A stretch of DNA of 64,000 nt from contig NZ_CP030064.1 in the NCBI RefSeq assembly GCF_003990725.2, positions 868,001 through 932,000 on the forward strand. The letters run 5' to 3'. The notes under the pieces were generated by a model. It searched no databases and was not told the DNA's origin. It saw only the letters and a program-made list of their open reading frames with translations. The position numbers and the translations under genes were made by a program. Position 1 is the stretch's first letter. Each line of letters begins with the position of its first letter. Source of the DNA: Halorubrum sp. PV6. Lineage in GTDB: Archaea; Halobacteriota; Halobacteria; Halobacteriales; Haloferacaceae. Below, in pieces: positions 1-64,000 of the stretch.

Positions 1-339
1 CTGAAACAGCTGTTAGAGAACCTGTTTCGGAACGCGATCGACCACGCCGGACCGGAGTCCACCGTCGTCGTCGGCGACATCGAACCGATGTACACGACGA
101 CGCGCGCCGAGAGCAACCTGCCGACGGGATTTTACGTCGAAGACGACGGCCCGGGGATCCCCGCGGCCGACCGCGAGGCCGTGTTCGAGGTGGGCTACAC
201 CACTCACGACGACGGGACGGGATTCGGCCTCAACATCGTCAACGGGGTCGCCGACGCCCACGGCTGGAACGTCGCCGTGTCCGAGAGCGCGGACGGCGGC
301 GCCCGGTTCGAGATCACGGGCGTCGAGAGCGGCGACTAA
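1..339 (+). CDS. Histidine kinase, C-terminal ATP-binding fragment (partial)
   Basis: The reading frame is open from base 1, so the gene begins outside the window; 112 codons and the stop remain. They hold a complete HATPase_c core: an N-box near the left edge ([14 protein letters not shown]), the G1 box EDDGPGIP, an F-box with [10 protein letters not shown] and the G2 box GTGFGLNIV. Known histidine kinases use this domain to bind ATP and phosphorylate a His in a preceding dimerisation domain, which lies off the window together with any sensor domains. Signal input and partner regulator cannot be inferred; no response regulator follows. Confidence 0.93.
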
Positions 340-370
340 CCCCCGCCGTCCGTGACCGCCGCGACCCCGA

Positions 371-820
371 TCAGCCGGTCTCTACCGCGCGTTCGACGTA
401 CTCGACCGCCTCGCGCGGCGATTCGACCGCCTCCACGCCGTCGACCGCGTGCGTGTCGAGCCCGGCGACGGCCCGCCCGTGGGCGAGGGCGAGACCGATC
501 TCCGAGAGCGTCCCGTGTGAGCCGTCGACCGCGATCGTGGCGTCGCCGTTCAAAATCACGAGCGCGTTACGGGCGTGCCCCATCCCAGTCGCTATCGGCA
601 CGGTGACGTGCGGATTCGCGTCCCCCCGGCGCGCCGTCGGCACGATCCCGATCGTCTCTCCGCCGGCGCTCGCGGCGCCGCGACAGACCGCTTCCATCAC
701 CCCGCCGAGTCCGCCGCAGACGACCTCGTGGCCGCGCTCCGCGAGCCGTTCGCCGAGCCGTTCCGCGACCGCGGCCGTCTCTGGCGGGACCGAACTGCCG
801 CCGATGACACTGACGCGCAT
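371..820 (-). CDS. TIGR00725/LOG-like nucleotide-binding Rossmann protein
   Basis: The protein has 149 residues starting at ATG (MRVSVIGGS). It has a Rossmann-like start, a GGLGGVMEAVCRGA motif and, near residue 100, DGSHGTLSEIGLALAHG, which aligns with the PGGxGTxxE signature of the lysine-decarboxylase-like/LOG superfamily, with the first Gly-Gly changed to Asp-Gly-Ser. In the superfamily this pocket binds nucleotides (LOG proteins release free bases from nucleoside monophosphates); the exact substrate of the TIGR00725 branch is unknown. The gene is divergent from the HAD hydrolase at 915 and shares a 94-bp promoter region with it. Confidence 0.8.
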   Translation of the reverse strand: MRVSVIGGSSVPPETAAVAERLGERLAERGHEVVCGGLGGVMEAVCRGAASAGGETIGIVPTARRGDANPHVTVPIATGMGHARNALVILNGDATIAVDGSHGTLSEIGLALAHGRAVAGLDTHAVDGVEAVESPREAVEYVERAVETG

Positions 821-914
821 ACCGCGGGACGGGAGCCGGACGCTTATAAGATAGTCGGCGATCTTGTCGCGGCGTTGGTGAAACCCTTTTAAGTACCGAG
901 CGAGTGCAGAGTGT

Positions 915-1571
915 ATGACGTACGATACCGTCGTGTTCGACAACGACGGTGTCCTCGTGGGCCGCACGCGATTCGACGTGCTTCGGGACGCAACCCGAGA
1001 CGCGTTCGAAGAGTGCGGCGTCGAGGAGCCCGATCCGGACGACGTAGAGCGCATGACCATCGGTGCGACCCCCGGCAGCGTGGGGACCGTCTGTCAGACG
1101 TACGACCTCGATCCGGGGTCGTTCTGGCGGACCCGCGACGACGTGGTCTCGAAGGCCCAACAGCAGGAGGCGCGCGAGGGGCGCAAGACCCCGTACGACG
1201 ACCTCGGCGAACTCGAGAGTCTCGACGTGGAGATGGGAATCGTCTCCTCGAACCAGCAGGCCACCGTCGACTTCCTCGTCGACCACTTCGACGGCTTCGA
1301 GCGCTTCGGCGCCGCGTACGGCCGTGAGCCGACGATCCACTCGCTTCAACTCCGCAAGCCGAACCCGCACTACATCGAGCAGGCGCTCGGTGACCTCGAC
1401 GCGGGCAACGCGCTGTTCGTCGGCGACAACGAATCCGACGTGCGCGCGGCCGCGAACGCCGGTATCGACTCGGCGTTCATCCGCCGACCTCACCGCCGCA
1501 ACTGGGACCTGAATGTCTGGCCGACCTGGGAGATAGAGCAGCTCTCGGACCTCCACGACATCGTCGGGTAA
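915..1571 (+). CDS. HAD-superfamily hydrolase (phosphoglycolate phosphatase-like)
   Basis: The 218-residue protein carries all four HAD motifs: DNDGVL (Asp9 nucleophile and Asp11), the motif II Ser in IVSSNQQ, a motif III Lys in LRKPNPHY, and motif IV VGDNESD. An alpha-helical cap lies between motifs I and II, as in phosphoglycolate and sugar-phosphate phosphatases. A typical haloarchaeal TATA (CTTTTAAG at about 887) lies close to 25 bp before the ATG, suggesting a nearly leaderless mRNA. The substrate cannot be deduced. It is transcribed alone. Confidence 0.9.
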   Translation: MTYDTVVFDNDGVLVGRTRFDVLRDATRDAFEECGVEEPDPDDVERMTIGATPGSVGTVCQTYDLDPGSFWRTRDDVVSKAQQQEAREGRKTPYDDLGELESLDVEMGIVSSNQQATVDFLVDHFDGFERFGAAYGREPTIHSLQLRKPNPHYIEQALGDLDAGNALFVGDNESDVRAAANAGIDSAFIRRPHRRNWDLNVWPTWEIEQLSDLHDIVG

Positions 1572-1589
1572 CCGCGTCTCACCCCCGGC

Positions 1590-1648
1590 CGCCAGCGGTT
1601 GCGCGAGTCTTGACGCCAGCCACCAGCGGTTACGCGAGTCTTGACGCC
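1590..1648. repeat. Tandem duplication, 28-bp unit, period 31
   Basis: Two 28-bp copies (1590-1617 and 1621-1648) differ at two bases and are separated by 3 bp. They occupy the spacer between the HAD gene and the helicase. The 31-bp period is not a multiple of three, which argues that this segment is not coding and supports placing the helicase start downstream at the GTG. Confidence 0.85.
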
Positions 1649-1702
1649 GCCCGACGAGTGGGAACGGCTTTTAGCCCATCGGGGCACTACCGATACCATC
1701 CC

Positions 1703-4111
1703 GTGTCCGAGAGCTCTGAGGCGACGTGGCGGCGCTATTTCGGCTTCGAAGACTCGTACGAGAACCAAGACGACGTCGTCGAGCAGATCATCGAGACCGC
1801 TCGCAGCGCCGGCTACCTCGCCATGGAGGGCCCGTGCGGGACCGGCAAGACGATGGCGTCGCTCGCCGCGGCCGGCTACCTCGTCCGCGAAACCGACCAG
1901 TTCGAGAACGCCATCGTCGCCACGCCGGTGAAACAGCAGCGCCAGCAGTTCGTCGAGGACCTCCGCGTCATCAACGACGGCTTGGACGCCCCGCTGGCCG
2001 GCATCGCGCTCGTCGGCAAGCGGGACCTGTGCCCGTACGGGCGCGAGGACGTCTTCCCCGAGGGTAGCAGCGTTCAGAAACGGTGTGAGGACCTGCGAGA
2101 GAACACCGCCGACCTCGTGAACGAGGACAGCGACCTCACGGTCGACCGGCAGTTCAAGACCGAGACGACGACCGCGGCGGAGCCGGGCGCCGACGAGGAG
2201 AAGTGGTGGGACCCGGAGAAGGGGCGGCTGCTCGTCGAGCACGCACAGCGAGACCCGCTCGAACAGGACCTCGAACCGCTGTCGACCGCCGGCGAGACCG
2301 CGCCGTACCCGCGGTCGCAACCGTCGACGGCCCCCGAGATGACGGCGTCGGGGACACAGCAGCTCTACTGCCCGTTCGAAGCCGACTGGTACGGCCGCGA
2401 CAAGGGATCGCCGGTGACGTTCGACGCGGCCGACAACCACGTCGTGACGGCCGAGGAGCTCCTCCCGAACGCCGTCTCCGCGGGCACCTGCCCCCATCGC
2501 GCCATGACCGTCCTGATGGGCGACGCCGACATCGTCATCGGGAACTACAACCACCTCTTCGACGCCGCGAGCCGTCAACTCACCGCTCCCATCCTCGACG
2601 AGCGAACGCTCGTCATCATCGACGAGGCACACCGGATGGAAGAGCGCGTCCGGGACCTGCTCACGGACACCATCGGGTATCACACGGTGAAACGGGCGAA
2701 ACACGACCTTGAACAGGTCCTCCGCCCGGCGAGGCAGGGACCGTCGAACCGTCGCGACGCCGAAACGCGGCTCGCGGCCAACGACGTCCCGTTCGAGGCG
2801 GTCGAGACCGCGGAGCGGTTCTACGACGACGTGTTGGGGTGGTTCGAGAGCCACGTCGACGACGAACTCAGCGCGGAAGTCGAACAGTACGGGAGCGGGA
2901 ACTCGCGGGAGTCGCTGCCGGACGACGTCGAGTTGCCGCTTCGTGACCCGGACGAACCGGAGCCGGACGCGTTTACGCGGTGGGCCGAGGAGGCGGGCCA
3001 CGGCGGTGACACCTTCCGGATGCTCGCCGAGGTCGGCGGCGCCGTCGAGGACGCCATCGAGCAGACGGGCTCCGAGCGCGACTGCGTCTGTACCGCCGTC
3101 GGCGCGCTGTTCGGGCAGTGGTGGGAGCGAGACCACGTCGAGTACTTCCGAGAGGTCACCGTGGAGCGCTCGGAGCGCGACGACCGGCACGAGCGGGACG
3201 CCGCGGCGCCGTGGCTGAACCACTACAACGCGTCGCTCGTGATGTACAACTGTATGCCATCCGAGAAGATTCGGGGCATCCTCGACGAGTTCGGCGGCGG
3301 CGTCCTGATGAGCGCGACGCTCGAACCGCTCTCCATCTTCGAGGAGGTCACCGGGCTCGCGGACTTGGCGACCGACGAGGAGCCGCCCCGCGTCGTCTCC
3401 TCGCGCACGTACGACCTGACGTTCCCCGAATCGAACCGCGCGAGTTGGATCGTCGACGTCGAGGCATTTAAAAAGCGTAACCGAGGCGCTCCCGATGTCG
3501 CGAACACGAACCCGACGCGAGAGCGCTACGCCTACGTCGCCCGCGAGATCGCCCAGAGCCACGGTAACGTCCTCCTCGCGTGGCCCAACTACGCCGAGGC
3601 CGAGTGGGCGGCCGCCCGGCTGGAAGACGAGATCGACAAGCCGGTGCTCCTCGACCGGTCTTCGAGCCACGAGGAGACCCGCGCGCTGAAACGCGAGTTC
3701 GCTCGGGGCGAGCCGAGCGTCCTCGTGACGAGCACCCGCGGCACGCTGACCGAAGGCGTCGACTACGAGGGCGACGAACTGCACACCTGCGCCGTGTTCG
3801 GTATCCCGCTCGTGAACATCGGGTCTCCCAGAATTCAGGCCGTCCAGCACGCCTACGGCGACCGGTTCGGCGCCGACAAGTCGTTCACGTACGCTCTCAC
3901 CATCCCGGCGGTCAGACAGATTCGGCAGGCGCTCGGGCGCGTCATCCGCGGCCCCGACGAGCGCGGCGTCAGAATCGTCGTCGGCGAGCGGTTCGTTCCC
4001 GGCGCGCTCCACTCGGTGTACGACTACTTCCCGCAGACCGAACGCGAGGAGTTCGTGCGGATGAAGCCCGACTTCTTAGACGCGCAGTTCCGGACGTTCT
4101 GGGGCGAGTGA
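1703..4111 (+). CDS. XPD/Rad3-DinG-like superfamily 2 DNA helicase with Fe-S cysteines
   Basis: I start the protein at GTG 1703 (MSESSEATWRRYFGF; 802 residues) because the open frame upstream runs through a non-coding tandem repeat and a TATA-like TTTTAG lies about 30 bp before the GTG. Walker A GPCGTGKT is at residues 43-50 and DEAH at 307-310. Four Cys (110, 128, 223, 263) lie between them, the position of the XPD 4Fe-4S cluster, but with a 95-residue insertion between the second and third. C-terminal helicase motifs include SATL, TSTRGTLTEGVDY and QALGRVIRGPDERG. XPD-family enzymes unwind DNA 5'-3' in repair; that role here is inferred. Confidence 0.93.
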   Translation: MSESSEATWRRYFGFEDSYENQDDVVEQIIETARSAGYLAMEGPCGTGKTMASLAAAGYLVRETDQFENAIVATPVKQQRQQFVEDLRVINDGLDAPLAGIALVGKRDLCPYGREDVFPEGSSVQKRCEDLRENTADLVNEDSDLTVDRQFKTETTTAAEPGADEEKWWDPEKGRLLVEHAQRDPLEQDLEPLSTAGETAPYPRSQPSTAPEMTASGTQQLYCPFEADWYGRDKGSPVTFDAADNHVVTAEELLPNAVSAGTCPHRAMTVLMGDADIVIGNYNHLFDAASRQLTAPILDERTLVIIDEAHRMEERVRDLLTDTIGYHTVKRAKHDLEQVLRPARQGPSNRRDAETRLAANDVPFEAVETAERFYDDVLGWFESHVDDELSAEVEQYGSGNSRESLPDDVELPLRDPDEPEPDAFTRWAEEAGHGGDTFRMLAEVGGAVEDAIEQTGSERDCVCTAVGALFGQWWERDHVEYFREVTVERSERDDRHERDAAAPWLNHYNASLVMYNCMPSEKIRGILDEFGGGVLMSATLEPLSIFEEVTGLADLATDEEPPRVVSSRTYDLTFPESNRASWIVDVEAFKKRNRGAPDVANTNPTRERYAYVAREIAQSHGNVLLAWPNYAEAEWAAARLEDEIDKPVLLDRSSSHEETRALKREFARGEPSVLVTSTRGTLTEGVDYEGDELHTCAVFGIPLVNIGSPRIQAVQHAYGDRFGADKSFTYALTIPAVRQIRQALGRVIRGPDERGVRIVVGERFVPGALHSVYDYFPQTEREEFVRMKPDFLDAQFRTFWGE

Positions 4112-4325
4112 CCCGACCGGCTCGACCGCCGAACGAACCGACCGTTCAGACGTGAGGGTGCCGAGTTCGACAGTCGCAACGCTGTAATTTGATCAAAATC
4201 GGAACCCCTCCGCTACCGCCGTGGACACAGTGCGCGCATTGCCCAAAGCGACTCGGCCCGAATCGGCTGCAAAATAGACCGTGTCCATCTCACACCGGCG
4301 TACCCCACTCGCGCGGTTGCCGTGA

Positions 4326-5216
4326 TCACTTCACATCTGAACTTGAAGCGCGGGACAGCAGATACACCGCGATTCCGCCCAACACGAGGTCGAGTGCGAC
4401 GAGGACGGCGACACCGGGAACCACGCCGTCGAGTGTCCCGCCGAACCACGATACGTCGAGGACCGTCATCACATCCTGATCGATTATGAGCGAGCGCGCA
4501 GCGTCGACGCCGTACGTGACGGGATTGAAACGGGCGAACGTCTGCACCCAACCGGGAAGCGCTGCGAGTGGGAGAAACGCACTCGACAGGAACAACAGCG
4601 GAAACTGCAGCAGGTTCGCGCCGATGATCGTCGATTCCTGATCGCGCGTGATGATCGCTAACGCGTTCGAGAGGGCAACGAACCAGAGCGAGAAGAGGAT
4701 CCCGACGGCGACAATGCCGACGACGCCGACGATGCCGGTGACGATCTCGGCACCGAGGAGGACGCCCAGTCCGAGAATGATCACAATCTGAACCGCAATC
4801 CGGAACACCTCTGCGGCCGTCTTCCCGACGAAGACGGCCGTCCGGTTCATCGGCGTGACGAGCACCTTCTCGAACATCCCGTTCTCGATATCGTTGACCA
4901 GGCCCACACCCGAGGTGATAGCCGCTGCGAGGGCGACCTGAATCGCAATCGCTGGCACCAGATACGTCTCGTAACTGACCCCTGGAAGCCCCTGATTAAC
5001 AGCGCCGCCAGCCACGTTCCCGAACACCTCCGTGAACAGTACGAGGAAGATGATCGGCTGGACGAGCGAGACGACCAAGACGAACGGGTTCCGGACGGCC
5101 TTGAGGTTCCAGCGTTTGAAGTTCACCCAGACGTCCCCGACGAAGGAGTTCCCCGACCGGGCGACCGGTCGTGCCGAGTCTGCATCCGCTCTCTCCTCTG
5201 TCTCCGGCGCACTCAT
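4326..5216 (-). CDS. ABC-2 family exporter permease (DrrB-like)
   Basis: The 296-residue membrane protein has a hydrophilic N-terminus and about six transmembrane segments in the ABC2_membrane arrangement, with the family-typical ENGMFEKVLVTPMNR loop following the second segment. It lies 8 bp downstream of the ATPase gene that ends at 5225, so the two form an operon and should assemble as an exporter of the daunorubicin-resistance (DrrAB) type. The substrate is unknown; the family ranges from antibiotics to lipids. Co-control with the oxidoreductase operon at 6866 through a shared palindrome points to a xenobiotic or toxic metabolite, which is inference. Confidence 0.92.
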   Translation of the reverse strand: MSAPETEERADADSARPVARSGNSFVGDVWVNFKRWNLKAVRNPFVLVVSLVQPIIFLVLFTEVFGNVAGGAVNQGLPGVSYETYLVPAIAIQVALAAAITSGVGLVNDIENGMFEKVLVTPMNRTAVFVGKTAAEVFRIAVQIVIILGLGVLLGAEIVTGIVGVVGIVAVGILFSLWFVALSNALAIITRDQESTIIGANLLQFPLLFLSSAFLPLAALPGWVQTFARFNPVTYGVDAARSLIIDQDVMTVLDVSWFGGTLDGVVPGVAVLVALDLVLGGIAVYLLSRASSSDVK

Positions 5217-5224
5217 CGTCCAGC

Positions 5225-6271
5225 CTACATCTCGTCGGTGTCGAGTTCGTCGCCGGTGATAGCCAGGAAGACGTCGTCGAGCGTCGGTGCACGGATGTTG
5301 AACCCGGTCACCGTCAGGTCCGCGTCCCGGAGCGTCACGAGCAAGTCAGTTCCATGCTGGCGAGCGGCCTCCGCGGTGACGCTGATACCGTCATCCGTCT
5401 CGGTGACGGACGCGTCGGCGAACGCATCGAACTCTCGTGCGATCGTCGCGGCCCGTTGACGGGCACCCGAACCGCCCTCTACTTCCACCTCAAGGACCTC
5501 GCCGCCGACTTCGCGTTTGAGCTCCGCGGGACTCCCCTCTGCGACGATCTCTCCGTCAAGGATAACGGCGAGGCGATCACAGAGTTGGTCGGCTTCTTCG
5601 AGATACTGTGTGGTCAGGAAGATCGTCGTTCCGAGGTCGTTGATGCGCCGGAAGTAGTCCCACAGGCGGTTGCGGGCCTTCGGGTCCAGTCCGGTCGTCG
5701 GTTCGTCTAAGAAGACCAGTGGCGGGCGGTGGACCAGTGCAGTCGCGGCGTCCAGTCGCTTTTTCATGCCGCCCGAGAACTCCTCGGCCCGCTTGCTTGC
5801 GACATCGGCCAGGTCGACGAGGTCAAGTAGTTCGGTGACGCGCTCGGAGCGTTCTTCTCGCGGCACTCCGTGGGCCTCGCAGGCGAACCGGATGTTTTCC
5901 TCGGCGGTGAGCTCCGGATCGATGCTCGTCTCTTGGGCCATATACCCGATCGACTTTCTGATCTCGCGGGGGGCCGAGCGCACGTCGAAGCCGTTGACTC
6001 GGACTGCTCCGCTGGTCGGGGACAACAGCGTCGCAAACACCTTGATGGTCGTCGTCTTTCCTGCTCCGTTCGGCCCGAGGAACCCGAAGAACTCACCTTC
6101 AGGGACGCCCATCTCGATTCCTCGGACGGCAGCAGTCCCGTCGGAGTAGACGAGTTCGAGCCCATCGACCGCTATCGCAGCCGCGGAGCCTCCGACCGCG
6201 GCCGTTTCCGCCTGGGAGACGCCGTCATCTTCGGACGAGCCGGCGGTATCCGCCGATCCGGGTGGTGACAT
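5225..6271 (-). CDS. ABC transporter ATP-binding protein, DrrA family
   Basis: The 348-residue ATPase has Walker A GPNGAGKTT, a Q-loop (YMAQET), the signature FSGGMKKRLD and Walker B VFLDEPTTGLDP, followed by the H-loop region and a C-terminal DUF4162-type domain of about 90 residues typical of DrrA proteins. An N-terminal acidic/Ser extension of about 30 residues precedes the core. It is the first gene of the operon with the permease ending at 4326. Its promoter carries the palindrome ACTTCGAAGT at 6307-6316, just upstream of the AT-rich TATA region; the same element lies before the oxidoreductase operon. Confidence 0.95.
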   Translation of the reverse strand: MSPPGSADTAGSSEDDGVSQAETAAVGGSAAAIAVDGLELVYSDGTAAVRGIEMGVPEGEFFGFLGPNGAGKTTTIKVFATLLSPTSGAVRVNGFDVRSAPREIRKSIGYMAQETSIDPELTAEENIRFACEAHGVPREERSERVTELLDLVDLADVASKRAEEFSGGMKKRLDAATALVHRPPLVFLDEPTTGLDPKARNRLWDYFRRINDLGTTIFLTTQYLEEADQLCDRLAVILDGEIVAEGSPAELKREVGGEVLEVEVEGGSGARQRAATIAREFDAFADASVTETDDGISVTAEAARQHGTDLLVTLRDADLTVTGFNIRAPTLDDVFLAITGDELDTDEM

Positions 6272-6306
6272 ACTCTTACTATTGGATATGAAGTAATGTA
6301 CGTTCG

Positions 6307-6316
6307 ACTTCGAAGT
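6307..6316. promoter_or_regulatory. Palindromic operator ACTTCGAAGT before the ABC exporter operon
   Basis: A perfect 10-bp palindrome lies 36-45 bp upstream of the ABC ATPase start, next to the presumed TATA (around 6286-6300, minus strand). A half-site CGAAGTTA follows at about 6337. The same core occurs in the promoter region between the HxlR gene and the oxidoreductase operon (6811-6831). The position at the edge of the TATA/BRE would suit repression. Confidence 0.6.
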
Positions 6317-6341
6317 TTGGATCCTACTACAGAAATCGAAG

Positions 6342-6749
6342 TTAGAGTTCGTACTCGATTGCCCAGTGGTGAAGGTGGGCGAATACGGGGAACAGCGATT
6401 CCGCCTTCTCGGTCGGCGTGTACTCTACGCGAGGTGGGACCTCATCGTAGGCCTCACGATGGAGCAACCCTGCTTCTGTCAACTCCTGTAACCGCGTCGA
6501 GAGCGTGTTCGGCGCGATGTCGAGTTCGGTTTCGAGGTCACTGAACCGGAGGGACCCTTCGGTGAACGCGAACGCGCTCAGAACCGCCATCGTGTGCGCC
6601 TTCCCGAGGAGATCGAGCAGTGCTGCGACGGTGTGGTTGATGCGCTCCTGCTCTTCGGGGGCGAACGATTCGCGAAGGGCGATCGCTTCCTCGCGGGACA
6701 GTCCCGCACTCAAATCGGGCACGTCCGGCGGATTGTTCGGTCTAGTCAC
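6342..6749 (-). CDS. HxlR-family winged-helix transcriptional regulator
   Basis: The protein (135 residues from GTG 6749; TTG 6758 is an alternative) ends in an HxlR domain: LGKAHTMAVLSAF, the recognition helix region FSDLETELDIAPNTLSTRLQ, and the wing VPPRVEYTPTEK. HxlR proteins bind DNA as dimers and many sense electrophiles through Cys, but this one has no cysteine at all, so it must sense something else. It sits between the ABC operon and the divergent oxidoreductase operon, both of whose promoters hold AACTTCGAAGT-type palindromes, so it is the obvious candidate regulator of both and of itself. Confidence 0.9.
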   Translation of the reverse strand: MTRPNNPPDVPDLSAGLSREEAIALRESFAPEEQERINHTVAALLDLLGKAHTMAVLSAFAFTEGSLRFSDLETELDIAPNTLSTRLQELTEAGLLHREAYDEVPPRVEYTPTEKAESLFPVFAHLHHWAIEYEL

Positions 6750-6810
6750 GATATTCAACTATCGTCGCTTGTGAATTTGTATCTTTGGGTTTGAGTCGTC
6801 TCAGGCGCTA

Positions 6811-6831
6811 ATACTTCGAAACTTCGAAGTT
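6811..6831. promoter_or_regulatory. Double palindromic operator in the HxlR/oxidoreductase intergenic region
   Basis: AACTTCGAAGTT (6820-6831) is a perfect 12-bp palindrome preceded directly by a second overlapping ACTTCGAA half (6813-6820). It abuts AGTATATACT (about 6835-6844), a TATA box 25-30 bp before the ATG at 6866. The HxlR gene starts in the other direction at 6749, with an AT-rich stretch near 6770-6785 as its likely TATA. The site can therefore affect both promoters. Confidence 0.65.
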
Positions 6832-6865
6832 ACAAGTATATACTCTCAGAGGTGGTATTTCGTGT

Positions 6866-7522
6866 ATGCGAATCGCCGTATTCGGTGCGACCGGACGAAC
6901 CGGGCACCCACTCGTCGAACAGGCAGTCGAACGCGGACACGAAGTGGTTGCGTTCGTCCGGGATGCAACCGGCCTCTCATCCACACTTCGGAACGACGAC
7001 CGAGTCGATATCGTCGAGGGAGACGCTTACACCGGCGAGGGTGTCGAACGCGCCATCGCTGGTGACGGCACCCCCGTCGATGTCGTCGTCAGCGTCCTCG
7101 CCCAGACGTCCGATGGGCCGGACGATCTGCTGACAGAAGCCGGCCGACACATCCTTTCAGCGATGGACCAACACGGCGTCGAGCGGTTCGTGACGCTGGT
7201 CGGTGCGGGCGTCCGGGAAGAGAGCGAATCGGTAAGTCCCGGCGGACGCATGATGGGCGCGCTGTTGAAACTGCTCGCACGGTCGGTCCTCGAAGACGCC
7301 CGAGACCAGGTCGAACTCCTTCGAGACAGCGACACTCGATGGACGGCAGTTCGGGGACCCCGGCTCACCGAAGACGCCCACACCGGTGAGTTCCGTCACG
7401 GGACGGACCTGATGCTCGGAATGCGCGACACCGCAGGGCGAGCGAACGTCGCCGAGTTCATCCTCGACTGCCTCGAAGACGACCTGTACGTCCGCGGAAT
7501 GCCGAAGGTGGCAGACGCATGA
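6866..7522 (+). CDS. NAD(P)-binding atypical SDR / NmrA-like oxidoreductase
   Basis: The 218-residue protein begins with a Rossmann motif GATGRTG and fits the NAD(P)H-binding (atypical short-chain dehydrogenase, biliverdin reductase/NmrA) family, without a YxxxK catalytic pair. The ATG sits 25-30 bp from the TATA at 6835-6844, so the mRNA is probably leaderless. It is the first of three genes; its stop overlaps the next start (ATGA). Regulation by the adjacent HxlR protein is inferred from the palindrome upstream. Substrate unknown, possibly a quinone or other electrophile. Confidence 0.88.
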   Translation: MRIAVFGATGRTGHPLVEQAVERGHEVVAFVRDATGLSSTLRNDDRVDIVEGDAYTGEGVERAIAGDGTPVDVVVSVLAQTSDGPDDLLTEAGRHILSAMDQHGVERFVTLVGAGVREESESVSPGGRMMGALLKLLARSVLEDARDQVELLRDSDTRWTAVRGPRLTEDAHTGEFRHGTDLMLGMRDTAGRANVAEFILDCLEDDLYVRGMPKVADA

Positions 7523-7932
7523 CGACCGTCGAACACACTGCGGCCCGGTCACCCTCCGTGCCGGTTCGAGGCGGGCTTGCCGTCGTCCTCGCCGTACTCG
7601 CCAACGTGGTACTCGTGGCTGGCGTGGACGCCCTCGGTATCGCTCCGGCGTTCCGCCCGTTGACTATCCCACCCGTTGCGTTTCTGTCGGCGCTCGGCGC
7701 AGGCGGGGGGACGGTCGCCTACTGGCTTCTCGACCGGTACGTCAGTGACGCTGATCGGACGTTCGTCCGAGTAGCCGCTGGCGTACTACTCCTCTCGTTT
7801 GTCCCCGACCTTGCGTTGCTCGCAGTCGATCCGGCTGCGACCCCGATCGCCGTCGTCGTTCTCATGGCGACGCACGTGGTCGTCGCAGCGGTGTCGGTCT
7901 GGGCGCTCCTCTCTTGGAGGGTCGAACAGTGA
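7519..7932 (+). CDS. DUF6069-type four-helix membrane protein
   Basis: The 137-residue protein has four hydrophobic segments (about residues 18-40, 48-72, 82-102 and 110-132) with short polar loops, and resembles DUF6069 proteins, which are small integral membrane proteins of unknown function often found beside NmrA/SDR oxidoreductases. Start and stop both overlap their neighbours by four bases (ATGA at 7519, GTGA at 7929), so it is translated as part of the operon. Confidence 0.82.
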   Translation: MTTVEHTAARSPSVPVRGGLAVVLAVLANVVLVAGVDALGIAPAFRPLTIPPVAFLSALGAGGGTVAYWLLDRYVSDADRTFVRVAAGVLLLSFVPDLALLAVDPAATPIAVVVLMATHVVVAAVSVWALLSWRVEQ

Positions 7933-8813
7933 CAGAGTCGATACTCGTCACCGGAGCGACCGGAACCGTCGGTCAGCATGTCGTCGCCGCTCTTTCAGAC
8001 CGCGCCGTCAGTATCAAGGTGGGCGTTCGTGACCCCGAGACCGTCTCGACCGAGATCGCGGACGCGGGAGAGGTGATTGCGTTCGATTTCACGAAGCCGG
8101 AAACGTGGGGTCGTGCGCTAAGAGACGTCGACAGAATGTTCCTCGTTCGACCGCCGGTCGTGGACAAATCGAAGATTGGCGAGTTCGTCGAGGCTGCGGA
8201 CCGCCAGGGTGTCGCCCGTGTCGTCTACCTTTCGACGCTCGGTGCAGAGAAGAACGTCCTCATCCCTCACCACTGGATCGAGAACCGAATCACGGCGACG
8301 AATATGGAGTACACGCTGCTGCGCGCGTCCTTCTTCATGCAGAACCTCTCGGAGGTGCACCGTCGGGACGTCGTCGACCACGACGAGATTTTCGTGCCGG
8401 CTGGGAGCGGGAAGACCAGTTTCGTGGACGCGCGGGACCTCGGCGAGGCAGCGGCAGTCGTGCTGACCGAGTCCGGTCACGCGAACAAAGCCTACGAACT
8501 CACGGGGCCGGAGGCGCTGGACTACGGGGCGGTCGCCACCATCTTCAGTGACGTCCTGGATCGATCCATCACGTATCCACAGCCGTCACTGTTGGCGTTC
8601 GCAACCCGCATGCGCCGCCGCGGTGAACCACTCGGATTCATCGCTCTCATGTGTGGTATCTACACGACTGCACGAGTCGGGTTAGCCGGGCGTGTCACCG
8701 GCGATAGCCGGCGGCTACTCGGGCGACACCCGCGACAGGTGCGTGCGTTCGTCGAAGACTATGCGGCGGAGTTTCAAACCGGTGGTGACGCGTATACGCG
8801 TAACCAGCCGTGA
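7929..8813 (+). CDS. NmrA-family NAD(P)H-dependent oxidoreductase (azoreductase-like)
   Basis: I place the start at GTG 7929 (MTESILVTGATGTVG), overlapping the previous stop by four bases; 294 residues. The N-terminal GATGTVG Rossmann motif, the VYLSTLGAEKN strand and the substrate-domain residues LLRASFFMQNL match the NmrA/NAD(P)H-azoreductase group of atypical SDRs. Proteins of this group reduce quinones or azo compounds or act as redox sensors; activity here is not proven. It is the last gene of the HxlR-linked operon. Confidence 0.9.
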   Translation: MTESILVTGATGTVGQHVVAALSDRAVSIKVGVRDPETVSTEIADAGEVIAFDFTKPETWGRALRDVDRMFLVRPPVVDKSKIGEFVEAADRQGVARVVYLSTLGAEKNVLIPHHWIENRITATNMEYTLLRASFFMQNLSEVHRRDVVDHDEIFVPAGSGKTSFVDARDLGEAAAVVLTESGHANKAYELTGPEALDYGAVATIFSDVLDRSITYPQPSLLAFATRMRRRGEPLGFIALMCGIYTTARVGLAGRVTGDSRRLLGRHPRQVRAFVEDYAAEFQTGGDAYTRNQP

Positions 8814-8990
8814 TCCTGAACGACTGAGGCGACATCCCCCGCGATTCGTCGTCCGACCGGACGCGAACAGCGCGGTGCCGACGGCGGATACGTCGAAACG
8901 CGTGGCCCGTGAACGTCCGAGGCGGCGTACAAAATCAGCACCCCAGTGGTGTACTGTATCGTCGCTGTCGGGCGACCCTATCCAAAAGTA

Positions 8991-9065
8991 TGGGCGCTGC
9001 AGGATTTGAACCCGCGACAGCTTGGTCCGAAGCCAAGCACTCTATCCAGACTGAGCTAAGCGCCC
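8991..9065 (-). tRNA. tRNA-Arg (anticodon TCG)
   Basis: On the minus strand the 5' end GGGCGCT (9065-9059) pairs with AGCGCCC (8998-8992), with discriminator A at 8991. The D-arm, the anticodon stem CTTGG/CCAAG with loop CTTCGGA (anticodon TCG) and a T-arm with GGTTCAAATCC are all present. No intron and no encoded CCA. A TATA-like CTTAAC lies about 27 bp upstream on this strand (near 9092). Confidence 0.96.
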
Positions 9066-9100
9066 GTACGATTTGATTTCCTGGAGAGGATGTTAAGTCC

Positions 9101-9117
9101 CGCGATTTGAAATCGCG
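9101..9117. promoter_or_regulatory. 17-bp perfect palindrome upstream of tRNA-Arg
   Basis: CGCGATTT and AAATCGCG flank a single central base. The element lies directly upstream of the probable TATA of the tRNA-Arg gene, where a BRE or factor site would sit. It could equally be the end of a transcript arriving from the right; nothing else identifies it. Confidence 0.35.
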
Positions 9118-9279
9118 CCTGCTCTCCTCGCCCCGGTCTCGGTACCGTCGGCACACCGACCGATCAAAAAGAATATTATCAGGACCGAGTATGGTTTCCG
9201 TAGTAGATGTGTCTTGGTCGAACGGTGTCACAGCCGAACGAGTGGCCCGAGTCGGTCTTGTCGTCGCTGAGGTGCGCCC

Positions 9280-9882
9280 ATGTATGACCTGAGGCCACAC
9301 TTCGAGGAGGAGGTCAGTCCCGGAACGAACCTCCTCCTTACCGGCCCGCCCCTCACTGGCAAGCGCTCGCTGATGATGGATCTGCTGGCGGAGGGGACCG
9401 ACCGCGGAGACGGCGCCATCGTCGTCACCACGAAGGACGGGGCCGACCGCGTGCTGAAAGACTACGAAAAGCGGACGCCCTACGAGGGGAAGCCGGTCGC
9501 GGTCGTCGACTGCGTCACCCGACAGCAGGGTGTCAACGACGCCCGCGAGTCGGACCGCATCAAGTACACCTCCTCGCCAGTTGACATGACCGGCATCGGG
9601 ATCAAACTCTCCGAGTTCCTCCAGGCGTTCGGGGACCGCGGTATCGAGGAGAACCGCGTGATGGTCCACTCGCTGTCGACGCTGTTGATGTACTCCGACC
9701 TGCAGACGGTGTTCCGGTTCCTGCACGTGTTCACGGGCCGCATCCAGAGCGTGAACGGTCTCGGCCTGTTCAGTATCGACTCGACGTCGCACGACGAACA
9801 GGCGATGAACACCCTCAAGCAGCTCTTCGACGGCGTCATCACCGTCCCCGAGGACGGCGAGCCCGAGATCCGGCTGGCCTGA
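9280..9882 (+). CDS. RecA/KaiC-like ATPase homologue with degenerate P-loop (haloarchaeal RAD55-like family)
   Basis: The 200-residue protein has the layout of a single KaiC/RAD55 domain: LLLTGPPLTGKRSLMMDLL at residues 18-36, a strand IVVTTKDGA, and HSLSTLLMYSD before the Walker B-like strand LGLFSIDSTSHD. The P-loop reads GPPLTGKR, with Arg where Ser or Thr normally coordinates Mg2+, so ATP hydrolysis may be weak or absent. Many haloarchaea encode such short KaiC-like proteins, often fused to or near regulators; their targets are unknown. ATG 9280 follows a spacer with no SD. Confidence 0.8.
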   Translation: MYDLRPHFEEEVSPGTNLLLTGPPLTGKRSLMMDLLAEGTDRGDGAIVVTTKDGADRVLKDYEKRTPYEGKPVAVVDCVTRQQGVNDARESDRIKYTSSPVDMTGIGIKLSEFLQAFGDRGIEENRVMVHSLSTLLMYSDLQTVFRFLHVFTGRIQSVNGLGLFSIDSTSHDEQAMNTLKQLFDGVITVPEDGEPEIRLA

Positions 9883-9923
9883 GCGCCGGGCGTTTTAATC
9901 GGCGCGACCGCGTACTCGCGAGT

Positions 9924-10346
9924 ATGCCCCTCACCGACGACGAGGACCTCGACCGACTGTTAGACGCCGACACCGTCGCCGTGATCGGCTGCTCGACGAC
10001 GCCCGGCAAGGCCGCCCACGACGTGCCGGCGTACCTCCAGCGGAACGGGTATCGGGTGATCCCGGTGAACCCGTTCGCCGACGAGATCCTCGGTGAACCC
10101 GCGGTCGATCGGCTCGCCGACGTGGACGCCGATGTCGACTTGGTGAACGTCTTCCGCCCGAGCGAGGAGGTGCCGGAGATACTCGACGCCGTCCGCGAGC
10201 GACACGGAGCGCGTGGCGACGCGGCGGCGGCTTGGCTCCAACTCGGGATCAGTCACGACGAGGCGGCCGAGAACGCCGAGGCAGACGGGGTCGAGGTGGT
10301 ACAGGATCGCTGTATGAAAGTCGAACACGGGCGGCTTCGCGGGTAG
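9924..10346 (+). CDS. CoA-binding domain protein (YccU/CoA_binding_2)
   Basis: The 140-residue protein consists of a single Rossmann-type CoA-binding domain: VAVIGCSTTPGKAAHDVPAY near residue 20, IPVNPFADEILGE, VDLVNVFRPSEEVPEI and QDRCMKVEHGR at the end. This matches the small stand-alone proteins related to the CoA-ligase alpha subunit. Their physiological role is not established. A TTTTAA box near 9893 lies about 30 bp upstream of the ATG. Confidence 0.92.
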   Translation: MPLTDDEDLDRLLDADTVAVIGCSTTPGKAAHDVPAYLQRNGYRVIPVNPFADEILGEPAVDRLADVDADVDLVNVFRPSEEVPEILDAVRERHGARGDAAAAWLQLGISHDEAAENAEADGVEVVQDRCMKVEHGRLRG

Positions 10347-10391
10347 CCGAGAGACGAGCCGAGAGACGAGACGCCGCCCCGCGGGAACGCC

Positions 10392-11411
10392 TTACCCCTC
10401 CCACTCCTCGAACGAGCGGTAGACGCCCTTCGAGAGGTAGCGCTCGGAGGAGTCGCAGAATATCGTGGCCACCGTGTCGTGGGGCGCGTCGATCGCGCCG
10501 TCGCGAATGTCGCGGGCGACCCGCTTCGCCGCGATCGCGTTCGCGGCCGCGGAGGAGGCGACGAGCTGTCCCTCCTCGGCCGCCAGCCGGCCCATCTCCT
10601 CGTGGACCTCGCGGTCGGGGACGGCGAGGATGTCGTCGACTAGCTCCGGGTCGAAGAGGTCGTTGCGGTCGATGTCGTGGGTGCCGATCCCCTCCGTCTT
10701 GTACTCCGCGTGTTCGACCTCCTCGCCGAGGAACTCCCGGTAGGCGGAGCCGGCGGGTTCGACCGCGACGACGTGGGTGTCGGGATCGCGCTCGCGGAAG
10801 TACCGGGCCATCCCCATCAGCGTCCCGCCGGTGCCGCAGCCGGCGACGACCGCGCCGACCTCACCGTCCAGCGCCTCGTCGATCTCCGGGGCGGTCGTCT
10901 CGTAGTGGGCCTCGGCGTTGAGCGGGTTCGAGAACTGCTGTGGAACGACGGCGTCGTCCAGTTCGTCGGCGATCTCGTGGGCCCGGTCGATGGCGAATCC
11001 CATCCCGTCTTCGCTCGGGGTGTTGACCACCTCCGCGCCGAGCGCGCGCATCAGTTGCTGTTTCTCCACCGAGAACCGCTCCGGGACGACGAAGACCGCG
11101 TTCAGCCCCAACTGCTCGGCGGCGACGGCGATCCCGATCCCGGTGTTGCCGGCGGTCGGCTCGACGACGGTCCCGCCCGCCCCCACGTCGCCGCGTTCGA
11201 GCATGCGTTCGAGCATGTACTTCCCGATGCGGTCTTTGACGCTCGCACCGGGATTGAACGACTCAAGCTTCGCGTACACCGGCACCGCGTCCGGTGAGTC
11301 GTGGACCCGGACGAGCGGCGTCTCCCCTATCGTCTCCAGGACCGACGACAGGGGCTCCTGGTGGCTCGTCATGCCGCCGGAAACGGTTCCGCCTCTCTTG
11401 TGTGTTTCCAT
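10392..11411 (-). CDS. PLP-dependent cysteine synthase / cystathionine beta-synthase-like enzyme
   Basis: The fold-type II PLP enzyme carries GETPLVRV, the Schiff-base lysine in [14 protein letters not shown], the substrate loop [12 protein letters not shown] and the phosphate-binding CGTGGTLMG. It should make cysteine from O-acetylserine (or O-phosphoserine) and sulfide, or cystathionine. The first ATG (11411) gives 339 residues; the family core starts near [10 protein letters not shown], so ATG 11372 (326 residues) is a real alternative. An ATAAGTTT box near 11450 fits the longer form with a short leader. It is divergent from thrS. Confidence 0.9.
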
Positions 11412-11482
11412 GCCCCGTCGCGGGCGCGAGAGCGTACCGGGGATCGAACAAACTTATGGCCCTCGTCCGGTTCCGGAGAGGT

Positions 11483-13432
11483 ATGAGCGAGACCGACGGG
11501 CAGGCGGACGTGACGGTCGTCCTTCCGGACGGATCAGAGCTGGCCGTTCCGGCGGGCGCGACGGTCGAGGACGTTGCCTTCGAGATCGGCCCCGGACTCG
11601 GTCGCGACACGGTCGCGGGGAAGATAGACGGCGAACTCGTGGAGAAACACGCGTCGGTCCACGACGGCGCGCGGATCGAGATCGTCACCGACCAGTCCGA
11701 CGAGTACCTCACCGTGTTGCGCCACTCGGCCGCCCACGTGTTCGCGCAGGCTCTCCAGCGGCTCCACCCCGGCGCGACGCTGACCATCGGCCCGCCGACC
11801 GACGAGGGGTTCTACTACGACGTGACCGACGTCGACCTCGACGAGGACGACCTCGACGCGATCGAAGACGAGATGGACGCGATCATCGAGGCAGACTACG
11901 ACATCGAGCGCGAGGTCCGGTCCCGCGAGGACGCGAAGGCGATCTACGCCGACAACGAGTACAAACAGCAGATCCTCAGCGAGGAGGCCGACGACGAGGA
12001 GGTCACCTTCTACGTCCAGGACGGCTGGCAGGACCTCTGTCAGGGGCCTCACGTCGAATCGACCGGCGAGATCGGCGCGGCGACCCTCTTGGAGGTCTCC
12101 GCGGCCTACTGGCGCGGCGACGAGGAGAACGACACGCTCACGCGAGTGTACGGGACGGCGTTCGCCTCCGAGTCCGACCTGGAAGAGCATCTCGAACTCC
12201 GCGAGGAGGCCTTAGAGCGCGACCACCGGAAGATCGGCCAGGAGATGAACCTCTTCTCGATCCCGACGGTGACCGGGCCGGGGCTCCCGCTGTACCACCC
12301 GCCGGGGAAGACCGTCCTCCGCGAGCTGTCGAACTTCGCGAACGAGCTCAACCGTGCGCAGGGGTACGAGGAGGTCGAGACGCCCCACGTGTTCCGGACG
12401 GAGCTGTGGAAGCAGTCCGGCCACTACGAGAACTACAAAGACGACATGTTCCTCCTCGACGTCAACGACGAGGAGTACGGCCTGAAGCCGATGAACTGTC
12501 CGGGCCACGCGACCATCTTCGACCAGCAGTCGTGGTCGTACCGCGACCTGCCGCAGCGCTACTTCGAGAACGGGAAGGTGTACCGGAAAGAGCAGCGCGG
12601 CGAGCTCTCCGGACTCTCGCGCGTCTGGTCGTTCACCATCGACGACGGCCACCTGTTCGTCCGCCCGGACCAGATCCGTCAGGAGATCGAGGCCGTCATC
12701 GAGATGATCTTCGAGGTCGTCGAGACGCTGGACTTGGACGTCGAGGTCGCGCTCGCGACCCGCCCCGACAAGTCCGTCGGCGGCGACGAGATCTGGGAGT
12801 CCGCGGAAGAACAGCTCCGAGACGTGCTCGAATCCGGCGGCTACGACTACGACGTCGAGCCGGGCGACGGCGCCTTCTACGGCCCGAAGATCGACTTCGG
12901 CTTCGAGGACGCGCTGGGCCGCGTCTGGGACGGCCCGACCGTCCAGCTCGACTTCAACATGCCCGAGCGGTTCGATCTCACCTACACGGGCGAGGACAAC
13001 GAGGACCACCAGCCGGTGATGATCCACCGCGCGCTGTACGGCAGTTACGAGCGCTTCTTCATGGTCCTCATCGAGCACTTCGACGGCGACTTTCCGCTCT
13101 GGCTCGCGCCCGAGCAGGTCCGCATCCTCCCCGTCTCCGACGAGACGCTCGGCTACGCGCACCGCGTGAAAAACGAGCTGGAGTCCGCCGGCTTCCGCGT
13201 CGAGGTCGAGGACCGCGACTGGACCGTCGGCCGCAAGATCCGCGCCGGCCACGACGACCGGCTCCCCTACATGGTCGTCGTCGGCGAGGACGAGCAGGAG
13301 GCCGGCACCGTGTCGGTCCGCGACCGCTTCGAGAACCAGCGTGGGGACGTCGACCTCGACGCCTTCCGCGACCACCTCGTCGACGAGCGCGACGAGAAGC
13401 GAACGACTCCCGACTTCATCGACGCCGAGTAA
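11483..13432 (+). CDS. thrS: Threonyl-tRNA synthetase, bacterial-type domain order
   Basis: The 649-residue enzyme starts at ATG 11483 ([14 protein letters not shown]). The TGS domain spans about residues 1-70, followed by the N2 editing domain with [11 protein letters not shown] and CQGPHVES zinc-type residues, the class II catalytic core ([22 protein letters not shown]; the [11 protein letters not shown] transition) and the anticodon-binding domain ending near 640. Possession of the bacterial-type N2 editing domain instead of the archaeal D-aminoacyl-tRNA deacylase-like domain is a known trait of haloarchaea. It attaches Thr to tRNA-Thr and clears mischarged Ser. Confidence 0.98.
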
Positions 13433-13560
13433 GTCGCGACCGCCCGAGCGACACCGCGGCGCTCCCCGGCATTGTGCCGGATCGTGTCCGCGTCGTGCGC
13501 TTCGCACGTGCGCCCCCGCGTTTCGTCGCGTTTTTGCCACTCCTCCGGATACCTCTCGCC

Positions 13561-14727
13561 ATGCCGGACACAGCCGCGGTGACCGAACGAGACAGCGACG
13601 CACCGGACGTAGGCGAGTTGACGCCACCCGACCGGACACTGATGGGGCCGGGGCCGAGCGACGTTCACCCGCGCGTGCTCAACGCGATGAGCACGCCCCT
13701 CGTCGGCCACCTCGACCCCTCGTTCGTCGAGATCATGAACGAAGTCCAGGAGCTGTTGCGGTACACGTTCCGGACGGACAACCAGTGGACCATCCCCGTG
13801 TCCGGAACCGGCTCCGCGTCGATGGAGGCGGCCGTCGGCAACCTCGTCGAGCCCGGCGAGACGATGCTGGTCCCCACGAACGGCTACTTCGGCGGGCGCA
13901 TGCAGTCGATGGCGGAACGCGCCGGCGGCGAGGTCGTCACCGTCGACGCGCCGTGGGGCGAGCCTCTCGATCCGGTCGACGTCCAGCAGGCGTTCGACGA
14001 ACACCAGCCGGACGTGTTCGGCTTCGTCCACGCGGAGACCTCGACGGGGGTCCTCCAGCCGAACGTCTCTGAGCTGACCGACATCGCGCACGACCACGAC
14101 GCGTACGTGATCGCCGACTGTGTCACCTCGCTCGGCGGCGTCGAGATGCGGGTCGACGAGTGGGGCGTCGACGCGGCCTACTCCGGGCCACAGAAGTGTC
14201 TCTCCTGTCCGCCCGGCGCGAGCCCCCTCACGCTCAACGACCGCGCGATGGACAAGGTGCTCGACCGAGACGAGCAGCCCCGGTCGTGGTACCTCGACCT
14301 CTCGCTGCTTGAGGGGTACTGGGGCGACGACCGCTCGTACCACCACACCGCGCCGATCACGAACGTGTACGCGCTCCGCGAGGCGCTCCGGCTCGTGGCC
14401 GAAGAGGGGATCGAGGAGCGCTGGGCGCGTCACCGCGCGGTCGCCGGCGAGTTGAAGTCCGGGCTTCAGGAGATGGGCCTCGAGATGAACGCGCCGGACG
14501 AGTACTGGCTGCCGAGCCTGAACGCGGTTCGCGTGCCCGACGGCGTCGACGACGGCGCCGTCATCCAGCACCTGCTCGACGAGTACGACCTCGAAATCGC
14601 CTCCGGGCTCGGCGATCTGGCGGGCGACATCTGGCGGATCGGCTGTATGGGCCACTCCGCCCGCCGGAAGAACGTCGAGTACGTGCTGGCGGCCGTAGAA
14701 GACGCCTTAGCCGAACAGAGGTTCTGA
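13561..14727 (+). CDS. Alanine-glyoxylate/serine-pyruvate class V aminotransferase
   Basis: The 388-residue PLP enzyme belongs to the AGXT-like class V family: MGPGPSDVHPRVL at the N-terminus, SGTGSASMEAAVGNLVEPGE, the strand VIADCVTSLGG holding the pyridine-binding Asp, and the PLP lysine in YSGPQKCLSCPPG. It should transfer the amino group of Ala or Ser to glyoxylate or pyruvate; phosphoserine or purine-degradation variants exist, so the exact pair is uncertain. It lies 128 bp after thrS with its own likely promoter (TTTTTGCC near 13530). Confidence 0.93.
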   Translation: MPDTAAVTERDSDAPDVGELTPPDRTLMGPGPSDVHPRVLNAMSTPLVGHLDPSFVEIMNEVQELLRYTFRTDNQWTIPVSGTGSASMEAAVGNLVEPGETMLVPTNGYFGGRMQSMAERAGGEVVTVDAPWGEPLDPVDVQQAFDEHQPDVFGFVHAETSTGVLQPNVSELTDIAHDHDAYVIADCVTSLGGVEMRVDEWGVDAAYSGPQKCLSCPPGASPLTLNDRAMDKVLDRDEQPRSWYLDLSLLEGYWGDDRSYHHTAPITNVYALREALRLVAEEGIEERWARHRAVAGELKSGLQEMGLEMNAPDEYWLPSLNAVRVPDGVDDGAVIQHLLDEYDLEIASGLGDLAGDIWRIGCMGHSARRKNVEYVLAAVEDALAEQRF

Positions 14728-14830
14728 ACGCGAGCGCGCCCTCCGCCCCGAGAGGACCGAGTGCAGCCGTCGTGTGCCCGCGTGACGAACGCACGAGCGA
14801 TTTTTCACGGAGACCCGAGTTGGTCGAGAC

Positions 14831-15553
14831 ATGACCGACGCGTTCGGGCGCGCGATCTTCGACCACCACCGGGGCGAGCGGGACGCGCCGCTCTTACACC
14901 GGGACGGCGACGAGACCGTCGAACATCCCATCGAGGCGTTCTACTTCACCGAGTTCGACCCGGGCGCGGACGCGACCCACGAGTGGCTCGCCTCGTGGCT
15001 TCACGGGCCGCTCGTCGACCTCGGCGCCGGGACGGGTCGCCACGCGCTGTACTTCCAAGAGCGGTTCGAGACGGTCGCGCTCGAACCGAGCCCCGCGCTC
15101 GTCGAGACGATGCGCGACCGCGGCGTCGAGGACGCCCGCGAGGGGGACATGTTCGCGCTCCGCGAGCAGTTCTCGCGCGACCGGTTCGGCTCCGCGCTCG
15201 CGAACGGGACCCAGCTCGGCCTCGCGGGGTCGATGCGCGGCCTCTCCGCGTTCCTCGGCGATCTCGGGTACGTGACGACGCCCGACGCGACCGCGGTCGT
15301 CGACTGTTACGACCCGACTCACCCCGCGACGGCCGACCTCGTGGGCTACCGGGCGGACCCGACGCCGGGGCTCGCACACCGGGTCATGTTCTTCGAGTAC
15401 GAGGGCGAGACGAACCCGATCCTCCAGCTTCGGCTCTTCAGTCCGGACCGGCTCCGCGAGGCCGCCGTCGGGACCGGCTGGGAGGTCGCGGACGTCGTTC
15501 GCGGCAGCGAGGGGAACGAGTACCACTACCGCGCCGCGCTCCGGAAGCGGTAG
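14831..15553 (+). CDS. Class I SAM-dependent methyltransferase
   Basis: The 240-residue protein has the SAM-binding motif LVDLGAGTGRHALYF near residue 60, the acidic strand-2 end VALEPSPALVE and GDMFALREQF for adenine contact. The C-terminal half holds a substrate-side strand insert. No residues indicate DNA, RNA or small-molecule specificity. It is on the + strand and convergent with the MFS gene that ends at 15584. Confidence 0.88.
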   Translation: MTDAFGRAIFDHHRGERDAPLLHRDGDETVEHPIEAFYFTEFDPGADATHEWLASWLHGPLVDLGAGTGRHALYFQERFETVALEPSPALVETMRDRGVEDAREGDMFALREQFSRDRFGSALANGTQLGLAGSMRGLSAFLGDLGYVTTPDATAVVDCYDPTHPATADLVGYRADPTPGLAHRVMFFEYEGETNPILQLRLFSPDRLREAAVGTGWEVADVVRGSEGNEYHYRAALRKR

Positions 15554-15583
15554 ACCCCGACGACGCCCTCAGACGGCTCTCGG

Positions 15584-16882
15584 CTACCACGTCGTCAGCG
15601 CTCCCCGCCCGTGGTCGCGCGCGAGCACCGCGAGGAACGCGAGGACGCCGGTGATCGCGAACGCGCCGCCCACGTAAAACACCGCGGCCATGCTCACTTC
15701 GACCATCAGCCAGCCGGCGATCAGCGGGCCGGCCACCGAGCCGGGTCGCCAGACGAGTTCGCGGATGCCGAAACTGGACGCGACGCCGCCGTCGTCGGTG
15801 CCCTCGTCGGCGAACAGCGCCATACTCGCCGGCTCGCGGAAGGAGTCGGCGACGCCGAGCAGTCCGGAGAAGGCGACGAGCGGGAGGTACGCCGGCGGCA
15901 AATCACCGAGGATCGGGATCGTCACGCCCGCGCCGAGCGCGGTGCCGATGGCGGTCGCGAACGGGATCGCCACCGCGATCAGGCCGTAGGCGCCGCCGCC
16001 GGCGAAGACGAAGAGCGAGCGCCCGTAGGCGTCCGAGAGCCGGCCGGTGAACAGTTGCCCGACCATGTTGGTCGCCTTCTCGGCCGTGACGGTGACGCCG
16101 ATGGCGACGCCGGTGACGCCGAGGCCGCCGGCGGCCAGTTCCGTGCTGACGTATATCGGCACCCAGGTTCGTACCATCGTCACGGCGAAGGCGTACTGCG
16201 CGCGGAAGGTCGTTATCGTGAGAATCCGTCGGCTCACGGCGAGATCAGAGAAGGGGAACCCCTCGACGCGCGTGTCGTCGTCGTCTAAGACGAGCCACGT
16301 GACGCTCCACGCGGCGACCATCAGCGCCGAGATGATCGCGAAGATGGGACCGAAGCCGACCGCGTCGTAGATCCCCCCGGCAGACAGCGAACCGAGGATC
16401 GAGGCGGCGAAGGACGCGGCGTTGGCCTTCCCGATCTTGTCTGCGCGCGTTCCGCCGGTCGCGATCTGTCCGACGAGCGAGAGCGTCATCAGGCCCGCCC
16501 CGGTGACGACGAACCCCTGTAGCGCGCGAACGAGGACGAACGAGGCCGAGGAGTCGACGAGCGGGAACAGCGCGTAGACGCCCGCGCCGACCCCGAGGAC
16601 GACCAAGAGAACGGTCCGCTTGTCGAAGCGGTCGCCGGCCCACGCGAGCGGGACCACGGCGACCGTCTGTGCGAGCGTAAACCCCGTCGTGTACATCCCG
16701 ATGATGAATCCGGCGGAGATGGTGACGCCGAGGACGGTCGTCGCCTGCGGGTCTAAGGTGTTGATGTAGGTGCCCAAAAGCGTGATGAGCGTGATGAACC
16801 CGAACCCCTCGGCGAAGCGGGTGAGATAGAGCGCCCAGAACTGCGATCGCCGCACTCCGGTTGGAGCCGCCGCGTTGCTCAC
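15584..16882 (-). CDS. Major facilitator superfamily transporter
   Basis: The 432-residue protein has twelve predicted membrane helices. After the second helix comes the conserved motif-A-like loop WAGDRFDKRTVLL, and the repeat in the second half is FTGRLSDAYGRSL. This marks a drug/sugar-type MFS permease; the substrate is unknown. A TTTAAAAG box near 16903 lies about 25 bp upstream of the start codon, fitting a leaderless mRNA. Confidence 0.92.
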   Translation of the reverse strand: MSNAAAPTGVRRSQFWALYLTRFAEGFGFITLITLLGTYINTLDPQATTVLGVTISAGFIIGMYTTGFTLAQTVAVVPLAWAGDRFDKRTVLLVVLGVGAGVYALFPLVDSSASFVLVRALQGFVVTGAGLMTLSLVGQIATGGTRADKIGKANAASFAASILGSLSAGGIYDAVGFGPIFAIISALMVAAWSVTWLVLDDDDTRVEGFPFSDLAVSRRILTITTFRAQYAFAVTMVRTWVPIYVSTELAAGGLGVTGVAIGVTVTAEKATNMVGQLFTGRLSDAYGRSLFVFAGGGAYGLIAVAIPFATAIGTALGAGVTIPILGDLPPAYLPLVAFSGLLGVADSFREPASMALFADEGTDDGGVASSFGIRELVWRPGSVAGPLIAGWLMVEVSMAAVFYVGGAFAITGVLAFLAVLARDHGRGALTTW

Positions 16883-17215
16883 ACCGGATCGCCGCGTACG
16901 GATTTAAAAGGGGTTGCGGTTCGGTGGTCGGGAGGGAGCTCCCGGCGGTGCCGCTCGGCGAAGGGAAGACGAGTCGTCACCGGTGGCTAACTGGGTTTAT
17001 AAGTGGAGCGAGCCGGTCGTGAGTCCGCCAAAGCGGGTCGCTAGCCGGTTCGCTGTGGCGCCGAAGGTACGTGGGTTGCGTCGTCATCGTTTCGTTGGCC
17101 GTGCTGCGTCTAACCGCTCGGCGTGCTCGCCGCGATTCTCCACCCGACCGCGGTAGCGTCTCTGACGAATCGGATTTCAACAAAACCAATAATCCGACGA
17201 CAGATTTCTTCGATA
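16883..17215. other. 333-bp intergenic region
   Basis: The left end holds the promoter of the MFS gene (minus strand). A GTTTATAAG box at about 16995 on the + strand could start a transcript, but downstream frames are Arg-rich, short and without family features. Composition falls towards AT-rich over the last 60 bp before the ATG at 17216. I see no RNA gene or repeat. Confidence 0.6.
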
Positions 17216-17866
17216 ATGCCCTCCACAAACGACACCGAGCGCCCACAGGAGGCGCTCGACGTTGCAAAACAGTATCTCAGACGTGAACGCCCGCTCAGCG
17301 CACTTGTCGTCGCACTCGCCGTATCGGTGTTCTCCGGGACGTACCTTGCGACTTCACTTCTCCCGGCGGTTGTTGTCGCGGTTATCTTGCTTGTCGCCGC
17401 GCGCGCTCCAGTCCTTCAATCGAGCGGGACGATTCGACTCCGAACGGACGCCGATCCGGAGACAGTCGTCGCTGAGTTCACCGGCCCGACACCCCCCGTG
17501 TTGGCGCTCCAGTGGGGCGTCGCCAGTGAGGTTACCACAGAAGACGATACGGCGATATACCCCGTCTCGTATCTTTTCGGACTCCGATCTGTAGAGGTCG
17601 CCGTTGACACGCATACGGATACTACAGCGAGCGGGGAGCGTCTGGTTGAATCCGAAGTCACGGTAAACGGTCAGCCTTGGGCAACGTACACTTCGACAAT
17701 CAGGTCCACGAACGAACAGACGACCATCGAGGTAGCGTATCTCTCAAACCGGCGTTTTGGTCTGCGACGCATCCCACAGGAACTACTCGCGAAACGGTAC
17801 CGCGACGAGGTGCTCACCGCTCAGGGATACACGGTCGTCGAACGCGACGCACACTTCGGTCTCTGA
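17216..17866 (+). CDS. Hypothetical membrane-anchored protein
   Basis: The start is placed at ATG 17216 (MPSTNDTERPQ), 216 residues; the frame is open farther upstream but with no sensible start. Two closely spaced hydrophobic segments (about residues 25-45 and 47-62) form a membrane hairpin, followed by a soluble beta-rich domain of about 150 residues with acidic and Thr-rich composition. GC is lower than in neighbours, and with the next two genes it forms a patch of unknowns left of tRNA-Lys. I recognise no domain. Confidence 0.7.
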   Translation: MPSTNDTERPQEALDVAKQYLRRERPLSALVVALAVSVFSGTYLATSLLPAVVVAVILLVAARAPVLQSSGTIRLRTDADPETVVAEFTGPTPPVLALQWGVASEVTTEDDTAIYPVSYLFGLRSVEVAVDTHTDTTASGERLVESEVTVNGQPWATYTSTIRSTNEQTTIEVAYLSNRRFGLRRIPQELLAKRYRDEVLTAQGYTVVERDAHFGL

Positions 17867-18004
17867 GAGCGATTCCGCTGAAACACTCAATTAGAGAACC
17901 GTTCTCGGAGCCGTGCTAAACACAGCGCACGTGTCGAGGGAACTCATCTCGGCCCGCTATCACGTTCAGAAGAACTACATAACAAGCCGAAAAAGAGCGA
18001 GAGA

Positions 18005-18205
18005 ATGGCAGCAGGCCTACGGAGTTGGTTAGTGAACTCGTGGCTCTATATTCCGATGAACGTTGCCGTTTGGGTGCTGCTGTGGGTTTCGATAGATGTG
18101 CTTTTCTCGGACGGTAGTGTGATCTCTGCCGCAATACCCGGAGCAGCGGGCGGATTGGCGTTCGGGATCTTCACCTATTATTTCAACGACCAAGACGGTA
18201 CGTAA
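18005..18205 (+). CDS. Small two-helix membrane protein of unknown function
   Basis: Sixty-six residues from ATG 18005, with a hydrophobic segment at about 8-33 and a second, Gly/Ala-rich one at about 38-58 ending in an acidic tail. The size and helix pair are like many haloarchaeal small membrane proteins. A weak AT-rich box (ATAACAAG near 17980) lies about 25 bp upstream. No relative is recognised; coding status rests on the clean hydrophobicity pattern and promoter spacing. Confidence 0.6.
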   Translation: MAAGLRSWLVNSWLYIPMNVAVWVLLWVSIDVLFSDGSVISAAIPGAAGGLAFGIFTYYFNDQDGT

Positions 18206-18600
18206 CGGAGTCCTCCGATCTGTTCGCGTCTGCTCCGATCGCTGTCGTCTCCGTTTCTCCCGTGTTATACGACGAACCGAACCTGCTCGCGATGCTGAAT
18301 ACGCACACCCCATTCAGCAGGCTGTTTGTATCTGCCGCTGAGAGGTTTAGCAGAGCCGTTGAGCGTGATCGTCGATGTGAGTAAGAAGACGTTGAACAAC
18401 TTGTTTCCGAGCGAAATACCGGCGAGAGTTCCGGCCTCCACCCCGTGGAGGGCTGGCGCACGCCCGAGCGCGCAACCCCCTGACTCGGCGCGGTTCAGTT
18501 CGATTCCGGTGAGTGATTGAATTGGCGTGCGAGATACAGAGGGGGCATCTGACGAGACGGGTGTGGCAAGATACTTTTTGCGAAGGACAGAAATCGCCGT
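18206..18600. other. 395-bp intergenic region
   Basis: No frame of either strand gives a convincing protein. A TTTTTGCG box near 18575 should be the promoter of the frameshifted lipoprotein at 18601. The rest is mixed-composition sequence without recognisable repeats or RNA structure; it may be remains of decayed genes. Confidence 0.5.
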
Positions 18601-19069
18601 ATGAATCGTCGTGCCCTCCTCGCCTCGCTCGCTACCGGTGGGGCCGCCTCGGCGTCCGGGTGTCTAGATAGTCTCGCGGGGGGCTTAACACGAGTCGTTC
18701 CAACTGGGCTACGTCGCAGTCCACAACTCCACCGAGGACGCTCACCAGATTGCGATTCGGGTGAGACGCGACGGAACGAACGTTCACCGTTCGACACACG
18801 ATGTCGCCGGACAGGACGGGGCCGTCGTCGAGAGCGCGATTCCGGAGTGCGACTGGGGGAGTACCCATGGGCGATACGAAGTCGCCGTTCAGATCAATAA
18901 TAGCGACTGGGTCACCGAGTCGTTCCAAGGGTACGACACGGACGGTGGCGACTGTTCGATCGCGATCGCTGAGGGGACACTCTGGGAGGAAGAACGCCTC
19001 GACTTCGGTTCCCGCCGAGCGTGTGATTACGACAACCCTCCTGATGGCCTCTGTTCGTTTGACTCGTGA
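18601..19069 (+). pseudogene. Frameshifted Tat lipoprotein
   Basis: The first frame starts MNRRALLASLATGG with a twin-arginine signal and a lipobox (ASGC, Cys at residue 21), then turns into Arg-rich nonsense after about residue 30. The second frame, from about 18697 to the stop at 19069, reads a sensible acidic domain (beginning ESFQLGYVAVHNSTEDAHQI) and has four Cys in its second half. An upstream TAA in that second frame at about 18686 shows the shift lies between about 18687 and 18700; removing one base there joins both parts into one protein of about 155 residues. Either a recent mutation or a sequencing error. Family not recognised. Confidence 0.75.
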
Positions 19070-19307
19070 GACACTCGGACGGTGTATTCAGCAAGGCCTT
19101 GCTAGACTATCTGCGAAAGAGGGGGTCAACAGAGCCGGAGACATCGGTACAGATTCCGGTCAGACTCGGTCGATGTGGTCGTAGACGCGGTCGCTGCCTT
19201 GCCAGAGACGGAGTTCGCCGTTCTCGTCGAACAGGGCATCAATTCCACTTCAAATCGCTTCCGTCCGGTTCCGTCACCGCATCGCTGTCGCTCTGCGGTT
19301 CGGAACA

Positions 19308-19381
19308 CGGGCCGGGCGCGATTTGAACACGCGACCGACGGATTAAGAGTCCGTCGCTCTCCCTAACTGAGCTACCGGCCC
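19308..19381 (-). tRNA. tRNA-Lys (anticodon CTT)
   Basis: On the minus strand GGGCCGG (19381-19375) pairs with CCGGCCC (19315-19309), with discriminator G at 19308. The anticodon stem ACGGA/TCCGT encloses CTCTTAA (anticodon CTT), and the T-arm has GTGTTCAAATC. No intron or encoded CCA. A CCTTTTACG box about 30 bp upstream on this strand (near 19410) is the likely promoter. Confidence 0.96.
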
Positions 19382-19507
19382 TCATCGAAACGTACCCCTG
19401 TCGACGTAAAAGGCCTTTTCATTCGACGGCGGGCGGCGGCCGCCCGCAGTCGCCGTCTCGCGTACAGAGCGCACTCGTTAAGTGTCGTCCCCCGGAAATC
19501 ACAGCCA

Positions 19508-20968
19508 ATGAGTGGGGCATCCGGATCGGCGCGAACGCGATACGCGATCCTCGGCTGTGGGAGCGTGGGCCACGCCGTCGCGGAGGACCTGACCGGTCGC
19601 GGCAAGGACGTGCTCATCCTCGACCGCGACGAGAGTCGCGTCGAGGCGCTCCGCGACCAGGACCTCAACGCCCGCGTCCAGGACGTCTCCGACCCTGACG
19701 TGGTCGAGGAACTCGACGACCGCGACATCGTGTTGATCCTCGCGAGCGACGTCGAGGCCAACAAGGCGGCCGTCTCGGCGGTCCGCGACACCGGCGGCGA
19801 CCACTACGTCGTCGTCCGCGCCTCCGACCCCGTCAGCGAAGACGAGCTGCGCGAACGCGGCGCCGACGTGGTGATCAACCCCTCGACGGTGATCGCCGAC
19901 AGCGCCCTCCAGTCGTTAGAGACCGGCGAGCTGGAGTACATGGCGCGCCAGCTCGCTGAGATCATCGAGGGCGCCGACGGCCGCATGGCCATCCTGACCC
20001 ACGACAACCCGGAGCCGGACTCCATCGCGTCGGCGACCGCGCTCCAGGCCATCGCCGACGCGTTCGGCGTCGACGCCGACATCCTCTACACCGGCGACGT
20101 GGGCCACCAAGAGAACCGGGCGTTCGTCAACCTCCTCGGGATCGATCTCGTCGCGCGCGAGGACGCCCCCAACCTCGCGGAGTACGGGACGATAGCGGCG
20201 GTCGACCTCGCGAAGTCCGCCGAGGACGGCTTCGATTTCGACGTGGACATCGACATCTACCTCGACCACCTCGAAGCCGAGGTCCCCTTCGACGCCCGGT
20301 TCGTCGACGTCCGGACGAACGTCTCGTCGACGTCGACGATCCTCACGAAGTACCTCCAGGAGTTCGACCAGTCGCCGACGGAGGCGGTTGCGACCGCCCT
20401 CCTCTACGGGATCCGCGCCGAGACGCTCGATTTCAAACGCGACACCACGCCCGCGGACCTGACGGCGGCCGCCTACCTCCACCCGTTCGCGAACCACGAC
20501 ACGCTCGAACAGGTGGAGTCGCCGTCGATGAGCCCGGAGACGCTCGACGTGCTCGCAGAGGCGATCCAGAACCGCGAGGTGCAGGGGAGCCACCTCTTTT
20601 CGACGGCCGGCTTCATCCGGGACCGCGAGGCGCTCGCGCAGGCGGCCCAACACCTGCTCAACTTGGAGGGGATCACGACGACGGCCGTGCTCGGCATCGC
20701 CGACGACACCATCTACCTCGCGGCGCGCTCGAAGGACATCCGGCTCAACATCGGGAACGTCTTAGACGAGGCGTTCTCCGAGATGGGCGACGCCGCCGGG
20801 CACTCGACGCAGGGGTCGCTCTCGATACCGCTCGGCATCTTCACCGGCATCGAGTCGAGCGGCGACAACCGCGACACCCTCCTCCACCTCACGGAGGAGG
20901 CCGTCCGGCGGAAGCTGTTCGACGCGCTCGGCGTCGAGGGCGGCGGCGAGAGCACCAACGGGTCGTAA
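19508..20968 (+). CDS. RCK (TrkA-N) - DHH/DHHA1 phosphoesterase fusion
   Basis: The 486-residue protein begins with an RCK/TrkA-N Rossmann domain (ILGCGSVGHAVAEDL, residues 14-28; to about 135), followed by a DHH phosphoesterase (THDNPEPDSIAS, residues 164-175, metal ligands His165, Asp166, Asp171) and a DHHA1-like end with nucleotide-binding SLSIPLGIFTG. The DHH triad itself reads Asp253-His254-Leu255, so one ligand is changed. DHH enzymes cut nanoRNA or cyclic dinucleotides, and RCK domains bind NAD(H) or nucleotides, so a ligand-controlled nucleotide phosphodiesterase is likely. The fusion is widespread in haloarchaea as far as I know. TTAAGTG before the start is the probable promoter. Confidence 0.88.
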   Translation: MSGASGSARTRYAILGCGSVGHAVAEDLTGRGKDVLILDRDESRVEALRDQDLNARVQDVSDPDVVEELDDRDIVLILASDVEANKAAVSAVRDTGGDHYVVVRASDPVSEDELRERGADVVINPSTVIADSALQSLETGELEYMARQLAEIIEGADGRMAILTHDNPEPDSIASATALQAIADAFGVDADILYTGDVGHQENRAFVNLLGIDLVAREDAPNLAEYGTIAAVDLAKSAEDGFDFDVDIDIYLDHLEAEVPFDARFVDVRTNVSSTSTILTKYLQEFDQSPTEAVATALLYGIRAETLDFKRDTTPADLTAAAYLHPFANHDTLEQVESPSMSPETLDVLAEAIQNREVQGSHLFSTAGFIRDREALAQAAQHLLNLEGITTTAVLGIADDTIYLAARSKDIRLNIGNVLDEAFSEMGDAAGHSTQGSLSIPLGIFTGIESSGDNRDTLLHLTEEAVRRKLFDALGVEGGGESTNGS

Positions 20969-21054
20969 CTCGGCGGCGAGAGCGAGACGCTCATCTGACC
21001 GGCGGAGCGGTTTTTACGTCTCAGCCCTTAACGCTGTCACCGCCGACGCCGACC

Positions 21055-21267
21055 ATGCACGTCCCCGACGACCCCCCGGAGAACTGTCCCGCCTGTGGCG
21101 CCCCGTACGCGTCGGTCTCGCGGCACGCCGGCGGGTTCATGGTCAACCTGATCGACAACGAGCGGTACCGACGGGTGTGTTTCCACCCGGTCGGCACGAG
21201 CGCCGGCGCGGCCTTCGACTGTTTTCATCACACGCACCGCCAAGCCGGCGGCTCGGTTGACGAGTAG
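21055..21267 (+). CDS. Small Cys/His-rich protein, possible zinc binder
   Basis: Seventy residues from ATG 21055. It has NCPACGAPY at residues 10-18 and CFHH at about 56-59; two Cys near the start and Cys-His-His near the end could ligate one zinc ion. The rest is polar. Conserved small proteins of this appearance are common in haloarchaea, and no function is assigned. A TTTTTACG box near 21011 and a TTAACG at 21028 offer promoter candidates. Confidence 0.7.
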   Translation: MHVPDDPPENCPACGAPYASVSRHAGGFMVNLIDNERYRRVCFHPVGTSAGAAFDCFHHTHRQAGGSVDE

Positions 21268-21354
21268 CACGCTTCGAACACGGCGAAAAGGAAGCGACAG
21301 CCGCGAGCGATGCCCGCGGAACGCCGCCGTCCGGTCGGCCGCGACGCTCGTGAT

Positions 21355-22329
21355 TTAAAAGTCGTCGCCGGTCGTGATCGAGGTGTACGAGCCGATCAGC
21401 GCGCCGGACAGGTCCACGTCCTCCAGCGTGGCTCCCTCGTCGACGACGGAGTTGCGAACGGTCGAGTCGGCGATCGTCGCGTCGGGGAAGACGACCGCGC
21501 GTTCGAGCGCCGAGTCGGTGATCGTCGCGCCCGACATCACGTGAACCACGTCGCCGAGGTCGCTGTTCTCGACGGTGGCGTCGTCGGCGACGAGCGTGCC
21601 GCCCTCAAGCGCGTACTCGACCGCGTCGAGGTAGCTGTCGGCGGTCCCGATGTCGAACCACGCGCCGTCGAAGGTGTACGCGTGGACGCCGCCGCGCTGT
21701 TGGAGCCACTGCAGGAACCAGCCCGGCTCGTCCGGGTTGTTGCCGTCTTCGAGGTAGGTCCCGAGGTCGGGCAGCGTCTCCGCGGGGAAGGCGTAACACG
21801 CGATAGAGACGAGCGTGCTCTTCGGGTCGTCGGGCTTCTCCTGGAAGTTCACGACCTCGTCGCCGTCGAGTTCGACGAGCCCGTACGACTTGGCGCGCTC
21901 GCGGTCCTCGACGTCGTAGGCGGCCAGCGTCGGGGTCCCCTTCGATTCGAAGAAGTCGGCGAACTCGCCCAGATCGAAGCTGATCATGTTGTCGCCGGCC
22001 ACGACGATCAGGTCGTCGTCGACCCCTTCGCGGTCGACGAGCTGTGCCAGCGCCCCGACGACGCCGAACTTCTCGTCTTCCTCGACGGTCTCTTCGACCG
22101 AGAGGGTGGGCTTTTCGAACGGACTGTCGGCGAGGTACTCGTCGAACGTGTCGGCGAAGCGCTCGTTCGTCGAGACGAACACCTCGTCGACGCGGTCGTC
22201 GGCCTCCAGATCCTCGAATATCTCGTCGATGACGGTGTTTTCGCCGACCGGGAGGAACATCTTCGGCCGGGTTTCGGTGATCGGCCAGAGCCTGGTCGCG
22301 TAGCCACCCGCGAGTACAACGGCTTTCAT
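21355..22329 (-). CDS. Sugar-phosphate nucleotidyltransferase (NDP-sugar pyrophosphorylase)
   Basis: The 324-residue enzyme starts with the signature LAGGYATRLWPITETRPKM near residue 6, followed by the Mg-binding AGDNMISFDL and FQEKPDDP. The last 80 residues form a left-handed beta-helix with VENSDL, ITDSAL and IADSTV turns, as in bifunctional GlmU/RmlA-long types. It should make an NDP-sugar from sugar-1-phosphate, for S-layer N-glycans or exopolysaccharide. It stands alone, so the sugar cannot be told. Confidence 0.92.
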   Translation of the reverse strand: MKAVVLAGGYATRLWPITETRPKMFLPVGENTVIDEIFEDLEADDRVDEVFVSTNERFADTFDEYLADSPFEKPTLSVEETVEEDEKFGVVGALAQLVDREGVDDDLIVVAGDNMISFDLGEFADFFESKGTPTLAAYDVEDRERAKSYGLVELDGDEVVNFQEKPDDPKSTLVSIACYAFPAETLPDLGTYLEDGNNPDEPGWFLQWLQQRGGVHAYTFDGAWFDIGTADSYLDAVEYALEGGTLVADDATVENSDLGDVVHVMSGATITDSALERAVVFPDATIADSTVRNSVVDEGATLEDVDLSGALIGSYTSITTGDDF

Positions 22330-22434
22330 ATCACCTCCGTCTCACCCCGGTGTCATACTTCTTGCGCTCCTGTCAACGCCGATAAACGGTCTGTTGGTTT
22401 CCCAAGTCCGACCCCGACCGCGAGAGAGGGCGCG

Positions 22435-22731
22435 CTACTCGCTCAGCCGGTCGGTGTCTATCGAGACGCCCGGCGGGGTGACGACGAGGAACCCGCGGAA
22501 GTGCATCAACTCGCCGCCCATGTCTTTCACGTCGCGCGCGAAGCCCGCGGCGAGTTCGTTGAGGTCGCCGTCGATGGACAACACGAGGGTGTTACCGTAG
22601 TCGACGCTGCGAACCCACTCGTCTGGGTCGGTCGTCCCGTCGAGGACGCCGAGCACGACGTCGCCGGCGGCCGCGAACGCCTCGTCCATCTGCTCTTCGG
22701 CGTCGCGTAAGTCGAGGTCCCAGTCGCTCAT
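22435..22731 (-). CDS. DUF5779-like haloarchaeal protein
   Basis: Ninety-eight residues, acidic and without membrane segments; WVRSVDYGNTLVLSIDGDLNELA and GELMHFRGFLVVTPPG strands suggest a small alpha/beta fold. The length and the start MSDWDLDLRDAEEQ resemble the DUF5779 family found only in haloarchaea; I assign it from memory of that family, without a search. Function unknown. It is divergent from the DsbA-like gene at 22826. Confidence 0.75.
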   Translation of the reverse strand: MSDWDLDLRDAEEQMDEAFAAAGDVVLGVLDGTTDPDEWVRSVDYGNTLVLSIDGDLNELAAGFARDVKDMGGELMHFRGFLVVTPPGVSIDTDRLSE

Positions 22732-22825
22732 ACCTCAGGGTCGCGAGGCGGCGGCAAAAGCGTTCGGACGCGGGCTGCCGTCCCCGTCGCGGTGTCGTTA
22801 AGTGCGCACCGGCCCCAATCGGTGT

Positions 22826-23494
22826 ATGAACCACACGCGACGGTCACTCCTCGCGGGCGCGGCGTCGGTCGGCGTCGTCGGCGCGGCGGGCTGTCTCGGC
22901 GGCGGGAGCGCCGGAAGCGGCGGAAACGAACTCGACACGGGGTCGTACGACTGTTCCCTCTCCGAGCCGTCGAGCCCGGACCTCGAGTTCCGGCCGACGC
23001 TCGGCGACGCGAACGCCGACGTCGTCGTCAAGGCGTTCGAGGACTTCACCTGCGGTCACTGCGCCACGTATAAACTGGACCACTTTCCGACGATCCGCGA
23101 CGAGTACGTCGCCACCGGCCAGATCCGATACGAACACTGGGACTTCCCGATTCCCGTCAACGAGGCGTGGGCGGTCCCCGTCGCCAGCGCGGCCCGCGGC
23201 GTCGGGGCCCGTCAGGGCTCCGCGGCGTTCTTCGAGTTCGCCTCGGCGGCCTACGAGTCGCAGGGGAACTACAGCGGGGCGGCGATCGGCGACGCCGCCG
23301 AAGCGGCCGGCGCGGATCCCTGTCTCGCCATCGCCGACGCCCAGTTTGCGGCCTACGAGGAGGCGTCGATGGACGATCGAAGCGAGGGCGAGGCGATGGG
23401 CGTCTCCGGGACGCCGACAATCTTCGTGAACGGCGAGGCGGTCGCCGACTACAGAGCCGAGACGGTCGCGGCGGCGATCGACGACGCCTTATAA
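22826..23494 (+). CDS. Tat-exported DsbA-like thioredoxin-fold lipoprotein
   Basis: The 222-residue protein carries a twin-arginine motif (TRRSLLAG) and a lipobox (AAGC, Cys near residue 24), a Gly/Ser linker and a DsbA/thioredoxin_4 domain. The catalytic pair is FTCGHCATY at about residues 73-81, with the cis-Pro loop SGTPTIFVNGE near 195. It should act outside the membrane on disulfides of exported proteins. ATG 22826 follows GTTAAGTG at about 22799 by 27 bp, so it is probably leaderless. Confidence 0.93.
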   Translation: MNHTRRSLLAGAASVGVVGAAGCLGGGSAGSGGNELDTGSYDCSLSEPSSPDLEFRPTLGDANADVVVKAFEDFTCGHCATYKLDHFPTIRDEYVATGQIRYEHWDFPIPVNEAWAVPVASAARGVGARQGSAAFFEFASAAYESQGNYSGAAIGDAAEAAGADPCLAIADAQFAAYEEASMDDRSEGEAMGVSGTPTIFVNGEAVADYRAETVAAAIDDAL

Positions 23495-23569
23495 ATAACC
23501 GACGGCGGCTCGCTCGCGGTCCCCGCCCGAGCGCCGGTCTTTTGCCCGCTCGGCGCGTCTCCTCCGGTG

Positions 23570-24871
23570 ATGACTGCCGACGATCACGGGGAGCGACGCC
23601 GACTCGGCGCCGTCGTCCTCGCCGTGTTGATCTCGCAGGTCCTCCTGTACCCGGGCGTGCCGGCGCTCGTGGTCGCGCTCGGCGCCCCCGGCGGGATCGA
23701 CGCCGGGATGTGGTTCCTCGTCGCGGAGTTCGGCGCGTTCGTCGCCTTCGCGGTCGTCTGGGGCGCCGCCAGCGACGCGCTCGGTCGCCGGTCGCCCCTC
23801 ATCGTCGCCGGCGCGGTCGGCGGGGCCGCCTCCTACCTCGTGTTGGCCGTGCTCCCCGAGGTGGGGGTCGGCTTCCGGGCGGCGCTCGCGGTCCGGGTCG
23901 TCGGCGGCGCGCTCACCATCGGCGCCTTCTCGCTCGCGATCACCTCGCTGATGGACCTGGGCGGCGGTAACGGGCGCAACATGGGTACCGCCGGCGTCGC
24001 TATCGGGCTGGGTGCGGCGGTCGGCTCCGTGGTCGGCGGCGCGCTCGCGGACGCGAACGCGGTCTACCCGCTCTACGCCGGCGCCGCGGTGTTGGCGGGG
24101 GCGGCGGGGCTCGCGGGGACGGTCGACGACCGACTTGTCGCCGATCGGTCGAGCGCGCGGGACGGGGGGAGCGCCGGCACCGACGACGATGCCCCCGCCA
24201 ACACCCCGGACACCCCGGCCACCGATGTCGGACTGCGCGACGTGATCGCTCGGACCCGGACGACCCCCGGCCTCTTCGTACCCCTCGCGTTCGGCTTCGT
24301 CGACCGGCTCACGGCCGGTTTCTTCGCCTTGGTCGGCGTCTACTACTTCCAGGACCCCGAGACGTTCGGGCTCTCGGCGGCGGCCGCGGGAGGGACGCTC
24401 GCGCTCTTTTTCGTCCCCTTCGCGCTGTTGCAGGCCCCCTTCGGGTCGCTTTCGGACCGGATCGGCCGGCTCCGCCCCGTCGTCGTCGGCTCGGTCGCGT
24501 ACGGGGTCGTCACCATTGGCGTCGGCGTGGCCCCGACGTACCCGATCGCGGCCGGGCTCATGGTGCTCGTCGGGGTCTGCGGCGCGCTGATGGCGCCCGC
24601 GACGATGGCGCTCGTCACGGACTTAGTCGAGCCGGAGGCCCGCGGCGCGGCGATGGGACTGTTCAACGTGTTCGGCTCGCTCGGCTTCCTCACCGGCTTC
24701 CTGATCGGCGGGAGCGTCACCGAACTGTTCGGCTACACCGCCGCGTTCCTCGCGGTCGGCGCGCTCGAACTCCTCATCGCGGTGGCCCTGTTCCCGGCCG
24801 TGCGCGCGATCGCACCGGGCGACGGCCTCCGCGGCCACACGCGGACCGGCGGGCAGTCGCCCTCGGAGTGA
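23570..24871 (+). CDS. Major facilitator superfamily transporter
   Basis: I start at ATG 23570; GTG 23567 directly before it is equally possible. The 433-residue protein has 12 membrane segments, a motif A-like GAASDALGRRSPL after helix 2 and a mirror copy FGSLSDRIGRLRP in the second half, with an acidic loop near residues 190-220 between the halves. It belongs to the drug:H+ antiporter type of MFS; substrate unknown. Independent of flanking genes. Confidence 0.92.
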   Translation: MTADDHGERRRLGAVVLAVLISQVLLYPGVPALVVALGAPGGIDAGMWFLVAEFGAFVAFAVVWGAASDALGRRSPLIVAGAVGGAASYLVLAVLPEVGVGFRAALAVRVVGGALTIGAFSLAITSLMDLGGGNGRNMGTAGVAIGLGAAVGSVVGGALADANAVYPLYAGAAVLAGAAGLAGTVDDRLVADRSSARDGGSAGTDDDAPANTPDTPATDVGLRDVIARTRTTPGLFVPLAFGFVDRLTAGFFALVGVYYFQDPETFGLSAAAAGGTLALFFVPFALLQAPFGSLSDRIGRLRPVVVGSVAYGVVTIGVGVAPTYPIAAGLMVLVGVCGALMAPATMALVTDLVEPEARGAAMGLFNVFGSLGFLTGFLIGGSVTELFGYTAAFLAVGALELLIAVALFPAVRAIAPGDGLRGHTRTGGQSPSE

Positions 24872-24964
24872 CGGCGAGCCGCGGCCCCTGCGAGCCGAAC
24901 GCCCTCCGCGACCCGCCCGAGTCGAGCCCTTTTAAGGCGCGCGTCTCTTCGGTACGGACGACAG

Positions 24965-25738
24965 ATGGACATCCTCGTGGTGGGCGCCGGCGAGATCGGT
25001 CGCTGGATCGCCGACACCGTGTCGGCCGCCGACTCGCCCCTCGACGCGACCGTCGCCTTCGCCGACAGCGACCCGGCCGTCGCCGCGGACGCGGCCGCCG
25101 GGCGCGACGCCGAGACCGTTGGCGTCGACGCCGAGACGACGCACGACGCCGTGTGTCTCGCGGTGCCGATGTCCGCGGTCCCCGACGCGGTCGCCGCGTA
25201 CGCGCCCCGCGCCGAGCGGGCGATATTCGACGTCTCCGGCGAGATGACCGACGCGGTCGCGGCGATGCGCGACCACGCGCCCGACTGCGAGCGCGCGAGC
25301 TACCATCCCCTCTTCGCGCCGCCGCGCGTCCCCGGCAACGTCGCCGCCGTGGTCGACGCCGGCGGCCCGCTCATCGATGGAATCGGCGCCGCCATCGAGG
25401 CCGGCGGCAACGACGTGTTCGAGACGACGCCCGCGGAACACGACGAAGCGATGGAGACGGTCCAAGCCGGCGCGCACGCGGCCGTCCTCGCGTGGCGACT
25501 GGCGGGCGAGGCGGTGCGCGACGAATTTCACACCCCCGTCTCGGCCGCGCTCGACGAGGTCGCGGACACCGTCACCGAGGGGTCGCCCGCGGTGTACGCC
25601 GAGATCCAGCGCGCCTTCGACGGCGCCGACGACGTGGCCGCCGCGGCCGGCGAGATAGCCGACGCCGACCCCGAGGCGTTCGCCGCCCTCTACGAGCGCG
25701 CTCGCGGCGACCGCGAGGGGCGGGAGCGACACGAGTGA
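24965..25738 (+). CDS. tyrA: Prephenate dehydrogenase
   Basis: The 257-residue protein has an N-terminal NAD-binding motif (VVGAGEIGRWIAD), the strand AVCLAVPMSAVPDA, and SYHPLFAPPRVPGN, whose His lies where TyrA enzymes keep their active-site His. The C-terminal helical half is present. TyrA oxidises prephenate to 4-hydroxyphenylpyruvate for Tyr synthesis. TTTTAAGG at about 24931 lies about 30 bp upstream of the ATG. It precedes the Rsm22-like gene by 34 bp, so they are probably cotranscribed. Confidence 0.9.
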   Translation: MDILVVGAGEIGRWIADTVSAADSPLDATVAFADSDPAVAADAAAGRDAETVGVDAETTHDAVCLAVPMSAVPDAVAAYAPRAERAIFDVSGEMTDAVAAMRDHAPDCERASYHPLFAPPRVPGNVAAVVDAGGPLIDGIGAAIEAGGNDVFETTPAEHDEAMETVQAGAHAAVLAWRLAGEAVRDEFHTPVSAALDEVADTVTEGSPAVYAEIQRAFDGADDVAAAAGEIADADPEAFAALYERARGDREGRERHE

Positions 25739-25772
25739 GCCGACGACTGACCCGACCGACGCCGGAACTTCC

Positions 25773-27230
25773 ATGATAGACAGAGACGCCGTCCGGAACA
25801 ACGCCAACTACCTGCGCAACGTCAGACCGATCGACCCCGAAGAGATCGCGGAGTATATCGAGGGGGGCGCCCATCCCGCGGTCGTCCGCGAGACGCTCCG
25901 CGAGGAGGCGTTCGACCTCCGGCTCCGCGAGCGCGCGGACGGCGCCTTCGAGCCGGTCTCCGAGGCCCCCGTCCAGTCGCCCGGTTGGGCGCCGACGGCG
26001 CTCCCCGAACGCTACACGTTCGCGCTGGAGGATCTGTTGGTCCGGGAGTTCGGCGCCAACTGGCACCGCGGGGAGTCCGGCGACGAACTGCGCGAGGCCG
26101 TGCGCCGCTTCAAAGACGACTACCTCTACGGGAACGACGTGGCGTACGACCGGGTCGCCGCGCTCGGCTACGCGATCTACCACCTCCCGGCCTACTACGC
26201 GACGATCGGCTACGTCCTCGACGACCTGACGGAGAACGGGCTGCTCGACCGGACGCTCCGCGTCCTCGACGTGGGCGCGGGCGTCGGCGGGCCCGCCTTG
26301 GGACTCGCCGACTACCTCCCGGACGACGCGGTGGTCGACTACCACGCCGTTGAGCCGAGCGCGGCCGCCGACGTCCTCGACCGCCTGCTCGACGAGACGG
26401 ATCGGAACTTCCGGCAGACGATCCACGAGACGACGGCGGAGTCGTTCTTGGGCGTCGGGGAGCCGGCCGAGGCCGACGCCGACCGCGCCGACGCGCCGGA
26501 CGGCCCCTTCGATCTGGTCGTCTTCGGGAACGTCCTCTCCGAGCTGGACGACCCCGCCGCGGTCGTCGAGGCCGCCGTGGACCGGCTCGCGGACGACGGG
26601 AGCGTCGCGGCGTTCGCGCCGGCGGACCGCAACACCGCCATGGGGCTCCGGGAGGTCGAGCGCGCGGTCGCGACCCCCGCGTCCGGCGTCGAGACGTACT
26701 CGCCCACGCTCCGCCTCTGGCCGGACGCGACCCCCTCCGACGGCGGGTGGTCGTTCGACGTGGCGTCGGATCTCGACACGCCCCCGTTCCAGCGCCGACT
26801 CGACGAGGCCGCGACGCGCGGCGCGGCCGACGAACCGGGTGAGTTCCGCAACGTCGACGTCCAGTTCGCGTACGCCATCCTCCGGACGGACGGCAAACGG
26901 CGGGTGGACGTGCAGGCGAGTGCCGACCGCTGCGCGCGGATGGCCGACTCCGAGTCACACGTCACCGACCGAGTGAACTACCTCGCCGTGAAGTTGAGCC
27001 ACGACCTCAGCGACGGCGACAACGCGCTGTACCTCGTCGGTGACGGTTCGCAGACGGTCGACCACTACCTCGTCTGTACCCGCGAAACCGTCCTCAACGA
27101 CGACCTCGGGCGGGCGGACTACGGCGCGGTCGTGTTCGTGGAGAACGGGCTCGTCCTCTGGAACGACGACGAGGGCGCGTACAACGTGGTCGTCGACGAC
27201 GAGACGGTCGTCGACCTCGTCGCTCCCTGA
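25773..27230 (+). CDS. Rsm22-like SAM-dependent methyltransferase
   Basis: The 485-residue protein has a helical N-terminal third with YLYGNDVAYDRVAALGYAIY, typical of the Rsm22 family (PF09243), then a SAM domain with VLDVGAGVGGPALGLAD, YHAVEPS and FDLVVFGNVLSELDD. The C-terminal part keeps QFAYAILRTDG. Rsm22/Mettl17 proteins bind the small ribosomal subunit, usually with a Cys4 Fe-S cluster; here only a few scattered Cys exist, so the cluster is absent. Ribosome-assembly role is by homology only. Confidence 0.85.
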   Translation: MIDRDAVRNNANYLRNVRPIDPEEIAEYIEGGAHPAVVRETLREEAFDLRLRERADGAFEPVSEAPVQSPGWAPTALPERYTFALEDLLVREFGANWHRGESGDELREAVRRFKDDYLYGNDVAYDRVAALGYAIYHLPAYYATIGYVLDDLTENGLLDRTLRVLDVGAGVGGPALGLADYLPDDAVVDYHAVEPSAAADVLDRLLDETDRNFRQTIHETTAESFLGVGEPAEADADRADAPDGPFDLVVFGNVLSELDDPAAVVEAAVDRLADDGSVAAFAPADRNTAMGLREVERAVATPASGVETYSPTLRLWPDATPSDGGWSFDVASDLDTPPFQRRLDEAATRGAADEPGEFRNVDVQFAYAILRTDGKRRVDVQASADRCARMADSESHVTDRVNYLAVKLSHDLSDGDNALYLVGDGSQTVDHYLVCTRETVLNDDLGRADYGAVVFVENGLVLWNDDEGAYNVVVDDETVVDLVAP

Positions 27231-27292
27231 GCCGGCCCGGACGCCCGCCTCCGGTGCGTATTTGTCAGTCCGCTTCGTTCTGTTCGGAAACG

Positions 27293-28147
27293 ATGGCGGT
27301 CGCACTCTCCGAGGCGTTCGTTCGCGTCGCCGGGTCGTCTCCGGTAGCACAGGCGTTCGTCGGGGGCACCGTCATCGCCGTATTAAACCTCGTCGGCGCG
27401 TCGCTCGTGTTGGTCTGGCGGAACCCGTCGAAGCGCGCGCTCAACGGCCTGCTCGGCTTCGCGGCCGGCGTGATGCTCGCCGCCGCGTTCACGAGCCTGA
27501 TCATCCCCGGTATCGAGGAGTACTCCGGGGGCAATCCGATCCCGACGCTCGTCGGCGTCGCGCTCGGCGCGCTCTTCCTCGACCGCGCGGACGCGCTGGT
27601 CCCGCACGCGCACTACCTGTTGACGGGGAAGCGCCGACCCGACGCGGCGGGCCAATCGGAGACGCTGCCGGTCTCCGACGAGCGACTGGCCGGCGTCATC
27701 CTGTTTATCCTCGCCATCACGCTCCACAACATGCCCGAGGGGCTGGCGGTCGGCGTCGGATTCGGCGCGGCCGCCGGCGACCCGGCGCGGCTCGGGAGCG
27801 CGCTGTCGTTGATGCTCGCGATCGGCCTCCAGAACGTCCCCGAGGGGCTCGCCGTCTCCGTGGCGGCGATAAACGCGGGCCTCGCGCGCCGGCGCTACGC
27901 CGTCCTCGCCGGGCTCCGAGCCGGGGTCGTCGAGATACCGCTCGCGGTGCTCGGGGCCGTGGCCGTGGCGACGATCGAACCGCTGTTGCCGTACGCGATG
28001 GGGTTCGCCGCGGGGGCGATGCTGTTCGTCATCTCGGACGAGATCATCCCCGAGACGCACCGGAGCGGATACGAACGCACGGCGACGCTCGGCCTCATGG
28101 CCGGGACGATCATCATGCTGTACATGGACATCGCGCTGGCCGGCTGA
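27293..28147 (+). CDS. ZIP-family metal transporter (GufA/ZupT type)
   Basis: Starting at ATG 27293 the protein has 284 residues and eight hydrophobic segments. The metal-site signatures are ITLHNMPEGLAVG in helix 4 and IGLQNVPEGLAVS in helix 5, typical of the GufA subfamily. A His-containing loop (ALVPHAHYLLTGKRR) lies between helices 3 and 4. ZIP proteins bring Zn2+ or other divalent metals into the cell. It is convergent with the SRAP gene. Confidence 0.93.
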   Translation: MAVALSEAFVRVAGSSPVAQAFVGGTVIAVLNLVGASLVLVWRNPSKRALNGLLGFAAGVMLAAAFTSLIIPGIEEYSGGNPIPTLVGVALGALFLDRADALVPHAHYLLTGKRRPDAAGQSETLPVSDERLAGVILFILAITLHNMPEGLAVGVGFGAAAGDPARLGSALSLMLAIGLQNVPEGLAVSVAAINAGLARRRYAVLAGLRAGVVEIPLAVLGAVAVATIEPLLPYAMGFAAGAMLFVISDEIIPETHRSGYERTATLGLMAGTIIMLYMDIALAG

Positions 28148-28193
28148 GGGGGTCGGGTCGCATCCGGACGGCGGGTTGCACTCGGACGGCGAG

Positions 28194-28904
28194 TCAGCCG
28201 ACCGGCTCGATCAGTTCGGGCGCGTCGACGGCGGGGGAGTTCACGCGCGTCGAGACCGGATGCGCCGTCAGGTCGGTCGCCGGATACGGGTCGAGCAGGT
28301 CGGCGGCGGCGTCGGGGTCGCCCCGGAGCCACGTCTCCTCTTCGTCCGGCTCCAAGATCACCGCCATCCGGTGGTGGAGGTCGGCGACCACCTCGTTCGG
28401 CTCGGTCGTAACGACGGTGAACGTCTCGACGGGCCCGTCGTCGGGTTCGGGTTCCGCGTCGCCCCCGCCGCCGAACGCGCCGAGCCCCGTCTGCGTCGTC
28501 TCCGGCTCCGGGGGCTCCCAGCGCTCGTAGAGTCCCGCCATCGCGAACGGGCGGTCGTCACCGAACGCGACCCGGTAGGGCGTCTTCTCCGCGCCGCCCT
28601 CGTCGACCCACTCGTAGAAGCCGTCCGCGGGGACGAGACACCGCCGGCGCTCGAAGGCGTCGGCGAAGCTGCGCTTCTCCCGGACCGTCTCCGCGCGGGC
28701 GTTGATCAGGCCGAACGACTCGTCGGCCCACGACGGGGTGAGTCCCCACTCCATTCGCGTCGCGCGGTCGGGCGTCTCGTCGGTGATCACCGGCAGCGAC
28801 TGGCCGGGCGCGCAGTTGTAACTCGGATCGACCCCTCCGAAGTCGGCACCGAACCGCGCTTCGAGGTCCGCGGCGGAAGCGAAGAGCGTGTAGCGACCGC
28901 ACAT
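28194..28904 (-). CDS. SRAP-family abasic-site DNA-protein crosslinker (HMCES/YedK)
   Basis: The 236-residue protein starts MCGRYT, so Cys2 becomes the N-terminal residue that forms a thiazolidine with abasic sites in single-stranded DNA. Other family residues are NARAETV, PADGFYEW and LHHRMAVIL with the active-site His. An acidic loop (about residues 135-155, EPEPDDGP) is inserted relative to YedK, as halophilic proteins often show. TATTTAAATC at about 28930 is its TATA, 25 bp upstream, so it is leaderless and exposes the Cys after Met removal. Confidence 0.95.
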   Translation of the reverse strand: MCGRYTLFASAADLEARFGADFGGVDPSYNCAPGQSLPVITDETPDRATRMEWGLTPSWADESFGLINARAETVREKRSFADAFERRRCLVPADGFYEWVDEGGAEKTPYRVAFGDDRPFAMAGLYERWEPPEPETTQTGLGAFGGGGDAEPEPDDGPVETFTVVTTEPNEVVADLHHRMAVILEPDEEETWLRGDPDAAADLLDPYPATDLTAHPVSTRVNSPAVDAPELIEPVG

Positions 28905-29000
28905 TGATACCGAGCGTAGGCGCCGCCGATATTTAAATCGCGGTCGCCTCCCGTCCCGCCGTCCCGTCGGGTTTTTGCCCGCGCGTCGCCGGGGTCTGGT

Positions 29001-29774
29001 ATGCGCATCGAGAACAGCTTCATCCCGGTCGAAGGGGTCGGCGAGACGACGGAGCGCCGCCTGTGGCGTGCGGGGGCCACCACGTGGGAGTCGTTCGACC
29101 CCGCGGTCGACGTGGCGGGCGTCGGGTCGACGACCGCAGACCGGATCGAGTCGTTCATCGCCGAGGCGCTGACGCACCTCGACGACGGCGATTCCGCCTA
29201 CTTCGACCGCGCGTTCCCCAGCGGGGAGCGCTGGCGGCTCTACGAGAACTTCCGTGCGGACACCTGCTTTTTCGACATCGAGACGACCGGCCTCGACGAG
29301 CATCGCGATCGGGTGACGACCGCGAGCTTCCACCGGGACGGCGAGACGACGACGCTCGTCGCCGGCGAGGACCTCACCGCCGACCGACTCCGCGCGCAGT
29401 TCGCCGACGCCAGCCTGCTCGCGACGTTCAACGGCGCGCGGTTCGACGTGCCCTTCCTCGAAACCTCGTTCGGAATCGATATCGACACGCCGCACCTCGA
29501 TCTGATGTACCCGTGTAAGCGGGTCGGCCTCTCCGGCGGTCTCAAACCGATCGAGTCCCAGATCGGGATCGACCGCGACCGTCCGGACCTCTCCGGGAGA
29601 GACGCGGTCCGCCTCTGGCGCGAGTACGAGCGCGGCGACGACGACGCGCTCGACACCCTGGTGTCGTACAACCGCGAGGACACGGAGAACTTGCGGACGC
29701 TCGCCGACACCATCACCGCGACGCTTCACGACGACGTGTTCGTCGCCGGCGGCGCCGAGACGCGGTCGAACTGA
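29001..29774 (+). CDS. RNase H-fold 3'-5' exonuclease with HhH N-terminus (YprB-like)
   Basis: The 257-residue protein starts with an HhH-like segment (PVEGVGETTERRLWRAG and VAGVGSTTADRI, residues 9-50) and continues with a DEDD exonuclease domain: CFFDIETTGLDE (Asp and Glu), TFNGARFDVPFL (Asp) and SYNREDTENLRTLAD (final Asp, preceded by Tyr). Such proteins occur in bacteria as YprB, beside helicases; here it stands alone. DNA or RNA substrate not clear. Confidence 0.88.
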   Translation: MRIENSFIPVEGVGETTERRLWRAGATTWESFDPAVDVAGVGSTTADRIESFIAEALTHLDDGDSAYFDRAFPSGERWRLYENFRADTCFFDIETTGLDEHRDRVTTASFHRDGETTTLVAGEDLTADRLRAQFADASLLATFNGARFDVPFLETSFGIDIDTPHLDLMYPCKRVGLSGGLKPIESQIGIDRDRPDLSGRDAVRLWREYERGDDDALDTLVSYNREDTENLRTLADTITATLHDDVFVAGGAETRSN

Positions 29775-29804
29775 GTTTAAAAGGCCGCCTGTCGAATCCG
29801 CCCG

Positions 29805-30929
29805 CTACGTCGCTTCCGCGTCGGTGTTGGACTCTTCGACCGCCGACTTCTCGTCCGCCGATTTCTCGTCCGCCGACTTCTCGTCCGTCGACTTCTCGTC
29901 TGCCGGCTCCTCGTTCGCCGACTCTTCGTCCGCTAATTCTTCATCTTCCGGCTCCTCATCACCCGACTCGCTAGGCGCCTCCTCGGCGCCGGAGTCCGCT
30001 TCCGCCGCCTCCTCTGCGTCGGTCTCGGCGGGGGCCGCGGAGTCGGCGTCCTCGTCACCCGCATCTGCGCTGTCGGCGTCCGCGTCCGAGCCGGTCTGCT
30101 GGACGAGTTTCATCTCGCCGCGAGCGCGGAGCGTGCCGTCGATTTCGGCGCCGTCGTGAATCACGAGGTCGCCGGCAGACACGTCGCCGCGGATCCGAGC
30201 GCCGGCCCCGATCGTGACGGTCCCCCCGCGAGTGGTCACGTCGCCGTGGATCGTCGTCTCTGCGCCGACTTCGATGCCCTCGCGGGCGCGCAGCGACCCG
30301 AACACCTCGTCGCGCTCGCCGACGCGGATCGACTCCGCGCGGAGGTTCCCGTGAAGCCGGCAGTCGTCGCCGACCGTCGCCGGCGTCGAGACGCGCCACG
30401 CGTCGTCGGATATCTCGGCGCTTCGGGGGATCAACAGGGGGTCGCGAACGTCGTCGCCGTCGGCGAGCGCGGTCGCGAGTTCGTCGGCTGCGTCGGTCTC
30501 GCCGAGTCGCAACAGCTGCGAGAGGACGATGAAGTAGAAGACGAGCGTCGGCACGGGGTTCCGGATGACGATCCAGCCGTTCGCCTCAAACCCCTCTTCG
30601 ATCGTCACGTCGTCCCCGATGTCGAGGTCACCGGAGACCATCAGCCGTCCCGTGACGGTCACCCGCTCGCCGAGGTACGCGTCCTCGCCGACTAAGACGT
30701 TGCCGTCGACAGAACACCACGTGTCGAGCCGGCAGTCGCCCTCGGCCTCGATGTCGTTTTCGACGCGCACGCGCTCGCCGAGCGCGACGTTTCGGCCGCG
30801 GAGCCCGAACTCCACCGTCGACTGGCTGCCGACGAGCACGTCGCCGTCGGTGACGAGGTCGTGCTCTTCGACGGTCGTCCCGGACGGGACGGCGAGCTCC
30901 TCTATCGGACCGCCTCCGCTCAGCGACAC
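29805..30929 (-). CDS. Bactofilin-like polymer-forming cytoskeletal protein with acidic repeat tail
   Basis: I set the start at GTG 30929 (MSLSGGGPIEELAVPSG, 374 residues); a TTTATAC box about 27 bp upstream makes it leaderless, and the frame upstream is Arg-rich and non-coding. Two blocks of right-handed beta-helix turns (SVDGNVLVGEDAYLGE...; RAREGIEVGAETTIHGD...) match the bactofilin DUF583 fold. Between them lies one hydrophobic stretch (VPTLVFYFIVLSQLLRL). The last 110 residues are almost only Asp, Glu, Ser and Ala, ending in DEKSA pentapeptide repeats. Bactofilins form filaments; membrane attachment is an inference from the hydrophobic stretch. Confidence 0.88.
   Translation of the reverse strand: MSLSGGGPIEELAVPSGTTVEEHDLVTDGDVLVGSQSTVEFGLRGRNVALGERVRVENDIEAEGDCRLDTWCSVDGNVLVGEDAYLGERVTVTGRLMVSGDLDIGDDVTIEEGFEANGWIVIRNPVPTLVFYFIVLSQLLRLGETDAADELATALADGDDVRDPLLIPRSAEISDDAWRVSTPATVGDDCRLHGNLRAESIRVGERDEVFGSLRAREGIEVGAETTIHGDVTTRGGTVTIGAGARIRGDVSAGDLVIHDGAEIDGTLRARGEMKLVQQTGSDADADSADAGDEDADSAAPAETDAEEAAEADSGAEEAPSESGDEEPEDEELADEESANEEPADEKSTDEKSADEKSADEKSAVEESNTDAEAT
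29831..29945. repeat. 15-bp coding repeats (DEKSA-type pentapeptides)
   Basis: About seven degenerate 15-bp units on the minus strand encode the pentads ESANE, EPADE, KSTDE, KSADE, KSADE and KSAVE at the acidic end of the bactofilin-like protein. The period equals five codons, so copy-number change would keep the frame. It is protein-coding repetition, not a CRISPR. Confidence 0.85.
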
Positions 30930-31105
30930 ACCGAGAGAACTCCCTCCGCCCGTATAAACCGTGTGGGGTCGTCGGACGGGCGTCGGACGGCGTCGACCGC
31001 TCTCCGAGCTGGCGCGCGGCCACCTGCACCGCCGTATGCGTGCAATTCGTTGCCGAACGGCCGCGGGGTCACTACCCTTATCAACCCGGCTCCGAAGGGT
31101 CACGT

Positions 31106-31288
31106 ATGGGATTTGGATCGTACGATGAGAGCGAACAGCAGGACCAGGACGTAGACACAGACGATGACGCGGCCGTGAACGTTCACGAGAACGACCACGA
31201 CGGCGAGGTCACCATCGAGGGCGGGGCGTCGACCGACGATCTCGTCGGGCGACTCTCCGAGATGAAAGACGACGAAGACGACGAGTAA
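31106..31288 (+). CDS. DUF5786 small acidic protein
   Basis: Sixty residues from ATG 31106. MGFGSYDESEQ, a central VNVHENDHDGEVTIEGGASTD and LVGRLSEMKDDEDDE are the layout I know for DUF5786, a family present in nearly all haloarchaea; no function is known. CCCTTATCAA at about 31076 gives a TATA about 28 bp upstream. It is extremely acidic at both ends. Confidence 0.88.
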   Translation: MGFGSYDESEQQDQDVDTDDDAAVNVHENDHDGEVTIEGGASTDDLVGRLSEMKDDEDDE

Positions 31289-31375
31289 CCGCCCCGCCGA
31301 ACCCGCGCACGCCGGCTCGCAGTCGGCCCGAGCCGTGTCACGCTCCTTTTACCCGGCCACAGCGTATCGGCGGCT

Positions 31376-31573
31376 ATGAGTACAGAGCTGACGTTTACCG
31401 ACGACGGCGTCGACGTCGTCTACGAGGGCACCGAGTTCGAACTCGAAAAGGACCTGATCGAAGAGGCGACCGGCAAGCGGTACCGCGACGTGACCGACCA
31501 CGAGGTGTTACAGATCGTCGCCGAGGAGCCGGATCTCGACGGCGAACCGGTGCGGATCGGCGACGTGCTGTAG
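31376..31573 (+). CDS. DUF5800 small protein
   Basis: Sixty-five residues from ATG 31376, acidic, with a strand-rich start (ELTFTDDGVDVVYEGTEF) and a helix LEKDLIEEATGKRY followed by VTDHEVLQIV. This matches the haloarchaeal DUF5800 family; function unknown. TTTTACCCGG at about 31349 is the probable TATA, spaced for a leaderless mRNA. Confidence 0.87.
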   Translation: MSTELTFTDDGVDVVYEGTEFELEKDLIEEATGKRYRDVTDHEVLQIVAEEPDLDGEPVRIGDVL

Positions 31574-31728
31574 TCGTCGGGACCGCTTTTTCGAGCAACT
31601 CCGCCCGCGCTGGTCGCTTCGTGTGTCGCTCCGACCGGGTGGTCACAGTATACAGATCCGGACCGGCTTATATATTGTCCGCTGAGACACCTCTGTTCGG
31701 CACGCTCAGCGGTCGCGGAACAAGATAG

Positions 31729-31903
31729 TGGGGCCGGAGGGATTTGAACCCCCGATCGACTGATATCCCCGGTGCGCCTCGGAACTCCAGAGGGTCGTCA
31801 ACGCGACCGATGATCAGTCGGCCGCTCGGTATATCAGTCTGGAGTGTCGTCCCGGGCGCAAGCCTCTGGAGTCAGTCGCCATGCCTGGCTTGGCCACAGC
31901 CCC
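31729..31903 (-). tRNA. tRNA-Trp (anticodon CCA) with intron
   Basis: The minus-strand acceptor GGGGCTG (31903-31897) pairs with CGGCCCC (31736-31730), discriminator A at 31729. The D-arm GCCA/TGGC and the anticodon stem ACTGA (exon 1) with TCAGT (exon 2) are intact, and the T-arm has GGGGTTCAAATCCC. The anticodon CCA is at 31869-31867. The two halves of the anticodon arm are separated by about 101 nt, giving exons of 38 and 36 nt. A CTTTATCC box near 31940 is the promoter. Confidence 0.95.
31765..31865 (-). other. Intron of tRNA-Trp, box C/D guide type
   Basis: The intron begins after the base 3' of the anticodon, the canonical 37/38 position, and both borders can be folded into a bulge-helix-bulge for the archaeal splicing endonuclease (CTCCAG of exon 1 against CTCTGGAG inside the intron). 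In Haloferax volcanii the corresponding intron guides 2'-O-methylation of its own tRNA. Two CTGA boxes (minus strand, 31837-31834 and 31817-31814) are visible; C boxes are not canonical by eye. Boundaries are inferred to within a base or two. Confidence 0.75.
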
Positions 31904-32003
31904 GCGTGATCTCGCATCAACTGCTTGCCGAAACGCGGATAAAGGGGTTTCGATCGCAGGCGATCGGGCGACGGAACGGCGGCCCGCTCGTGCGGCGACG
32001 GGC

Positions 32004-32231
32004 TCAGTCGTCTCGGTCGTCGGCGCTCCAATCGCAGTCTTGGCACTTGTACCCGGTGACGAACTCGGTCACGCCCGGCATGTAGCCGACGGAGATGACG
32101 TCGCCGCCACACTCGGGACAGTCGCGGTCGGCGTCCGCGATGGATTCGGCTTCGAGGACCTGCTCGCCCTCGATCAGTTCGGCGAGCTTCTCGGGGGTCA
32201 CCATTCGCCCTTGCACGACGCGGTTAGACAT
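32004..32231 (-). CDS. DUF5795 zinc-ribbon protein
   Basis: Seventy-five residues starting at ATG 32231 (MSNRVVQGRMVTPEKLAELIEG). Two Cys pairs, CPECGG and CQDCDW, 25 residues apart, make a zinc ribbon at the C-terminus, with GYMPGVTEFVTGYKC between them. The N-terminal helix LAELIEGEQVLEAESI is amphipathic. It matches the haloarchaeal DUF5795 family. Function unknown. It lies just downstream of the DUF5794 gene, and both are on the minus strand. Confidence 0.88.
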   Translation of the reverse strand: MSNRVVQGRMVTPEKLAELIEGEQVLEAESIADADRDCPECGGDVISVGYMPGVTEFVTGYKCQDCDWSADDRDD

Positions 32232-32309
32232 ACCCGTTGTACTGCACCGAGTACCAAAACACCGGCGACACGCGGTACGGGGGTCAGTCGAGCGACCGGA
32301 CGACACCCC

Positions 32310-33323
32310 TTACAGCCACGGCGCTCTGGAGTCGTCGTCCGCGAACGGGTCCGTGTCGTCGATGTCGTCGGAGTCGGACGGGTCGCCGCCGGCGATCACC
32401 GCCACGTCGTCGTCGACGATCGCTCCCGGCGCGGTCGGGGCGTCGAGCGGCGGCTCGATCGCGTCCGCGTCGTCGTCACCCCGGTCGCCGTCGTCGGCGC
32501 GGTCACCGTCGTCGGCCGCTTCGTCGGCCGTCATGCCGGCGTCGTCGGGGTCGTCGCCGTCCTCGTCGGCGGCGTCCTCCTCCGCCCCGGCGTTCGGGTC
32601 GTAGGCGAACAGGGTCGTCACGGCGAGGACCGCGAGCGCGATGGGCGCTTCGGTCTGCATGAGATCGAAGGGGCCGAGCAGGATCGGCAGCGCGAGCACG
32701 CCGAGCGCGACCGCCGAGCCGAACCGGAACCGGTCGATGTCGACCCGGCCGCGGAGGTGCGGCGAGAGCAACGCGATCGACAGCGCGAACGCGACGCCGA
32801 CGCCGGCCGCGGCGGCGCCGTTAACCACGTACTCCGGCGACATCCTGATCTGGAACCCGGCCGGCTGGAAGCTCGCGACGAGCCCCAGCGAGATGATGAC
32901 GCCGGGGCTCGGCAGGAACTCGCCGATCTCCGAACTCGCCGTCTTGGCGGCGATAGTGAGGATCACCAGCCCGGCGAATCGCTCGAAGACCGGGAGGTTC
33001 AGGAACTCCTTGAACGTGGGCGCGAAGGCGGCCTCGACCGCGGCGAGCGGGATGATGATCGCGCCGATAAGCAGGACCGAGCCGACCATCTCCCGGCGGC
33101 TGCCGTCCATCTCCGCGAGGATCACCGCCGCCGTCGCCGAGCCGCCGAAGATGAGAATACCGGTCTCGACGACGCCCGTCGCGGTCGTCAGGACGCCGGC
33201 GACCACTAACGCGGGGAAGATGCCGTCGACGAGCGGCAACACCATCACCGTCGCGAGCAGCTTCGTCGCGCTGCCCACGCGCTGTTCCAGCCGCAGGGCG
33301 ACCGGATGGCGAGAGACGCTCAT
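32310..33323 (-). CDS. DUF5794 membrane protein with acidic tail
   Basis: The 337-residue protein has seven or eight hydrophobic segments in residues 20-240 (KLLATVMVLPLVDGIFPAL; VGSVLLIGAIIIPLAAVEA; others), an RGRVDIDRFRFG loop and a C-terminal cytoplasmic or outer tail of about 95 residues dominated by Asp and Glu. It corresponds to the DUF5794 family of haloarchaea; function unknown. No convincing TATA lies right before the ATG; a CTTTACAT about 110 bp upstream would give a leader of about 80 nt. Confidence 0.85.
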   Translation of the reverse strand: MSVSRHPVALRLEQRVGSATKLLATVMVLPLVDGIFPALVVAGVLTTATGVVETGILIFGGSATAAVILAEMDGSRREMVGSVLLIGAIIIPLAAVEAAFAPTFKEFLNLPVFERFAGLVILTIAAKTASSEIGEFLPSPGVIISLGLVASFQPAGFQIRMSPEYVVNGAAAAGVGVAFALSIALLSPHLRGRVDIDRFRFGSAVALGVLALPILLGPFDLMQTEAPIALAVLAVTTLFAYDPNAGAEEDAADEDGDDPDDAGMTADEAADDGDRADDGDRGDDDADAIEPPLDAPTAPGAIVDDDVAVIAGGDPSDSDDIDDTDPFADDDSRAPWL

Positions 33324-33972
33324 TCAGGGACGATGCCCCTGACCGACGGGTACACGGTAGGAAGCGGGCGACCCGCGATAGCCGAGGGCCCGGCGTACGG
33401 AGTCGAATCCGCGAGCGGCCCGACGAGCCCATGTAAAGCGTTTGCGCGAATTGCCGGCTGTAAAGCGGGCGCCGAGACGGAGCGTCGGCTGGCCGGCGAT
33501 ACGCGCGTTCACGGGACTGTCGGAGTCCATATATGATATATCTGTTTCGGTCGCGTTAAAGGTTGTGTGAGACGTGCCCGCACGGAACGAGAGATTTGTC
33601 GGCAATGTCGGTGTCTCGCCGTCGAAACGCCGAGTGAACCGCGACAGAACTGAGGATCTTCAGGAACACGCCCGTTCGGACGACCGATTGCCGTCCGGTC
33701 GTCAACTCTTACGACGCCGCCCGGTCGCCAACCCTCACGGCATCGCCCAGTCATCAACTCTCACGTCGGAGCCGGCGACTGGCGCGGCTCCCGGTCGAAC
33801 GCCACCGTCTCACCGCCACATGTTGCGTGGTGCTACCGATCTCTCTGCGTCCGTTCGGTCTACCTCCAACTACCGATCCACGTTAGTGTACATCGAGTGG
33901 GTACGGGTGACAACGACGTACACGTCCGTGCTGACTCGCAACGCTTTTCATCGGCCACTCACGACGATTTAT
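33324..33972. other. 649-bp intergenic region before guaB
   Basis: The region holds the leader of the DUF5794 gene (left), an AT-rich palindrome-like CATATATGATATATC at about 33529-33543, three 26-bp tandem repeats (33696-33773) and the guaB promoter (CGCTTTTCATC near 33942). The guaB frame stays open back to 33574 but has a codon bias unlike guaB itself. No RNA gene is recognised. Confidence 0.7.
33696..33773. repeat. Three imperfect 26-bp tandem repeats
   Basis: Units at 33696-33721, 33722-33747 and 33748-33773 share the pattern CxGTCxxCAACxCTxACG. The 26-bp period is not a codon multiple, so the repeat is non-coding. It lies 200 bp upstream of guaB; no regulator is known that would bind it. 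Confidence 0.75.
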
Positions 33973-35460
33973 ATGGCGACAGACTCCGATCGATTCTCGG
34001 CCAAACTCGATGTCCCGGAAGCGCTGACGTTCGACGACGTACTGTTAAAACCCAAAGAGAGCCGCGTCGAGCCCGACGACGCGGACCTCTCCTCGCGCGT
34101 CTCGAAGAACGTCGAACTCACCGTCCCCGTCCTCTCGGCGGCGATGGACACGGTCACGGAGAGCGAACTCGCGATTGCGATGGCCCGCGAGGGCGGTCTC
34201 GGCGTCCTCCACCGCAACATGACCATCGAGGAGACCGCCGCCGAGGTCGAGCGCGTCAAGCGCGCGCACGAGCTCGTCATCCGCCGCGAAGACGTCGTGA
34301 CCGTCTCGCCTGACGACACCGTCCGCGAGGCCGACGAGCGGATGGAGCGTCAGGGCGTCTCCGGCGCGCCGGTCGTCGACGGCGACGACGCGGTCTTGGG
34401 GATCATCTCGGGGACCGACATCCGTCCGTACCTGGAGGTCGGCGAGGACGACGCCGTCCGCGAGGCCATGACCGACGAAGTGATCACGGCCCCGGAGGGC
34501 GTCGACGCCCGCGAGGCGTTAGAGCTGATGTACGACCACAAGATCGAGCGCGTCCCCCTCGTCGACGAGGATGACGGGCTCGTCGGGCTCGTCACGATGC
34601 AGGGCATCCTCCAGCGGCGCGAACACGAGAACGCCGCCCGCGACGAGGCCGGGCGCCTGCTCGCCGGCGTCGCCGTCGGCCCGTTCGAGGAGGAGCGCGC
34701 CGTCGCGGCCGACGAGGCCAACGTCGACGTGATCTTCATCGACTGTGCACACGCCCACAACCTGAACGTCCTCGACTCGGCGCGCGCGATCAAAGAGACC
34801 GTCGACGCCGACGTCGTCGTCGGCAACGTCGGGACCCGAGCGGCCGCCGAGGCCGCCGTCGACTTCGCCGACGGGCTGAAGGTGGGCATTGGCCCCGGTT
34901 CGATCTGTACGACCCGCGTGGTGAGCGGCGCGGGGATGCCGCAGATGACGGCCGTCTCGCAGGTCGCCGACGTGGCCGCCGAGGCGGGCGTTCCGGTGAT
35001 CGCGGACGGCGGCATTCGCTACTCCGGTGACGCCATCAAGGCGCTCGCCGCGGGCGCGAACGCGGTCATGCTCGGCTCGTACTTCGCCGGCACCGACGAG
35101 GCGCCGGGGCGGGTCATCACCATGCAGGGAAAAAAGTACAAACAGTACCGCGGGATGGGCTCGGTCGGCGCGATGAAGTCGGGCGGCGGCGACCGCTACC
35201 TCAAAGAGGAGGACGAAGACGAGGAGTTCGTTCCCGAGGGCGTCGAAGCGGCGACCCCGTATAAAGGCAGCCTCGCGTCCGAACTCCACCAGCTCACCGG
35301 CGGCGTCTGCTCCGGGATGGGGTACGTCGGCGCCGAGACGGTGCCGGAGCTCCACGAGCGCGCCGAGTTCGTTCGCGTCTCCAGCGCAGGGCAGAGCGAG
35401 AGCCACCCGCACGACGTGATGATCACGGACGAGGCGCCGAACTACAGTCCGGGCGAGTGA
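33973..35460 (+). CDS. guaB: Inosine-5'-monophosphate dehydrogenase
   Basis: The 495-residue enzyme starts at ATG 33973 ([14 protein letters not shown]). The barrel begins [11 protein letters not shown], two CBS domains occupy about residues 95-215, the catalytic Cys312 is in [15 protein letters not shown], and the flap [10 protein letters not shown] is complete. It oxidises IMP to XMP with NAD+, the first step of GMP synthesis. The start agrees with the family N-terminus; the open frame before it is not used. TTTTCATC near 33945 gives a promoter 25-30 bp upstream. Confidence 0.97.
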
Positions 35461-35573
35461 TCGCCCGCGCCGGCCGGTGTTCGACACCGGCGGCGCGGCC
35501 CGGAAGAGGTATTTTAATATACTCCGCGAAGAGACGATACCTGTGAGCGAAAACGTCGTCGCTCCGGTCATCC

Positions 35574-36209
35574 ATGAGTGAGTTACCGCCGCTGGTCCTC
35601 GTGGTTGAGGACGAACCTGACCTGGCCGACCTGTACGCCGCGTGGCTCGGCGACGAGTACCGCGTCCGGACCGCGTACGGCGGGCAAGAGGCGCTCGACG
35701 AGGTCGACGCTGCCGAAGATACAGTCGATGCGATCCTGCTAGACCGGCGTATGCCCGGCCTCTCCGGGGACGAGGTCCTCGCCGCCGTCCGCGAGCGCGG
35801 CCTCGACTGCCGCGTTGCGATGGTGACGGCGGTCGAACCCGACTTCGACATTCTGAGCATGGGCTTCGACGATTACCTCGTGAAGCCGGTCACCAGCGAC
35901 ACCCTCCGCGAGACGGTCGAGGGGCTACTCCGCCGCGGGGAGTACGACACCGAGATGCAGGAGCTGTTCTCGCTGACCTCGAAGAAGGCCATGCTGGAGA
36001 CGGAAAAGAACGCGACCGAACTCGCCGACAACGAGGAGTACCAGCGGCTCACCGACCGGATCGCCGAGATCAGGTCGCAGGCCGACGAGTCGCTGGAGGC
36101 GGTAACCGAGGAAGACGACGACTTCGAGAAGCTGTTCCAGGACTTCGACACGGACCACGACATCGACATGGACCTCGACGCCAACGGCGCGGACCCCGAC
36201 GACGCGTAA
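35574..36209 (+). CDS. Response regulator with HalX output domain
   Basis: The 211-residue protein has a complete receiver domain: acidic pair Glu12/Asp13, phospho-acceptor Asp57 (ILLDRRMPG), Thr85 and Lys104 (YLVKP). The C-terminal HalX domain (about residues 120-185; LFSLTSKKAMLETEKNATEL) is a coiled-coil helix unique to haloarchaea, followed by an acidic tail. HalX regulators often modulate bacterio-opsin-type or sensory responses, but targets are mostly unknown. No kinase gene is adjacent. Confidence 0.95.
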   Translation: MSELPPLVLVVEDEPDLADLYAAWLGDEYRVRTAYGGQEALDEVDAAEDTVDAILLDRRMPGLSGDEVLAAVRERGLDCRVAMVTAVEPDFDILSMGFDDYLVKPVTSDTLRETVEGLLRRGEYDTEMQELFSLTSKKAMLETEKNATELADNEEYQRLTDRIAEIRSQADESLEAVTEEDDDFEKLFQDFDTDHDIDMDLDANGADPDDA

Positions 36210-36258
36210 CCGTCCGCGCGCGACTTTTTAAGTGCGGTCCGCCCGAACTCGCGACCGT

Positions 36259-38235
36259 ATGCGCGTAGGTGACCTCCCGCTCTCGGAGCGATTCGTCGAC
36301 CACTTCACCGAGCGGGGGATCCGCGACCTGTACCCGCCGCAGGCGGCCGCCGTCGACGCCGGCGTCTGCGCGGGCGAGAACGTCGTCGCGGCGATCCCGA
36401 CCGCCTCCGGCAAGACGTTCATCGCCGAACTCGCCTTGCTGACCGCCGACGGGCCCGGACTGTACGTCTGCCCGCTCCGGGCGCTCGCCCGCGAGAAGTA
36501 CGAGACGTTCGCGGCGCTCCCAGGCGTCGACGCCGCCATCTCGACGGGCGATTTCGACGCGTCGGGTGAGTCGCTCGCGGGCAACGACGTGGTCGTCGCG
36601 ACGAGCGAGAAGGTCGACTCCGCGATCCGCAACGGCGCCGCGTGGGTCGACGACCTCGCCTGCGTCGCCGTCGACGAGGTCCACCTCCTCGGTGCGGAAC
36701 GGCGCGGCCCGACTCTCGAAGTGACGCTGTCGACGCTCCGTCGTCGGAACCCGGACCTGCAGGTCGTCGCGCTGTCGGCGACCGTCGACAACCCGGAGGC
36801 GATAGCCGAGTGGCTGGACGCGACGCTGGTGGAGTCCGACTGGCGCCCCGTCGACCTCCGAACCGGGGTCGCCGTCGACGGCGACGTGTCCTTCGACGAC
36901 GGGACGACCCTCTCCGTCGACCTCGGCGAGGCCGCTGGCGGCTCGGGAGCGGACGGCGACGACTCTTCCGATGATCCCCCCGACGACACCGACGTCACGG
37001 CCGCCCTCGTCGCCGACGCGGTCGACCGGGGCGGCCAGTGTCTCGCGTTCGTCCGGTCCCGGACCGAGGCGGTCGCGCTCGCGGAGCGGCTCGCGGCCGA
37101 CGGGCTCGCAGAGCGGCTCGGGGTGGCGTCCGCCGCCGCGGCCGCGGCAGACGAGGCCGCCGGGGTAGACGGCACCGCGACGGGCCAACAGCTCGCCGAC
37201 TGCCTCCGGTCGGGGGTGGCGTTCCACCACGCCGGGCTCCGGGCGGGACACCGAGCGGTCGTTGAGGAGGCGTTCCGCGACCGCGAACTCGCCTGCATCT
37301 GTGCGACGCCGACGCTCGCGGCCGGAGTCAACGTCCCGGCCCGACGCGTGGTGGTCCGCGACCAGAAGCGGTACGCGGGGTCGGCGATGGAGTGGCTCCC
37401 GACGCTCGAGGTTCACCAGATGTGCGGGCGCGCCGGGCGTCCGGGACTAGACCCCCACGGCGAGGCCGCCCTCGTCGGGAACGAAGACGTGCGAGCCGAA
37501 CTCGTGGAGCGATATCTCGACGGCGAGCCGGAGGCGGTCGAGTCGACGCTCGCCGACCCGGCGTCGCTGCGGACGCACGTCCTCTCGGCGGTCGCGACCG
37601 GCTTCGCGGAGACGGAGGCCGAGATCCTCGACGTGTTCGAAGGGACCTTCTACGCCCGCGAGGCCGGCGCCGGCGGACTGGCCGACGCCGTCGCCGTCGC
37701 GGTCGACGACCTCGTGGCGGCCGACTTGGTGAGCCGCGAGACCGGCGGCGTCGACTCGTACCGCCTCGCCGCCACGCCCATCGGCAAGACGACCTCAAAG
37801 CAGTACGTCAGACCTGAGACCGCGTCGCGGATCGTCTCCGGGCTCCGGACGGCCGCGGCGATGCCGAACGCGACGACGCTCACCGCGTTCGAGGTGGTCT
37901 GTGACACGCCGGACATGCAGGACACCTACCTCGGCAACGCCGAGCGCGCCGAGATGTACCGGTTTGCACGGGCGAACGCGGGACTGCTGACCACGGCGAT
38001 GGACGAGACCGACGACTTCGAGGAGTGGTTAGAGTCGGTGAAGACGGCGCGCATCCTCAACGAGTGGATCGAGGGCGCCACCGTCGAGACGCTCGTCGAG
38101 TCGTACCGGATCGGGCCGGGCGACTTGGACTCGCGCGTCGAACGCGCCGAGTGGCTGTTGAGCGCGGCCGCGGCGCTCGCCGAGACGATAGGCGTCAGCG
38201 TCCCGGCGGTCACGAGAGCGCGCTCACGGCTGTGA
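36259..38235 (+). CDS. hel308: Hel308-type Ski2-like DNA helicase
   Basis: The start is ATG 36259 (MRVGDLPLSERFVDHF; 658 residues). Motif I PTASGKTF, motif II DEVH, LSATVDNPEAIAEWLDA (III), HHAGLRAGHR (V region) and QMCGRAGRPGLDP (VI) are in order, followed by the winged-helix and ratchet region and a helical end NEWIEGATVETLVESYRIGPGDL as in Hel308. An acidic insert (about residues 225-250, DGDDSSDDPPDD) lies between the two RecA domains. Slightly shorter than typical Hel308. The family unwinds lagging-strand forks and remodels stalled replication forks. Confidence 0.9.
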   Translation: MRVGDLPLSERFVDHFTERGIRDLYPPQAAAVDAGVCAGENVVAAIPTASGKTFIAELALLTADGPGLYVCPLRALAREKYETFAALPGVDAAISTGDFDASGESLAGNDVVVATSEKVDSAIRNGAAWVDDLACVAVDEVHLLGAERRGPTLEVTLSTLRRRNPDLQVVALSATVDNPEAIAEWLDATLVESDWRPVDLRTGVAVDGDVSFDDGTTLSVDLGEAAGGSGADGDDSSDDPPDDTDVTAALVADAVDRGGQCLAFVRSRTEAVALAERLAADGLAERLGVASAAAAAADEAAGVDGTATGQQLADCLRSGVAFHHAGLRAGHRAVVEEAFRDRELACICATPTLAAGVNVPARRVVVRDQKRYAGSAMEWLPTLEVHQMCGRAGRPGLDPHGEAALVGNEDVRAELVERYLDGEPEAVESTLADPASLRTHVLSAVATGFAETEAEILDVFEGTFYAREAGAGGLADAVAVAVDDLVAADLVSRETGGVDSYRLAATPIGKTTSKQYVRPETASRIVSGLRTAAAMPNATTLTAFEVVCDTPDMQDTYLGNAERAEMYRFARANAGLLTTAMDETDDFEEWLESVKTARILNEWIEGATVETLVESYRIGPGDLDSRVERAEWLLSAAAALAETIGVSVPAVTRARSRL

Positions 38236-38275
38236 CTGCGCGACGAAGCGAATTCAGTTAAAAGACCGACTCGGC

Positions 38276-39343
38276 TCAGTCCGCGGGTTCGACCGCTCGG
38301 TGGAACGGCGTCCGGGAGATGGTCTGCCGGAGTTCGGCGAGAGAGTCGCGACCGGCGTCCCCGGCGACGGCCATCACCGCGAACACCTCCTGTCGCGAGA
38401 TTTTCACGCCGGTCTCGGTGAGGGCGTCTTCCGGGCGAGAGCTGAGTTCGCGGAGCGTGCCGACCGCGAGCAGGTACGGGACGGTCCACGCCTCCATCGT
38501 GTTCCCGTTCGAGAGCGGCATCGTCTCCAAGTACGCCTGCGCGTCGTCGAGGAACGACCGGGCGTACTCGGCGGTCCGCCCCACGACGCGGGCGGACGAC
38601 TCGCGGTTCTCCGGGTGGACGACCTGCTCCTGTTCGACCCCCTCGTCGGCGAGCCACTCGGCGGGGAGGTAGACGTTGTTCTCCTCCGTGTAGTCGTCGT
38701 ACACGTCCTTCGAGACGTTCACGAGCTGGAGGAGGAGCCCGAACTCCTCGGCGGTGTCGCGCAGCCGTCGCGCCCGGTCCTCGCCCACGTCGCCGCGGGT
38801 GAGCAGGTTCGTGATGAGGTTCCCGACCGTGCCGGCGGCGTAGTAGCAGTACTGCTCTAACTCGTCGCGGTCGTCGATCCGGAGCCCGCCCTCGGTGGCG
38901 TGTCTGTCGACGAACATCGCCATCCCGTCGACCATCTCCAAGACGGGCGGGACGATAGCCGCCTGCGCCTCGTCGTCGAACTCCGCGAACGTGGCCACGA
39001 TGGTCGGCGCCTCGGCGACGACCTCCCAGTCGTCGTTGCGCGCTTCGGGCTCCGGGAGCCACTCGTCGACCGCCTCGCGAAACGCGCCGATATCGAGGTC
39101 CGCGTCGGGGTCGATCGCGCGTCGGTACGTCCGCAGCACGTCGCTTTGCGCTTCAGGGGGGATGTGTCCGGCGTCCTCGACGGTGTCGGCGACACGACAG
39201 AGAAGATATCCCACACAGATGTGCGAGGCCATCGGCTCCTCTAGCACGTCGACCGTCAGCGCGAAGGTCCGAGAAACGCCCTGAACCGCCTCGTGACACC
39301 ACGAAAGGTCTGGCTCAGCGGGACCGTATGCTCGTCCGCTCAT
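38276..39343 (-). CDS. Squalene/phytoene synthase family protein
   Basis: The 355-residue protein has both Asp-rich motifs of head-to-head prenyl synthases: DTVED in YLLCRVADTVEDAGH (near 55) and DVYDDYTEEN (near 220) in NVSKDVYDDYTEENNVY. GTVGNLITNLLTRG fits the substrate pocket helix. It condenses two prenyl diphosphates, giving squalene (FPP) or phytoene (GGPP); the sequence does not decide between them, but haloarchaea use both for menaquinone-linked squalene and bacterioruberin. Monocistronic; convergent with hel308. Confidence 0.9.
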   Translation of the reverse strand: MSGRAYGPAEPDLSWCHEAVQGVSRTFALTVDVLEEPMASHICVGYLLCRVADTVEDAGHIPPEAQSDVLRTYRRAIDPDADLDIGAFREAVDEWLPEPEARNDDWEVVAEAPTIVATFAEFDDEAQAAIVPPVLEMVDGMAMFVDRHATEGGLRIDDRDELEQYCYYAAGTVGNLITNLLTRGDVGEDRARRLRDTAEEFGLLLQLVNVSKDVYDDYTEENNVYLPAEWLADEGVEQEQVVHPENRESSARVVGRTAEYARSFLDDAQAYLETMPLSNGNTMEAWTVPYLLAVGTLRELSSRPEDALTETGVKISRQEVFAVMAVAGDAGRDSLAELRQTISRTPFHRAVEPAD

Positions 39344-39567
39344 TCAGTTACCGTCACTTACGGCACAAGACGTAAAAAGCCTCGTGGAACGAGTGACGCG
39401 TTCGAGAGCCACAGTCGGCCCCGCACCTCAGATCGTCGCCACTACCACACCGCGGTCACAGCGTCCCGCGCGGAGACGACCGGCCTCGAACCGACGCGCC
39501 CCTGAAACGCCGCCCCCGTGTACATTCGTGTAGAAACCGATAAGTCGTCGTGCCCGAACGCTTCGGT

Positions 39568-40713
39568 ATGGATTTTACCCTCTCCGAAGAGCAGCGCCAG
39601 ATCCGCGACATGGTGGCCGAGTTCGTCGACGAGGAGGTCGTGCCGCGCGCCGCCGACATCGACAAAACCGACGAGTTCCCCGCGGACCTCATCGACGAGA
39701 TGGCGGAGTTGGGGCTCATGGGGATGCCGTTCCCCGTCGAGTACGAGGGCGCCGGCCTCGACTACCACAGCTACGCCATCGGGCTCGCGGAGATCGCGCG
39801 CGGCTCCGGCGGCCTCGGGACCGTGGTCGCCGCCCACACGTCGCTCGCGGGGAACATGCTGTACGAGTTCGGCGACGAGCCCCAAAAGGAGACGTACCTC
39901 ACCGCGCTCAACACCGGCGAGGACATCGGCGCGTTCGCACTCTCGGAGGCGGAGGCCGGCTCCGACGTGCCCGCCATGTCGACCACCGCCGAGCGCGACG
40001 GCGACGGCTACCTGATCGACGGCAGCAAACTCTGGATCTCCAACGGCTCCGTCGCCGACACGGTTACGCTGTTCGCGAAGACGGACCCCGACGCGGGCCG
40101 GAAGGGCATCTCCTCGTTCGTCGTCCGCCCCGAGGAGGACGACGGGTTCATCGTGGAGGGGACGGAGGACAAGCTCGGCGACAAGGGGTGTCCGACGGCC
40201 GAACTCCGCTTCGACGACATGTGGATCCCCGAAGCGCGTCGCCTCGGCGATGAGGGCGAGGGGTTCGTTCAGGCGCTGAAGACCCTGAACGGCGGCCGCA
40301 TCACCATCGCGGCGCGCTCGGTCGGCATCGCGCGAGCCGCGCTCGACGAGGCGAAGTCGTACGCGCAGGACCGCGAGCAGTTCGATCACGCCATCGCCGA
40401 CTTCCAAGCGATCCAGCACAAGCTCGCGGACATGGACACCAAGGCCCGCGCCGCCGAGCTGCTGATGCACGAGGCCGCAGACCTGAAGATGCGCGACGAG
40501 GACTACATCAAGGAGGCCGCGCAGGCGAAGCTGTACGCCTCCGAGATATCGCGTGAGGTCGCCAACGAGGGCATCCAGATTCACGGCGGCTACGGGTACA
40601 CGAAGGACTTCCCCGCAGAGCGGTTCTACCGCGACGCGAAGCTCTCGGAGATTTACGAGGGGACGAGCGAGGTCCTGCGGAACACCATCGCCCAACAGCT
40701 CCTCGACGAGTAG
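39568..40713 (+). CDS. Acyl-CoA dehydrogenase
   Basis: The 381-residue FAD enzyme starts at ATG 39568 (MDFTLSEEQRQIRDMV). It contains LSEAEAGSDVPAM and ISNGSVADT for FAD/acyl binding and the catalytic Glu in SEIYEGTSEVLRNTIA near residue 364, where short-chain/branched acyl-CoA dehydrogenases carry it; QIHGGYGYTKDFPAER completes the FAD region. It oxidises acyl-CoA to enoyl-CoA in fatty-acid or branched-chain amino-acid breakdown. GATAAGTCG at about 39538 gives a TATA about 28 bp upstream. Confidence 0.95.
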   Translation: MDFTLSEEQRQIRDMVAEFVDEEVVPRAADIDKTDEFPADLIDEMAELGLMGMPFPVEYEGAGLDYHSYAIGLAEIARGSGGLGTVVAAHTSLAGNMLYEFGDEPQKETYLTALNTGEDIGAFALSEAEAGSDVPAMSTTAERDGDGYLIDGSKLWISNGSVADTVTLFAKTDPDAGRKGISSFVVRPEEDDGFIVEGTEDKLGDKGCPTAELRFDDMWIPEARRLGDEGEGFVQALKTLNGGRITIAARSVGIARAALDEAKSYAQDREQFDHAIADFQAIQHKLADMDTKARAAELLMHEAADLKMRDEDYIKEAAQAKLYASEISREVANEGIQIHGGYGYTKDFPAERFYRDAKLSEIYEGTSEVLRNTIAQQLLDE

Positions 40714-40736
40714 CGGAGCACGGGCGGCGCGGGCGG

Positions 40737-42710
40737 CTACGTCTCGCTGCCGGTCGAGCCGGAGCGCGGTTCGTCGTTGTTCTCGGCGGTCGCATCGTCG
40801 GTAGACGGTTCGTCGTCGCTCGCGTCGCCGTCTGTTGTGTCGCCGGTAGGCGCTTCCTCGTCGATCGCTTCCTCGTCGCTCGTGTCACCGTCGCTTTCCT
40901 CGGTTTCGGTCGCGCCGTCTTCGACCGCGACCGCATCGCCCTCGCGCTGGTCGATATCGTGGATGTCCGAGGGGTACCGGTCCACCGCGTAGTCGCCCGT
41001 ATCCACCAGTTCGGCCGGCTCGGAGTAGTCGCGGTCGCTTACGGAGAAGTTGGGACGGATCACGCCGTCGTCCGGCGGTTCCGGGGGTGTAGAGTCGGCG
41101 GTCGCGCTCTCGCCCGACTCGCTCGCTCCCTCGGCGTCCTCGTCTGCCGCGTCGGCGTCCCCCTCGAACCACTCGAACGGGTCCCGTGCCGCGCGGTGGT
41201 CCGCGACGGCGACGCGGAGCCGCTCCCGGAGCGTCTCGCGGAGGTCGACCGCCTCGTCGGTCGCGAAGTCGACCGCGGCGGCGTCGTTGCCGGCGATCGA
41301 ACTGCTGCCCGCGGTGTCCGCCACGATGGTCGCCACGTCCCAGCGACGCTGGAACACGGTCCGAGTGTCGATGACGTTCTGGATCCGATAGTAGGGCACG
41401 ACCGTCACGGTACGGCTCCAGAACCCGTTCCGCGTGAGGAGGTGGTTCTCGCCGAGCCAGTAGCCGCGGTGTTTCCATTTATAATGCGCGGCCGGCGGCA
41501 CGGCGAGCAGGAGCGCGACCGGGGCGTACCACGGCGCGCCGGCGTCGAAAAACCAGTTCACGCCGAACGCGACCCCGACGAGGACACCGATGAGGATCGC
41601 GTATCGAAACGCGTACCGCCACCGGATCCGCTTCGGCGGGCGGTCGAACTGCGGGTCGCCGAACGACTCGACCTCCCGCGCCAGTCGGAACACCCGGTCG
41701 GTCGTGGCGAGCGGGACGGCCGCCTGGCTCCCCTGCTCACCGCCCTGTCCGGGGGCGTAGCCCGCGGTCTCGATGGAGAGTGAGGCGTAGCCGAGCGCCC
41801 GCTTCGCCGGGTTGTCGGTGATCCGGAGCGCCTGCACCTTCTCGGTCGGGATCGAACCGCTGTACCGGCGGAACAGCCCGCGCTCGTACCGGAGTTCGTC
41901 GCCGGCGCGGGAGAGTCGGAACCCGTAGTAGTTCGAGAACGCGACCGCGGCGCCGAGCACCCACGAGACGAGGAAGAGCGCGCCGACGCCGACGATCGCG
42001 GTCGCGGTGAGCGCGACGGCCGAGGCGTCCGGAACGAAACTGGAGAGCACCGGCACCGACCCGGAGCTCAGGAACGCCAAGAGACCGATGAGGCGACCGT
42101 CGAACGAGAGCGCCCCGACCAACGCGAGCTCGCTCGGCGAGATGGCGAACAGCTCCTCCTCGTCGGGGCCGGCCTCGTCCGATCCGAAGTCGCCGCGATG
42201 TCCGGACTGACCCCCGGCCTCGCCGTCTGCGCCGACCGCCGCTCCCGGCTCGGACTCGCGCTCGCCGCCCGACCGCCCCCGGTTCGACGACTTGCGGCGC
42301 TGCACCTCGCGTTGGAGCCGGGTCGCTTCGTCGGGCGTGACGAAGCGGATGGAGCCCTCGGTGCTGGAGCCGCCGGCGGTCTCCAGATCCACCGCGGCGA
42401 CGCCGATGGCTCGCTGGATCACGCCTCGGCTCACGTCGACGTTCTGGATCCGGCGGTAGGGGATCTCCCGTTCGCGCCGCGAGATCACCCCCGACGAGAT
42501 GTCGAGCGTATCGTCGGTCAGTTCGTAGTCGAACCGCTGGTAGTACGCGACCTCGTAGCCGACGGCGACGAGGAGGACCACGGCGCCGACCCCGGTCGCG
42601 GCCGCGACGCCCCACGCCGGGTTGTTGTTCACGACGAAAAAGAGGACGACGACGACCCCGGACACCTTCTGTAGCGCGCGGTACGGGATCGACTGGGGCG
42701 CGAGTTTCAC
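40737..42710 (-). CDS. Triple bacterial-PH-domain membrane protein (YdbT-like)
   Basis: The 657-residue protein starts at GTG 42710 (MKLAPQSIPYRALQKV), overlapping the stop of the upstream gene by four bases. It has six hydrophobic segments in three pairs, each pair followed by a bPH_2 domain with IPYRRIQNVDVSRGVIQR (about 85), IPTEKVQALRITDNPAKR (about 310) and VPYYRIQNVIDTRTVFQR (about 460). The last 150 residues are a Ser/Thr/Asp/Glu tail. YdbS/YdbT-type proteins sit in the cytoplasmic membrane; function not known. Confidence 0.9.
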   Translation of the reverse strand: MKLAPQSIPYRALQKVSGVVVVLFFVVNNNPAWGVAAATGVGAVVLLVAVGYEVAYYQRFDYELTDDTLDISSGVISRREREIPYRRIQNVDVSRGVIQRAIGVAAVDLETAGGSSTEGSIRFVTPDEATRLQREVQRRKSSNRGRSGGERESEPGAAVGADGEAGGQSGHRGDFGSDEAGPDEEELFAISPSELALVGALSFDGRLIGLLAFLSSGSVPVLSSFVPDASAVALTATAIVGVGALFLVSWVLGAAVAFSNYYGFRLSRAGDELRYERGLFRRYSGSIPTEKVQALRITDNPAKRALGYASLSIETAGYAPGQGGEQGSQAAVPLATTDRVFRLAREVESFGDPQFDRPPKRIRWRYAFRYAILIGVLVGVAFGVNWFFDAGAPWYAPVALLLAVPPAAHYKWKHRGYWLGENHLLTRNGFWSRTVTVVPYYRIQNVIDTRTVFQRRWDVATIVADTAGSSSIAGNDAAAVDFATDEAVDLRETLRERLRVAVADHRAARDPFEWFEGDADAADEDAEGASESGESATADSTPPEPPDDGVIRPNFSVSDRDYSEPAELVDTGDYAVDRYPSDIHDIDQREGDAVAVEDGATETEESDGDTSDEEAIDEEAPTGDTTDGDASDDEPSTDDATAENNDEPRSGSTGSET

Positions 42711-43171
42711 ACCGCGTCCTCCCCGTCCGCGCGGATGGCGAGCCGTTTCAACTCCTCGCGGAGGTCGCTCGCGCCGGACGGCGTGAGCCCCGGAATCCGG
42801 ACGTCCGCGCCGCGAGACCCGGCCGTGTACACCACACAGGAGGCGAGCCCCACGCCGCGCTCGACGGGACCGCGCCGGGAGTCGACGTGCTGGATGCGGA
42901 CCAGCGGCACCGTCGTCCGGACCTGCGTGATGACGCCGCGGTCGAGGTACAGCGCGTCCTCGCGGATCTCGTAGCTCCAGCGTCGGTAGCGCGCGACCGC
43001 GTGTGCGACGCCGAGGACCAGTACGACCGCGCCGACGACCGCCGGCGCCCACGTCGGGAGCCGACCGAGGTACGCGCCGCCCGCAAACGGCACCGTCACC
43101 ACCGCGGCGATGAGAACCGCGCGGAGGGCCCACACGATCTGCACGCGGGGGTGGAGCGCCTGTGCCGTCAT
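42707..43171 (-). CDS. Bacterial-PH-domain membrane protein (YdbS-like)
   Basis: The 154-residue protein starts at ATG 43171 with two hydrophobic segments (about 15-35 and 40-60) and one bPH_2 domain containing VPLVRIQHVDSRRGPVER and ASCVVYTAGS. Its stop overlaps the GTG of the triple-domain gene (GTGA), so they are translated together and the YdbS/YdbT pair of bacteria is reproduced. Confidence 0.92.
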   Translation of the reverse strand: MTAQALHPRVQIVWALRAVLIAAVVTVPFAGGAYLGRLPTWAPAVVGAVVLVLGVAHAVARYRRWSYEIREDALYLDRGVITQVRTTVPLVRIQHVDSRRGPVERGVGLASCVVYTAGSRGADVRIPGLTPSGASDLREELKRLAIRADGEDAV

Positions 43172-43335
43172 CGGCGTCCCCCCGTCGAGCGTCCGATTGT
43201 CATGGATCTTCGTTGTCGGCGCCGACGTATAAGTCCGGGCGAAACGATGGACCGCTCAGGTGGGTGCGCTCGTCTGGCGGATCTCTTCCCGATCGTTCGG
43301 ATCGCCTGATTCGGCGGGCGCTCCGTCGTCGTCAC

Positions 43336-43770
43336 TCACTGTGAGAGGAGCCACCCGAACAGGAGCGGGGAGGCGAGCAGCGTGATCGGGACGGCGATCC
43401 ACACCTGCCCCGCGAGTACGTTGTACTGCCCGAGCGTGACCGAGACCGGGGTCCCCTCGGCGTACCCGACGACGAACTCAAAGCCGACGGTGAGCACGGT
43501 CCAGAGAACCCCCACGAGGAGGAGTTCGACCGTCGCGTACTCGACGGGCGTCCACAGGAAGTACCCGAAGGAGATGAGGAGTATCGCAGCGACCAACAGC
43601 GCCGTGCTGACGACGTGTCCGGCGTACTCGCCGACGCGAGAGATCAGAACGGTTTCTCGGAAGACGCCGTTAGCGACCGCAACGACCGCCATCACCACCC
43701 AGACGGCCAGGGGGTACAAGAACGCGTGTGGCGTGATTGGTTCCGCTTCCAGCCCGAATAGAGTGCCCAT
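43336..43770 (-). CDS. Four-helix membrane protein, unknown
   Basis: The 144-residue protein has four hydrophobic segments (about 18-38, 52-72, 80-100 and 118-140) and almost no soluble part; the first loop holds RETVLISRVGEYAGHVVS. No family is recognised with certainty. A minus-strand AACGTTTTCTTTTC region at about 43792-43805 provides the promoter. It is divergent from glutamate dehydrogenase with the direct repeat at 43821 between. Confidence 0.75.
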   Translation of the reverse strand: MGTLFGLEAEPITPHAFLYPLAVWVVMAVVAVANGVFRETVLISRVGEYAGHVVSTALLVAAILLISFGYFLWTPVEYATVELLLVGVLWTVLTVGFEFVVGYAEGTPVSVTLGQYNVLAGQVWIAVPITLLASPLLFGWLLSQ

Positions 43771-43820
43771 ACTGTCTTATCGTTTGAACGAAAAGAAAAC
43801 GTTATCGAGGATTCTCGCCC

Positions 43821-43866
43821 GCGACGCTGTTCGCTCGGGAAAGGCCGCGACGCTGTTCGCTCGGGA
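43821..43866. repeat. Exact 20-bp direct repeat, period 26
   Basis: GCGACGCTGTTCGCTCGGGA occurs at 43821-43840 and at 43847-43866 with a 6-bp spacer. It lies in the divergent promoter region between the membrane protein gene at 43770 and glutamate dehydrogenase at 44008. Two exact copies on the same face spacing (2.5 helical turns) might be protein sites or simply a replication-slippage duplicate. Confidence 0.8.
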
Positions 43867-44007
43867 GGGGCGCCGTGACCGGGCGTCGCGACGAACGTCG
43901 GCGGCCGACGCCGGGCTTGCGCCAACGTCTCTTTTCGTGGGTGTCAATCACTACCGGTGGCGATAATTGCCGAAACCAATATCACTCGTGACTGAGTCGC
44001 CCCGACC

Positions 44008-45315
44008 ATGACGGACGACCCGTTCGAGAACATGCTGGCACAGATGGACCGTGCGAGAGAGTACGCCGACGTCGACGACGGCGTCTTCGAGCGGCTCAAA
44101 CACCCGGAACGAACGCTCAAGGTCACGCTCCCGGTCGAGTTGGACTCCGGCGAGGTCGAGGTGTTCGAGGGGTACCGGTGTCAGTTCGACAGCGCTCGCG
44201 GCCCGTTTAAAGGGGGAGTCCGCTTCCACCCGTCGGTCACGCAGCGCGAGGTCGAGGCGCTCGCCGGGTGGATGACGTGGAAGACGGCGCTCGTCGACCT
44301 CCCGTACGGCGGCGCGAAAGGCGGCGTCATCTGTGAGCCGAAAGACCTCACGCAGAACGACCTGGAGAGCCTCACACGCCGGTACACCGAGGGAATTCGG
44401 CGCATGATCGGTCCGGACGTCGACGTGCCCGCCCCGGACATGAACACCAACCCGCAGACGATGGCGTGGATGATGGACACCTACTCGATGTACGAGGGCC
44501 ACTCCGTGCCGCAGGTCGTCACCGGCAAGCCGCTGGAGATCGGCGGGACCCCCGGTCGGGTCGAGGCGACCGGTCGCGGCGTCTCCATCGTGACCGAGCG
44601 CCTCTTCGACTACCTCGACCGCGACCTCACGAACGCGACCGTCGCGATCCAGGGGTTCGGGAACGTCGGGTCCAACGCGGCCCGACTCCTCGACGAGGCC
44701 GGCGCGCGGGTCGTCGCCACCTCCGACGTGACCGGGGCCGCGTACGATCCCGAGGGGCTGGACGTGGCCTCGCTGGCGGCACACGTGAGCGCCGGCGGTC
44801 TGATCGAGGAGTACGTCGCCGGAGAACTGCGCTCGGAGGCCGAGAGCGACCACTCCGGCGGCGGCGCTCGCTGGGACGACCCCGACCAGATCTCGAACGA
44901 GGAGCTGCTGACGCTCGACGTGGACGTGCTGATTCCGGCGGCCGTCCAGGGCGTGATCACCGAAGAAAACGTCGACGACTTACGCGCGTCGGCCATCGTC
45001 GAGGCGGCGAACGGCCCGACGACGGTCGCCGCGGACGAGGTCCTCACGGAGCGCGACGTGCAGGTCGTGCCGGACATCCTCGCGAACGCCGGCGGGGTCA
45101 TCGTCTCGTACCTCGAATGGGTCCAGAACGCACAGGAGTTCTCGTGGCCGTTAGAGACGGTCAACGCCGAGTTGGAGCGCCGCATCGGCTCCGCGTTCGA
45201 CCAGACGATAGAGCAGTACGACGAGAAGGACCTTCCCGACCTGCGGACGGCCGCGTACACGCTGGCGCTCGAACGCACCGCGAGCGCCCACGAGTACCGC
45301 GGACTGTTCCCGTAA
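44008..45315 (+). CDS. Glutamate dehydrogenase (Glu/Leu/Phe/Val family)
   Basis: The 435-residue enzyme contains FKGGVRFHPSVTQREVEALA, the catalytic lysine in LPYGGAKGGV, the MNTNPQTMAWMMDTYS strand, and the NAD(P)-binding VAIQGFGNVGSNAARLL (about residues 213-229). It interconverts glutamate and 2-oxoglutarate plus ammonia. Cofactor choice cannot be read with confidence. Monocistronic; near the start an AATTGCCGAAACCAATATC region provides AT-rich promoter sequence. Confidence 0.95.
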   Translation: MTDDPFENMLAQMDRAREYADVDDGVFERLKHPERTLKVTLPVELDSGEVEVFEGYRCQFDSARGPFKGGVRFHPSVTQREVEALAGWMTWKTALVDLPYGGAKGGVICEPKDLTQNDLESLTRRYTEGIRRMIGPDVDVPAPDMNTNPQTMAWMMDTYSMYEGHSVPQVVTGKPLEIGGTPGRVEATGRGVSIVTERLFDYLDRDLTNATVAIQGFGNVGSNAARLLDEAGARVVATSDVTGAAYDPEGLDVASLAAHVSAGGLIEEYVAGELRSEAESDHSGGGARWDDPDQISNEELLTLDVDVLIPAAVQGVITEENVDDLRASAIVEAANGPTTVAADEVLTERDVQVVPDILANAGGVIVSYLEWVQNAQEFSWPLETVNAELERRIGSAFDQTIEQYDEKDLPDLRTAAYTLALERTASAHEYRGLFP

Positions 45316-45427
45316 CGGACGCGTGTCCCGCGGGCCCTTCCCGTGAGCGCCGTCGTTCGGTTTTTTAAATAACCTCCGCGATTCCCGGGTGACCGCCGGC
45401 TTCGGCGCGCCCCGGCCGCGCCGCCTC

Positions 45428-46138
45428 TCAGACCGACCGGATCCGGTCTGCGCCCACGTCTATCGGCTCCGCGTAGTGGACGAGGGGGTCGCCGTCGGGC
45501 CGGTCGAAGCCGTTCGCCTCGAACAGCGTGTTCGTCCGACAGTCGACGGTTGCCGGTCGCAGCGTCCACGGCTCGTGTGTTATCTCCCCGCGGTACAGCC
45601 GGTCCCCCTGGGCGTAGAACCGGTAGTTCTCCACGAGGAACGCGTCAAGCGAGCCCGGTTCGGCAGCGAACGCCTCGCCCGTCGGCTCGTACGTCGCGTC
45701 GAACCGAGCCTGCGGGACACCGCGATGCGTCCGGCGGCTGGTGAACCGAACGGCGCTCCCCTCGCCTCCCGAGCGACCCGCGTCACCGACCGGGGACGCG
45801 TCCATCTCGGCCCGGTAGTACGGGAGCGCGAACAGCCGCCGCGCGACCGAGACGCCGAGCCGGTCGTCGGCGTCGAGGTTATAAAAGTAGACGCCGGCTC
45901 CCTCGGGGCCCTCGACGTACGTCCGGAGGTTGAGCTCCGGGAAGGAGAGTCCGACGGGGACCCCTCGCGGGCGGATGTCGTCCATGACGAAGGCGACGAC
46001 GCTCAGGTACGCGTCGCCGTCGTGGGTCGCGACCGAGAGGCGGTCGGGCAGCGTTTCGGCCACGACCGCGGGGTCGACCGGCCAGTGACAGAACAGCCCG
46101 TCGCGCCACGTCATCTCCAGCCAGCGCCGTTCGAGCAT
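45428..46138 (-). CDS. DUF2071 (YqjF-like) protein
   Basis: The 236-residue protein starts MLERRWLEMTWRDGLFCHWPVDPAVV, typical of the DUF2071/YqjF family, and continues through FPELNLRTYVEGPEGAGVYFYNLDAD. The beta-barrel fold resembles acetoacetate decarboxylase, but catalytic residues are not evident. It has no membrane segment. It precedes, on the same strand, nothing close; the CDF gene ends 48 bp upstream of its start, so readthrough is possible. Confidence 0.9.
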   Translation of the reverse strand: MLERRWLEMTWRDGLFCHWPVDPAVVAETLPDRLSVATHDGDAYLSVVAFVMDDIRPRGVPVGLSFPELNLRTYVEGPEGAGVYFYNLDADDRLGVSVARRLFALPYYRAEMDASPVGDAGRSGGEGSAVRFTSRRTHRGVPQARFDATYEPTGEAFAAEPGSLDAFLVENYRFYAQGDRLYRGEITHEPWTLRPATVDCRTNTLFEANGFDRPDGDPLVHYAEPIDVGADRIRSV

Positions 46139-46186
46139 ACGAGCGGTAGGGGCGCCGGCGGGTTAACCCGCACGCCCGACGCGCCG

Positions 46187-47158
46187 TCACGCCTCGTCGT
46201 CGACGGGTCGGCGGTCGCCCTCGCCGGCGTTCGGACGCCCGTTTTCGCCGCCCTCCGGGGCGTCTTTCCACTCGCCGAGCCCGGACGGGTCGAGATGGAC
46301 GTGGACGTCGCCGACGTCTTCCAGTCTCCGGAGCCCGGTGACCAACTCCGTCTCGATGGTGTGGGCCTCTCGGAGCGTCATCTCGCCGTCGACCTCCACG
46401 TGCACCTCGACCTCGAGGTCGGTGCCGTCGTAGTACACCGTCAGGTCGTGGACCCCCTCGACGGCGGGGTTCTCGCGGAGCGCGGCCGTGACGCGCTCGC
46501 GGTCGGCCGCGGGCGGCGCCGCCCCGACGAGGTAGGTCACGTTCTCACGACCGATCTCGATCCCCTGGTACACGACGAGGACGCTGACGAGCGCCCCGGC
46601 GATCGGGTCGAGGATCGGTACGTTCAGGAACACGCCGAAGATCCCGACCAACGCGGCGATCGTGGTATAAATGTCGTTGAGACAGTCCAAGGCGAGGGCG
46701 TCGAGCGCGGTCGAGCCGAGGTCGGCGTTCACCCGTTCCGTGTACCAGTACAACACGTACATGTCGGCCATCGCGAACAGGAGGGCGCCGATGAGCAGGA
46801 GGCTCCGCCGCGGCGGACTGTGGGCCCCGATCACGCCGCGGATCGATTCGCGCAGCAAGAGCAGCCCGAGGATGACGATGGTCGCGCCGACGAGCAGCGC
46901 GGTCAGCGGCTCGATCCGCTGATGGCCGTGCGGGTGCGTCTCGTCGGCGTCGTCGTACCGCGCCCCGCCCCAGAGGAACACGACGGCGCTGGCGATCAGG
47001 TCGGCGACGGAGTGGGCCGCGTCCGCGATCAGCGCCACGCTGCCGAACGCGAACCCCACCGCTCCCTCGACGGCGATCTTCACGGCGTTCCCGAGGACGT
47101 TCACCCCAGCGGCCCGCTGGAACCGCGCCTTCTCGTCGTCGCCGAAGGGGTGTCGCAT
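46187..47158 (-). CDS. Cation diffusion facilitator metal exporter
   Basis: The 323-residue protein (ATG 47158) has six membrane helices; the transport site consists of His49-xxx-Asp53 in helix 2 (DAAHSVAD) and Asp158-xxx-Asp162 in helix 5 (DCLND). A His-rich loop DETHPHGHQR sits between helices 2 and 3. The C-terminal domain (residues 205-290) has EVEVHVEVDGEM and DVHVHLDPSG. Zinc CDFs normally have His in helix 5; Asp there leans towards Mn or Fe, but this needs testing. A short acidic tail follows. Confidence 0.93.
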   Translation of the reverse strand: MRHPFGDDEKARFQRAAGVNVLGNAVKIAVEGAVGFAFGSVALIADAAHSVADLIASAVVFLWGGARYDDADETHPHGHQRIEPLTALLVGATIVILGLLLLRESIRGVIGAHSPPRRSLLLIGALLFAMADMYVLYWYTERVNADLGSTALDALALDCLNDIYTTIAALVGIFGVFLNVPILDPIAGALVSVLVVYQGIEIGRENVTYLVGAAPPAADRERVTAALRENPAVEGVHDLTVYYDGTDLEVEVHVEVDGEMTLREAHTIETELVTGLRRLEDVGDVHVHLDPSGLGEWKDAPEGGENGRPNAGEGDRRPVDDEA

Positions 47159-47291
47159 ACGAATCGATGATACCCGCGCCGGGTTAAAAACCACGTCGTC
47201 GGCCCCGTCGCGTTACGCCTCGGCTCGCGCCGCTATCAGAACTGATTGCCACCGGTCGGGGCTTAAGTATCTCGGGAGCCAACCGACGGCC

Positions 47292-48743
47292 ATGAACGAC
47301 GGGGAGCGCGGCCAGAGCGAGGTGATAGGCGTCGTGCTCCTGCTCGCGATCACCATCACCGCCGTGACGGTGACGGTGGCGACCGGCAGCGTGGCGCTCG
47401 GCTTGGTCACCGACGAGGCGCAGTCGGCCAGCGTGGAGAACGGGATGTCACAGCTCAGCTCTCAGTCGAGCCTCGTCGCGCTCGGCGAGACGGACGCCAG
47501 GCGGTTCGATCTGGGGTCGGTCGACGGCGGGAAACTCCGGCTCGACGAGAGCGCGGGACGCGTCGAGGTCCGGATCGAGACCGCAAGCGGGACCACGACC
47601 GCGTACAACGGCTCCATCGGGACCCTCTCGTACGTCGGCAGCCAGCGAACCGTCGCGATCCAGGGCGGCGGCGTCTGGTCGCTGGAGGGCGGTCGGGGGC
47701 GGATGGTCTCGCCGCCGGAGTACCACTACCGCGGCGAGACGCTCACGTTCCCGATCGTCCGACTGACACAGAACGCGTCGTCGACCGCGGGCGGGACCGG
47801 CGTCGTCCGTCAGCCGCCCAACGTCTCGGAGACGGTCGTCGAGACGGATAACCCGCTCCGGAACGGGACGGTCGTCGTCGAGATACAGAGCACGTACTAC
47901 GAGGGGTGGTACGACTTCTTCACCCGGCGCGCCGACGGCGCCGTGACGAAAGACGACGCGAACCGAACGGTCACTGCGCGCCTGGTGGTTCCAGAAGATG
48001 TGAGCTTCGAGCGGGCGATCACGCTTAGGGACGAATACAATCATAAAGGAGGTGGGAATAATAACGGTAAAAATAACGGCGGAAATAAAGGTCTCAGCGA
48101 ATCGCAGTACATTGAGCAGGCAGCTCATCGTTCACCCGCGTCGATGATCGAGTCTACGCTACAGGACGGTGCAGACTCTGGCGATCCGCTATCCGACTGT
48201 TTCGATACCGGAAGTGCCTGCACGAGCGGTACGTACCATGCATCCGGAGATGTCTCGGTCAACCAACGAGTCGAATTCAACACGAGTGACGGTGACATCG
48301 CGGTCGCAGTTGACGGAGACCTTGATCTTGGCGGGCAGGAACTTGAGATCACGAACGAGGGTGATGGGGTTGTCCGATACTATGTCAACGGGTCCGTGTT
48401 CGCGAATGGCGATGCAACGGTTGGAACAACCAGCGCAGAAATCGAGGCGCGCCGGAATCAGTTCTACATTCGGGAGGGATTCCTTGAAGATGGTCCAGGA
48501 CAGGGAAGCGTCGATATTGATGCCACCGTCTATGCCCCAAACTCGGACACGGATCTCGCCGGAAACGTCAGGCTTCGCGGCGGTTTCGTGTTCAACAGTT
48601 TGGATACGCGCAGCAACGCATTCACAATTGAACAAGACGAGGAACTCAAGGACATCAAGATCCGGATCACCGGCGGCTCGGGGCAGAACCCCGTCACGTA
48701 CCTCCACGTGAGCGAGAACGTGGTTGAGATCGATTTCGACTAA
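47292..48743 (+). CDS. Type IV pilin-like surface protein (DUF7289-like), mosaic
   Basis: The 483-residue protein begins with a class III signal GERGQSEVIGVVLLLAITI, a prepilin-peptidase site before the hydrophobic stalk. The extracellular part is long for a pilin, Thr/Ser-rich, with four N-glycosylation-like NxS/T sites. From about residue 250 a Gly-Asn-Lys linker (HKGGGNNNGKNNGGNKG) opens a section of clearly lower GC and beta-rich sequence that continues to the last 30 codons. It may belong to a minor pilin or a secreted adhesin. The CTTAAGT box at 47263 lies about 28 bp before the ATG. Confidence 0.85.
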   Translation: MNDGERGQSEVIGVVLLLAITITAVTVTVATGSVALGLVTDEAQSASVENGMSQLSSQSSLVALGETDARRFDLGSVDGGKLRLDESAGRVEVRIETASGTTTAYNGSIGTLSYVGSQRTVAIQGGGVWSLEGGRGRMVSPPEYHYRGETLTFPIVRLTQNASSTAGGTGVVRQPPNVSETVVETDNPLRNGTVVVEIQSTYYEGWYDFFTRRADGAVTKDDANRTVTARLVVPEDVSFERAITLRDEYNHKGGGNNNGKNNGGNKGLSESQYIEQAAHRSPASMIESTLQDGADSGDPLSDCFDTGSACTSGTYHASGDVSVNQRVEFNTSDGDIAVAVDGDLDLGGQELEITNEGDGVVRYYVNGSVFANGDATVGTTSAEIEARRNQFYIREGFLEDGPGQGSVDIDATVYAPNSDTDLAGNVRLRGGFVFNSLDTRSNAFTIEQDEELKDIKIRITGGSGQNPVTYLHVSENVVEIDFD

Positions 48744-48934
48744 CACCTTTGCTTGCCGACGGCGGCGGGCCACAGTGACCGGCACCAGACGCGATCAATC
48801 TCCTTCAGACGCCCGTGCGAGAGTGGGAGTCGATCCAGACGATCGGTGGTCAATACCCCCGTCGTAACGACTAAGAACGAAACGCTCCTCGGTTACGGTA
48901 ATGAACAACGAGTATTTCGCCCGAGGTGGTTCTC

Positions 48935-49627
48935 GTGGGCGTCGAAATTAAGGAAACGGAGGTGAGCGAGGAGGACTTCGAGGAGATGAAAGAGTTCGTG
49001 CGGGACTATCTCGCGGCCAGCGTCGAGAGCGAGGAAGACGGCGGGCGGATGCGCTGGTACCCCTGGCACTCCGCGGACTACCGGTTCAATCACATCCTCA
49101 ACGTCGTCGACCTAGCCACGGACATCGCCGAAAGCGAGGGCGCAGACGCCGACGTGGTCCGCGTGGCCGCGCTGTTTCACGACGTGGCGAAACTGGAGGC
49201 CGAACAGGACGTCCACGCCGAGGCCGGCGCGCGCGTCGCCCGCGAGTACCTCCAGAGCCGCGGGAACTACCCGGAGTCGTTCATCGAGGAGGTGTGCGGG
49301 GCGGTCGTCGACCACTCGTACACGGGCGACCTGTCGGACGTGCCCTTAGAGAGCCGGTGTCTGATCGAAGCCGACGTCCTCGATAAGGTCGGCGCGAACG
49401 GCGCCGCGTTGATGCTGCTCCGGATGGGGTACGAATCGCGGACCCACATGGATTCGGCGAAGATGGTCGACCGCGTGCTCGAACGCGCACAGGACCACAC
49501 GGAGCGCGTCGTCTCGGACAGCGCCGAGAGCATCGCCCACCAGCGCATCAAGCGCGTCAAGTGGCTCCGCGAGTGGCTAGAAGAAGAGGTCAGCCGGATG
49601 GACGTCGAAGGCGTCACCGACCGCTGA
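48935..49627 (+). CDS. HD-domain metal-dependent phosphohydrolase
   Basis: Start chosen at GTG 48935 (MGVEIKETEVSEED; 230 residues) because GAGGTGG lies seven bases before it; GTG 48926 is an alternative. The HD pattern is His53 (RFNHILNVVDL), His82-Asp83 (ALFHDVAKL), His in VVDHSYTGD and Asp in EADVLDKVGANG, as in YedJ/YpgQ-type HD hydrolases. Substrate probably a nucleotide; not determined. It has no co-transcribed partner and lies before the convergent TetR gene. Confidence 0.9.
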   Translation: MGVEIKETEVSEEDFEEMKEFVRDYLAASVESEEDGGRMRWYPWHSADYRFNHILNVVDLATDIAESEGADADVVRVAALFHDVAKLEAEQDVHAEAGARVAREYLQSRGNYPESFIEEVCGAVVDHSYTGDLSDVPLESRCLIEADVLDKVGANGAALMLLRMGYESRTHMDSAKMVDRVLERAQDHTERVVSDSAESIAHQRIKRVKWLREWLEEEVSRMDVEGVTDR

Positions 49628-49674
49628 CCGCGCTCTCCGACTTTTCAGTTCGTGCGTCGCGACGCGTCCCCCGA

Positions 49675-50343
49675 TCAGCCGTCCGGATCGACGTTCGGCA
49701 GCACCGTCTCCAGATACCGGCGGGCGCCCCGCTGCGCGTCGGCGGTCCACCCGTGGTCGCTCGTGGTCGCCCAGCGGACCATCCCGCCGGTCGAGAGCGT
49801 CTGGAGCGTCGACGCGACCTCCGCAGGGGTGACCGGCTCTTCGCCGGACACCTCGGCGTCGTCGCCCGCGGCTGTCCGCTCGTCGCGCAGGTCGGCGGCG
49901 GCCGCACGCACCGTCTGTTCGAGGAACTCCTCGAACACCCGGTCGCTCCGGTCGAAGTGGTCGCGATAGGCGTCATCGGTCGCGGCCTGCGCGCGCAGTT
50001 CGACGATAGCGGTCATGAACCGGCCGTCGGGGCCGTACTCGTTGGGAATCGAGTCGGGGTCGGTCATCGCGCCCACGAAGGCGTCGAGTCGCTCCCGCGG
50101 CGGCACGTCGAACGCGCTCGCCGAGACGGACTCCTCGAAGTCGTCGATCATAAACTCAAGGAGGTCGACGAGCAATTCGTCTTTTCCCGCGTAGTGGTGA
50201 TAGACGAGCGACGGGCTCTTGTCGAACTCCTCGCCGATCCGCTTGACCGTCAGGTCGGCGTACCCGTGTTCACAGAGCGCACGGAACGCGGCCCCGAGAA
50301 TCGCCTGTCGGGTGTCGGTCGGCTCTGCGAACGGGTCGTCCAT
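49675..50343 (-). CDS. TetR/AcrR-family transcriptional regulator
   Basis: The 222-residue protein has an N-terminal TetR helix-turn-helix (ILGAAFRALCEHGYADLTVKR... FDKSPSLVYHHYAGKDELLV, residues 14-60). The C-terminal ligand domain has no recognisable ligand signature. It is divergent from the COG1361/RND operon, with the 20-bp near-palindrome at 50377-50396 between, so it most probably represses that operon and itself. Family precedent for divergent transporter control is strong. Confidence 0.94.
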   Translation of the reverse strand: MDDPFAEPTDTRQAILGAAFRALCEHGYADLTVKRIGEEFDKSPSLVYHHYAGKDELLVDLLEFMIDDFEESVSASAFDVPPRERLDAFVGAMTDPDSIPNEYGPDGRFMTAIVELRAQAATDDAYRDHFDRSDRVFEEFLEQTVRAAAADLRDERTAAGDDAEVSGEEPVTPAEVASTLQTLSTGGMVRWATTSDHGWTADAQRGARRYLETVLPNVDPDG

Positions 50344-50376
50344 AGGCTCCGTTACACTCCCACCTACATAGCGCTC

Positions 50377-50396
50377 TTGATTGAACGTTCATTCAA
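50377..50396. promoter_or_regulatory. TetR-type operator, near-perfect 20-bp palindrome
   Basis: TTGATTGAACGTTCATTCAA has symmetric halves except for one base pair; the core TGAACGTTCA is a perfect 10-bp palindrome. It lies 34-53 bp upstream of the TetR start and just upstream of the TATA-like CTTAAACC (about 50400-50408) of the + strand operon, where repressor binding would block TBP/TFB. Confidence 0.7.
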
Positions 50397-50429
50397 CACG
50401 CTTAAACCGAAGGCTCTCCACACGACCGT

Positions 50430-50516
50430 ATGAGTGGATCCGACGCGTTTGGCAGTGAATCGTCGTCCCGGAGGCCCGCTCCGGCCGACGGGACCGTCAC
50501 CGGGAGGCGTCGATGA
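50430..50516 (+). CDS. Possible 28-residue leader ORF of the surface/RND operon
   Basis: An ATG lies 26 bp downstream of the TATA-like CTTAAACC, the spacing at which haloarchaeal leaderless transcripts start. The 28 codons (MSGSDAFGSESSS...) end at a TGA overlapping the start of the COG1361 gene by four bases (ATGA). If the transcript starts here, the first coding unit is this peptide, and the next start would be reached by termination-reinitiation, helped by the GGGAGGCG just before it. The sequence itself is only Ser/Arg-rich; it could be chance. Confidence 0.4.
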   Translation: MSGSDAFGSESSSRRPAPADGTVTGRRR

Positions 50517-52189
50517 GCCGGTTCGGGCGGCTCTGGTCGGTTGTCCTCGCCGCCGTCGCCGTGACGGCCCTTGTCGGCGCCGGCGCGTTTGCCGGCGCCG
50601 CGACCTCTACAGATTCTATCGATAGAGGAGCCGCTTCGCTCAGTGACGGATCAGACGGTGTCGCTGCACAGACTGCCGGCCAAGAAATACGCGGATCGCC
50701 TGATCTTCAACTATTCGCCTCCCAGCGGACAGTTCGAAGCGGGGTCGAGTCGACGGTAACGCTTGATGTGCTGAATACCGGAGATATGGATAAGGGCAAC
50801 CAACTTGACTCGCGAGTGACTACTGCACGAGGGCTCACTCTAGAGGTTGACGACAGCGACGTGCCGTTCGAGATCGGCGACGGAACCAAAGTTGTCGGAG
50901 ACGTGACAACTTCTTCGAGTCCGGTTCCTGTTTCGCTTGACGTCACGATCCCCGACGACGTGCCGGACGGCGAGTACGAGGTGGAGGTAACAGCTGAGTA
51001 CCGCTACACCTACAAAATCGTTCCTGCATTTAATAGCCATAGAGATCGGGTCAAAGTCGACCGCTTCGACGTCACGATCGTTGTCGACAACGGTGCGCGG
51101 TTCGCGATCATTGACACCGCCACCGACGCCCGCATCGGTGGCGAGGGCAACGTCACGGCGACGCTGCGCAACGTCGGCAACGAAGTCGCCCGCGACGCGA
51201 TCGTCACCGGAACGACGACCGGGAGCGCGGCCGTGATCGGCGACGGGAGTTCGGACGTGTTCGTCGGCGACTGGGAACCCGACACGAACCGGACGGTGAC
51301 CTTCGAGTCGACCGTCGCGTCGTCGTTCGAGGGCGGCGCGTACGCGCTCGTCACCTCGGTCGACTACCGCGACCCGAACGGGATCGACGCGACCTCGCCC
51401 ACCTCGCGTGCGGGGGTCGTTCCGGCGCCTGAGCAGTCGTTCTCGGTGGACAACGTCGAGGGAACGCTCGAAGTCGGCTACTCGGGCACCGTCTCCGGCA
51501 CGCTGACGAACGAGGGGCCGTTCGACGTCGAGGACGCGGTGCTGATCGCGGACGCGCAGAGCCAGCGGGTGAGCCTCGGCGAGAGCCGGTACGCGCTCCC
51601 CGACATCCCCGCCGGCGAGTCGGTCGAGTTCACCTTCGACGCCGACGTGAACGGCAACGCCGACCCCGGCCCGCGGCAGTTCCGTTTCACGACCGAGTAC
51701 ACGAGCGGCGACTCCACTATCGCAGTCGAGGAGACGCGGCGGATCGAGGTCGCGCCGCGCCAGCCGGAGTTCGCCCTCGCGGCCGAGAACACGACGGTTG
51801 CGGCCGGCGACACGCAACGAGTCGCGTTCACGATCACCAACCAGCGCCCGGAGACGCTCTCGTCTATCAACGCCGGGCTCTACGCCGACAGCCCGCTTTC
51901 GGCTCCCAACGACGAGGCGTTCGTGGACGAACTCAAACCCGGCGAGTCGACCGAGATCTGGTTCGAGGTGTCGGCCGCCTCGGGAGCCAGCGTCGAGACG
52001 CACCCCATCGAGTTGGACTTCCGGTACGACGACGAGCGCGGTAACGACCGGATCTCCGACGTGAGACAGTTCCCCATCGAGGTGACCGAGTCCACCGACG
52101 ACGGCGGGCTTCCGACCGTTCCCCTCGTCGTCGGCCTGCTCGTCGTCGTCGCCGGCGCGGGTGCGGCGGTCTGGTACCGGCGGCAGTGA
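50513..52189 (+). CDS. COG1361-type S-layer/CARDB-like surface protein, membrane anchored
   Basis: The 558-residue protein has an N-terminal signal (SVVLAAVAVTALVGAGAFAGA), a beta-sandwich-rich extracellular part of CARDB/NEW3 type repeats (about residues 60-530) and a C-terminal helix VPLVVGLLVVVAGAGAAVWY with an RRQ stop-transfer end. Four or five NxT/S sequons occur. It is followed 48 bp later by an RND transporter, a pairing that recurs in archaea (COG1361 and MMPL). The protein may act as an external adaptor. Its first 200 codons have lower GC than the rest. Confidence 0.88.
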   Translation: MSRFGRLWSVVLAAVAVTALVGAGAFAGAATSTDSIDRGAASLSDGSDGVAAQTAGQEIRGSPDLQLFASQRTVRSGVESTVTLDVLNTGDMDKGNQLDSRVTTARGLTLEVDDSDVPFEIGDGTKVVGDVTTSSSPVPVSLDVTIPDDVPDGEYEVEVTAEYRYTYKIVPAFNSHRDRVKVDRFDVTIVVDNGARFAIIDTATDARIGGEGNVTATLRNVGNEVARDAIVTGTTTGSAAVIGDGSSDVFVGDWEPDTNRTVTFESTVASSFEGGAYALVTSVDYRDPNGIDATSPTSRAGVVPAPEQSFSVDNVEGTLEVGYSGTVSGTLTNEGPFDVEDAVLIADAQSQRVSLGESRYALPDIPAGESVEFTFDADVNGNADPGPRQFRFTTEYTSGDSTIAVEETRRIEVAPRQPEFALAAENTTVAAGDTQRVAFTITNQRPETLSSINAGLYADSPLSAPNDEAFVDELKPGESTEIWFEVSAASGASVETHPIELDFRYDDERGNDRISDVRQFPIEVTESTDDGGLPTVPLVVGLLVVVAGAGAAVWYRRQ

Positions 52190-52237
52190 TCGAATGAGCG
52201 AGCACCCAGCCGAACGACCGTCCGCCCGGAGGCGACC

Positions 52238-54739
52238 GTGACCGCCGCCGACCGGCTCGTCGAGCGCATCGATGAGTTCGTCACCGAGCGGCCGGTCGCG
52301 GTCATTCTCGTCTTCCTCCTCGTGAGCGTCGTCGCCGTCGGCGGGCTCGGCGGCATCGAGACGAGCGCTGGCGCCGATCAGTTCACGCAGGACATCCCGG
52401 CACAGCGCGCCTTAGACGACATCGACGAGGAGTTCGAGACCTCGATCGGCGGGTCGGCAACCGCCGCGCAGCTGATCGTCACCGACGAGAACGTCCTCTC
52501 GCGGCCGACGCTCGTGCGGATCTTAGAGACCCAAGAGCGGTTGGAGTCGCGGTCGACGCTCAGGGTGTCGTCGACGACGAGCCACGCCGACGCCGTCGCG
52601 CGCCAACTCGACCCGTCAGCGGAGACGGCCGGGCAGCGACGCGACGCGGTCGCCGAGGCCACGCCCAGAGAGCTGCAGGCCGCCATCGCCGACGCCGACG
52701 CGATGGGCGCCGTGGCGGCGCAGGTGTCGGTCGATTACAATCCGACCGCCCAAACCGCCGGCGCGTCCATCGTGGGGATCACCTACGATCTGCCCGACGC
52801 GGCGACGACTGCTCGCGTGACGGAGCTCCAGACGCGCAGCATCGAGGTCGTCGACACGGTGCCGGGCAACGAGGCCGGCGACAACGCGATCCTCTTTGGC
52901 GACGGCGTGCTCCAGTCGGAGATCACCGCGCTCCTCTCGGACACCGCCATCATCGTCTTCCCGGCCGCGCTGCTCCTTATCTTGGCGTTCCTCGTGTTCG
53001 CGTACCGCGACCCGATCGACATGGGGATCGGCCTCGTGTCGCTTCTGATGGCGCTCCTCTGGACCTTCGGGTTCATGGGATACGCCGGAATCCCGTTCTC
53101 GGACTCGCTTATCACCGTCTTCCCGCTGTTGCTCGCGGTCGGTATCGACTTCGGGATCCACATCGTCAACCGCTATCGCGAGGAGCGGGGCGGGGGGCTG
53201 TCGATCGGCGACGCGATGCGAACGACGACCGACCAGCTGCTCATCGCCTTCCTGCTCGTGACGATCACCACCGTGTTCGGGCTCGTCTCGAACGTCGTGA
53301 GCCCCTTCGAGCCGAACCGGGACTTCGGGGTCGTCGCGGCCGCGGGGATCATCTTCACGCTCACGGTGTTCGGGGTCTTTCTCCCCGCCGCGAAGGTGCT
53401 GGCGGACCGCTGGCGCGAGCGCCTCCCGATCCCCGAGTTCGGCACGACCGCGCTCGGGGCCGGCGGGTCGCGGCTCAACCGCGTGTTACGCGTCGGCGTC
53501 GACCTCTCGAAGGTCGCACCGGTCGCGGTCGTGGTCGTCCTGCTCGTCGGCGGCGCGGCCGGCGGCGTCTACGGGACCGGCGTGAACACCGAGTTCTCCG
53601 AGGAGGCGTTCTTCCCGGACGAGAACCGACTGGAGACGTACTCGAACTTCCCGGAGCCGTTCGCGCCGACCGACTACACGTTCCTGCGCGTGCTCACGCT
53701 GTTCGAAGAGGAGTTCGAGCAGGACTTCGTCGGGAGCGTGACGCTGTATATCGACCAGTCGGTCAGAGATGACGATGCCTTAGAGCTCATCGACCGGACG
53801 ACGCGGAACCCGCCGGACACCTTCGAGACGACCGACGAGCGCCGGGCGGCCTCCACGAGCATCGTCACCGTCATCGAAGACCGGGCGGCACAGGATCCCG
53901 AGTTCGCGACGCTCGTCGACCGCAACGACCGGCTCGGCACGGGCGTCCCGGACCGCAACGTCGACGAGGTGTACGACGCGCTGCTCGACTCGCCGGCCCG
54001 CGGACAGGCCCGCGGATACATCGCCGACGACCGCGGGAGCGCGCGGATCGACTACACGATCCGGCCGGGCGTCGACGACTCCCAGGCGGTCGCCGACGTG
54101 CGCCAACTGGCCGAGCGCACGCCCCTCACCGCGGTGCCGACCGGAGACCTCGTGGTGAACGAGGCCGTGATCGACCGGCTCACGGAGTCCGCCATCCGCA
54201 GCCTGTTCGCGGCGTTCGGGCTCACGGCGGTGTTCCTCGCGCTGTCGTACGCGTATCTGGAGGGGAAGGCCGTCTACGGCCTCTTGAACCTCGTCCCCGT
54301 CTTGGTCACGGTCGGACTGTTAGTGGGGTCGATGCGGGTGTTCGACGTTCCCTTGACGCCCATCAACGCGCCGATCCTCTCGGTGTCTATCGGGCTCGGG
54401 GTGGATTACACCGTCCACTTCGTCCACCGATTCGTCGACGAGTACCAGGCGGGCCACAGCGTCGGCGAGGCGCTGGACATCACCATCGCCGGCACCGGGG
54501 GCGCGCTCACCGGCAGCATGCTCACGACGGTCTGCGGGCTCGGCGTCCTCTGGCTCGCGGTGATCCCGCTGATCCAGGACTTCGGGCTGTTGCTCGCGCT
54601 GGGCGTGTTGTACGCGTACCTCTGTTCGATCCTGCTCGTCCCCTCCCTCGTCGTCGTCTGGGAGCGGTACGGCGACCGGGTCGGCCTCGGACTCGACGAC
54701 GAGCTCCGCGAGCGGACCCTTGAGCAAAGGGAGCGCTAG
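52238..54739 (+). CDS. RND/MMPL-family transporter
   Basis: The 833-residue protein starts at GTG 52238 (MTAADRLVERIDEF). It has twelve predicted membrane helices in two repeats, each with a large external loop. ALLWTFGFMGYAGIPFSDSL..., GIDFGIHIVNRYREE and the second-half copy GLGVDYTVHFVHRFVDEY carry the conserved helix-4-type acidic residue of RND proton relays. It should export a lipid, hydrophobic drug or cell-surface component driven by ion gradients. With the COG1361 protein and TetR it makes one regulated unit. Its last codons lie in the 36-bp repeat. Confidence 0.93.
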   Translation: MTAADRLVERIDEFVTERPVAVILVFLLVSVVAVGGLGGIETSAGADQFTQDIPAQRALDDIDEEFETSIGGSATAAQLIVTDENVLSRPTLVRILETQERLESRSTLRVSSTTSHADAVARQLDPSAETAGQRRDAVAEATPRELQAAIADADAMGAVAAQVSVDYNPTAQTAGASIVGITYDLPDAATTARVTELQTRSIEVVDTVPGNEAGDNAILFGDGVLQSEITALLSDTAIIVFPAALLLILAFLVFAYRDPIDMGIGLVSLLMALLWTFGFMGYAGIPFSDSLITVFPLLLAVGIDFGIHIVNRYREERGGGLSIGDAMRTTTDQLLIAFLLVTITTVFGLVSNVVSPFEPNRDFGVVAAAGIIFTLTVFGVFLPAAKVLADRWRERLPIPEFGTTALGAGGSRLNRVLRVGVDLSKVAPVAVVVVLLVGGAAGGVYGTGVNTEFSEEAFFPDENRLETYSNFPEPFAPTDYTFLRVLTLFEEEFEQDFVGSVTLYIDQSVRDDDALELIDRTTRNPPDTFETTDERRAASTSIVTVIEDRAAQDPEFATLVDRNDRLGTGVPDRNVDEVYDALLDSPARGQARGYIADDRGSARIDYTIRPGVDDSQAVADVRQLAERTPLTAVPTGDLVVNEAVIDRLTESAIRSLFAAFGLTAVFLALSYAYLEGKAVYGLLNLVPVLVTVGLLVGSMRVFDVPLTPINAPILSVSIGLGVDYTVHFVHRFVDEYQAGHSVGEALDITIAGTGGALTGSMLTTVCGLGVLWLAVIPLIQDFGLLLALGVLYAYLCSILLVPSLVVVWERYGDRVGLGLDDELRERTLEQRER

Positions 54740-54786
54740 CGCCGCGAGCAGGCCCTTGAACAGACGGAGCGCTAGCGCCGCGCGCG
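54717..54786. repeat. 36-bp tandem duplication over the RND gene's stop codon
   Basis: Two copies, starting at 54717 and 54753, share GGAGCGCTAGCGCCGCG exactly (54730-54746 and 54766-54782) and CCCTTGA at their left ends. The stop codon of the transporter is in copy one; copy two lies in the same frame and also ends in a TAG, as after an in-frame duplication of the gene's end. The element contains GGCGCTAGCGCC-like palindromic sequence. Confidence 0.8.
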
Positions 54787-54834
54787 AGCGCCTCGAACCT
54801 CAAGGTTCAATGCCCGTGGTCGAGTTCACGGTGT

Positions 54835-55080
54835 ATGAGCGACCAACAGCTTCGCAAGGAAGCACACGACCTCGACGTCACCGTCTGGGTCGGGAAACAC
54901 GGCATCGAATCGGTCGTCGACGAGCTTGACGACCAACTCGACGACGCGAAACTCGTGAAGGTGAAGTTCCTCCGGGCGGCCCGCGGCGGGACCACGACCG
55001 ACGAACTCGCCGCGGAGCTCGCGGACGCCGTCGGCGCGGACCTGATCGAGACGCGCGGGAACACGGCGGTGCTCCACTGA
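54835..55080 (+). CDS. CRS1/YhbY RNA-binding domain protein
   Basis: The 81-residue protein consists of the CRM/YhbY domain: LRKEAHDLDVTVWVGKHGIESVVDEL, LVKVKFLRAARGG (KxK/R region), and ETRGNTAVLH at the end. The family binds RNA and in bacteria associates with pre-50S ribosomes. The GxxG loop is represented by WVGKHGI. Its stop overlaps the next start (TGATG), so it is translated together with the MscS-like gene. Confidence 0.93.
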   Translation: MSDQQLRKEAHDLDVTVWVGKHGIESVVDELDDQLDDAKLVKVKFLRAARGGTTTDELAAELADAVGADLIETRGNTAVLH

Positions 55081-55973
55081 TGAGCGCCGGAGGCGACGCG
55101 GCCAGCGTCGTCGCCGTCACCGGGACGTTAGAGCCGTTCTTGGGCCCGCTGAGCGGGGTCGTCGTCGACGCCGCTATCTTCCTCGCCGTCGTCGTCGCGA
55201 CGTACGTCATTTATAAGGTAGCCGTCACGCCGCTCGTCCAGCGGGTGTTCGACAGGCAGGGGCTCGACGAGCACGCGCGGCGACCGCTCCAGAAGATCGT
55301 CGCGTTCCTCGTCCTGTTCGCGGGCGTCACCGTCGCGTTCGGCGCGGCCGGGTATCAGGGGTTCCTGCGCTCGCTGGCGACGATCGCCGCCGCGGCGACG
55401 CTCGCCATCGGCTTCGCGCTCCAGGACGTGATCAAGAACTTCGTCGCCGGCGTCTTCATTTATACGGACCGCCCGTTTCGCATCGGCGACTGGATCGAGT
55501 GGCAGGGGAACTCGGGCGTCGTCGAGGACATCTCTTTCCGGGTCACTCGCGTACGCACGTTCGACAACGAACTGCTCACGGTGCCGAACCACGCGCTGAC
55601 GAGCGACGTGGTGAAGAACCCGGTCGCGAAGAAGACGCTGCGACTGAAGTTCGTCTTCGGGATCGACTACGAGGACGACGTGGAGAAAGCGACCGACATC
55701 ATCGTGGAGGAGGCCGAAAAGAGCGAGGCGATCTTAGCCGACCCCGCGCCGTCGGTCAGACTGACCGAACTGGCCGACTCGTACGTCGGCTTACAGTCGC
55801 GGATCTGGATCGACGACCCGTCGCGCGCCGACTTCGTGAAGGCGCGCGCGGACTACGTCAAGGCCGTCAAGGCGCGGTTCGACGACGAGGACATCTCGAT
55901 CCCCTTCCCGCAGCGGACCGTCTCGGGCCGGAACGAGTGGACGGACCCCTCGTCGTTCGGCGGAGAGGCGTAG
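55080..55973 (+). CDS. Small-conductance mechanosensitive channel (MscS family)
   Basis: The 297-residue protein has three membrane helices (about 22-42, 70-92, 98-120). The pore helix and beta domain carry AATLAIGFALQDVIKNFVAG and the family signature RPFRIGDWIEW, then VEDISFRVTRVRTFDNELLTVPN. The C-terminal vestibule domain is present, with a YVKAVKARFDDEDISIPFPQRT end. MscS opens on membrane tension to release ions and osmolytes on down-shock. It lies just upstream of the K+ uptake genes. Confidence 0.95.
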   Translation: MSAGGDAASVVAVTGTLEPFLGPLSGVVVDAAIFLAVVVATYVIYKVAVTPLVQRVFDRQGLDEHARRPLQKIVAFLVLFAGVTVAFGAAGYQGFLRSLATIAAAATLAIGFALQDVIKNFVAGVFIYTDRPFRIGDWIEWQGNSGVVEDISFRVTRVRTFDNELLTVPNHALTSDVVKNPVAKKTLRLKFVFGIDYEDDVEKATDIIVEEAEKSEAILADPAPSVRLTELADSYVGLQSRIWIDDPSRADFVKARADYVKAVKARFDDEDISIPFPQRTVSGRNEWTDPSSFGGEA

Positions 55974-56045
55974 TCAGGCGGTCGGGGAGGGTTCACCGGG
56001 CAGTCGATAGTAACGAACTTGAGGGTCGGGTCTCTGGTACAGTCC

Positions 56046-57383
56046 ATGCACGTGGTCGTCATCGGGGCCGGCGAAGTCGGGACGAGCATCGCCGCGAGCC
56101 TGGCGTCCGACCACGAGGTCGTCGTCATCGACATCGATCCGGAGCGCGCAGAACAGCTCAAATACGAGCTTGACGTGTTGACCATCGCCGGCGACGGGAC
56201 CACCTCGGAGATACTGACCGCGGCCGACACCAGCCGCGCGGACATGGTCATCGCGTGTTCCGACAACGACCAGACGAACCTCGTCGCCTGCGGCGCGGCG
56301 AAGACGCTCGGAGACGGGTTCACCATCGCCCGCGTCAAAAGCACCGACCACCTCCGCACGTGGGAGGGGAGCGAAGGCGCGTTCGGCGTCGATTTCATGG
56401 TGTGTACGGACCTGCTCACGGCCGAGAACATCGTCCGCGTCATCGGCTTGCCGGCCGCGATCGACGTCGATCCGTTCGCCAGCGGCTTAGTACAGATGGC
56501 CGAGTTCGAAATCGCCGCGGACAGCCCCGTCGCCGGCCAGACGGTCTCGGAGGCGGACCGCTTCGAGTCGCTCACCTTCGTGGGGCTGTTCCGAAACGGA
56601 GAGATGACCATCCCCCGCGGCGACACCGACATCGCCGTCGGGGACCGCGCGGTCGTGATCGGGAGCCCGGAGAGCGTGCAGGCGTTCGCCACCGACGTGG
56701 CGCCGGAGACGACTCCCGGTCGCGCCGACGAGATCGTCGTCGTCGGGGGCAGCGAGATCGGCTACCAGACCGCCCGCCTGCTCGAAGAGCGCGACTTCTG
56801 TCCGCGGGTGATCGATCGCGACGGCGAGCGCGCGCGCTGGCTCGCCGAGAACCTCCCGAACTCGGTCGTGATGGAACACGACGCCACCGACACCGAGTTC
56901 CTGACGCGCGAACACGTCGACGAGGCCGACATCGTCGTCACCGCGCTCCGGTCCGACGAGAAGAACCTCCTCATCTCGGTCCTCGCGAAGCGGCTCGGCG
57001 TCGACCGCGTGATCGCGGTCGTCGACAGCCCGGACTACGTCACCGTCTTCGAGGAGATCGGGATCGACATCGCGATCAACCCCCGGACTGTGACCGCAGA
57101 GGAGATCACGCGGTTCACCTACGAGAGCGTCGCCGAGAACATCGCCGTCCTCGAAAACGACCAGGCGGAGGTCCTCGAACTCGAACTCACCGAGGGATGC
57201 GACCTCGTCGGGCGCCCGATCGCCGACATCGTCGCCGAAACCGACATCCGGTTCGTCATCGGAGCGATAACGCGGAACTACGGGCTCGTCACCCCGCGCG
57301 GGGAGACCGTGTTACAGGCCGGCGACCACGTGATACTGCTCGTCGAGTCCGACTCCGTGGGCGAGATCGCCGCAATGGCGTGA
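56046..57383 (+). CDS. trkA: Trk potassium uptake NAD-binding subunit
   Basis: The 445-residue protein starts at ATG 56046 (MHVVVIGAGEVGTSIA). It has two RCK_N/RCK_C repeats: VIGAGEVGTSIAASL with the acid VVIDIDPERA (residues 4-37) and VVGGSEIGYQTARLLEE (about 230-246), each followed by a TrkA_C domain. TrkA binds NAD(H)/ATP and gates the TrkH pore. It is 7 bp upstream of trkH and thus in the same operon with two TrkH pores. Confidence 0.95.
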   Translation: MHVVVIGAGEVGTSIAASLASDHEVVVIDIDPERAEQLKYELDVLTIAGDGTTSEILTAADTSRADMVIACSDNDQTNLVACGAAKTLGDGFTIARVKSTDHLRTWEGSEGAFGVDFMVCTDLLTAENIVRVIGLPAAIDVDPFASGLVQMAEFEIAADSPVAGQTVSEADRFESLTFVGLFRNGEMTIPRGDTDIAVGDRAVVIGSPESVQAFATDVAPETTPGRADEIVVVGGSEIGYQTARLLEERDFCPRVIDRDGERARWLAENLPNSVVMEHDATDTEFLTREHVDEADIVVTALRSDEKNLLISVLAKRLGVDRVIAVVDSPDYVTVFEEIGIDIAINPRTVTAEEITRFTYESVAENIAVLENDQAEVLELELTEGCDLVGRPIADIVAETDIRFVIGAITRNYGLVTPRGETVLQAGDHVILLVESDSVGEIAAMA

Positions 57384-57390
57384 GACTCCC

Positions 57391-58893
57391 GTGACCGGAA
57401 CGATTCGCGTCGGCTGGCGGGCGAGTATCGGACTGGTCGGCGACGTCCTCACCGCCCTCCCCGTCCCCCTCTCGTTTCCGCTGCTCGTCGCGCTCTACTA
57501 CGGCGAGTCGCCGCTGCCGTTCCTCGCGGCCGCCGCCGTCGCGCTCGGCCTCGGGAGCGCGTTCCGGACGGTCCAAGACCCCGAACAGAACCTCGGGCCG
57601 CGCGAGGCGTTCCTCGCGGTGGCGCTGATCTGGTTCCTCGTCGCCGCGGTCGGCGCGGTCCCGTTCGTCGTCGCCGGCGTCGGCACGGTCGCGAACCCGG
57701 TAAACGCCCTGTTCGAGTCGATGAGCGGGCTGACGACGACCGGCGCGACCGTCCTCGTCGACTTCTCGCTTCACTCTCGGTCCGTGCTGATGTGGCGGCA
57801 GGTGATCCAGTGGCTCGGCGGCCTCGGTATCCTCATCTTAGCGACCGCGGTCCTCTCCGAGGTCGGGGTCGGTGGGGCACAGCTCATGGAGTCCGAGTCA
57901 CAGACCCAAGACGTCAACAAACTCACGCCGAAGATCTCCCGGACCGCACAGCTCATCTGGGGGATATACTTCGGGCTCACGGGACTCGCGGTCGTCGTGT
58001 ACTTCCTCCTCGGGCTCGCCTTCGACCCGAAGATGGACCTGTACAACGCGGTCGCGCACGCGTTCACCTCGGTCGCGACCGCGGGCTTTTCGCCGGAGCC
58101 GATGAGTATCGGCGCCTTCCACCCGGTGATCCAGTGGGCGGTCGTGCCGTTCATGATCGTCGGATCCACGAGTTTCGTGTTGCTCTACTTCGCGATCAAC
58201 GGCGAGCCGATGCGGCTCCTTCGCAACGAGGAGTTCCACTTCTATCTCGGCGCGATGGGGTCGCTCGCGGCCGTCGTCGGGCTCGGGCTCTTCTTGGATC
58301 CGTCCACCAACTTCGGCTTCGAGGCGACGGTCCGTCACGCGGTGTTCAACGTCGCGTCCATCGTGACCACGACGGGGTACGCCAGCACCGACTACGTGCA
58401 GTGGGCGCCCGCCGCGAAACACATCCTCTTCATGGGGATGTTCATCGGCGGGATGGTCGGCTCGACCACCTGTTCGATCAAGTCGCTCCGGTGGCTGGTC
58501 GCGCTGAAGTCGTTCCGTCGCAATCTCTACACCGCCATCCACCCGGACGCGGTTCGGCCGGTCCGAATATCTGGAAACCCGGTCGACGAGGGGGCGATCC
58601 GCGACATCTACGCGTACCTGCTCCTCTCGCTCGTCATCTTCTTCCTTCTGACCGTGGTGATCGTCGTCGACGCCGAGCGCGCGGGGCTCCGCGTAAACGA
58701 GTTCGAGGCGCTCGGCGCCGCGGCGACGACGTTCCTCAACATCGGGCCGGCGTTCGGCGAGGCCGGCCCGTACGGCACGTTCGCCACCTTCCCGATAACG
58801 ACGCGGGGCGTGATGATCGTCCTGATGTGGATCGGGCGGATCGAGATCATCCCCGTGCTCGTGTTGTTCACGCGGGCGTTCTGGACCTCATGA
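57391..58893 (+). CDS. trkH: TrkH-family potassium uptake pore (first copy)
   Basis: The 500-residue protein starts at GTG 57391 and has the four-fold M1-P-M2 arrangement. Selectivity-filter loops are SMSGLTTTGATVL, SVATAGFSPE, TTTGYASTDY and NIGPAFGEAG, with the conserved Gly in each. It lets K+ into the cell in complex with TrkA. Stop overlaps the start of the next small gene (ATGA). Confidence 0.95.
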   Translation: MTGTIRVGWRASIGLVGDVLTALPVPLSFPLLVALYYGESPLPFLAAAAVALGLGSAFRTVQDPEQNLGPREAFLAVALIWFLVAAVGAVPFVVAGVGTVANPVNALFESMSGLTTTGATVLVDFSLHSRSVLMWRQVIQWLGGLGILILATAVLSEVGVGGAQLMESESQTQDVNKLTPKISRTAQLIWGIYFGLTGLAVVVYFLLGLAFDPKMDLYNAVAHAFTSVATAGFSPEPMSIGAFHPVIQWAVVPFMIVGSTSFVLLYFAINGEPMRLLRNEEFHFYLGAMGSLAAVVGLGLFLDPSTNFGFEATVRHAVFNVASIVTTTGYASTDYVQWAPAAKHILFMGMFIGGMVGSTTCSIKSLRWLVALKSFRRNLYTAIHPDAVRPVRISGNPVDEGAIRDIYAYLLLSLVIFFLLTVVIVVDAERAGLRVNEFEALGAAATTFLNIGPAFGEAGPYGTFATFPITTRGVMIVLMWIGRIEIIPVLVLFTRAFWTS

Positions 58894-59051
58894 ACGGTCG
58901 GACGGGCCTCCCGGCAAACCTCTCTGCTCGCACGACCGACGCGACGGGCGATCCCTCCCGTCGGCCGCTCGCGAGTGGCCCCTCCATCGACGACTTCTTA
59001 TCGCGCGAGACGGCTACGACGCACATCGAACCCTCCGAGGATCACTCGTGA
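58890..59051 (+). CDS. 53-residue unknown protein inside the trk operon
   Basis: ATG 58890 overlaps the end of the first trkH by four bases, and its TGA overlaps the GTG start of the second trkH by four bases (GTGA, 59048-59051). The product (starting MNGRTGLPANLSARTT) is polar and has no membrane segment; its second half has an acidic patch (SIDDFLSRETATTHIEPSEDHS region). The precise double overlap indicates a translated operon member, not a spacer. I do not recognise it; it could be a TrkH-specific modulator or only a coupling peptide. Confidence 0.72.
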   Translation: MNGRTGLPANLSARTTDATGDPSRRPLASGPSIDDFLSRETATTHIEPSEDHS

Positions 59052-60586
59052 CGCGAACGACGATCGACACGCGGGCGACGCTCAGCTACACCGGGAGCAT
59101 CGTGAAACTCCTCTCGGCCTCGATGAGCGTCCCGCTTCTCGTGGCGCTCATCTACGGCGAGGACGCGCTCACCTTCGCGGTCTCGATGGTCGCCGGCGTC
59201 GCGCTCGGGGCCGGGTTAGAGCGGCTCGACGAGGAGCCGGACCTCGGTCCGCGGGACGCGCTCGCGGTCGTCTCGCTCGCGTGGTTCATGGCCGCCGTCG
59301 TGGGCGCGATCCCCTACGTGATCGCCGGCTACGGGACCGCGTCGGCGCTCGCGGACCCGGTGAACGCCCTCTTCGAGTCGATGAGCGGGTTCACGACGAC
59401 CGGCGCGACGGCGACCGCCGAGATCAGCCTCGAACGCCACTCCCACGCGGTGTTGATGTGGCGACAGCTCACGCAGTGGCTCGGCGGGATGGGGATCATC
59501 GTGCTGATGATCGCGATCCTCCCCCAACTCGCGGTCAACGGCGCGGAGCTGATGAAGTCTGAGGCCCCCGGACCGGGGTTACAGAAGCTCACGCCGCGGA
59601 TCGTCGAGACGGCCCGCGCGCTGTGGCTCATCTACCTCGCTTTCACGGTGGCGATGATCGTCGTCCTGGCGCTGCTCGGATTCACGGATCTCGCGCCGAA
59701 CATGACCGTGTACAACGCGTTCGCCCACGGGTTCTCGACGCTTCCGACGGGCGGGTTCTCGCCGGAGGCCGAGAGCATCGCGGCGTTCTCGCCGGTCGTG
59801 CAGTGGGTGTTCGTCCCCTTCATGGTGATCGCCGGGGTGAACTTCGCGCTGTTCTGGTACGTCGTCAGGGACGACCCGCGGCGGATGTTCGAGAACACCG
59901 AGTTCCGAATCTACCTCGGGCTCGTGACCGTCTTCGCCGGCATCCTCGCGGTCGGGCTGTTTTACGGCGGCGCGCCGGCGACCGAGATCGGTGGGGTCAC
60001 CGAGGGCTCTCTGGAGAACGCGGTCCGGCAGGGCGCGTTCCAGATCGCCTCGCTGATGAACTCGACGGGCTTCGCCACCGCGAACTTCGCCGAGTGGGAC
60101 ACGCAGACCCAGTTTCTCCTGCTTTTCGCGATGTTCATCGGCGGCTCCGCGGGCTCGACGGGCGGTGGGATAAAAGTCATCCGCTGGCTCATCCTGCTGA
60201 AGACGCTCCGGCGCGAGCTGTACACGACGGCGAACCCGGACGTCGTCCGGCCGGTGCGACTCGGCGGCGAAGTCGTCGACGAGGACGTGATCCGCGGTAT
60301 CTTGGTGTTCTCGCTGCTGTACTTCCTCGTGTTCGCGCTCGCGGCGGTGTTCATCGAACTCGACACCACCCGGATCGGCGAACCGCTCACCGGCACGGAG
60401 GCGTTCGCGGCGTCGCTCGCGACCATCGGCAACATCGGACCCGGCCTCGGGCCGCTCGGCCCCTTCGGCAGCTACGAGTTCCTCCCCGACACGACGAAGC
60501 TGCTGATGGTCGGGCTGATGTGGATCGGGCGCTTGGAGATCGTTCCCGTCCTCGCGCTGTTCGTCGCCGGTATCGACGACCGGTGA
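59048..60586 (+). CDS. trkH: TrkH-family potassium uptake pore (second copy)
   Basis: The 512-residue protein (GTG 59048) is a diverged paralogue of the gene before: filter loops SMSGFTTTGATATA, STLPTGGFSPE, MNSTGFATANF and NIGPGLGPLG. A polar N-terminus without signal and 10 helices follow the TrkH plan. The third filter loop differs from the first copy (STGFA against TTGYA), which may change affinity or ion choice. It closes the trkA-trkH-sORF-trkH unit. Confidence 0.95.
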   Translation: MTRTTIDTRATLSYTGSIVKLLSASMSVPLLVALIYGEDALTFAVSMVAGVALGAGLERLDEEPDLGPRDALAVVSLAWFMAAVVGAIPYVIAGYGTASALADPVNALFESMSGFTTTGATATAEISLERHSHAVLMWRQLTQWLGGMGIIVLMIAILPQLAVNGAELMKSEAPGPGLQKLTPRIVETARALWLIYLAFTVAMIVVLALLGFTDLAPNMTVYNAFAHGFSTLPTGGFSPEAESIAAFSPVVQWVFVPFMVIAGVNFALFWYVVRDDPRRMFENTEFRIYLGLVTVFAGILAVGLFYGGAPATEIGGVTEGSLENAVRQGAFQIASLMNSTGFATANFAEWDTQTQFLLLFAMFIGGSAGSTGGGIKVIRWLILLKTLRRELYTTANPDVVRPVRLGGEVVDEDVIRGILVFSLLYFLVFALAAVFIELDTTRIGEPLTGTEAFAASLATIGNIGPGLGPLGPFGSYEFLPDTTKLLMVGLMWIGRLEIVPVLALFVAGIDDR

Positions 60587-60646
60587 GGCCTCTCGACGGG
60601 GGGCACAGAGCCACCTTCTTAAGCGCCGGCAGAGCTACGTATCCTC

Positions 60647-61156
60647 ATGGCCGGACCCGACGCGACCGACCCGAACGGCGATCGCAACCTGCTCGCTCAC
60701 GCCCTCCTCCCCGTCGCAAACGAGAGCGACGCGCTCGCCACGGCGCGGGCGCTCGAACCGTACGACCCCGAGCGCGTGACCGCCCTCCACGTCGTCGAGA
60801 AGGGTGACGGCGTCGCGGACAAGACGCCGGTCGAGCAGTCGGAGGACCTCGCGGCCGAGTCGTACGCGGCCGTGCGAACCGTGTTCCCCGACGCCGAGGA
60901 ACACACCGCCTACTCTCGCGACGTGGTCGACGCCATCGTCGCCGCCGCCGACGAGGTGGGCGCGAGCGCCATCGCGTACCGGTCCCGCGGCGGCAACCGA
61001 CTCATGCAGTTCCTCTCCGGCGACCTGTCGGTGCAGCTGGTGACCGACGCCCCGATTCCGGTCGTCGCGCTCCCGCGTGCAGCAGACGAGGACGAGGAGG
61101 AGGCCGAAGCAGTGGACGGGGAGGCGGCAGACGCAGACGAGGGCGGCGACGCGTGA
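60647..61156 (+). CDS. Universal stress protein, UspA-fold
   Basis: The 169-residue protein has a single UspA domain (HALLPVANESDALATARAL; VTALHVVEKGD; ASAIAYRSRGGNRLMQFLSGDLS), with a GxxGxxxxxxxG(S/T) ATP motif altered to RSRGGNRLMQFLSGDLS, and an acidic tail (DEDEEEAEAVDGE). USPs often associate with transporters and may sense ATP; placement directly after two trkH genes suggests K+-transport control. CTTCTTAAGC at about 60614 is a promoter candidate, so expression may be independent of trk. Confidence 0.9.
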   Translation: MAGPDATDPNGDRNLLAHALLPVANESDALATARALEPYDPERVTALHVVEKGDGVADKTPVEQSEDLAAESYAAVRTVFPDAEEHTAYSRDVVDAIVAAADEVGASAIAYRSRGGNRLMQFLSGDLSVQLVTDAPIPVVALPRAADEDEEEAEAVDGEAADADEGGDA

Positions 61157-61163
61157 GCGGCCG

Positions 61164-62009
61164 GTGACCGACCAGCCTCCCGGCCCGACGGTCATGGTCG
61201 CGGTGTCGAACCCGCGAACCGAGAGCGCGCTCGTCGCGCTCGCGGGCGCCATCGCCGAACACGAGGGGGGACGCGTCTTGGTGATCCACGTCGTCACGGT
61301 CCCCGACCAGACCGCGCTCGAAGAGGCCGCGGCGAACCGAGCGCGGATCGACCGGACCTCCGACGACCTGCTCGCCGCGGCCGTCGACGACGCGGCGGCC
61401 TTCGACGCTCCGGTCGCGACCAAAACGATCCTCTCTCATCGGGGGATCGGCGAGGTGTTCGACGCCGCGCGGACGAACGGCGCGGACGCCGTCGTGATGG
61501 GCTACCGCGGGGCGCGGCTGGCCGGCGGGCGCGTCGAGGGGTCGCTCGAAGAGGTCGCTCACGACCTGCCGTGCGACTTTCTCGTCTTCGACGGGCGGGA
61601 TCTGTCCGTCTCGAACGTGCTCGTGCCGACCGCGGGCGGCCCCTCCTCAGACCTGTCCGCGGACGTTGCGCGAGCGCTCCGAGACGTGTTCGGCGCGACC
61701 GTCTCGCTGCTGTACGTCGCGGACGACGACGACCCGGCGGCCCGCGAATTCCTCGCGGCGTGGGCCGACGAACGCGGCTTGGAGGACGCGACGCTCCGAG
61801 TCGAGACCGGCGACGTCGAGGCGGCCATCGCGCGGATCGGCGGGGAGTACGACCTCGTGGTCGTCGGCGCGACTGAACGGGGCCTGCTGTCGCGGGTCGT
61901 TCGCGGGTCGCCGGCGGACGAGGCGGTCAGCGCCCTCGACACGCCCGTCGTGCTCGCGGAGCGACCCACCGATCGGTCGCTGTGGGAGCGGCTGGTCGGC
62001 GGGCGCTGA
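61164..62009 (+). CDS. Tandem-domain universal stress protein
   Basis: The start is GTG 61164 (MTDQPPGPTVMVAVSN), 7 bp after the previous stop; 281 residues. Two UspA domains are present: first with VMGYRGARLAGGRVEGSLEEVAHDLPCDFLVF, second with VVVGATERGLLSRVVRGSPADEAVSALDTPVVLAE, the latter closer to the ATP-binding GxxGxGxxxxxxGS motif. It is coupled to the upstream single-domain USP and ends the osmoadaptation cluster. Confidence 0.9.
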   Translation: MTDQPPGPTVMVAVSNPRTESALVALAGAIAEHEGGRVLVIHVVTVPDQTALEEAAANRARIDRTSDDLLAAAVDDAAAFDAPVATKTILSHRGIGEVFDAARTNGADAVVMGYRGARLAGGRVEGSLEEVAHDLPCDFLVFDGRDLSVSNVLVPTAGGPSSDLSADVARALRDVFGATVSLLYVADDDDPAAREFLAAWADERGLEDATLRVETGDVEAAIARIGGEYDLVVVGATERGLLSRVVRGSPADEAVSALDTPVVLAERPTDRSLWERLVGGR

Positions 62010-62047
62010 AGGGGCAAACGCTTGCGGTTGCTTATAAATGAACTAGC

Positions 62048-62088
62048 CCCCGCCGCGGCGTTCGGTTCCGCAGAAAATCGCGGCGGGG
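62048..62088. terminator. GC-rich inverted repeat between convergent genes
   Basis: CCCCGCCGCG (62048-62057) and CGCGGCGGGG (62079-62088) form a perfect 10-bp stem with a 21-base loop, flanked left by TTATAAATGAAC and right by TCTATTTATCC. It sits between the converging ends of the USP and ArsC-like genes. It may be a bidirectional end structure; archaea do not need hairpins for termination, so this role is only suggested. Confidence 0.45.
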
Positions 62089-62212
62089 TCTATTTATCCG
62101 TATCTGCCGCCGTCGACCACGCCGAACTCGGGGAGTGGCGGCCGAACGGGAGGCCGTCGTCAGCGGGTGGCGCGCTGTGGTCCCGCTGGGAACTCCCGAC
62201 GGCGCCGTCGCC

Positions 62213-62632
62213 CTACGCAGACGCGTACTCGTCGAAGAGGGCCGACACGCGCTGTCGGATCTCGTCTCTGATCTGTCGGACCTCCTCTACCGACTGTCCG
62301 TGCGGGTCGTCGAGCGCCCAGTCGCGCACCTCGACGTCCGCGTCGAGCTCCAGCGTCGAACAGCCCATCGTTGCGACGACGGTCGCGTCGTTCAGCTCCG
62401 CCGTTGAGACCGCTCGCGGGACGCGGTCGGAGAGGTCGACGTCCAGCTCCGCCATCGCCTCGACGACCTCGGGGTGGACCTCGTCCGCGGGGTGTGTGCC
62501 ACCCGTCAAAACGCGAACTTCGTCGTCGAGCCCGCGCCGCGAGCGCTCCCGCTCGGCGAACGCCGTCGCCATCTGACTGCGGCCCGCATTCTGTACACAG
62601 ACGAACCCGAGCGTCACCGCTTCGTCGCTCAT
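62213..62632 (-). CDS. Low-molecular-weight phosphatase / arsenate reductase (ArsC, LMWP fold)
   Basis: The 139-residue protein starts MSDEAVTLGFVCVQNAGRSQMA; the P-loop is CVQNAGRS, with the nucleophilic Cys12 and Arg18, as in the LMW protein tyrosine phosphatase/arsenate reductase group. The acid DPHGQSVEEVRQI region near 108 carries the DP of the catalytic loop. ArsC-type resolving Cys pairs are not evident: beyond Cys12 there is a lone Cys in MGCSTLE, so it may work with a low-molecular thiol or be a phosphatase. No ars genes lie near. Confidence 0.87.
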   Translation of the reverse strand: MSDEAVTLGFVCVQNAGRSQMATAFAERERSRRGLDDEVRVLTGGTHPADEVHPEVVEAMAELDVDLSDRVPRAVSTAELNDATVVATMGCSTLELDADVEVRDWALDDPHGQSVEEVRQIRDEIRQRVSALFDEYASA

Positions 62633-62813
62633 ACACTCCCTGTCGGCAACTCGAACATAACGGTGTCTAAGAGTGCTATTGTGCCGTATATAGACCGCTT
62701 CGAGCGATTCGCCCCCGAAATGTCGACGCGCTGCGGACGCAGGAACCCCAGCGGGCAGCGTCGGCAGCGACCGATGGCTCGCGGTTATCTCCGCTCGGCC
62801 CTACCGTACTGCT

Positions 62814-63338
62814 ATGGACGCGCGGCACCGCAACGCGACGAACGGACGGCGACGGGACGTGAGCGCGGGCGTCGTCGCGGCGTCCGCGGCCCTCCTCGGC
62901 GCGTTGAGTTATACGCTCGTCGTCGGGGTCGCCCCGGTTCGACTCTCCGCGGACGCGCAGTACTGGGCCGCGTACGCGCCGCAGTGCTCCGCCGTCGCCG
63001 GGTTCCTCGTCGGGACCGTCGGGTGGCGGCGCGTCGTGTCGCGAGCCTCCACCCCCGGACGGGGGGCGCTCGCGGGCGTCGCGTTGGCGCTCTGTGTCGT
63101 CGTTCTCGTCCCGATCCTGGCCGCGGCGTACGTGAGCGCGTTTCCCGTCCTCCTCAGTGTCGCCACCGGCCAGCCGGTGCGGTCCGCGCTCTCGCTGTAC
63201 CCGGAACCGCTCTGGGCCGCCGTCGACGTCGCTCGAACCGTCGCGACGTCCTGGAGTCCGTTCGTCGGTGCGTCGCTGGTCCCACTCGGGGCGCTGGCCG
63301 GGTGGGTCGACCAGCGTCGCGGTGGATCCGGCCGTTGA
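62814..63338 (+). CDS. Four-helix membrane protein of unknown function
   Basis: The 174-residue protein starts at ATG 62814 with a basic N-terminus (RHRNATNGRRR), then four hydrophobic segments (about 18-40, 50-66, 83-108, 140-160). It is Ala/Val/Leu-rich with few charges, without recognised motifs. The promoter is not obvious; AT-rich TTATC occurs near 62788. Function cannot be proposed. Confidence 0.72.
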   Translation: MDARHRNATNGRRRDVSAGVVAASAALLGALSYTLVVGVAPVRLSADAQYWAAYAPQCSAVAGFLVGTVGWRRVVSRASTPGRGALAGVALALCVVVLVPILAAAYVSAFPVLLSVATGQPVRSALSLYPEPLWAAVDVARTVATSWSPFVGASLVPLGALAGWVDQRRGGSGR

Positions 63339-63504
63339 GGGCTCGCCTCAGAGACGGCGGCCGCAGTCGGCGGGACTCGCTCGGGGGCGGCCCGGTTCGA
63401 TATCGCCCGCCTGGAGGGCCCTCCGCCCGGTTTGCGGCCGAGGGATTATCAGGACGGAGAACCGGCGGGAATGATTGATACCGTCTCGCGACTAACTGAA
63501 CGCA

Positions 63505-64000
63505 ATGGATTCGCCCCGCGATACCTCCCCCGAGCAGATTCACGTGCTCTACGTGAACGGCGACGCCGACTTCGCCGACCTCCTCGCGGCGAAGCTCCGG
63601 CGCCTCGCGCCGCGGATCGAGGTGACGGCCGTCGGCGACGCGCGAGCCGCGCTGGAACGCGTCGCGGAGTCGGCGTTCGACTGTCTCGTCACCTCCTACT
63701 CGCTACCGGACGGGACCGGAATCGACCTGCTACGTCGGGTCGAGTCCGAGCGCACCCTGCCGACGATCCTCTTTACCGGGCGCGGCAGCGAACAGATAGC
63801 CAGCGAGGCGACCCAAGCCGGCGTCTCGGACTACATCCCAATCCACGCGAACCAGGACAGCTTCGAGCTCCTCGCCGGCCGCATCCGAACGCTGGTCGAC
63901 GCGGCGCACACGGAGGCGGCCGCGGAACGCCTCTCGGACCGCTTCCAGCGGACGCTCGAACGCGCCACCGACGCGATCTACGCGGTCGACGACGACTGGC
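63505..64000 (+). CDS. Sensor kinase-like protein with degenerate receiver, N-terminal part (partial)
   Basis: ATG 63505 opens a frame that runs off the window. Residues 11-130 form a receiver domain (HVLYVNGDADFADLLA...; LPTILFTGRG; AGVSDYIPIH), but Ser64 replaces the phospho-acceptor Asp before YSLPDGTGIDLL, and Ile113 replaces the conserved Lys. A linker and the start of a PAS domain (TLERATDAIYAVDDDW) follow, the standard architecture of haloarchaeal receiver-PAS-histidine kinases. The kinase part lies beyond the right edge. Confidence 0.88.
   Translation, partial: MDSPRDTSPEQIHVLYVNGDADFADLLAAKLRRLAPRIEVTAVGDARAALERVAESAFDCLVTSYSLPDGTGIDLLRRVESERTLPTILFTGRGSEQIASEATQAGVSDYIPIHANQDSFELLAGRIRTLVDAAHTEAAAERLSDRFQRTLERATDAIYAVDDDW

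Follow-up and report, generated by a model that had tools for sequence, protein, structure and literature searches.

In the 64,000-nucleotide stretch of the Halorubrum sp. PV6 genome analysed here (the window), a locus encoding an HxlR-type regulator, an exporter and two reductases appears to form a local circuit for detoxification whose general type is known, with a newly defined candidate binding site. Very probably, a local, ligand-responsive HxlR dimer binds to an 18-bp inverted repeat at the promoter of the reductase operon and to a weaker array of sites at the promoter of drrAB. The regulator gene hxlR (6342–6749, minus strand) starts with GTG at 6749, with TTG at 6758 as a possible alternative. 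Its product was assigned to the DUF24/HxlR winged-helix regulators by Pfam PF01638 (E=4e-19; 68.6 bits versus a gathering score of 20.8), by B. subtilis HxlR as the closest solved structure and by its orthologues. Divergent from hxlR, on the plus strand, three genes form an operon with tight overlaps. SDR1 (6866–7522) encodes an NAD(P)H-binding reductase of the biliverdin-IX-beta/flavin reductase type (PF13460, E=1e-34; PDB 1hdo/6opl, E~1e-17), followed by the gene for a small DUF6069 protein (7519–7932; PF19545, E=2e-14) with 4-nt overlaps to both SDR genes, and by SDR2 (7929–8813), which encodes an NmrA-like reductase (PF05368; 2vrc, E=2e-24; 2zcu (ytfG), E=6e-18) with triphenylmethane reductase and E. 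coli QorB (YtfG) as nearest solved relatives. A tRNA-Arg (TCG) gene is found at 8991–9065 (minus strand), shortly 3' of the reductase operon. The exporter genes are located on the minus strand, like hxlR: drrA (5225–6271) encodes a DrrA-type ABC exporter ATPase (TIGR01188 drrA, 329.8 bits versus a cut-off of 312.45) and drrB (4326–5216) a DrrB-type ABC-2 permease (PF01061, E=1e-29). Classification as a DrrAB-type ABC-2 exporter is based on a DrrA above the curated cut-off with an ABC-2 permease as partner, the drrB model TIGR01247 scoring below its curated cut-off. Because several orthologous loci lack drrAB, the exporter is an accessory part of the circuit.

A preliminary description of this DNA had proposed the palindrome ACTTCGAAGT as a shared operator, and this word was indeed found at exactly 6307–6316 and 6821–6830, with HxlR encoded between the two sites (6342–6749, minus strand). 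The orthologous loci pointed to a different unit, however. HxlR orthologues were gathered from 170 family genomes and from the contigs of named genomes, which yielded 44 non-redundant loci; since these loci share ancestry, all conservation counts are non-independent. Comparison of about 30 of the haloarchaeal loci showed that hxlR and the divergent SDR gene are separated by a region whose conserved element is ACTTCGAA-NN-TTCGAAGT. The two middle bases are variable and read, in SDR orientation, AC (19), GC (4), GA (2), GG (2), TA, GT or AT. Since the spacer bases vary among the loci, ACTTCGAAGT is an accident of the AC/GT spacer. The expected conservation in orthologous loci was thus observed for the 18-bp form, whereas ACTTCGAAGT itself is disrupted in 11 of the 30, and with a variable spacer and the 10-mer missing this often, we rejected the 10- or 12-bp palindrome as the binding unit. 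The 12-mer version AACTTCGAAGTT is exact at 6820–6831 only, and the exporter copy reads GACTTCGAAGTT.

The double site that had been noticed between the regulator and the oxidoreductase operon, ACTTCGAAACTTCGAAGT at 6813–6830, corresponds to a complete operator, ACTTCGAA-AC-TTCGAAGT (O1; 6813–6830, plus strand; 16/16 match). It is followed by the BRE gap TACAAG (6 bp) and the TATA box TATATAC (together 6831–6843, plus strand), with a gap of 6 bp in all orthologues, and by a further 22 bp up to the ATG of SDR1, which is located 35 bp past O1. Contrary to the earlier impression that the palindromes touch the TATA box, both sites stop 6 bp short of it and abut the BRE. Across the orthologues, the distance from O1 to the SDR1 ATG is fixed at 35 bp, whereas the distance to the hxlR start ranges from 60 to 178 bp, indicating that O1 belongs to the reductase promoter. 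All 30 loci in which a divergent SDR gene adjoins hxlR have an operator with at least 13 of 16 matching positions, compared with 4 of the 14 loci without such a gene; among these four, L034 and L067 belong to a sister HxlR subfamily. L031 and L063 keep a 16/16 operator, with no SDR1 detected beside hxlR; at about 4800–4900 of L063, the SDR1 frame appears decayed at its start (ATG to CTG). The sister subfamily (L033, L034, L036, L066 and L067, two loci being titled Haladaptatus) has a related operator, 12–13/16 in most cases, before its own hxlR with a 6-bp gap to the TATA box, and a DUF6069 gene is located nearby in two of these five loci.

At the exporter promoter, the assumption of the same operator applies to one half-site. 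The TATA-proximal half TTCGAAGT (O2; 6307–6314, minus strand) is intact, whereas the distal half of the 18-bp frame (6307–6324) is degenerate (GGATCCAA), and the frame scores 12/16 against the 18-bp operator. A complete TATA-proximal TTCGAAGT (8/8) was found in 10 of 21 hxlR-drrA intergenic regions versus 0.5% of dinucleotide shuffles. The TATA box TACATTA (6294–6300, minus strand) follows 6 bp past the half-site, with the same gap in orthologues, and the drrA ATG is located 35 bp past the half-site in the window and 34–36 bp past it in most loci. Both promoters of the window therefore share one geometry, consisting of the half-site, 6 bp and the TATA box, with the ATG 35 bp from the half-site. 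The degenerate half is joined by a second conserved inverted repeat at 6326–6342 that was absent from the preliminary description. This distal repeat, ACTTCGATTTCTGTAGT (minus strand), is a degenerate version of ACTTCGA-NNN-TCGAAGT (11/14), 11 bp upstream of the proximal half-site, and its first base is the final base of the hxlR stop codon. At a fixed upstream offset of 28 bp, the 17-bp repeat reached a mean score of 10.5/14 in 18 loci, compared with 0.6–5.6 at all other offsets, and in Halorubrum sodomense (L048) it is perfect (14/14). As a genome-wide search word, the distal 17-mer was discarded, being non-specific at one mismatch even in genomes without this HxlR; for this reason, it is its position that makes the case for the distal repeat. 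Whereas the reductase promoter has one strong dimer site, the exporter promoter probably has two weaker ones.

The AlphaFold2 model of the HxlR protein (mean pLDDT 75) had 7bzd, 5hs7, 1yyv and 4hqe as top Foldseek matches, and its resemblance to HxlR, YodB, YtfH, HypR and the QsrR-DNA complex is consistent with a winged-helix fold. PADLOC returned only a weak Csa3 winged-helix match. The window protein contains no cysteine at all, and in the DUF24 cysteine column none of the 43 aligned orthologous sequences has a cysteine, the position being occupied by R, H, T, Q, E or other residues. The N-terminal sensing cysteine of the thiol-based DUF24 redox sensors is thus missing, in agreement with the preliminary description, which had excluded the thiol-sensing type for this cysteine-free regulator. 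Replacement of the cysteine column in all 43 sequences implies a different mode of sensing, most simply by a bound ligand. At its N-terminus (6645–6749, minus strand), the protein carries about 35 extra residues, PPDVPDLSAGLSREEAxALRESF..., which the orthologues conserve and the matched part of bacterial HxlR lacks; this extension is possibly a sensor or a dimer arm. The C-terminal HLHHW motif was considered as a metal site and rejected, as distant orthologues do not conserve it. In the literature searched, we found no relevant papers on haloarchaeal HxlR regulators, and no haloarchaeal HxlR operator.

The arrangement resembles qorB (ytfG) and ytfH of E. coli, where an HxlR-family regulator is likewise divergent from an NmrA-like SDR gene; SDR2 matches YtfG with E=6e-18 and the window HxlR matches YtfH with 39% over 76 aa. 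In contrast to the E. coli pair, which has no exporter, the archaeal locus includes drrAB, its first divergent gene is the BLVRB-type SDR1 with the QorB-like SDR2 in third place, its promoter is archaeal and its regulatory context differs. With YodB, CatR and HypR of B. subtilis and QsrR of S. aureus, the regulator shares family and fold, a dimeric winged-helix architecture, and reductase or detoxification genes as targets (PMC8063818), but these proteins sense via the N-terminal cysteine that the archaeal orthologues lack. The best sequence and fold match is B. subtilis HxlR, a formaldehyde-activated and positively acting protein. Its sensing by a Cys11-Lys13 cross-link (PMC7835342) is impossible in the window HxlR, and the target genes differ.

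According to the mechanism that we propose, an HxlR dimer would occupy ACTTCGAA-NN-TTCGAAGT directly upstream of the reductase BRE and would also bind a weaker array before drrAB, composed of the distal 17-bp repeat and one TATA-proximal half-site. Both promoters would produce leaderless transcripts, with a fixed geometry of half-site, BRE gap, TATA box and ATG. As the inducer, an aromatic or quinone-like compound would bind non-covalently, be reduced by the SDRs and be exported by DrrAB. The nature of the inducer is the weaker part of this proposal: the targets are flavin/biliverdin, triphenylmethane and quinone-type reductases together with DrrAB, which suggests an aromatic or quinone-like compound, going by the family membership of the target genes alone. 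As is characteristic of an operator, the inverted repeat is conserved upstream of the neighbouring target. In an HxlR-DNA complex, the recognition helices are 34.8 A apart, which is about 10 bp (PMC7835342). This separation fits the 18-bp repeat, with its half-sites one helical turn apart, and not the 10-bp palindrome.

Concerning the sign of control, activation via recruitment of TFB/TBP is slightly favoured, because every site is located upstream of the BRE and leaves the TATA box and the start free. The analogy is with the UAS of the activator GvpE at haloarchaeal gas-vesicle promoters: this 20-nt two-part element abuts the BRE, and its short distance from the BRE is critical (PMC4390858). 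GvpE itself is similar to a leucine-zipper protein and has no relationship to HxlR, so the comparison applies to geometry only. A more specific version, in which a cysteine-free HxlR activator responds to a non-covalent ligand and a BRE-adjacent dimer recruits TFB/TBP at two leaderless promoters of identical geometry, with half-site spacers of 4 bp (reductase) and 3 bp (exporter) and a two-step dose response, is put forward tentatively and is, as a whole, rather doubtful. If it is true, the 4-bp/3-bp spacer reading would give reduction first and export second.

The main rival is a repressor acting against TFB: the same regulator would use the same operator, but the dimer beside the BRE would hinder TFB/TBP until it is released by the inducer. 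Repression is a serious contender, although we rate it at somewhat less than an even chance. Most DUF24 proteins of known function (YodB, CatR and QsrR) repress, YodB and CatR acting on detoxification genes (PMC6212828; PMC8063818), a dimer next to the BRE might just as well obstruct TFB, and the reductase promoter comes with its own usable BRE-TATA (AAG-TATATA). On the other hand, none of the sites, all of them located upstream of the BRE, covers the TATA box or the start, and both the rigid spacing to the TATA box in two different promoters and the stacked upstream array at the exporter promoter speak against a repressor.

Activator and repressor alike presuppose that the locally encoded HxlR recognizes the repeat. 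The exact 18-mer was found in 11 of 170 family genomes and in 21 of 391 class genomes, as a single copy in each, and the reversed-pattern control yielded zero matches in the family and class genome search. All 21 copies precede an SDR1 gene, an NmrA-type gene or a remnant of one, and hxlR adjoins the site in 20 of these 21 genomes. In G161 (L135 and L025), the operator precedes SDR1 and SDR2 on a contig other than that with the HxlR orthologue and drrAB, which is a natural separation of the regulator from its target. It is improbable that the 18-mer is recognized by some other transcription factor with a gene elsewhere and that hxlR is its neighbour by coincidence. Every one of the 21 genomes with an exact site, including the one with split contigs, also has this HxlR subfamily, and the sister HxlR subfamily carries at its own promoter a site with the same geometry. 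The sequence comparisons demonstrate the sites themselves, with their conservation, fixed spacing and promoter specificity, and their linkage with this HxlR; we infer that HxlR is the protein that binds the operator. The earlier proposal of one operator type common to the reductase and exporter promoters was borne out, and this operator tracks the HxlR orthologue.

The genome itself (3.04 Mb, two contigs, the smaller replicon having 300 kb) contains no further 18-mer site with fewer than 3 mismatches; matches with 3 mismatches occurred at the control rate (5 versus 3) and were not accepted as extra sites. Three sites in the 3.04-Mb genome conform to TTCGAAGT-N6-TA, namely the SDR1 promoter, the drrA promoter and one intragenic site, which falls within a MetE-like gene and was dismissed as a regulon promoter. 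In ten HxlR-bearing relatives, nearly all matches to TTCGAAGT-N6-TATA/TATT are at the locus, and ten genomes without HxlR have scattered single matches; G162 has one additional half-site with a TATA box away from the locus. The 6-bp distance to the TATA box, fixed at both promoters, would also be expected if TTCGAAGT-N6-TATA were an extended core-promoter element, such as a BRE for a particular TFB, instead of an HxlR operator. We consider this very unlikely, because the distal half of the 18-mer shows the degree of conservation that a dimer site requires and because the element marks just two promoters in each genome and is linked to genomes with this HxlR.

The word ACTTCGAAGT occurs six times in the 3.04-Mb genome, twice at the locus, twice in chromosomal genes and twice on the 300-kb replicon. 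The replicon copies were rejected as regulon members, one being part of repeats upstream of an Orc1/Cdc6-type ORF and the other inside a glycosyltransferase-like ORF. Repeats of the TTTCATTTCGATGACGGGGTG form upstream of an Orc1/Cdc6-type ORF are found at L006:5160–5460 (second contig of G000) and probably represent an origin of replication of the 300-kb replicon. In Phe-Glu-rich coding DNA, TTCGAA is frequent, and two of the six 10-mers are inside chromosomal genes, but the probability of chance palindromes is negligible, as intergenic conservation at fixed distances over many genera leaves a footprint that refutes it.

For archaeal one-component regulators, few operators have been defined from sequence. 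At this locus, the operator site, its register, the spacing of BRE, TATA box and start, and the near-single-copy specificity are all fixed from sequence. Once the inducer is known, the system may provide an inducible promoter for haloarchaeal genetics.
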